Below, piece by piece: positions 1 through 27,837 of a DNA stretch of 27,837 nt. The notes under the pieces were generated by a model. The model saw nothing but the letters and a program-made list of their open reading frames with translations, had not been told where the DNA came from and searched no databases. This DNA comes from Thermoplasmata archaeon. Its GTDB lineage: Archaea > Thermoplasmatota > Thermoplasmata > Thermoplasmatales > Thermoplasmataceae. The translations under genes and the position numbers were made by a program. The stretch is taken from positions 1 to 27,837 of the forward strand of contig JAKAAI010000017.1 in the NCBI GenBank assembly GCA_021797055.1, given 5' to 3'. Each line of letters starts with the position of its first letter. The first letter of the stretch is position 1.

Positions 1-2
1 TG

Positions 3-536
3 AGAGAACCTCTTTTATTCATAGCGGATGGTGTACCAAAACTGGATGAGGAGATAAGGAAGATATTTCCAAGAGCTCAATTCCAGTTATGCACTATACA
101 TGCATCCAGGAATCTGGAATCCGATGTAAGAGAATCAGATAAGAATGAGATAGATCGTGACCTTAAGGCAGTATTCCTATCAGAAACAAAGGATTCTGCA
201 ATTGAAAGATTCAATCACTTCAAGGACAAATGGTCCTCCAAATATCCAAGGCCTGTATACAATATGGAAAAGAAGCTTGGATATCTGTTCACATACTTCC
301 AGTATCCTGAGAGCATCAGGAGATCATTGCATTCTTCGAATATAATTGAAAGAATGAATAAAGAGATTCGACGAAGAATAAAGGTAATTGATTCACTGCC
401 TACTGAAAGTGCAGCTATGAAGATAATATATCTCAGAGTGGCGGAATTGAATGAGAAATGGTCACACAGGGTCATAAAAGGATATTATAAATGCAAGGAT
501 GAGATCACAGACATGTTCAGGGAAAGGTATCCTTAG
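3..536 (+). CDS. IS256-family (mutator-type) transposase, 3' part
   Basis: The frame is open from the window edge to the TAG at 534-536, so only the 5' end is cut off by the window. The visible 177 residues are the C-terminal half of an IS256/MuDR-type DDE transposase. They show the second catalytic Asp in FIADGVPKLDEEI, then a cysteine-histidine signature (QLCTIHASRNL), and near the end the catalytic Glu in NIIERMNKEIRRR followed by an SLPTESAAMK stretch. This matches the family order in which D, C-x2-H and E are close to the C-terminus. It catalyses cut-and-paste movement of its own element. No frameshift or stop is seen, so the element may be intact upstream. The right terminal repeat should lie just after the stop, but cannot be defined without the left end. 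Confidence 0.9.
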   Translation, partial: REPLLFIADGVPKLDEEIRKIFPRAQFQLCTIHASRNLESDVRESDKNEIDRDLKAVFLSETKDSAIERFNHFKDKWSSKYPRPVYNMEKKLGYLFTYFQYPESIRRSLHSSNIIERMNKEIRRRIKVIDSLPTESAAMKIIYLRVAELNEKWSHRVIKGYYKCKDEITDMFRERYP

Positions 537-672
537 TCTTACACATAATTCTGGACACTACGCATAAATTCTTCCCTTAAACTCTTTTTTAAATAAAAAA
601 TTCAGCATATGGATAAGGATCATATGTTAAAGGTGACCAAACAAATAAATCATATGTAACATACGGAGATAG
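537..672. other. IS right flank and tRNA leader
   Basis: This spacer should contain the right end of the insertion sequence, probably within about 540-570, but no left copy is available to prove an inverted repeat. A T6 run at 585-590 could end transcription. Two copies of ATCATATGT lie 30 bp apart (619-627 and 649-657). No gene is seen. Confidence 0.4.
641..650 (+). promoter_or_regulatory. Probable TATA box of tRNA-Val
   Basis: ACAAATAAAT is centred about 27 bp before the mature 5' end of the tRNA, the normal archaeal TATA-to-start distance. No transcription start was measured. Confidence 0.45.
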
Positions 673-745
673 GGGCTTGTGGTCTAGCGGTTATGACATC
701 GCTCTCACACAGCGAAGGCCGTCGGTTCAAATCCGGCCAAGCCCA
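673..745 (+). tRNA. tRNA-Val (anticodon CAC)
   Basis: A 73-nt cloverleaf. The acceptor stem GGGCTTG (673-679) pairs perfectly with CAAGCCC (738-744), with discriminator A745. The anticodon stem TCGCT/AGCGA encloses the loop CTCACAC, giving anticodon CAC for valine GUG codons. The T arm is GTCGG-TTCAAAT-CCGGC with one G-U pair, and the variable loop has 5 nt. There is no intron, and CCA is not encoded (CTAAT follows). It sits about 135 bp after a transposase gene, a typical place for integrated DNA, but no duplicated tRNA 3' end is seen downstream. Confidence 0.95.
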
Positions 746-885
746 CTAATATGGCGCTGGGAAAATTGCGGCCGAATAAAATAAATTGAAAATGATAATT
801 TAGTGGAGATTGGATTTTACTGTTCCAGAGAAAAAATACAGCAAGATATTTAATGGTAAATCTATACAAGTTTTAACAGGACAAT

Positions 886-2037
886 ATGATTACCAAAAGG
901 AACTTCAAAGTTATCGAAATAGAAACCACCTACCCTAAGGACAAAATACTCTGTGGCATATCTCTAATCAATGAGCTCTTTCCGGAAGAGGAATTTAGTT
1001 TATCTTTTAACGGAGAAAAAGTAAGGGCATACCTTAACCTCCTGGATTTGCAAAGATTCAGGGAACAAGTCTCGAAGGTTGAAAAGAAATTAAATCTTTT
1101 GGCGGATAACCCGTTCAGAAAAATACTGGAAAATATTGAGGCCATTGGAAGTTACGGTATTAAGTCAGGGAAGAGGTCTTTTGTTGATTATAATAAGGAG
1201 AGAAAGGTCAAAGGCAGAAAGCAGAAGATTAAGGATCGTGGTATGTATTTCTATGCAGTTGACAATAAATTTTCGAAAAAGAATAATATTCTTCCAGTAG
1301 AAATGCAGGACAAAATTTTGGTTGGTGATTCTGAATTATGGCTTAAGCAGTTCCCTGATAATTGCATTGATTTGATATTCACATCTCCACCTTACAATTT
1401 CGGTTTGGATTATGGTGAACATAAAGATGGAGTAGATTGGAACCAGTATTTCGAAAAACTCTTCAGAATTTTCAATGAATGCATCCGTATAACAAAGTAT
1501 GGAGGCAGAATTGCGGTAAATGTGCAACCTTTGTATTCGGACTTCATACCGATCCATCACATTATTTCTAATTTTTTTATGAAAAACAACATGATCTGGA
1601 GGAATGAAATTTTATGGGAAAAGAACAATTACAACGCCAAGTACACTGCGTGGGGTAGCTGGAAGAGCCCCAGCAACCCCTATCTTAAATATACATGGGA
1701 ATACATTGAGGTTTTCTCCAAGGGAGATCTCAAACACCCTGGAGACCCATCCAATATAGATATACTGGATAGTGAATTTAAGGAGTGGGTAAATGCAAAG
1801 TGGAATATTGCGCCGGAAAGATCTATGAAGGAATATAACCACCCAGCGATGTTTCCTGAAAAATTAGCTGAAAGAGTGATAAAACTTTTTTCATTCCAAA
1901 ATGACGTTATTTTAGATCCTTTCAACGGTTCAGGTACAACAACAAAAGTTGCAAGGAATCTTAAGAGACACTATGTTGGTGTAGATTTATCCCAAGATTA
2001 TGTTAACCTGGCTCTAAAGCGGCTGAAAAATAGATAA
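886..2037 (+). CDS. Solitary beta-class DNA methyltransferase (N4-cytosine or N6-adenine)
   Basis: A 383-residue SAM-dependent DNA base methyltransferase. The catalytic motif TSPPY is at residues 166-170, and the SAM-binding motif DPFNGSGTT at about 344-352, followed by GVDLSQDYVNLA. The order catalytic motif first, SAM motif last is the beta class (Pfam N6_N4_Mtase). TSPPY rather than DPPY leans toward N4-methylcytosine, as in PvuII-type enzymes, but does not prove it. The first ~150 residues are charged and lysine-rich and I do not recognise a domain there. AGGA ends about 5 nt before the ATG. No endonuclease lies next to it, so it may be an orphan methylase or the remnant of a restriction system brought in with the nearby IS and tRNA. 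Confidence 0.88.
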   Translation: MITKRNFKVIEIETTYPKDKILCGISLINELFPEEEFSLSFNGEKVRAYLNLLDLQRFREQVSKVEKKLNLLADNPFRKILENIEAIGSYGIKSGKRSFVDYNKERKVKGRKQKIKDRGMYFYAVDNKFSKKNNILPVEMQDKILVGDSELWLKQFPDNCIDLIFTSPPYNFGLDYGEHKDGVDWNQYFEKLFRIFNECIRITKYGGRIAVNVQPLYSDFIPIHHIISNFFMKNNMIWRNEILWEKNNYNAKYTAWGSWKSPSNPYLKYTWEYIEVFSKGDLKHPGDPSNIDILDSEFKEWVNAKWNIAPERSMKEYNHPAMFPEKLAERVIKLFSFQNDVILDPFNGSGTTTKVARNLKRHYVGVDLSQDYVNLALKRLKNR

Positions 2038-2375
2038 AGGATCTTAATCCATCAGCATCTAAATTTCCTTACCTAGTCTATTGAAGAGGCTTCAATCGCT
2101 TCTTCAGAAGACTACATTTAGAATGTTGCCGAAATATGCATCCCACTTTTGAAATCGAATATTCATGATATCAAAGCCTTATTTAGGTGATATATTCAAT
2201 TAGACCCAACATTTTTTAGATTTTTTGCAAATGATGTTTCTGAATGTAAAATAATTACATACACTTCAAAAAATTGAAATTTGTTTATTCCTCCGTTATC
2301 ATGCCGGTCACGTTATAATTCACTTGTTATGAGACAGGCGGAAAAGCATTTATATTACCCATGTGTTGTTGATTT
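2038..2375. other. Gene-free spacer, 338 bp
   Basis: No coding region is credible here. It holds a perfect short inverted repeat TTGAAG-AGG-CTTCAA (2081-2095), a second small one TCTTC-A-GAAGA just after it, T6 runs around 2212-2225 that could end methyltransferase transcription, and at its end the TATA box of the next gene. Confidence 0.5.
2349..2356 (+). promoter_or_regulatory. TATA box of the TDO-like gene
   Basis: TTTATATT is centred about 24 bp before the ATG at 2376. With standard archaeal spacing this puts the transcription start at or next to the start codon, that is, a leaderless mRNA. This supports 2376 as the true start. Confidence 0.65.
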
Positions 2376-3062
2376 ATGTCCGAAAGCCCATATGAAAAAT
2401 ATATACATGCTGATAAAATATTATCGTTTCAGAAGAAGGAAAGCGAGCTAGTATGCGATGGAGAATTGGATTTTCAAGGAGTACAGCAGGAGGCAGAATT
2501 TATCTGGAACAGGATTAACTTTATGTTGAAAAGGATCAAACAAAATCTTGAATTAAATAACATAATTAAGGGAATTGGCCTGCTGTATCAAGCCGCGGAT
2601 CTCTGGGGAAGTTTAACCAGTAAGACACAAGAACTGTTGAAACGCCTTTGGCCAAATGATTTTTTGAAGATAAGAAAAATAATCGGAGAGGGGGCAAGTA
2701 CTGCCGATTCGCCAAGATACAGGGAATCAGAGCGACTTGGTAGAATTATATGGCCCTCTTTCGAAAAACTCCTAAAGTTGAACTCCTTAACACTCGAATC
2801 TCTTATCTCTCAGGATAAAGAAAACGATCAATTTTCAGGAATGAGATCACTGATAAGCGCAATGATGTGGTATGACTATCGCGTTCAGGAATTTTCCATT
2901 GCGCATCTTTATCTCGTTTTTGGTATAATAGGGGACAGGACAGTTGGGCTTAAAGGTGGCACAACTGATTTCCTGATTAGCAGATATCAGAAATACATTT
3001 TTCCTAAACTCTGGGATTCGATAAATAACCTTTACTTGGATTTCCAGCCAGTAAAACAGTAA
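2376..3062 (+). CDS. Compact tryptophan 2,3-dioxygenase-superfamily heme protein
   Basis: A 228-residue protein of the heme-dependent aromatic oxygenase (TDO) superfamily. Compared from memory with Xanthomonas TDO, three blocks align: the N-terminal YEKYIHADKILSFQ (6-19); the middle WPNDFLKIRKIIGEG...RYR with one insertion (about 89-116); and a 50-residue ungapped block around IAHLYLVFGIIG...FPKLWD. His177 matches the proximal heme ligand and Arg116 the Arg that binds the substrate carboxylate. The distal-pocket His is Gln37 or Gln38, and the GTGGSSG substrate loop reads VGLKGGT. At 228 residues it is shorter than bacterial TDO (about 280-300). No kynurenine-pathway genes are nearby. The fold assignment is fairly firm; the tryptophan substrate is not, and indole or tyrosine-type oxygenases of the same superfamily are alternatives. 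Confidence 0.8.
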   Translation: MSESPYEKYIHADKILSFQKKESELVCDGELDFQGVQQEAEFIWNRINFMLKRIKQNLELNNIIKGIGLLYQAADLWGSLTSKTQELLKRLWPNDFLKIRKIIGEGASTADSPRYRESERLGRIIWPSFEKLLKLNSLTLESLISQDKENDQFSGMRSLISAMMWYDYRVQEFSIAHLYLVFGIIGDRTVGLKGGTTDFLISRYQKYIFPKLWDSINNLYLDFQPVKQ

Positions 3063-3418
3063 ACAATCCGTATTCCTCACGTCCATAGTCGATACATTTC
3101 TGAATAATCGCTAACTCTGCCGATAATAATTAATTGAAAGGTTTCTGAACTGGAAACCTATTCTGGCGCATTCGTCTAAATTATAAGATAGAGTAATCCT
3201 CCCTTCTTTTTCCAGTTACTGAGTTGCATATCGACCATTCTTTAATTTTATTTTTGTTACTTACAGGCATCAAAATGCAAGACATATTGGCGGTTATATG
3301 CAGAAACCAATTGGGTGTTGGTGTTAGTATATTGTTTCTGGGGATACCTTCCGCTGGTATTTTTAGATTCAATCCATGTTAACTGATAAAGATTAATACC
3401 ATAAAAAAATAAACACCT
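3063..3418. other. Gene-poor spacer, 356 bp
   Basis: I see no convincing gene. Short open frames on both strands (63 codons on minus at 3181-3372, about 35 on plus at 3276-3380) have no recognisable product. The stretch before 3419 is A-rich (AATACCATAAAAAAATAAAC) and probably holds the promoter of the next gene. Confidence 0.4.
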
Positions 3419-3955
3419 GTGATTATCAGAGACAAAGACATTCTGCTAACAGACAGACTTGAACTTAAGTACAGCAAAGAGTTTGCGAAAATCGCAAATG
3501 ATCGGACAATATCAGAAAATATTGCAAGTCATTCTTACCCGTATCCTTATACAGTGAAAGATGCTGAGTACTTTTTCACCAAAAACAGGACAGAAGGCAA
3601 AAGGAAGTTCATTATCGATTTTCTAATCTTCGTGGATAAGAAAATATGCGGCGTCATAGGTTTGCAAGATATTAACTATACTGATCGGAACTGCCACATT
3701 GGTTACTGGATAGGGAATAAATTTCGTGGTAAAAAAATAGCAACGAGAAGCGTCAGTCTTGTCTCCAGATATGCGGAAGATAGGTTATCAATGCATAGGT
3801 TATATACAAGAGTACTTGAAACAAACATACCTTCAATGAAGGTACTGTTGAATAACAATTATCAGATAGAGGGGTACCTGAAGGACCAGTTTTTTCAAAA
3901 TGGTAAATACTTTGGAATGTTCTTATTCTCCAGAACGGGCTATGGTGAATCATAA
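3419..3955 (+). CDS. GNAT N-acetyltransferase, RimJ/RimL-like
   Basis: A 178-residue acetyltransferase of the GNAT fold, closest in style to the RimJ/RimL/SpeG branch (Acetyltransf_3). It opens with the family-typical LTDRLELKY segment. The central VIGLQDINYTDRNCHIGYWI strand-turn-strand leads to the acetyl-CoA pyrophosphate loop NKFRGKKIAT (a relaxed form of the Q/RxxGxG/A motif). The C-terminal part (TRVLETNIPSMKVLLNNNY, then EGYLKDQFFQNGKY) is standard for the group. It would transfer acetyl from acetyl-CoA to an amine; the substrate cannot be told. GTG start. Its stop TAA shares one base with the ATG of the next gene, so the two are cotranscribed and probably coupled. Confidence 0.85.
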   Translation: MIIRDKDILLTDRLELKYSKEFAKIANDRTISENIASHSYPYPYTVKDAEYFFTKNRTEGKRKFIIDFLIFVDKKICGVIGLQDINYTDRNCHIGYWIGNKFRGKKIATRSVSLVSRYAEDRLSMHRLYTRVLETNIPSMKVLLNNNYQIEGYLKDQFFQNGKYFGMFLFSRTGYGES

Positions 3956-4989
3956 TGATTGTTAACTGTTATAAATGCGGAATGTCCCGAATTGGTCTGG
4001 AGTTATTGTGCACAAATTGCGGGTCTCCATTCAGAATTTATCCAAACTTCAGGTACAGATCGGGTTTAAAGAGAAACTTCCCGTATCTCAGGAAAATCAT
4101 TACACTTGGAGAATGCGTGACGCCAGTAGTCGATATTGGTGATTCGTACCTCAAGCTCGACTATTTCCATCCTACATTTTCTTACAAGGACCGCGGATCG
4201 AGAATACTTATTTCGTTCCTGAACGAAAGGATAAATAAAGATATGCCTCTGACTGAGGATTCATCGGGAAATGCAGGTGCCTCCATTGCGGCCTATGCAG
4301 CTAGAGCCGGTTTTTCTGTGAACGTATTCGTACCGGAAGACGCATCAGGTCCTAAAATCGATCTCATTCGATCATACGGTGCAAACATATTTAAGGTGAA
4401 GGGAAATCGCGAAGATGTCAGGCACAAAGCTCTTGAAAGCGATGGCTTCTACGTGGGCCATTCAGTTTTCCCAGAATTCAGGGATGGGATCAGATCTCTA
4501 TCTTACGAGATTTACCATCAGTTTCACGGCGATATCCCGGATAATATTTTTATACCCACATCAGCCGGTACACTTCTTCTGGGTCTGTATGAGGGTTTTC
4601 TTCACCTCAAGACATCAGGTTTTATACGAGAAATTCCACATCTAATAGCTGCACAGCCCGAACTAATGTCTCCGATCAAATACGCACTATCTGGTTTGGC
4701 ATATGTCCCATCTAAAAATAGATCTATAGCGGATGCCCTCGTAACTGAAAATCCGCCACTCATGGATGAAATTGTCAGGGTCCTTCGTTTTTATGGCGAA
4801 TCTATATCGGCAACGGAGGAGGAGATTATTTCCGCTAGGAACAATCTTTCATCGGAAGGTGTGATGACTGAGTACAGCTCAGCAGTTGCATATGCGTGCT
4901 CCTTAAAATACCGAAAAAAGGGGAGCAGGCTGATCATTCTGACGGGAAACGGATTAAAAAATAAATTGATACAAAGGGCTGCGGACTAG
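3955..4989 (+). CDS. Threonine-synthase-like PLP enzyme (fold type II)
   Basis: A 344-residue pyridoxal-phosphate enzyme. An N-terminal zinc ribbon (C5, C8, C19, C22) precedes the catalytic domain, as in many archaeal threonine synthases. Lys78 in FSYKDRG is the Schiff-base lysine; EDSSGNAGASIAAYAARAG binds the cofactor; TGNGLKNK is near the end. Threonine synthase turns O-phosphohomoserine into threonine. Some positions depart from the classical enzyme: the usual PVGNGG loop reads PTSAGT (201-206) and the KxExxNPTGSFKDRG signature reads KLDYFHPTFSYKDRG. A paralogue with a related substrate is therefore possible. GGTGA (3944-3948) is its ribosome-binding site, inside the preceding acetyltransferase gene. 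Its end overlaps the convergent DUF1641 gene by 4 bp. Confidence 0.75.
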   Translation: MIVNCYKCGMSRIGLELLCTNCGSPFRIYPNFRYRSGLKRNFPYLRKIITLGECVTPVVDIGDSYLKLDYFHPTFSYKDRGSRILISFLNERINKDMPLTEDSSGNAGASIAAYAARAGFSVNVFVPEDASGPKIDLIRSYGANIFKVKGNREDVRHKALESDGFYVGHSVFPEFRDGIRSLSYEIYHQFHGDIPDNIFIPTSAGTLLLGLYEGFLHLKTSGFIREIPHLIAAQPELMSPIKYALSGLAYVPSKNRSIADALVTENPPLMDEIVRVLRFYGESISATEEEIISARNNLSSEGVMTEYSSAVAYACSLKYRKKGSRLIILTGNGLKNKLIQRAAD

Positions 4990-5486
4990 TCCCCGGGTGT
5001 CTTGGACAGAGCCTTACCAAGAGATGTTATAAGGTTGACCATTGCAGTCATGCCCTTCGTGAATTCAGGGTCCTTAAGCAAAGCGAGAAGTTTGAAAAGA
5101 GAGAATTGTTCAGGGTTCTTTGCACCTGTTATCATTGAGCTGAAAATTGTATCCGAATTATAGAGGATGGCAGATATTGCTGATCTTGCAGAATCAACTG
5201 AAAGGAGATAGAGCAATCCCGGTAAAAGATTACCAGCTTTCGATATAGCAGACTCGACCTCTTTTGATCCACCAATTTCCTTAACAAGTGCGGAGTTGGA
5301 TGGCATGATGCTGCCTAAAAAAGATGCAATGTCCTCAATTGCACCCGAGTCCTTCAACGTCTTCAACAGGTCGAGAAATTGAGTTGAAAGGTCCTTATTC
5401 TTGAGGAAGAAAACCATCAGCTCCTCTATAACATCTACCTGTTCATCATTTTCATTATCTTCTGTTTTAGTCAATCCTTTTTCCAT
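4986..5486 (-). CDS. DUF1641 family protein
   Basis: A 166-residue, almost all-helical protein with the DUF1641 pattern: LLKTLKDSGAIEDIASFLG near residue 45, and a C-terminal LLKDPEFTKGMTAMVNLITSLGKAL. Its biochemical role is not established. Members of this family are encoded beside type-II NADH dehydrogenases (B. subtilis yjlC-ndh), formate dehydrogenases and sulfide:quinone oxidoreductases. Here it is the second gene after an SQR-like flavoprotein, 9 bp downstream, with a strong ribosome-binding site (GAGGGGAT, about 3 nt before the ATG) that overlaps the upstream stop. A stable complex with that flavoprotein is the simplest inference. It ends 4 bp inside the convergent PLP-enzyme gene. 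Confidence 0.8.
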   Translation of the reverse strand: MEKGLTKTEDNENDEQVDVIEELMVFFLKNKDLSTQFLDLLKTLKDSGAIEDIASFLGSIMPSNSALVKEIGGSKEVESAISKAGNLLPGLLYLLSVDSARSAISAILYNSDTIFSSMITGAKNPEQFSLFKLLALLKDPEFTKGMTAMVNLITSLGKALSKTPGD

Positions 5487-5495
5487 TTTATCCCC

Positions 5496-6635
5496 TCACA
5501 CCAAACCTCTCAGCAGAGTAGAAAAGTAAAAATCGGAATAATATCTCTTGAACCTGAAGTCCGCCTGACTCTCTTTTGGCAATTCAGCTTTCTTTGAATA
5601 AGAGTAGGAAAGAGTCATACCCCTGTCAATACCGGTCATTGCCGTCAGGGTAACATTTCCCTCATAAAAAGTGCTGTTTGTCTGGCTTCCAATATCATCT
5701 GATATCCTTCCGGATACGTATCTGGACTGTGTAACAAAGGAACCAGAAAGACCAGATATGAGGTGATCGACAGCATCCCCAATCAGATAAACATCATCAT
5801 AATCTCTAATCTTTAAAGTATTTTTGTTGACATTATTGCTTCCATCATCTCCAACAAGTTCATCTGACTTTAGAAAATCTCTCGTTCTCATCGGCGGTGG
5901 CAAAACAAGGACATCATAGTTCATGCTTCCGTTCTGGGAAACTATCTCCCTGTTTTTCTGATTGACAGAAGTGACCTTGAAATTTGAAACCGTTTCTATA
6001 TTTTTCTGGCTGAATTTATCTTCAAAGAATGAATTCAATTCCTTAACTGGAAATACCCCATCTTCCGGATATACAAATTTTATTTTTGTCTTGCTAGAGA
6101 AACCCAGATTTCTTAACTGGTCGGACAGTACAAATGCAAACTCATAGAAGCCGATTATATTTGGAACTGGCATATCATTAATTGCTACAACCACAGTTCC
6201 GGAAGTAAAATCCTCCATCGTTTTTCCAAGTTCAAGCGAATGCTGTAGATCAAGGATATGCTTCGCCTCACCCTCGTATCCAGGCATAAGTTCAGGTGAC
6301 ATCTGCATTCCTGGCGCAAGAACCAGATAGTCATAGTCCAATTTCTTACCCCCTTTCAAATATAAAAGGCGGTTATTAGGTCTCACCTGTGTGACTTCGT
6401 CCCTGATGAACTCAATATTCTCATTCAGCAGGAAGTTTAGGGGCATAACGGAATCTCCAAATCTCTTCAACCTGAGGGATACTAGGGGTCCGTCTGACCT
6501 GCAGAAATTACGGAGGTTAGAGCCAACCATAGTTATTCTAGCCTCTTTTGGACTAAGCTTGTATCTTAATTTGTTCGCTATCATGACACCCGCTGCGCCG
6601 TCACCGACGATAACTATACTCTTCATAACTACCAA
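5496..6635 (-). CDS. SQR-family FAD oxidoreductase lacking the redox cysteines
   Basis: A 379-residue two-dinucleotide-domain flavoprotein. The N-terminal IVIVGDGAAG binds FAD, YDYLVLAPG is the usual second FAD strand, and VYLIGDAVDHL is the GD motif near the C-terminus. The middle domain follows sulfide:quinone oxidoreductase (SQR) rather than NADH dehydrogenase: it has no second GxGxxG, and VVVAINDMPVPNIIGFYEFAF aligns with the SQR segment that normally carries a catalytic Cys before GAPxE. Here that Cys is Asn159. The whole protein has a single cysteine (C45), so normal sulfide chemistry is unlikely. It probably feeds electrons to the quinone pool from another donor. A GGCGGTG site 8 nt upstream favours the TTG start used here; an in-frame ATG follows at 6626. 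Confidence 0.8.
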   Translation of the reverse strand: MVVMKSIVIVGDGAAGVMIANKLRYKLSPKEARITMVGSNLRNFCRSDGPLVSLRLKRFGDSVMPLNFLLNENIEFIRDEVTQVRPNNRLLYLKGGKKLDYDYLVLAPGMQMSPELMPGYEGEAKHILDLQHSLELGKTMEDFTSGTVVVAINDMPVPNIIGFYEFAFVLSDQLRNLGFSSKTKIKFVYPEDGVFPVKELNSFFEDKFSQKNIETVSNFKVTSVNQKNREIVSQNGSMNYDVLVLPPPMRTRDFLKSDELVGDDGSNNVNKNTLKIRDYDDVYLIGDAVDHLISGLSGSFVTQSRYVSGRISDDIGSQTNSTFYEGNVTLTAMTGIDRGMTLSYSYSKKAELPKESQADFRFKRYYSDFYFSTLLRGLV

Positions 6636-6843
6636 TTTTATAACACCGCCTGCTTTTCTGTGAGCGTTTGATTGAAGCGAATATTCAAATTTGACTTTAA
6701 ATTGTATGACTCTGCCATATAATCTATATCGTTTTATTTATAATAGAATTTTCGCACTATTTTTCTTTTCTCGCAAGACTCACACGAAGTCTCAACACTC
6801 TATGGGAACCGCAATTACACCATATCATTTCAAAGCAATCTGC

Positions 6844-6852
6844 ATAAATATA
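6844..6852 (+). promoter_or_regulatory. TATA box of rpoL
   Basis: ATAAATATA is centred 25 bp before the ATG at 6873. This predicts a leaderless transcript from 6873 and argues against the earlier in-frame ATG at 6852, which lies inside the TATA box. Confidence 0.7.
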
Positions 6853-6872
6853 TGATTGTCATTACGGTGCAG

Positions 6873-7172
6873 ATGGAAACTTCAATAAGGGTAATTTCCA
6901 AGGAAAAAGATTCGATAACATTTGAAATGGTTAAGTATGATAATACCATTTTAAGGCCAGTTGTAGAAGAGCTTCTTAAGGACGAGCAGGTAGCCGAGGC
7001 AAAATATTTCATAAAACATCCAATAATAGATAACCCGCAGATTTATGTCAAAGTAAAGGCTGGTAAGCCCCAAGCAGCCATAAAAAGATCGATTAACAAA
7101 CTCAGGAAGACATACGAAAATATGGCAGCTGATCTGGTGAAGGAAAAGAAAAAAATTGAAGAAAAGAGATAA
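6873..7172 (+). CDS. rpoL: DNA-directed RNA polymerase subunit L
   Basis: A 99-residue subunit L of archaeal RNA polymerase (homologue of eukaryotic Rpb11 and of the bacterial alpha N-terminal domain). It pairs with subunit D to start assembly of the enzyme. The sequence follows the family: ISKEKDSITFEMVKYDNTIL, then LRPVVEELLKDEQV, a strand with YFIKHPIIDNPQIYVKVK, and a long C-terminal helix with a lysine-rich tail. The start at 6873 is chosen because the TATA box covers the earlier ATG, and METSIRVISKEK fits the usual N-terminus. The next gene starts 2 nt after the stop. Confidence 0.93.
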   Translation: METSIRVISKEKDSITFEMVKYDNTILRPVVEELLKDEQVAEAKYFIKHPIIDNPQIYVKVKAGKPQAAIKRSINKLRKTYENMAADLVKEKKKIEEKR

Positions 7173-7174
7173 GA

Positions 7175-8134
7175 GTGCTTTTCTGCTTAGAATTTTCTAA
7201 AGAAAACATAAAGGCCGCAGAGTTTGAATTCCGTTCCATATCAAAACTGGATTCAAATTTTCATGAACACTGGATAAACAACAATGGCTCCGTTTTTCAT
7301 GGGGATATTTCCCTGTACAAGACTATGGCATTTGTAAGAAGAATAGGCTCTGTATTGTTTTCCTTCAACAAACCTGAAGAATTAAAGAATTGTAAGTTGC
7401 CAGAAGGGAAATATTATGTTAGAAAAGTTAAACTTTCTATCCCGGATGAAGATTTTACTGAATCGATGATTGGGGAATTTCTCAAATCAGAAGGGAAGGT
7501 CTCATTCAAAGCACCGGATTTCATCATTCTTGCATTTTTCGCCGACAAGTGGTACATATGCAAACAGGAATTTGTGAAAAACAGCAGAGAACTTGAATCA
7601 AGAAGGGCCCCTATGAGGCCTTTTTTTTCACCTGTCACACTACATCCAAAGTTTGCAAGATTCATGGTGAATATTTCCGGTACAAAAAGAGGAGATACGG
7701 TACTGGATCCATTTTGTGGCACTGGTGGCATTCTTTTAGAATGTCTGTTTCTTGGACGAAATGTTATAGGGAATGACGCCTCTTTTGTAATGGTCAAGGG
7801 GACAAGACTGAATCTCAAGTATTATGGCTTTACATCAGAGATATATTGCAACGACATAAGAAATCTGAAGATCGAAAGAAAGGTCGATGCGGTTATAACG
7901 GACATGCCTTACGGCAGAAGTTCGCCAGTGAAGGGCGACATAGAGTCACTTTACGCAATCTCTTTCAAGAAATTCTCAGAATTCCTAAAGCCCGGGGGTT
8001 ATTGTGTAATTATCCTGGAGAATTTAAACTGGCTGAACCTGAACGAGAGTCTTGAGGTCATAAATATAATATCGATGCAGGTTCACAGGTCACTTATAAG
8101 AAATTATGTAATCCTCAGAAATTCTGTGACGTGA
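7175..8134 (+). CDS. tRNA (guanine10-N2)-methyltransferase, Trm-G10/Trm11 family
   Basis: A 319-residue enzyme with an N-terminal THUMP-like RNA-binding half and a C-terminal Rossmann methyltransferase. After the linker RRAPMRPFFSPVTLHPKFAR, typical of Trm11/Trm-G10, comes the SAM motif DPFCGTGGILLE (from D178) and the catalytic TDMPYGR (D243), a variant of the (D/N)PPY motif. The archaeal enzyme methylates and dimethylates N2 of G10 in tRNA. The length fits the archaeal family. GTG start, only 2 nt after rpoL, with just a weak GAGAT upstream; the pair should be one transcript, linking transcription and translation machinery genes. Confidence 0.88.
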   Translation: MLFCLEFSKENIKAAEFEFRSISKLDSNFHEHWINNNGSVFHGDISLYKTMAFVRRIGSVLFSFNKPEELKNCKLPEGKYYVRKVKLSIPDEDFTESMIGEFLKSEGKVSFKAPDFIILAFFADKWYICKQEFVKNSRELESRRAPMRPFFSPVTLHPKFARFMVNISGTKRGDTVLDPFCGTGGILLECLFLGRNVIGNDASFVMVKGTRLNLKYYGFTSEIYCNDIRNLKIERKVDAVITDMPYGRSSPVKGDIESLYAISFKKFSEFLKPGGYCVIILENLNWLNLNESLEVINIISMQVHRSLIRNYVILRNSVT

Positions 8135-8204
8135 AAATGAAGCCCAATCTCTGCATTCCTATATATTTCGAACAGGAAAAAATCATCAACATGCTGTATC
8201 AATC

Positions 8205-8212
8205 TTTATATA
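8205..8212 (+). promoter_or_regulatory. TATA box of the grpE-dnaK-dnaJ operon
   Basis: TTTATATA is centred about 27 bp before the grpE ATG, giving a leaderless operon transcript. No obvious palindromic heat-shock operator is seen between 8135 and 8235. Confidence 0.7.
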
Positions 8213-8235
8213 GAAGAACAAACTTACCAGTTTAA

Positions 8236-8769
8236 ATGACACAGCAATCAAAGCGGGCATTAGTAGATCCTGTAAGAAATGAGATCGGGCAGTCAAGATC
8301 CAGGAGAGCTGTGTTGCTAAAAGAACAGGTTGATCATCTGAAATCTGAATACAACTACCTTAAGCACAAATCCAATAGGGACAGGGAGGCATTAATGCAT
8401 CAGATCGCAGATCTCGAAAACCTCCTGAAAGCCAAGGAGAGGGAGTATAATATACGAACAAAGAATGCAGAAAAAGATCTCATACGAGACCTTCTTCCAC
8501 TCATAGATTCTCTTGAGGCAGGGCAAAAGGCTAACGACAAGGACTCAAATCTTACTGCTTTCAGGGATATGATATTAAATATACTAAAAAAGCATGGTCT
8601 CAATAAGATCGAGACAATCGGAAAGAGATTTGATCCTTTCAAGCATGAGGTTGTAGGAGTGACAGAAAAGGGCGAAGAAGGTATTGTTCAGGAAGAGATT
8701 CAGGGTGGTTACATGGTAAATGAAGATGTTATCAGAACAGCTAAAGTAATAGTTTCAAAAGGTGAGTAA
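8236..8769 (+). CDS. grpE: Nucleotide exchange factor GrpE
   Basis: A 177-residue GrpE. Residues about 20-75 form the long dimerising coiled-coil helix (charged heptads, [22 protein letters not shown]). The family core follows: [15 protein letters not shown], then [11 protein letters not shown] and the C-terminal beta segment ending [20 protein letters not shown]. It removes ADP from DnaK and so resets the chaperone for substrate release. It is first in the operon. Its last codons contain GGTGA, which serves as the ribosome-binding site of dnaK. Confidence 0.93.
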
Positions 8770-8770
8770 A

Positions 8771-10678
8771 ATGAGTAAAATAATAGGTATAGATTTGGGC
8801 ACAAGTAATTCGGCAGCTGCAGTGGTTATATCGGGAAAACCAACGGTTATTCCAAGTTCAGAAGGTGTATCTGTTGGCGGTAAGGCATTCCCGAGTTATG
8901 TCGCTTTCACTAAATCGGGGGAACTCTTAGTTGGTGAACCTGCGAGGAGGCAGGCATTGCTTAATCCAGAAGGAACAGTATATGCTGCTAAAAGGAAGAT
9001 GGGTACAGACTACAAATACAAGATATTTGGGAAGGAATACACACCACAGCAGATTTCCGCATTCATTTTGCAGAAGATTAAGAGGGATGCTGAACAGTAC
9101 CTGGGTGAAACGGTTAAGGAAGCAGTTATAACAGTACCTGCTTATTTCGATGACAATCAGAGGCAGGCGACAAAGGATGCTGGCCTTATTGCCGGGCTTG
9201 AGGTGAAGAGAATCATAAACGAACCAACTGCTGCTTCACTTGCTTATGGTATAGACAAGGCAAAAGAATCACAGAAAATACTTGTTTTCGACCTTGGTGG
9301 TGGAACCCTTGATGTGACAATTATGGAATTTGGCGAAGGCGTGTTCGAGGTCATATCTACTTCTGGCGACACTCAGCTTGGTGGAACAGATATGGATGAG
9401 GCCATAATCAACTTCCTGATTAATGACTTCAAGAAAAAAGAGGGTGTTGATCTAAAGCAGGATAAGAATGCATACATCAGATTGAAGGATGCAGCTGAGA
9501 AGGCAAAGATTGAGTTATCCAGCACAATTTCGACCGAAATAAACCTTCCTTATATAACAGCTACGAACACAGGACCGAAACACCTTCAATATACACTGAC
9601 AAGATCAGAATTTGAGAATTTAATTGCACCAATCATTGAAAGGGCTAAAAAACCACTTGAATCCGCTCTTGAAGCCGGAAAGTTGAGCAAGGACGATCTT
9701 ACCAAAATAATTCTGGTGGGTGGCCCAACCAGGATACCATATGTCAGGAAATTTGTTGAGGATTTCTTTGGTAAGAAGATTGAGGGTGGAGTGGACCCCA
9801 TGGAATGTGTTGCAATAGGTGCAGCACTTCAGGGAGCAGTTCTTGCAGGTGACATAAAGGACATCGTCCTGCTAGATGTCACTCCCCTTACCCTTGGCAT
9901 AGAGACCCTGGGTGGAGTAGCAACCCCCCTCATACCAGCAAACACAACAATTCCTACCAGGAAGTCGCAGATATTCACAACTGCCGCAGACATGCAAACT
10001 GCAGTCACTGTGCATGTAGTTCAGGGTGAAAGACCAATGGCAGCTGACAACGTTTCCCTTGGAATGTTTAACCTTGTTGGAATACCTCCAGCCCCACGCG
10101 GAATACCGCAGATTGAGGTGACATTCGATATAGATGCGAATGGGATACTGAACGTTTCTGCAGTCGATAAGGGAACAAACAAAAAGCAGAGTATTACCAT
10201 ATCTGCAACAAATAAACTTTCCAAGGAAGAGATAGAAAAAATGAAGAAACAAGCCGCAGAATTTGCTGAAGAAGATAAAAAGAAGAAGGAGCTGGCTGAA
10301 ACTGTCAATGCAGCAGAGACACTCGCATATACTGTCGAGAAGACGGTCAACGAAGCAGGAGACAAGGTCGACAAGGATACAAAAGATAAAATTATGGATA
10401 AGGTCAAAGCAATAAGGGACGCTATAAGCGCAAAGGACCTGGACAAGATCAAACAGCTGCAGGAAGAACTCAGCAAGGAGATACAGGAAATAGGATCCAA
10501 GATATACCAGACTGAATCACAGACCGCAGGACCGCAGGGTGGAGGTCCTGGAGCACCGGGCCCCCAGGATGGTGCGCAATCAGAAACTGTTGATGCGCAA
10601 TCCGGGAGTCAGGGTGAGGGCCAGGGCGCCGAAGGTCAGAATGATACCGTGGTCGACGGTGACACCCAGACAAAGTAA
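8771..10678 (+). CDS. dnaK: Hsp70 chaperone DnaK
   Basis: A 635-residue Hsp70. The ATPase domain starts with [11 protein letters not shown] and has the phosphate loop [12 protein letters not shown] and the adenosine-contact [13 protein letters not shown]. The substrate-binding domain holds [14 protein letters not shown], followed by the helical lid. The first quadrant lacks the roughly 25-residue insert of proteobacterial DnaK, as in Gram-positive and other archaeal DnaKs, where archaeal copies are generally read as acquired from bacteria. The last ~50 residues are a Gly/Gln/Pro-rich tail ending in DTQTK. The ATG at 8771 is preferred over the GTG at 8762 because GGTGA (8761-8765) sits 5 nt before it; only 1 nt separates it from the grpE stop. 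Confidence 0.96.
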
Positions 10679-10694
10679 TTAATGCGGTTTGGAA

Positions 10695-11786
10695 ATGGCT
10701 AAAGATTATTACAAAACCCTAGGCGTAGATAAGAACGCCTCTGAAGATGACATAAAGAGGGCATTCAGAACACTTGCAAAAAAATACCATCCTGATTCTA
10801 CAACAGAAGACAAAAAGGTAGCAGAGGAAAGGTTCAAGGAGATAAGTGAGGCCTATGAAGTTCTTTCTGATCCTGAGAAAAGGAGGATGTATGATCAGAC
10901 GGGAAGCGTAGACTTTGGTCAGGGCAGGCAGGACTTCACATGGCAGGATTTCAGCCACTTTTCGGATTTTGATGATCTTTTTAGCAGATTCTTTGGTGGT
11001 TCTGGCCCTGGAGACATATTTGGCGGAGGTTTCAGGAATCAGGGACCAGACCTTGACCTGGCTGTTCGCCTTAAGGTCACACTTTCTGATGTTTATTATG
11101 GTGAAACCAGGACTGTGAAATTCAGAAGGAACAGCACCTGTGAAGTATGCAATGGAACTGGAGCAAAAAATGGAAAGGTCAAGACATGCCCCACCTGTGG
11201 TGGATCGGGCCAGCAGAGAGTGGTTCAGGGTCAGGGGTTTTTCAAAATGGTATCGGTCACAACCTGCAGAACTTGTGGCGGAACGGGAAAGGTACCAATC
11301 GAAACGTGCCAGAACTGCAAAGGGACCGGAACAATTGCAATAAACGATTCTGTTAATGTCACAATACCCAAGGGCGCTCCCGATAACGTGAAGATAAGGT
11401 TTAGGGGGCATGGGCAGTCAAAAGGTGGCAAAACCGGAGATCTCTTTGTAATTCTGAATATAATGGATGAGCCAGGTATTACCAGAAGGGGCAACGATCT
11501 TTATATCACAACTGAGATATCATTTCCAGAAGCAGCACTTGGGACAAACATAGAGGTTAACCTTTTCCGGGAGAAAATCGAGGTGAAGATACCTGCAGGT
11601 ACACAGCCCGGTGAAGTCATAAGGGTAAAGAATGGTGGTATGCCGGTAATGAATTCAAACGCAAAGGGAGATCTGCATGTAAGGGTACTTGTATCGGTAC
11701 CGAAGCATCTATCCTCCCGTGAAAAAGAACTTATTGCGGAACTGGGAAACTTTAGCCAGAAAAAGCATTCCTGGTTTTCACGATAG
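10695..11786 (+). CDS. dnaJ: Hsp40 co-chaperone DnaJ
   Basis: A 363-residue class A DnaJ. The J domain (1-70) has HPD at 32-34, which stimulates DnaK ATPase. A Gly/Phe region (about 75-115) with FFGG and FGGGF repeats follows. Four CxxCxGxG zinc-binding repeats start at C149 (CEVCNGTG, CPTCGGSG, CRTCGGTG, CQNCKGTG). The two beta-barrel client-binding domains and the C-terminal dimerisation segment come after. It is the third gene of the grpE-dnaK-dnaJ operon, 16 nt after dnaK. The ATG at 10695 is chosen over an in-frame TTG at 10689; a CGGT stands 6 nt before the ATG. Confidence 0.95.
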   Translation: MAKDYYKTLGVDKNASEDDIKRAFRTLAKKYHPDSTTEDKKVAEERFKEISEAYEVLSDPEKRRMYDQTGSVDFGQGRQDFTWQDFSHFSDFDDLFSRFFGGSGPGDIFGGGFRNQGPDLDLAVRLKVTLSDVYYGETRTVKFRRNSTCEVCNGTGAKNGKVKTCPTCGGSGQQRVVQGQGFFKMVSVTTCRTCGGTGKVPIETCQNCKGTGTIAINDSVNVTIPKGAPDNVKIRFRGHGQSKGGKTGDLFVILNIMDEPGITRRGNDLYITTEISFPEAALGTNIEVNLFREKIEVKIPAGTQPGEVIRVKNGGMPVMNSNAKGDLHVRVLVSVPKHLSSREKELIAELGNFSQKKHSWFSR

Positions 11787-11840
11787 GCTTTTTCTTAAAG
11801 CATATAAGATTTGGTCGAGACGTCCGGAATTATACCTACG

Positions 11841-11847
11841 TTTTTTT
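11841..11847 (+). terminator. Possible T-tract terminator of the chaperone operon
   Basis: A T7 run 55 bp after the dnaJ stop, preceded by a T5 run at 11789-11793. Archaeal termination often needs only oligo-T. The gene beyond is convergent. Confidence 0.35.
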
Positions 11848-11962
11848 GGCATAATATTATGAACATTTCACAGGATTTTATCTTATCAGAAAAGAGACAT
11901 TCATCAGTGGTCTTTATGAAAACAGGATGTGATAACATCCAGGTTGCAAGTACAGACCGCAA

Positions 11963-12553
11963 TTACTTTGCGGTTTCAGGAATTTTCTTAAGAAGAAGGA
12001 TAGAAAAACTGGATGGCATATGAGATATATTCTTGCTTTCATGTAAAAGCTGAAAATGCGCATTTAGAAAATTTTTATCCTCAACACCTGAGAACAAATC
12101 TCCCAGAGCGAAATAGCTGGCTGGTTTCATAAGATCGGATATCCTTGAATAAGCTGAGAACCTTTTCTTTCCCAGATTATGGAAGACTAGGTTCGAAATA
12201 ACGAGATCAAATTTAATTTGCGGCAATTCCAGTCTGTTAAGGTCTGCTTTTATAAATTTTACTCTATCACCAACTCCAGCAGACTTCATGTTACTTTCAG
12301 CAAGTGCCATATTACCTTCAGGAAGGCTTCCGGATCCAAATACATCGACTCCAATTAGTGATGCTCCATCGAAAAAAATTGCCGCAACTTCAGAGAGAAA
12401 CCCAAGTCCACACCCCGCATCCAGAATCAATCCAACAGAATCCGGGTTTTCGATCTTTTTAAAAACATTAATGAAGGCATCCTTAAGTATGGATCTTATC
12501 ATCTCTGATTGTTCAAGAGTCGTATGATGATATGTTCCATAATAGGGTGTCAT
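11963..12553 (-). CDS. Class I SAM-dependent methyltransferase, substrate unknown
   Basis: A 196-residue Rossmann methyltransferase. SAM motif I is LDAGCGLGFLSEVA (about residue 43), the acidic strand is IGVDVFG, motif III-like VKFIKADLNRLELP, and motif IV FDLVISNLVFHNLG. The last part (YFALGDLFSG onward) is the usual beta-strand cap. No substrate-specific domain is present, so small molecule, lipid or protein targets are all possible. A TATTTTT-type box (TTTTATA on the minus strand, 12580-12587) lies about 30 bp before the ATG. It is transcribed toward dnaJ and away from the penicillin-acylase gene. Confidence 0.8.
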   Translation of the reverse strand: MTPYYGTYHHTTLEQSEMIRSILKDAFINVFKKIENPDSVGLILDAGCGLGFLSEVAAIFFDGASLIGVDVFGSGSLPEGNMALAESNMKSAGVGDRVKFIKADLNRLELPQIKFDLVISNLVFHNLGKKRFSAYSRISDLMKPASYFALGDLFSGVEDKNFLNAHFQLLHESKNISHMPSSFSILLLKKIPETAK

Positions 12554-12691
12554 TGTTACAATGATTCAAGGGCTTAAGGTTATAAAAATGTTCCGAGGAT
12601 ATTATCAATAATAACCTGAACATACTTGTGTTCCTGTAATTCATATGAAACTGTTTGAAAATTATTCGACCGTTGGCGATAACACATAATT

Positions 12692-12699
12692 TTTATAAT
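12692..12699 (+). promoter_or_regulatory. TATA box of the penicillin-acylase-family operon
   Basis: TTTATAAT is centred about 24 bp before the GTG at 12719, predicting a leaderless mRNA that starts with GTG. Confidence 0.6.
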
Positions 12700-12718
12700 A
12701 TAATACATATAACACTGT

Positions 12719-15220
12719 GTGACGAAAAAAAAATATTTACCTTCAGTTGTCGGAGTTGTTTTAGTAATTTTGATCGTCATAATAGGAACCATAACTCCTC
12801 TGGTTAGTATACTTAATCCTGTAACTGGTGTTATAGGTAACTCAAGGAATCTGGTAATTGGGAATGAGTCGTTTAATCTTCCTGGGCTGCAGAATGAGGT
12901 AAAGATCATACAAGACAAGTATGGTATTTACCACATATACGCTTCCTCCTCTGGTGATCTTTATTACGCTCTAGGTTTTATTCAGGCTAAAGAAAGACTC
13001 TTCCAGATTGAAGTTTTCGGGCTGGAAGGAATGGGCAGAATGCAATCATTTTTTGGCAACAGCTATCAGAACTTTGACCGCTTTCAGACACTGACTGGTG
13101 CCCCAATAACGGCACAGAATGATTGGAATACTGTATTGACTGATTCATCCACAAACGCCACGGATGCGGTTACATCAAGTGCGCTTATTTCATACGCCAA
13201 TGGAGTGAATGCCTACATTAACTACTCAGAATCTGACCACACCCTTCCGCTTCTTTTCAAGCTGCTGGGTATTTCACCATATTACTGGACACCTGTATAT
13301 TCATTTGCCGTTGAGGAATTAATGATACAACAGTTGGAATTCAGTGACTACGGCTTACAATTCTCCACAATCTACCATCTTCTTGGTAATGATACATATG
13401 ATCTGATTCCAACATTCTCTTCTGTTCAGACATATTATTACGCCGGCTTCTCTGGAAGGCCAAACCCGCATGTTCTTAATGAGTCCATGAACACTTATAA
13501 CGCAAATTCATCAATTCTATCTCTCGCATCCAGATTGATGAAATGCTTCCAATATGACCCTCCGACTTACTTCCATCTCGCAGTGCCGGATCACAGTAAT
13601 GAGATCGTCCTATCAGGAAACCGTACGACTTCTGGCGACCCAATACTTATGGGTGGTCCCGTCTTAGGTTTCAGCTTGCCATCTATCTGGTTCCAGGTTC
13701 AGCTGGTTGCTCCAGGAATAGATGCATATGGAGTTGTGCTCCCGGGGGAGCCGGCGATTGTGATCGGCTTCAACCAGAATATAGCATGGACACTTACTGA
13801 CACACAGTCCATTTCGGACGGTACATTTTTCTTTGCACAGAACATTGAAAATGGGAAATACCTATGGAATTCCACATATTATCCACTGACCCAGTATCAT
13901 GTGAATGGAATGACTGTGAACTGGACCAACCTTGGCCCAATTATGCAGCAGTCTGGAAATAATGCGCTTGTTATGGATTGGCTCGGAAATATGTTTTCGA
14001 ACGATCTCGGTACACTGTTAAGTATTATGGTTGCTCAGAATTGGTCACAATTTGTATCCGCACTGTCGATCTGGCAGGCTCCGTTCCAGAATTTTGCGTT
14101 TGCAAACAGGTCAATCATCGCGGATATTTCCCCCGCCTATTATCCAATTTTCGCCGGGCAGGTATACAATCCAGGGGCAATCATGCCCGGTAACGGTACA
14201 GAATACATTTCAGGAAATATTCCTTATAACATGGTTCCACAGGTGGTTAATCCGAAAGATGGTTTCATTGTTAGTTCAAATCAGAGACAGGTCGGCCCGT
14301 CCTACCCGTACTGGTTTGGCAACACGCTATCATTCTCCTCTGGATACAGGGCAAATATGGAAGTCAACTTCATAGAGGACAACCCCAGGATATCTGTGCA
14401 GAAACTCATTGGCTTTCAATCACGTAATTACACGGATGAGGAGGCACAGGCTGCAGTTCCCATAATCCTTCACGATATTGCCGGCAGCACAAATTCAGCG
14501 CTACAGGAGGCATACTCACTCCTTTCTTCATGGAACTACAACATGTCAGATAGCTCAAAGGCTGCTTCCGTCTGGTTTTTCAGTTATATGTACCTTTTCA
14601 ACGAAGTTTTCCTGCCTTATCTGAAAGGAGTCGGCTGGCTGCCTGAGTATAATCAGACACTCGGTACACCGTCTGGTATGTCAGGAAGTTTCGCAAATAC
14701 CACAGGATATGCCTCCATGGATGTGGACTTGCTTCACTTTATTCTAGAAAACAGTGCTGCACCTTTCAACAGCACGAACATGTCATCTCTGATAACAAAC
14801 GCAGTCATTCGGGCCATGGGATTTCTCGAGACCAAATATCCATCAGGAAATTTCACATGGGGCCAGTTCCATGGTTTCGAATTCCCGAATCTATTTGGGT
14901 TGACCCAATTCTCCGTTGGACCAATAGCAAAAGGTGGGGATTTCAACACACCGAACGATGCACCGGGAATAGCTCCTTATAATTATCCTGAGTCAGGTCA
15001 GAGCTGGGTCATGGTTGTTAACCTCTCGAATGTCTCAAGGTCGTATGGGGTCTACCCTGGTGGACAGAGCGAAAACCCCGAAAGCCCACAATACTCTAAT
15101 TACATTGAGAACTGGATTAAAGGAAACTATCTGCCGCTCCTGTATTATTCAGAATATTCGCAATTTCCAAACACAGATGTATCTGCTGTTCTTACTCTTA
15201 ATCCCGGAGGTAAAGCATGA
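12719..15220 (+). CDS. Penicillin acylase family (S45) N-terminal-nucleophile hydrolase, exported
   Basis: An 833-residue precursor. Residues 8-30 are a hydrophobic signal/anchor after MTKKKYL, so the enzyme faces the acidic outside. The family opening (VKIIQDKYGIYHIYASSSGDLYYALGF, in parts) is followed by AKERLFQIEV. Ser293 in DHSNEIVLSGNRT should be the N-terminal nucleophile of the beta chain, exposed by self-cleavage; the usual SNxW has Ile instead of Trp. Downstream are LPGEPAIVIGFNQNIAWTLT and VSSNQRQ with Asn521, matching the oxyanion Asn 228 residues from the nucleophile (240 in E. coli enzyme). Lys/Arg content is low and Asn/Ser/Thr high, as in acid-exposed glycoproteins. It cleaves amide bonds; substrate could be acyl-homoserine lactones, peptides or lipids. 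It is coupled to the next gene. Confidence 0.9.
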   Translation: MTKKKYLPSVVGVVLVILIVIIGTITPLVSILNPVTGVIGNSRNLVIGNESFNLPGLQNEVKIIQDKYGIYHIYASSSGDLYYALGFIQAKERLFQIEVFGLEGMGRMQSFFGNSYQNFDRFQTLTGAPITAQNDWNTVLTDSSTNATDAVTSSALISYANGVNAYINYSESDHTLPLLFKLLGISPYYWTPVYSFAVEELMIQQLEFSDYGLQFSTIYHLLGNDTYDLIPTFSSVQTYYYAGFSGRPNPHVLNESMNTYNANSSILSLASRLMKCFQYDPPTYFHLAVPDHSNEIVLSGNRTTSGDPILMGGPVLGFSLPSIWFQVQLVAPGIDAYGVVLPGEPAIVIGFNQNIAWTLTDTQSISDGTFFFAQNIENGKYLWNSTYYPLTQYHVNGMTVNWTNLGPIMQQSGNNALVMDWLGNMFSNDLGTLLSIMVAQNWSQFVSALSIWQAPFQNFAFANRSIIADISPAYYPIFAGQVYNPGAIMPGNGTEYISGNIPYNMVPQVVNPKDGFIVSSNQRQVGPSYPYWFGNTLSFSSGYRANMEVNFIEDNPRISVQKLIGFQSRNYTDEEAQAAVPIILHDIAGSTNSALQEAYSLLSSWNYNMSDSSKAASVWFFSYMYLFNEVFLPYLKGVGWLPEYNQTLGTPSGMSGSFANTTGYASMDVDLLHFILENSAAPFNSTNMSSLITNAVIRAMGFLETKYPSGNFTWGQFHGFEFPNLFGLTQFSVGPIAKGGDFNTPNDAPGIAPYNYPESGQSWVMVVNLSNVSRSYGVYPGGQSENPESPQYSNYIENWIKGNYLPLLYYSEYSQFPNTDVSAVLTLNPGGKA

Positions 15221-15612
15221 AGTTATCTAAATTAATGAGGGTACTGCTTTCTGTTGCAGTATGCATTGTATCTGGATATTTGCTGCTGCTTTCTGGTATC
15301 TGGTACCTGCTGGTAATTTCCGGCTTTATTTCCTCTCTTATTGTAAGGGGCGGATGGAAAGTATCTTTTCCTACTGCATTTGTATCTGGCATAATACTGA
15401 CAGCGATTTACGTTATAATGCTTCCAATTTCAAATGAGAGTGCAGTTATGAATGAGGTCGGTTCGCTTGCAGGTTTTCCATCTATTCTTCTCTTTGCTAT
15501 TATGTTCCTCATTAGTGGTGTGCTGATGGGTTCAGGTGCCCTTATTGGCAGCTCTATTGCTTTTTTAAGGAATGATGATTCAGTGATGTCCGCTGGCAAG
15601 ACACAGCTATAA
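15217..15612 (+). CDS. Small four-helix membrane protein, unknown
   Basis: A 131-residue protein I do not recognise. Hydrophobic segments at about 8-27, 28-44, 53-71 and 87-117 suggest four membrane helices with short loops and a polar C-terminal tail. Gly/Ser/Ala-rich helix 4 (GVLMGSGALIGSSIA) could pack tightly. Its ATG overlaps the stop of the acylase gene (ATGA), and GGAGGT (15206-15211) lies 5 nt upstream, so it is translated with the acylase. A role in anchoring or exporting that enzyme, or an independent role in the membrane, is only inference. Confidence 0.75.
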   Translation: MKLSKLMRVLLSVAVCIVSGYLLLLSGIWYLLVISGFISSLIVRGGWKVSFPTAFVSGIILTAIYVIMLPISNESAVMNEVGSLAGFPSILLFAIMFLISGVLMGSGALIGSSIAFLRNDDSVMSAGKTQL

Positions 15613-15705
15613 CCCCGATTATATTTTGACAGGTTATGATCATAACGCAATCTCATTTTTAAAAAATCTATTTAAAGAAACTTTATGTGAAATTAATATA
15701 GTGAA

Positions 15706-15713
15706 GAGGTGAT
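15706..15713 (+). promoter_or_regulatory. Perfect Shine-Dalgarno plus a two-codon leader ORF
   Basis: GAGGTGAT is an 8-base match to the archaeal 16S 3' end. It is followed at once by ATG ATA TAA (15714-15722), then the ATG of the next gene at 15725. The spacing to 15725 (11 nt) is long, to 15714 zero. A leader upstream is implied, unlike the leaderless genes around it. Confidence 0.5.
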
Positions 15714-15724
15714 ATGATATAATA

Positions 15725-16630
15725 ATGGATTCAGCTCGATACAACGATCACCTGGATCAGATCATCGTTTTTACAATGGAACCGCCATCAAGGATGGCTT
15801 CAATCTCACGAAAATTCAACATTCAAGCTGATGTTGGTGTAAGATTCACAGAAAGATCATCGGAGCTCACGTTTCTATATCATGAAAAGGATCCGAATAA
15901 CAGGGATATCAAAATATATCTGGCTCAGTTTAACCCGATGCTATTTAAAAATTCCATAATCATACGCAGGGAAATTGATGCAGAACTCGAATTTAATAAT
16001 CTGATGAAGGAAATGCATTCTGTTGAATCCTCTGTACTGACAGGTATAAGCTTGGAAAATGGGATTTACAGAATAGTATTTGAATATGCAGCCAGAGATA
16101 CTAAATCTGTCTCTTCAGTAATTTTACGCTTTATAGATAGGATTGAAACGCTGAAACTTACATATCTGGGTTCACTGGAAGATTATGTGAAATCCAATCA
16201 CCACAGTCAACATGGAAGCGAAATCACATCATTATCTTTCAGCATTTTCGATACTGGAAACTCACACCATATCCAAGCCAGTCCTGGTGACAGAAGAATT
16301 GTAATCCTGAAGTTTCCAATGGGAGACAACAGAGTAAGATTTCTTGTTTATGAAATCCACAATGCAAATGATAAAAAATTCTTATCATATACTTGGGAGC
16401 AGATGGAATCTGAAAGTAATTTTTTTGGTTTTTATAAATCGCTTGTTGAAAAATTATATTCCAGTAAGGTAATACTTATACGAAGCTCACAGTTAATCGA
16501 GGAAAAGATTACGACGTTTTATTTTTCTTTCAGCAGCAGGCAATCAAAAGATTTTATTAAGTGTCTGTCTGATGCAACAAGTGGATCAGGAATAAAGAAA
16601 TACAGAATAAATTACTTTGAGAGTCATTAA
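15725..16630 (+). CDS. Unknown 301-residue protein with probable internal duplication
   Basis: I do not recognise a family. The protein is soluble and has no signal or membrane segment. The halves appear related: FNNLMKEMHSVESSVLTG, then YRIVFEYAARDTKSVSSVIL (about 98-138) resembles FFGFYKSLVEKLYSSKVILI, then TFYFSFSSRQSKDFIKCL (about 238-283). Both follow a strand block with a charged turn (PNNRDIKIYL; GDNRVRFLVYE). The alternation of strands and helices suggests two alpha/beta sensor-like modules, but no HTH or catalytic signature is visible. It has a perfect Shine-Dalgarno site and stands alone between the acylase operon and the molybdenum island. A ligand-binding or regulatory role would be a guess. 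Confidence 0.7.
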   Translation: MDSARYNDHLDQIIVFTMEPPSRMASISRKFNIQADVGVRFTERSSELTFLYHEKDPNNRDIKIYLAQFNPMLFKNSIIIRREIDAELEFNNLMKEMHSVESSVLTGISLENGIYRIVFEYAARDTKSVSSVILRFIDRIETLKLTYLGSLEDYVKSNHHSQHGSEITSLSFSIFDTGNSHHIQASPGDRRIVILKFPMGDNRVRFLVYEIHNANDKKFLSYTWEQMESESNFFGFYKSLVEKLYSSKVILIRSSQLIEEKITTFYFSFSSRQSKDFIKCLSDATSGSGIKKYRINYFESH

Positions 16631-16718
16631 ATATTCGTCGTTCCAAATTATAGTTAGAATCATTCTCCAAACGAGATAAATATCGTCTCAAAATAAGTAT
16701 TTTCAAGTGTATGGGAAT

Positions 16719-16728
16719 ACTAATAAAC
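16719..16728 (+). promoter_or_regulatory. Probable TATA box of the XdhC-like gene
   Basis: ACTAATAAAC is centred about 25 bp before the ATG at 16748; a leaderless start is expected. Confidence 0.45.
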
Positions 16729-16747
16729 ATTGTATTAATCAACATGC

Positions 16748-17545
16748 ATGGATAACGGTGATATAATCCAAAAGATGGCCGAGCTTATGGAGTCCGGAAG
16801 GGAATTTGCCCTCGCCACAGTTGTCAGTGCCGAGGGTTCCACGCTAGCAAAGCCAGGATTCAAACTTATACTTTCCAGTGAAGGCGAGCCACTGTTCGGT
16901 ACGCTGGGGGGTGCATGCCCCGAAAGCGCTATATCGTCTCTTGCACAGGACGTCGTGAAGCACAACAGGGCGAAAGCAGTAAAAGTCCATCTGGAGCAAA
17001 CTGAGGCATCTCTTCAGGGTATAATATCAAGGAAGAGTGATGATGAAATTTTTGTTGAAACCTTTTGTGGCGGTACAATAGAGATATTCATAGAGCCGTA
17101 TATGAATGCCAAGGTTCTAACTGTAATAAAGCAGGGTGGCAAGGATGATGTTGCCGACTCTATATTTGCGATCTCGAAGCTTGCAGGAATTAAATGCGAG
17201 ATTCTTGATCTCTCTGATATATCAAAGGGAGAAGATCCTCTGAGGACATATAGATTCACGGACAGGCACTACGTCGTTGTTCTTACCAAAGGAAATGAAG
17301 ATATCAGGGTTCTCGAACATCTGTCAACATTAAAACTACCATACATTGGACTCATGGCTAGCAGGAAGAGATTTGAGTATGATTCAAATGAACTGAAAGG
17401 TAAAGTAAGTGAAAAGTTCCTGAAATCAATACACAGTCCAATAGGGATAAGTATCGGTGCCATATCCCCTGGTGAAATTGCAATTAGCATAATATCGGAA
17501 GTAGTAATGGCAATGAGGCAACCCGGTATAAAAAAGAATGCTTGA
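16748..17545 (+). CDS. XdhC/CoxI-family molybdenum hydroxylase maturation protein
   Basis: A 265-residue protein with the two XdhC domains. The N-terminal domain has FALATVVSAEGSTLAKPGFK and the conserved CGGTIEIFIEP with Cys107. The C-terminal Rossmann-like domain ends with the signature IGISIGAISPGEIAISI. XdhC of Rhodobacter binds the molybdenum cofactor, promotes its sulfuration and hands it to xanthine dehydrogenase; CoxI-type members serve carbon monoxide dehydrogenase-like enzymes. The usual GSTPRxxGAxM and GGGCLE motifs are modified here (GSTLAKPGFKL, GGACPESAI). It lies directly before the three subunits of such a hydroxylase, with 32 bp and a second TATA box between, so the two transcripts can be separate. 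Confidence 0.87.
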   Translation: MDNGDIIQKMAELMESGREFALATVVSAEGSTLAKPGFKLILSSEGEPLFGTLGGACPESAISSLAQDVVKHNRAKAVKVHLEQTEASLQGIISRKSDDEIFVETFCGGTIEIFIEPYMNAKVLTVIKQGGKDDVADSIFAISKLAGIKCEILDLSDISKGEDPLRTYRFTDRHYVVVLTKGNEDIRVLEHLSTLKLPYIGLMASRKRFEYDSNELKGKVSEKFLKSIHSPIGISIGAISPGEIAISIISEVVMAMRQPGIKKNA

Positions 17546-17549
17546 ATGA

Positions 17550-17559
17550 TTATATATTA
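17550..17559 (+). promoter_or_regulatory. TATA box of the hydroxylase subunit operon
   Basis: TTATATATTA lies about 23 bp before the ATG at 17578, just after the XdhC-like gene stop. It suggests that the three subunit genes have their own leaderless transcript. Confidence 0.6.
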
Positions 17560-17577
17560 TAATTAAATGCGATATTT

Positions 17578-18447
17578 ATGTATCCGCAGGAATTTGAATA
17601 CTATGCTCCAAAAACAATTGATGAAGCGCTTTCGTTTCTTTCGACGCACCAAAATTCTAAAGTTCTTGCAGGCGGCCAGAGCCTCATTCCTATCATGAAG
17701 ATGAGGGTGGCATCCTTCGATTATCTGGTGGATCTATCAAATATAAGCGATCTTAGATATATCAGGAAGGATGGTTCTGAAATCCATATCGGCGCAATGA
17801 CAACAACTGGAGATATTGAATCCTCATCGATTATAAGGAAAGAATTGATGGTTCTTTCAGAGACAGCATCACAGATAGCTGATCCGCAGGTCAGGAATAT
17901 GGGAACGATTGGTGGAAACTGCTCCCACGGTGATCCCGGTAATGACATGCCTGCTGTTATGCTTGCGCTGAATGCCAGATATGTAATCAGGGGAAAAGAA
18001 GGAAGAAAGGAGATAAAGGCATCCAGCTTCTACAAAGGATCATTTGAAACAGCACTCGACGAAGGGGAAATACTGACTGAAATAATTGTACCTACAACAC
18101 CACACAGAACCGGGGCAGCTTATGTTAAGCATAAGAGAAGAGCCGGTGACTTCTCGATAGCTGCTGTGGCAGCGTTTATTTCACTGGACGGATTAAGCCA
18201 CTGTGAATCGGCTGGGATCGGAATGACATCAGTTGGCCCGACCAGTATTAAAGCTGTTGAGACCGAAAGGTACCTTGAGGGCAAACAGCTTACAAGGGAT
18301 GTTATTAACAAAGCAGCTGAAATCATGATTTCTGAATCAGATCCAATGGATGACTCATATTCAAGTTCAGAATTCAAGAAGGATATTCTTGGACTCGTTG
18401 GGAAAGAAGCGATTGCTAAAGCATTCGATCGCGCATCTGGGGTGTGA
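17578..18447 (+). CDS. Molybdenum hydroxylase FAD-binding subunit (CoxM/CutM type)
   Basis: A 289-residue medium subunit of a xanthine dehydrogenase/CO dehydrogenase-family enzyme. The FAD pyrophosphate loops AGGQSLIP (31-38) and TIGGN (110-114) are intact, and the second is preceded by IADPQVRNMG as usual. YVKHKRRAGDFSIAAVAA marks the C-terminal CODH FAD domain. This subunit takes electrons from the iron-sulfur subunit and passes them to the final acceptor. The length is normal for the family. The next gene starts within a few bases, with a GGTG site overlapping the stop. Confidence 0.93.
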   Translation: MYPQEFEYYAPKTIDEALSFLSTHQNSKVLAGGQSLIPIMKMRVASFDYLVDLSNISDLRYIRKDGSEIHIGAMTTTGDIESSSIIRKELMVLSETASQIADPQVRNMGTIGGNCSHGDPGNDMPAVMLALNARYVIRGKEGRKEIKASSFYKGSFETALDEGEILTEIIVPTTPHRTGAAYVKHKRRAGDFSIAAVAAFISLDGLSHCESAGIGMTSVGPTSIKAVETERYLEGKQLTRDVINKAAEIMISESDPMDDSYSSSEFKKDILGLVGKEAIAKAFDRASGV

Positions 18448-18452
18448 TAAAA

Positions 18453-18965
18453 ATGGCCAACAAAATTAAAATAAATGTGAAGGTGAATGGAAAAGACGTT
18501 GAGAGAGAGATCGAGCCAAGGTTATTGCTTGTTGATTTTATCAGAAGCGAGCTCGGTTTAACAGGAACTCATGTTGGGTGCGATTCATCAAACTGCGGTG
18601 CCTGTACCGTTCTGCTCGGAAATAAGGCGGTAAAATCATGTACCCTTCTGGCCGCTCAAGCAAACGGGAATTCTATCACAACAATTGAGGGCATTTCAAA
18701 AGGAGACAAATTGCATCCACTTCAGAAAGCATTCCTGGATAAAGACGGCCTCCAGTGCGGTTATTGTACTGCAGGTATGATAATGGTGGCATACTGGTAC
18801 CTCAAGAAGAATCCTGATGCAACTAGAGATGAGATCAGAGAAGCAATCTCTGGAAACATCTGCAGATGTACCGGCTACGATAGCATAGTTGATTCCATAG
18901 AGGAAGCTTCAAAGCACATGGAGGACGAAGAGGAGGAAATTGTAGCCAGAGAGGTGAAGCGATGA
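18453..18965 (+). CDS. Molybdenum hydroxylase 2Fe-2S subunit (CoxS/CutS type)
   Basis: A 170-residue small subunit with two [2Fe-2S] clusters. The ferredoxin-like cluster uses C43, C48, C51 and C63 (GCDSSNCGACTVLL...C). The four-helix cluster uses C102, C105, C137 and C139 (QCGYCTAGMIM; NICRCTGY). All ligands are present. It carries electrons from the molybdenum centre to FAD. The ATG at 18453 is chosen over an in-frame GTG at 18444 that overlaps the upstream stop, because GGTG (18441-18444) is then a ribosome-binding site 8 nt away. The C-terminal tail is acidic (EDEEEE). It overlaps the large-subunit start by 4 bp. Confidence 0.95.
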   Translation: MANKIKINVKVNGKDVEREIEPRLLLVDFIRSELGLTGTHVGCDSSNCGACTVLLGNKAVKSCTLLAAQANGNSITTIEGISKGDKLHPLQKAFLDKDGLQCGYCTAGMIMVAYWYLKKNPDATRDEIREAISGNICRCTGYDSIVDSIEEASKHMEDEEEEIVAREVKR

Positions 18966-21001
18966 GCACAGTGGTGGACATAGTAAAGGGCAGGGGCAGG
19001 TTTGTTGATGACATAGTCCTTCCAGAAATGCAGCACCTCGCAATCATAAGGAGTAATTTCTCTAGAGGTAAGATACTGAAAATAGAAGGGGAATGTTACA
19101 CGTTCAAAGATTTCCCGTCATATATTACATCAGTAGGGGAGGGTGCAACAGAAGGAGAGCTCAATCTCAGGGAGCCTGTACTGGCAGACAAATATGTGAA
19201 TTATCTGGGTCAGCCCATAGCAGGGGTTCTTGGAAAGGACAGATATGAGGCTGAGGATCTTGCTGATTCTATCGGCGTTGATATTGAGCCACTCAAACCA
19301 GTAATGGATCCGGAGATTTCAATGAAATCAGAACCGATTCACCCTTCGATGAAGAATAACATACTTTCAGAGATAACCATCGGAAAAGATTTCAACGGTG
19401 AGAAATATGACATCAGGCTAAAGGACCATTTTGATAATAAGAGGGTTGCTACTAACCCGATTGAAACCAGGGGAATTGTAGCCTCATATTCCGATGGAAA
19501 GCTGACAGTATGGATCCCGACACAGTCAGTGCATAGTATCAGGGAAGGGCTATCCGATGTGTTAAACATGCCCAAGGAAAAAATAAGGATTATTCAGACA
19601 GACACGGGAGGTGCATTTGGGCTTAAAGGATCAGTCTACTCTGAACACGCACTCGCGGCATTTCTTGCGATAAAGACAGGAAAACCCGTTAAGTGGCTTG
19701 AGAGCAGAAGAGATCACCTTACTTCAAGCCATCCCGGGAGAGGCACATCAGCGGAAGTGGAGCTGTTTGCTGATAAAACTGGAAAAATACATGGTATCAA
19801 GGGAAGACTAGTCGTTGATGCCGGTGCATATTCCGGCGGTAGCGGGGAATTTGCTGCGCGTTTCGTAGGCATGCAGATGTGCGGTGCTTATGATATTCCA
19901 AATGCATATATCGAGGCCAAATCCGTCCTGACGAATAAGCCTGTGCAGGGTCCTTACAGGGGTGCAGGCAGGCCGGAAGCTCATTTTTTCGTTGAAAGAA
20001 TGGTTGATAAACTTGCTGATGAATTGCACATGGATCCTGTGGATGTAAGGCTTTTAAACACAAGCAACAAGGAACATACCTCACCTCTGGGAGTTTACGT
20101 TCCTCCTGCTAAATCGTTCCTCATGGAAGCAGTTGATAAACTGAATTACAGGAATCTCAAGAAAGATAAGCCTGGCTTTTCAATATTTGTTCTCGTGCCA
20201 GCTTTTCAGCCAGGAGAAACTGCAAGAATTATCGTTGATAAAAGTAAGGTCAGAGTCTGGCTTGGCGGAAATTCACATGGACAGCGCCACGAGCAATTTG
20301 TCAAAAGAATAGTGAAGGAAAACCTTGGAATCGATGAATCTCTCGTCACACTGGAGATGGGCGATACTGACATGCTTGAAGATGGGATTGGTTCATGGGG
20401 AAGCAGATCAGCAATGGTTGGTGGTATGGCCGTATATGACGCATGTCAGAAGATAAAAGAGGGCGTTGTGAAGAAATACGGAAAGTATTCAAAAGAACTC
20501 CTTATGGATGACGGTGCCGATGTCTATACGCACTGGAGGGAGAAGGGATCAATGGACTCCCTTGGTTGCAACCTCGTCACCTGCAAGGTTAGCGACCGGG
20601 GGCAGGTGACAATCAAAGAGTGCAGCGCTTATTATGATGTTGGAACTCCTTTGTCCGAATCCAATGTAAGGGGACAGGTTGAAGGAGGTATGGCCCAGGG
20701 AATAGGCCAGACCCTTTACGAAGAACTTCTATATAACGAGGATGGCGAAATGCTGACAACTTCCATATCGGATTCAGGTGTTCCACTCGCCAATCAGCTC
20801 CCGGATTACAAGGTTTTCCTTGCAGATTCAAAATCGACACTAGCCATAGGGTCCAAAGGGGTGGGTGAGTCGCCTACCATAGGCATCCCGCCTGCACTGG
20901 CCAGAGCAATCGAGAACCAGACTGGGGTACATATCACCGAGACGCCCGTAAGACAGGAAATTCTGATAAAGCGGAGTAAAGGAACCATTACGTCAGATTA
21001 G
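18962..21001 (+). CDS. Molybdenum hydroxylase large (molybdopterin) subunit, short form
   Basis: A 679-residue large subunit of the xanthine dehydrogenase family. Cofactor-contact segments are QTDTGGAFGLKG (about 217), QGPYRGAGRPEA (R333 region) and the C-terminal KGVGESP with Glu636, the catalytic base. The active loop is PYRGAGR, the form-II/aldehyde-oxidoreductase type; the AYxCSFR loop of true CO dehydrogenase is absent. CO as substrate is therefore unlikely; aldehyde, purine or other heterocycle is possible. Two oddities: the usual GQGH reads G440-Q441-R442-H, and the protein is about 80-100 residues shorter than typical, with some 30 missing before that motif. GAGGTGA (18951-18957) precedes the ATG, which overlaps the small-subunit stop. 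The 3' end overlaps a convergent gene by 9 bp. Confidence 0.92.
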   Translation: MSTVVDIVKGRGRFVDDIVLPEMQHLAIIRSNFSRGKILKIEGECYTFKDFPSYITSVGEGATEGELNLREPVLADKYVNYLGQPIAGVLGKDRYEAEDLADSIGVDIEPLKPVMDPEISMKSEPIHPSMKNNILSEITIGKDFNGEKYDIRLKDHFDNKRVATNPIETRGIVASYSDGKLTVWIPTQSVHSIREGLSDVLNMPKEKIRIIQTDTGGAFGLKGSVYSEHALAAFLAIKTGKPVKWLESRRDHLTSSHPGRGTSAEVELFADKTGKIHGIKGRLVVDAGAYSGGSGEFAARFVGMQMCGAYDIPNAYIEAKSVLTNKPVQGPYRGAGRPEAHFFVERMVDKLADELHMDPVDVRLLNTSNKEHTSPLGVYVPPAKSFLMEAVDKLNYRNLKKDKPGFSIFVLVPAFQPGETARIIVDKSKVRVWLGGNSHGQRHEQFVKRIVKENLGIDESLVTLEMGDTDMLEDGIGSWGSRSAMVGGMAVYDACQKIKEGVVKKYGKYSKELLMDDGADVYTHWREKGSMDSLGCNLVTCKVSDRGQVTIKECSAYYDVGTPLSESNVRGQVEGGMAQGIGQTLYEELLYNEDGEMLTTSISDSGVPLANQLPDYKVFLADSKSTLAIGSKGVGESPTIGIPPALARAIENQTGVHITETPVRQEILIKRSKGTITSD

Positions 21002-21778
21002 GGCGGTTCTTCCCAGATCCCGGTATTTTTCTGTTAGGTAATCGTATTCATGCTTGACGCAGGATCTGCAATCATTCTTTCTTGAAATCTCTATTTTATC
21101 TATAGATAGTGGCCAAGTTTCAATGTGATAGAGGAATCTTCCTTCATTCTTATCTGCAATCATCCTTATCGCTTCAGAAAAGGCAAGTGACGAAATCATA
21201 TTTGGAACAGAAGAAAGAACACCGACCTGTTCGCATGTAGGGTAACCAGCTAATTTCGCTGGAGCGAAGCATGCGAAGCATGCTGAAATCCCTGGTCTGA
21301 TCAATTTCACCTGGCCATACGTTTCGAGGGCCGAAGTAAATACCCATGGAACATTATTGTAGTTGCAGGCATCGTTTATTATGAATCTTGTTGTGAGATT
21401 ATCTGTTCCATCTATAACAAGATCACATCTCTTTGTTATATCAAGCGCATTCCCTGCATCAAATGTTGTGAACATCGCCTCGCATGAAACTTCGCTGTTA
21501 ATTCTTGACAATTTTTCCAGTGCAGCATCTGCTTTCCTCCTGCCAATGTCGTTTTCATTGAACAGTATCTGTCTGTGTATGTTCGTTAGGTCAACGAAAT
21601 CCCTGTCAACAAGCAATAACTTTCTGATCCCTGCCCTGCAGAAAAGGTCGGCTGAAAGTGAGCCAGTTCCTCCTAAACCTATTATCGCAACTGATAATGA
21701 CCGTATTTTCTTCATTGTTTCTTTGCCGATATTGTGAAGAATTTCTAGCCTCGAATATCTGTTTGTTGATGAAGCCAT
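20993..21778 (-). CDS. moeB: MoeB/ThiF/HesA-family sulfur-carrier adenylyltransferase
   Basis: A 261-residue E1-like enzyme. IIGLGGTGSLSADLFCRAG (32-50 region) is the ATP loop, VDLTNIHRQILF and DGTDNLTTRFIINDAC are family signatures, and two Cys pairs (CFAC, CRSC) should bind zinc. No rhodanese domain follows. It activates the C-terminal glycine of a ubiquitin-like sulfur carrier with ATP. With moaA, moaD, moaE, moaC, moaB and moeA next to it, MoaD of molybdopterin synthase is the likely partner, although archaeal members also serve ThiS or tRNA thiolation carriers. A TTAATATC-like box (21801-21810, minus) lies 27 bp before the ATG. It is divergent from moaA and convergent with the hydroxylase. 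Confidence 0.87.
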   Translation of the reverse strand: MASSTNRYSRLEILHNIGKETMKKIRSLSVAIIGLGGTGSLSADLFCRAGIRKLLLVDRDFVDLTNIHRQILFNENDIGRRKADAALEKLSRINSEVSCEAMFTTFDAGNALDITKRCDLVIDGTDNLTTRFIINDACNYNNVPWVFTSALETYGQVKLIRPGISACFACFAPAKLAGYPTCEQVGVLSSVPNMISSLAFSEAIRMIADKNEGRFLYHIETWPLSIDKIEISRKNDCRSCVKHEYDYLTEKYRDLGRTALI

Positions 21779-21800
21779 ATCAACCGAAATAGCATTGCGG

Positions 21801-21810
21801 TGATATTAAG
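21801..21810 (-). promoter_or_regulatory. Probable TATA box of the moeB-like gene
   Basis: Minus strand CTTAATATCA centred 27 bp before the ATG (21778); leaderless transcript expected. Confidence 0.5.
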
Positions 21811-21904
21811 TATACCAGTAAACGATCTAAATTTTTGAATTCATGCTAAAAACAATAAGTTAAGATATAAATTTGAAACCTTTTAGCAGAACAATACCGC
21901 GAAA

Positions 21905-21914
21905 GCTTAATAAC
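21905..21914 (+). promoter_or_regulatory. Probable TATA box of moaA
   Basis: GCTTAATAAC centred 27 bp before the ATG at 21937; no Shine-Dalgarno is present, which fits a leaderless mRNA. Confidence 0.5.
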
Positions 21915-21936
21915 CAAGGCTAAATATGATACTCAG

Positions 21937-22911
21937 ATGCTTACTGATAATTACGGTAGGAACGTTTCGAGTCTCAGGGTTCAGGTAAACACCACATGTA
22001 ACTTTGGTTGTTTCTTCTGTCACATGGAGGGCACAGGAATCCAGGCCAATGAAATGTCAGCCGACCAGATCATCAGGATAATTGGGACAGCACATAAGCT
22101 TGGCATCAACAAGGTTAAATTTACCGGCGGGGAACCAACACTGAGAAGAGATATAGTTGATATAGTGAGGCGTACGAGAGAGATAATCACCGGTGACATA
22201 TCTATGACAACGAATGGCACAAGGCTGAAGCATCTTGCCTCCGACCTAAGAAAGGCTGGACTGGACAGGATAAACGTATCAATGCATTCAATCGACAGGG
22301 AGGGTTTCCGTTTCGTAACCGGCGTTGATGCAATACATAAGGTTTTGGAGGGAATTGAGAGCGCGAGAAATGCAGGATTTGAAAACATAAAAGTAAATTT
22401 CGTCGCTTTGAAGGGCGTTAATATTGAACAGATTCCTCGAATGATCGATCTATCAGCAAAAGAGAGATTTCTTCTGCAGATAATCGAATATGAGGTTCCT
22501 AGGGAGCAGGAGCAATCAGAGGATTATGTAAGATATCATTATCCATTGGATGATCTTGAAGCAGAGCTATCTTCCAGGGCATACAGGATCGATCACAACA
22601 GTATTCATGAAAGACCAATTTTCCGGATAAGGAATGAAGCAGGTGAAGCAAGCGTAGAAATAGTTAAACCAATGAGGAATTACGAATTTTGCAATAAGTG
22701 CACAAGGATGCGTGTGACCTCACTCGGAGAGTTGAAGCCATGTCTGATGACAACGGGCGATCTTACGCCAGTTTTCAGGAGCGGGAAGGCGACAACGGAT
22801 GAGGAGATAGAAAACGCATTCAGGATTGCAACTCTGAAGAGAAAACCTTACTGGACCAGGGAGGATAAAATTGAAAGTCAGATACTTTGCGAGACTGAGG
22901 GAACTAACTAG
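21937..22911 (+). CDS. moaA: GTP 3',8-cyclase MoaA (radical SAM)
   Basis: A 324-residue radical SAM enzyme for the first step of molybdopterin synthesis (GTP to 3',8-cyclo-GTP, with MoaC to cPMP). The radical SAM cluster ligands are C21, C25 and C28 (CNFGCFFC). The second, GTP-binding cluster is C252-x2-C255-x13-C269, the exact MoaA spacing, with the CTRMRVTSLGELKPC segment. FTGGEPTLR is the SAM-contact GGEP motif. The protein ends in EGTN, not the usual double glycine tail that many MoaA proteins have. Its last 41 nt also encode the start of moaD in another frame. Confidence 0.96.
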   Translation: MLTDNYGRNVSSLRVQVNTTCNFGCFFCHMEGTGIQANEMSADQIIRIIGTAHKLGINKVKFTGGEPTLRRDIVDIVRRTREIITGDISMTTNGTRLKHLASDLRKAGLDRINVSMHSIDREGFRFVTGVDAIHKVLEGIESARNAGFENIKVNFVALKGVNIEQIPRMIDLSAKERFLLQIIEYEVPREQEQSEDYVRYHYPLDDLEAELSSRAYRIDHNSIHERPIFRIRNEAGEASVEIVKPMRNYEFCNKCTRMRVTSLGELKPCLMTTGDLTPVFRSGKATTDEEIENAFRIATLKRKPYWTREDKIESQILCETEGTN

Positions 22912-23107
22912 AACGGATGAGGATTTTTTTCAGCTGGACAGTGAGGAGACAATATCCAGCATTCTGGTTAGAGTGAAGGAGAAGTATCCCTTTATTGCAG
23001 ATGAGAAAAATTTACTGATTGCATTAAATGAAAAATACGCGAATATGAATGATCCTGTCAGGGATACCGATACAGTTGCAATATTTCCGTCCGTAAGTGG
23101 CGGTTGA
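22871..23107 (+). CDS. moaD: Molybdopterin synthase small subunit MoaD
   Basis: A 78-residue ubiquitin-fold sulfur carrier. It starts MKVRYFARLRELT and ends VAIFPSVSGG with the Gly-Gly that is adenylated and thiocarboxylated. The start is TTG, supported by a strong GGGAGGAT site 4 nt upstream (22859-22866) inside moaA. With MoaE it converts cPMP to molybdopterin. It is convergent with moaE, with only 2 bp between the stops. Confidence 0.93.
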   Translation: MKVRYFARLRELTRTDEDFFQLDSEETISSILVRVKEKYPFIADEKNLLIALNEKYANMNDPVRDTDTVAIFPSVSGG

Positions 23108-23109
23108 GA

Positions 23110-23517
23110 TCAGTTATGCCATATCGCTGTTTTTTCATCTATTATGTCTTTCTTCCAGATGGGGGCTTCCGCTTTAATCCTGTTCAGTATCTCTGAGCAT
23201 CCATCAAACCCCTCTTTCCGGTGCTGTGCACTTACAGCTATCATAATCGATGCTTCACCAATACCCAACCTGCCAATGCGGTGAACAGCAACAGCATCGA
23301 TAAGTGCGAATTTCTTTATGCTGCTCGCAAGTATGTTCAGCATTGTGGATTCTGCCATCTCAATATACGCCTCATACTCCAGCGATGTGATTGTATTATC
23401 TCCAGTTTTTTCCCTGACAGTCCCAATAAATGTGACTATGGCTCCAGTGTTTCCGGGGTGAAGTTTTTTCAGTACATCATCAACGACAATAGGCCCAGAT
23501 ACGATCAATGCCATCAT
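23110..23517 (-). CDS. moaE: Molybdopterin synthase catalytic subunit MoaE
   Basis: A 135-residue MoaE. Signatures in order are GAIVTFIGTVREKTG, SLEYEAYIEMAE, VHRIGRLGIGEASI, HRKEGFDGC and the C-terminal KAEAPIWKKDI with the catalytic lysine region. It transfers sulfur from thiocarboxylated MoaD to cPMP. It is on the strand opposite moaA/moaD and divergent from moaC across 59 bp. There are two successive ATG codons at the start (23517 and 23514); either can serve. Confidence 0.95.
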   Translation of the reverse strand: MMALIVSGPIVVDDVLKKLHPGNTGAIVTFIGTVREKTGDNTITSLEYEAYIEMAESTMLNILASSIKKFALIDAVAVHRIGRLGIGEASIMIAVSAQHRKEGFDGCSEILNRIKAEAPIWKKDIIDEKTAIWHN

Positions 23518-23539
23518 AGCCGGAATATATACAAATACA

Positions 23540-23549
23540 ATAATTAACT
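23540..23549. promoter_or_regulatory. Shared A/T core between divergent moaE and moaC
   Basis: ATAATTAACT-type sequence. Read on the minus strand (TTAATTATTG) it is about 27 bp from the moaE ATG; on the plus strand about 31 bp from the moaC ATG. One box may serve both directions. Confidence 0.35.
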
Positions 23550-23576
23550 TGCCATTGATCTCTTAAGGCTGGAAAT

Positions 23577-24014
23577 ATGATAGACATATCTGGTAAAAAA
23601 GAAATAGGAAGGGAAGCCATCTCGTCCGGATTCATACATCTCTCGGAAGAATCATTGAAGGCCATAGCTGAGGGGAAGGTAAAGAAGGGAGATGTCCTCG
23701 CGACTGCAAAAGTCTCAGGTGTGATGGCTGCCAAACGCACGCCTGATATAATTCCATTCTGCCATCCAATACCGCTCCAGAAGGTCGACGTCTCTTTTGC
23801 CATCCATAAGGATGGAATAGAGGCAAAATGTTCGGTTAAGGCATCATACAGGACGGGAGTGGAAATGGAAACCCTTGCATGTGTTTCCTCTGCTCTCCTC
23901 ACTATCTGGGATATGACCAAATACATAGAAAAAGACGAAACAGGTAATTATCCAGATACAAGAATAACTGATATACATGTAATAAGAAAGGTGAAAGATG
24001 CCACACTCTCATAG
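23577..24014 (+). CDS. moaC: Cyclic pyranopterin monophosphate synthase MoaC
   Basis: A 145-residue MoaC. It opens MIDISGKKEIGREA, carries KRTPDIIPFCHPIPL with C62-H63, and ends with GVEMETLACVSSALLTIWDM and KDETGNYPDTRI, which build the active site. It turns the MoaA product into cPMP. The usual length is 150-160 residues. Its last 17 nt overlap moaB. Confidence 0.96.
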   Translation: MIDISGKKEIGREAISSGFIHLSEESLKAIAEGKVKKGDVLATAKVSGVMAAKRTPDIIPFCHPIPLQKVDVSFAIHKDGIEAKCSVKASYRTGVEMETLACVSSALLTIWDMTKYIEKDETGNYPDTRITDIHVIRKVKDATLS

Positions 24015-24489
24015 TTCAAGGGATATTATACCAGATTTTGGGGTACTTACATGCAGCAGCACGCGTTCAAAAGATGAAGACGATAGCGGAAAAATTATTA
24101 TATCACTCCTGGAGCAGTTTGGATACACTGCAAAGGCATATGATGTGGTAAAGGATGATTTTGATCGTATTTCCGCGAAGGTCGTGGAGATGTCTTCCTC
24201 CTGCGATATTATAATTGTGAACGGTGGCACTGGAATAACAAGATATGATGTAACAATAGAATCTGTCAGATCCATATCTGATAAGGAATTAACCGGATTC
24301 GCAATACAGTTCCAGGTACTTTCTATGCAGGAAATGCAATCTGCTTCCATGCTCTCACGAGCCTCAGGCTTTATAGTAAACAGGAAAGCTGTCTTCTGCC
24401 TGCCAGGATCTAAGGATGCGGTTTCGCTTGGCATGAATAAACTGATCATACCGGAAATTGCGCACATAATGCACGAACTGAGGAGATAA
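23998..24489 (+). CDS. moaB: Molybdopterin adenylyltransferase MoaB
   Basis: A 163-residue MoaB/Mog-type enzyme that adenylates molybdopterin before metal insertion. Seen are KDEDDSGKII, the nucleotide loop VNGGTGITRYDVTIES, FAIQFQVLSMQEMQSASMLSRASG and the closing VFCLPGSKDAVSLGMNKLIIPE with H near the end. In archaea MoaB replaces MogA in this step. GGTG stands about 4-5 nt before the ATG inside the end of moaC, so moaC, moaB and moeA form one translationally coupled operon. Confidence 0.93.
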   Translation: MPHSHSSRDIIPDFGVLTCSSTRSKDEDDSGKIIISLLEQFGYTAKAYDVVKDDFDRISAKVVEMSSSCDIIIVNGGTGITRYDVTIESVRSISDKELTGFAIQFQVLSMQEMQSASMLSRASGFIVNRKAVFCLPGSKDAVSLGMNKLIIPEIAHIMHELRR

Positions 24490-24494
24490 TTGGT

Positions 24495-26273
24495 ATGAAA
24501 GGTTTCAGCGATCTTATTGAATTCGATGATGCAGTTGAAATTATCAGGAGAAAATTGACTATACCGGAAAAAAGTGAGGAGATCGGTCTTCAGGATTCGA
24601 TAGGTAGATTTCTGTCTGAACCATTGTTTAGTAACAGAAATCTGCCGGAATTCAGCAGGTCCAGGGTTGATGGTTATGCCGTGAATTCTGTAGGTTTAAG
24701 GAACAGATTTAGAAATGGGAAATGTAAGGTTAGGGTCAATGGATTCCAGAAGATAGGTGAAAAACCATTGCGCCTGCTGAAGGATGATGAATGTTTTAGA
24801 ATTGCCACTGGAGCCCCTATCCCTTTGGGCTGTGATTCAGTAGTTATGCTGGAAGACTGCGTTGAAGGTGCTGGTTACATTATTCTCTCTTCCCCTCCGG
24901 TCTATCTCGATAATGTCTCCCTGGTTGGCTCTGATATTGTTCAGGGTGATTTCCTGCTTTCTTCCTATAGAAGGATCTCTCCAGACATGATAGCACCGCT
25001 TTCAGCCCTCGGAATTTCTTCTGTTACTGTGAGAAAAAAGATAGAAGCTGCAGTAATCTCGACTGGCAACGAGCTGGTTTATCCAGGCCATAAGAAAAAT
25101 AAATTCGAGATTTACGATTCAAATGGTCCTGTCATTAGTGCGATTCTTGCTGACACAGGTGTGTGCAATTCTAATTATATCGGCATAGTCAGGGACAATC
25201 TTGATGACCTTATGCAAAAGATAAGGTCTGCAATTTCTAAAAACGACTTATTGTTAATTTCTGCGGGGACCTCCGTTGGTGAAGAGGACTATCTTGAAGA
25301 ATCCATCAAAAAACTTCGCGGGACGGTTCATTTTCACGGAGTTAATGTTCGACCCGGAATGCCTTTTCTTTTCGCTGATATATCTGGTAAACCAGTCTTC
25401 GGATTACCTGGTTTTCCAGTTTCCTCCATTATGATCCTCCGCGCACTTGTCTTACCAGAGTTAATCAGGAAGTTCTCCAGGTCAGAACCTCATCCTGAAA
25501 AAATTTCTAAGGTCCACGCCTCGATCTTAAGCCAAAAAGAGCACAGAAATGCGACCAGGCTGTTTCCATCAATCAATATCACCGGCGATCTTGATTCCTC
25601 AGCGATGATAAGCGGCGAATCTGGCTGGGTAGCCAGGCTAACCAATGCAAATTCCCTTACAGTAATGAAGCCTCCAATTCGTAAAAGTACGGTACTTTTC
25701 CATTATAAATACAACATTGATCACGATAAAAATATTGTTTTCATTTGTGGTTCATTTAATAGGATCATCCATGAAATATTAGAAAAAGTGAAGATTCCAC
25801 ATGTCTTTCTAAACCCAGACTTTATTGAATCGGGCAATGAATCACTGATTAACAACATCGACATTCTTATACTCGAAGAAAAAACTCAGAAAAATAGTCT
25901 AACATATGACGAGGGATACTTTTTTAGGAAACTTATTCATGCAAAAAAATACGGAATCGTGACCCTGGATTCCTTACCAGATCTGGATGAGGTTTACGTT
26001 TCATGCAGGTCAGAGAAATTATTTGAAAGAATGACTCCTTATATGCAATCAATAATAGGTATGAACGCGAGATTCAGCATGATAAAGGCAACGAGCGATT
26101 TGCACGCGATTATACTTTTCAAGGAAGGCGTTGCAACATTCGCCATTTCTGATGAAGATAATACAAAAAATTCTAACCTGAAATTCAAACCGGCGCTAGA
26201 AATAGAGCAGCATCTATTAATCAATAAAAGAAATAAGAGGTTAGTCTCGTTGTTTAGAGACGTAACCTTATAG
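24495..26273 (+). CDS. moeA: Molybdopterin molybdenumtransferase MoeA with C-terminal PBP-like domain
   Basis: A 592-residue protein. Residues 1-410 are MoeA: SRSRVDGYAV (D59), GAPIPLGCDSVVMLE, ISTGNELVYPG, YDSNGPVISAIL, ISAGTSVGEEDYLEES and GLPGFPVSS (303-311). It inserts molybdate into adenylated molybdopterin. From about 413 (NIVFICGSFNRIIHEIL) to 560 lies an extension that resembles the PBP-like (LysR-substrate-domain-type) module fused to MoeA in several archaea and bacteria, with SDLHAIILFKEGVATFAI near its end, though it is poorly conserved. That module may sense or bind molybdate/tungstate (inference). GAGGAG lies upstream, across the moaB stop, 5 bp between genes. Confidence 0.92.
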   Translation: MKGFSDLIEFDDAVEIIRRKLTIPEKSEEIGLQDSIGRFLSEPLFSNRNLPEFSRSRVDGYAVNSVGLRNRFRNGKCKVRVNGFQKIGEKPLRLLKDDECFRIATGAPIPLGCDSVVMLEDCVEGAGYIILSSPPVYLDNVSLVGSDIVQGDFLLSSYRRISPDMIAPLSALGISSVTVRKKIEAAVISTGNELVYPGHKKNKFEIYDSNGPVISAILADTGVCNSNYIGIVRDNLDDLMQKIRSAISKNDLLLISAGTSVGEEDYLEESIKKLRGTVHFHGVNVRPGMPFLFADISGKPVFGLPGFPVSSIMILRALVLPELIRKFSRSEPHPEKISKVHASILSQKEHRNATRLFPSINITGDLDSSAMISGESGWVARLTNANSLTVMKPPIRKSTVLFHYKYNIDHDKNIVFICGSFNRIIHEILEKVKIPHVFLNPDFIESGNESLINNIDILILEEKTQKNSLTYDEGYFFRKLIHAKKYGIVTLDSLPDLDEVYVSCRSEKLFERMTPYMQSIIGMNARFSMIKATSDLHAIILFKEGVATFAISDEDNTKNSNLKFKPALEIEQHLLINKRNKRLVSLFRDVTL

Positions 26274-26356
26274 ATTAATATGGAAACGGATGAATTAGAA
26301 ACTGATGTCTGAGTTTATTCAATAAAATGATAAAGAACAAAGAATAAAGATTGATT

Positions 26357-26572
26357 ATGATCATTACTGTCAGGATCAGGAATGGAAACCAGCCAATAGA
26401 ATTTTCAGATGGCATTCTAACAGTTTACACTAAAGAAGAAATGATTGAAAACAGAGCCAATATTGACATCATAAAACAGTTATCCAAGTTCTATAAAGTA
26501 AATTATAAGAGTGTGAGGATAATCAAAGGGCACAGGTCAAGAAGAAAAATCATAGAAATCCCTGATCTTTAG
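26357..26572 (+). CDS. DUF167 (YggU-type) small protein
   Basis: A 71-residue protein with the DUF167 fold signature: ITVRIRNGN at the start, TVYTKEEMIENRANIDIIKQL (the eGkAN-like segment) and VRIIKGHRSRRKIIEI. The cellular role of the family is not established. The ATG at 26357 is preferred over a TTG at 26351. It stands alone between moeA and a peptidase gene, with no clear promoter box except A-rich sequence upstream. Confidence 0.8.
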   Translation: MIITVRIRNGNQPIEFSDGILTVYTKEEMIENRANIDIIKQLSKFYKVNYKSVRIIKGHRSRRKIIEIPDL

Positions 26573-26683
26573 TCTTGATCGATGTTCATTTTAGTTCTAA
26601 TTATGCTTATTCAGATACATTGGGTGTAAACATATGGAAGTATAAGAGCAAGTTTTTCATTAAACTATCAATGACCTTTTGAA

Positions 26684-27835
26684 ATGTTTATTGATAAGAT
26701 TGGTAAGGAGGAAAAAAGGGAAATATTGGAGGTAGCGAAGTCCATATATGATTTTGCAGAAATTGGAAGCAAAGAGGTAAAATCATCTTATCTGCTTGCA
26801 GAGAAACTTTCAGATCACGGGTTCACAATAGACATGCCCTTTCAGTCTATGACAACAGCTTTCAGGGCAACTTTTGGATCAGGGAAACCAACAGTTGGGT
26901 TGTTGGCCGAATATGACGCACTTCCAAATGGGCATTCCTGTGGACACAACCTTATTTCAGCGTGGGCATTTGGGACTGCCCTGCTTCTGTCAAAGTATCT
27001 TAAAAATGGCAAGATAGTAGTCTTCGGGACCCCTTCTGAAGAGGGCATTGGTGAATATTCGGGAAGCAAGGTTACATTCTCTGATAAGGGTGTTTTTTCA
27101 GACGTAGATTTCGTGTTTGGCATGCACCCTTCGGATGAATGGGCCGCTGGCTCTACATCGTTCTGTGATATCTCCTATCTTTTAAAATTCCATGGGCGAT
27201 CAACCCATGCAGCAAATTCCCCTGAAAGTGGTATAAATGCCCTTGATGCAGCTGTCTCAGCATATGTCAACATAAACATGATGAGGGATTCCATAAAGGT
27301 TGACAAGTTTCCAGTTATAGGAATGATTTTTAGGGAAGGAGGAACGGCAACGAACGTGGTACCTGATTTAGCATCATTAGAAGTTGATCTAAGATCCAAA
27401 TCACCTGTATTTATTGAAACCATGGTTAAAAGGATGAAGAGAATCGCAAAAGCATCTGCAGATGCATTTGGGGCACAGGTTGAAATCCAGGCAACTTCTC
27501 CGCTTTATCTCTCTTATAAGAATCTCAAAACAATCAATGGAATAATATTGGATTCCCTGAATGAGATGGGAATTAAATCCAGAATGGTCCCACCAGATGA
27601 GGTCCCATCAGGAAGCACTGATGAGGGTAACGTAAGCAGAGTGGTCCCCACAGGTCACATTGACATAAAGATAACTGAAGCCGGAACACCTGGTCATTCC
27701 GATGAGTTCAGGTTGGCAGCACATCCAGATCGTGCCGGAAAAAACCTGATTAATGGCATACTTGCTTCAGCTAACGCTTGCCTTAAAATCATTAGCGACG
27801 AATCTGTACTTAAGGAGATTAGGATGAGGTTCTGA
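26684..27835 (+). CDS. M20-family amidohydrolase/peptidase (M20D-like)
   Basis: A complete 383-residue dinuclear zinc hydrolase, close to the AbgB/amidohydrolase branch. Metal and catalytic residues: D78 in AEYDALP, H84 and H88 in GHSCGHN with C86, the Glu pair E119-E120 in PSEEG, and H170/H175 in HGRSTHA with the following NSPESGINALDA of the dimerisation domain. GHSDEF near the end supplies the last metal ligand. Such enzymes remove acyl or amino acid groups from amides (for example p-aminobenzoyl-glutamate, N-acyl amino acids). There is no signal peptide, so it acts in the cytoplasm. The stop is 2 bases from the window end. No operon partner is seen. Confidence 0.9.
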   Translation: MFIDKIGKEEKREILEVAKSIYDFAEIGSKEVKSSYLLAEKLSDHGFTIDMPFQSMTTAFRATFGSGKPTVGLLAEYDALPNGHSCGHNLISAWAFGTALLLSKYLKNGKIVVFGTPSEEGIGEYSGSKVTFSDKGVFSDVDFVFGMHPSDEWAAGSTSFCDISYLLKFHGRSTHAANSPESGINALDAAVSAYVNINMMRDSIKVDKFPVIGMIFREGGTATNVVPDLASLEVDLRSKSPVFIETMVKRMKRIAKASADAFGAQVEIQATSPLYLSYKNLKTINGIILDSLNEMGIKSRMVPPDEVPSGSTDEGNVSRVVPTGHIDIKITEAGTPGHSDEFRLAAHPDRAGKNLINGILASANACLKIISDESVLKEIRMRF

Positions 27836-27837
27836 CC

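Follow-up and report, generated by a model that had tools for sequence, protein, structure and literature searches.

The window, a 27,837-nucleotide stretch of a Thermoplasmata archaeon genome, carries on its plus strand an ATG-initiated ORF for a 228-amino-acid protein, as the initial annotation had described, and this ORF lies between a gene for an N6/N4 DNA methyltransferase on its 5′ side and a GNAT gene (Table 1). The same order, with the neighbours recognised by eye, is kept in Thermoplasmatales archaeon UBA582 (L001), and no restriction partner for the methyltransferase was noticed by eye among the neighbouring ORFs. A tRNA-Val and the broken remnant of an IS256/Mutator transposase are present in the region, so that the earlier impression of accessory-looking surroundings is accurate as far as these two features go. 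An accessory insertion, however, is unsupported: since L001 retains the gene order, the locus is no clear case of recent insertion, and that explanation was set aside. Elsewhere in the window (16748-26273) there is a molybdenum hydroxylase region. It encodes an XdhC-like protein and a large subunit whose best match is glyceraldehyde dehydrogenase alpha, each scoring below cut-off, and apparent molybdenum-cofactor genes (by eye) come after it.

Table 1. Features of the TDO/MarE-like gene and its surroundings (window coordinates unless stated)
Feature	Position	Strand	Remark
IS256/Mutator transposase C-terminal remnant, broken	264-533		IS256 profile positions 277-336 of 338
N6/N4 DNA methyltransferase, 5′ of the TDO-like gene	886-2037 (L001: 5649-6800)		Conserved in related genome
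TATA-like box TTTATATTA	2349-2357	+	19-27 bases 5′ of the ATG; putative, by eye, without chance control
Gene for 228-aa TDO/MarE-like protein	2376-3062, stop codon included	+	ATG start
Q37 codon, replacing the distal His (MarE His55)	2484-2486	+	Alignment
R100 codon (MarE Arg118, substrate carboxylate)	2673-2675	+	HMMER alignments to MarE
S108-T109 codons, loop equivalent to MarE DATG/human TDO PASG	2697-2702	+	Thr replaces Gly
H177 codon, predicted proximal heme ligand (MarE axial His201)	2904-2906	+	Alignment
GLKGG loop codons, residues 191-195 (MarE SLGGR, TDO GTGGS)	2946-2960	+	Alignment
R203 codon (MarE Arg243, heme propionate contact)	2982-2984	+	Alignment

The ORF behaves as a real gene, judging from its 68 homologues (E ≤ 0.001 among 670 candidates, identity 56-96%), from a dN/dS of 0.08 in the comparison with the L001 copy (dS 0.86, the one pair of six that was not saturated) and from the TATA-like box. 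An A/T-rich TATA-like stretch was seen by eye at a comparable position in all four loci read, and this arrangement would fit a separate, leaderless transcript for the gene.

The initial annotation had placed the protein in the superfamily of tryptophan 2,3-dioxygenase (TDO), and both profile searches and structure prediction bear this out. The profile matches are significant, though they score under the curated cut-offs: PF03301 (Trp_dioxygenase) gave E 1.2e-6 and 28.6 bits (cut-off 34.9), and the tryptophan 2,3-dioxygenase equivalog TIGR03036 gave E 1.3e-9 and 37.9 bits (cut-off 390.7). Among solved structures, a search with the single sequence returned the bacterial enzyme MarE (8vyy/9ca3, E 2.7e-12), and a 25-row family profile, made from the query and 24 hand-picked matches of the 68, returned MarE at 1.4e-17 and TDOs at about 4e-5; IDO and PrnB were not among the sequence matches of either search, which we do not count against them. 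A first structure model built on the 25 rows (pLDDT 76) was superseded by one built on 88 rows (the query, 52 of the 68 matches and 35 of the next 54), which is a confident, heme-free model with the TDO/MarE fold expected of the heme-dependent aromatic oxygenase (HDAO) superfamily; the proximal position of H177 comes from the alignments. When 25 members were scanned against Pfam, no domain beyond PF03301 and a weak PF07014 was found. The latter (plant Hs1pro-1_C) was matched by 10 of the 25 at E 0.01, with sub-threshold matches in P0050, P0067 and L024 (best E 1.7e-5), hinting that the plant nematode-resistance protein Hs1pro-1 may share a TDO/MarE-like fold.

Within the HDAO superfamily, tyrosine-like phenols are the substrates of the TyrH/SfmD/LmbB2 branch. 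Our protein belongs to the same superfamily by fold, and a substrate is not readable from sequence, so that similar phenols could be its substrates as well. We regard this as very improbable, since the nearest structures, by sequence and by fold alike, are MarE and TDO; TyrH-type chains were not among the structure matches listed, which is not evidence of their absence. TyrH and SfmD are both named in PMC12312684.

To compare active sites, we use the MarE numbering given in PMC11904535, with equivalences taken from HMMER alignments and the tree alignment; all residue counts refer to the query plus all 68 matches (69 rows), in which fragments leave single gaps. H177 falls in the column of MarE His201 and is His in all 68 rows with a residue there, in agreement with its earlier designation as the proximal heme ligand. 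The substitution of Gln for the distal His, also pointed out previously, is fixed in the set found (Q37 is Gln in 68/68 rows with a residue, of 69), whereas that position is His in 54/54 H-type rows among the matches listed and in 73/73 MarE-type rows with a residue, of 74. A second fixed change, missed by the initial annotation, affects the oxygen-side loop, where S108-T109 align with Thr126-Gly127 of the MarE DATG loop: T109 is Thr in 69/69 rows, and Gly occupies the position in 54/54 H-type rows among the matches listed and in 73/73 MarE-type rows with a residue. The carboxylate-binding Arg had been assigned to R116, which has to be rejected, because R100 is the residue that aligns with MarE Arg118, the holder of the substrate carboxylate according to PMC11904535, and because the R116 column is variable (Arg in only 44/69 rows, His in 18/69, another residue in 7/69). 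R100 is Arg in 69/69 rows, so that the carboxylate-binding Arg expected of a TDO is retained. The GTGGSSG substrate loop is indeed lost and is replaced by GLKGG, in line with MarE SLGGR, which is described as superposing on human TDO GTGGS (PMC11904535); the loop reads GL[KRQ]GG in 68/68 rows with residues, K193 being K in 65, R in two and Q in one. R203 is Arg in 68/68 rows with a residue, of 69, and only 16/73 MarE relatives have Arg there.

The pocket aromatics Y6, Y9 and F33 are as conserved as the heme ligand, like R100 and the substrate loop. F33 aligns with MarE Phe51 and Y6 with MarE Tyr24, which reaches into the pocket from the neighbouring subunit (PMC11904535). Part of the residue invariance is built in, because the 68 homologues were found by their likeness to the query. 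The H-type rows P0069-P0122 were drawn from the best 120 of 3444 matches, and intermediate forms that combine Gln with Gly, or His with Thr, may exist beyond these. A distal pocket with two fixed changes, Q37 and T109, together with loci that lack partner pathway genes where read, could mean that oxygenase activity has been lost and that the protein serves as a heme-based sensor, a heme carrier or a ligand-binding protein. This we think improbable, since R100, F33, Y6, Y9 and the substrate loop, conserved like the heme ligand, would be unneeded by a mere heme holder, and the Pfam scan of the 25 members revealed no domain other than the two named above.

In a tree of 64 rows (the query, 22 of the 68 matches, eight of P0069-P0122 plus four loci, 17 of 74 MarE matches and 12 plasmid-borne rows), the 23 rows of the query clade lie on one side of a branch with support 100/99, the 17 MarE rows on one with 100/99 and the five TDO rows on one with 100/100. 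Of an earlier 55-row set, the odd Streptomyces rows bStrepNBC01006_b, with Leu at the distal position, and bStrepNBC00727 did not enter this tree, nor did bStrepNBC01343, aSLK_P0069, aSLK_P0071, Q_P0065, the truncated Q_P0067 and a MarE fragment. The clade was found in earlier trees too (100/98). Apart from MarE and TDO, the names of clades and groups are coined here. The query clade and the MarE group come together at 98/98 (a single MarE row was linked at 87/80 and 99/96 in the earlier trees); both stems are long, at 1.47 and 1.51 changes per column, respectively, so that the grouping may partly reflect long-branch attraction, and the clade stands on firmer ground than its link to MarE. With its monophyly, superfamily profile match and TDO/MarE-fold model, the protein fits the distinct archaeal HDAO subgroup with an altered distal pocket that had been proposed. 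The compact length and the loss of GTGGSSG are both real, but neither can serve as the defining novelty, because other short TDO-like groups share them. A Leu-type loop recurs in the query clade, in MarE, in the SLKGY group and in the bacterial rows with SLKGR, and five further rows of the 64-row tree have a GT[KQR]G loop.

Several relatives outside the clade were recorded in passing. Four of five H-type loci (L018, L019, L020 and L022) adjoin acyl-CoA enzymes, one recognised by profile and the others by eye, and the distal residue of L009, a locus left out of the later alignments, is His as read by eye. Adjacent pairs of TDO-family genes occur in Streptomyces NRPS clusters (L023 6091-8078 and L034 3968-5970); in the second gene of L023, Leu stands where the distal His would be. 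A search of 72,556 plasmid records with the query gave 14 matches of 25-29% identity, and a Micromonospora plasmid cluster (L027 1307-6880) combines a nitric oxide synthase oxygenase, a globin, a TDO-family protein and a class V aminotransferase.

The query-type gene is patchily distributed. Source names of the homologues include Thermoplasmataceae and Nitrososphaerales, and named genome relatives are, besides UBA582, uncultured archaeon ASS_A1 (L002) and Thaumarchaeota archaeon SubAcS15-15 (L003). Matches were obtained in 6/389 genomes of the phylum of host G002 (one query-type, G002 itself, and five H-type), in 2/117 of the order of host G001 (one being G002) and in 1/300 of the class of host G003 (G003 itself). 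Among the titles and abstract openings listed from the open-licence literature, none names the archaeal group, which cannot show that no such report exists. Signs of a heme supply in the hosts are weak: AhbD-like matches reached 138.7 and 91.8 bits (split) in G001, 258 in G002 and at most 48.7 in G003, against a cut-off of 500 bits, and are a weak sign in any case because the search matches all 14 control genomes; a search for COX1 gave nothing in G001 or G003, genomes of unstated completeness.

Genomic context bears on whether the protein is a plain tryptophan 2,3-dioxygenase with a distal Gln, forming N-formylkynurenine for tryptophan breakdown. The carboxylate Arg, the pocket aromatics and the proximal His are all retained, the distal His is not essential for product formation in MarE, where H55A still yields product (PMC11904535), H55A and H55S structures of TDO are known (3bk9, 3e08), and in L002 the gene adjoins apparent branched-chain amino-acid catabolism genes: it lies between an FeS oxidoreductase/acyl-CoA block and look-alikes of BCAT, lipoyl synthase and 2-oxoacid dehydrogenase (by eye; FeS also by profile). 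Nevertheless, we judge this reading unlikely. The Thr of GTGGS is missing from the loop, inspection by eye of the three loci showed no recognisable kynurenine genes beside the query-type gene (the neighbours in L003 look unrelated), and no conserved neighbour naming a substrate was seen in L001-L003. Kynureninase (TIGR01814) exceeded its cut-off in none of the three hosts, with weak matches in G002 and G003 and none in G001, which is modest evidence because only 2/14 control genomes exceeded it (5/14 had matches). Across all eight genomes searched there were weak matches in five and none over the cut-off, and a link to the kynurenine pathway was dropped; a match near the H-type gene of L018 has its higher score as SufS (110.9 bits, against 99 bits as kynureninase), and no conclusion was drawn from it. 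Moreover, G003 encodes a second gene (L037:8328-9191) for a His-type full-length TDO, with the motifs FVIAHQTYELW and PASGFQSLQFR and 217 bits against TIGR03036 (cut-off 390.7), which adjoins a TrpB-like PLP enzyme (L037 7153-9191, by eye). In this Thaumarchaeota genome, plain tryptophan dioxygenation could thus do without the query-type gene. Nothing but the query-type gene matches TIGR03036 in G001 and G002.

On balance we favour, at somewhat better than even confidence, the prediction that the gene product is an HDAO-superfamily oxygenase with a histidine-ligated heme, nearer to MarE than to TDO where these two part, and the protein probably oxidises an aromatic amino-acid-like molecule. 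As in MarE and TDO, where O2 binds to ferrous heme beside the indole (PMC12312684, PMC11904535), the ferrous heme would bind O2, R100 and the GLKGG loop would hold an aromatic carboxylate (for example tryptophan or an indole acid) over the heme, and the aromatic ring would receive an oxygen atom. Since Q37 stands where the distal His would be and T109 offers a hydroxyl where relatives have a bare glycine, a different set of hydrogen bonds would hold oxygen and substrate: the Q37 amide might still accept the indole N-H, and the T109 hydroxyl might donate a hydrogen bond to the bound oxygen. According to PMC11904535, the H55A variant of MarE shows about 20-fold weaker substrate binding and yet forms more product. 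At the loop position where TDO has the Thr that holds the amino group of the substrate, the protein has Leu, like MarE; changing TDO GTGGS towards SLGGS or GTGGA shifts the reaction toward mono-oxygenation, and changing MarE SLGGR to GTGGS raises dioxygenation nearly four-fold (PMC12312684, PMC11904535). By analogy, mono-oxygenation, with a 2-oxindole or C3-hydroxy product, would be more likely than clean N-formylkynurenine. A Leu-type loop alone is no guarantee of this, since ascorbate drives MarE to mono-oxygenation and MarE mainly dioxygenates when ascorbate is absent (PMC12312684). We offer tentatively, as something short of an even chance, the fuller proposal that the fixed Gln/Thr pair steers O2 in a dedicated, probably mono-, oxygenation of an aromatic acid, separate from tryptophan breakdown and in hosts that perhaps have a normal TDO too.

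The sequences point to an archaeal variant of a known enzyme superfamily that is monophyletic and well conserved, has a distal pocket both distinctive and fixed, and carries a predicted function, and they suggest that the name tryptophan 2,3-dioxygenase, given to many clade proteins in their source records, is over-assigned. What determines mono- versus dioxygenation in TDO-like heme enzymes is an open question, for which engineered mutants have served as probes (PMC12312684). The query clade amounts to a natural experiment on it, with distal Gln and Thr fixed on the same scaffold in archaea, and its proteins, mostly of 216-228 amino acids, are likely to be easy to handle.

Compared with MarE (8VYY, 9CA3; beta-methyl-tryptophan 2-oxindole mono-oxygenase), to which it is 24% identical in the VIA alignment, the protein has Gln for the distal His and Thr for Gly127, and lacks both the insert before the loop and the Asp124-Arg235 pair. 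Bacterial and animal TDOs, such as XcTDO and human TDO, differ from it in the same two distal residues and in possessing GTGGSSG; the four TDOs used for comparison, of 276-284 aa, exceed the protein by about 50 residues, and it scores far below the TIGR03036 cut-off. The short H-type TDO-like proteins (SLKGY; L007, L008, L010 and L011, which are archaeal and from the phylum of G002, and P0069-P0122) are likewise mostly short, mostly with a Leu-type loop and with the same proximal His and carboxylate Arg. These form a separate clade, with about 25-30% identity to the query, and are set apart by the distal His and Gly present in 54/54 among the matches listed.
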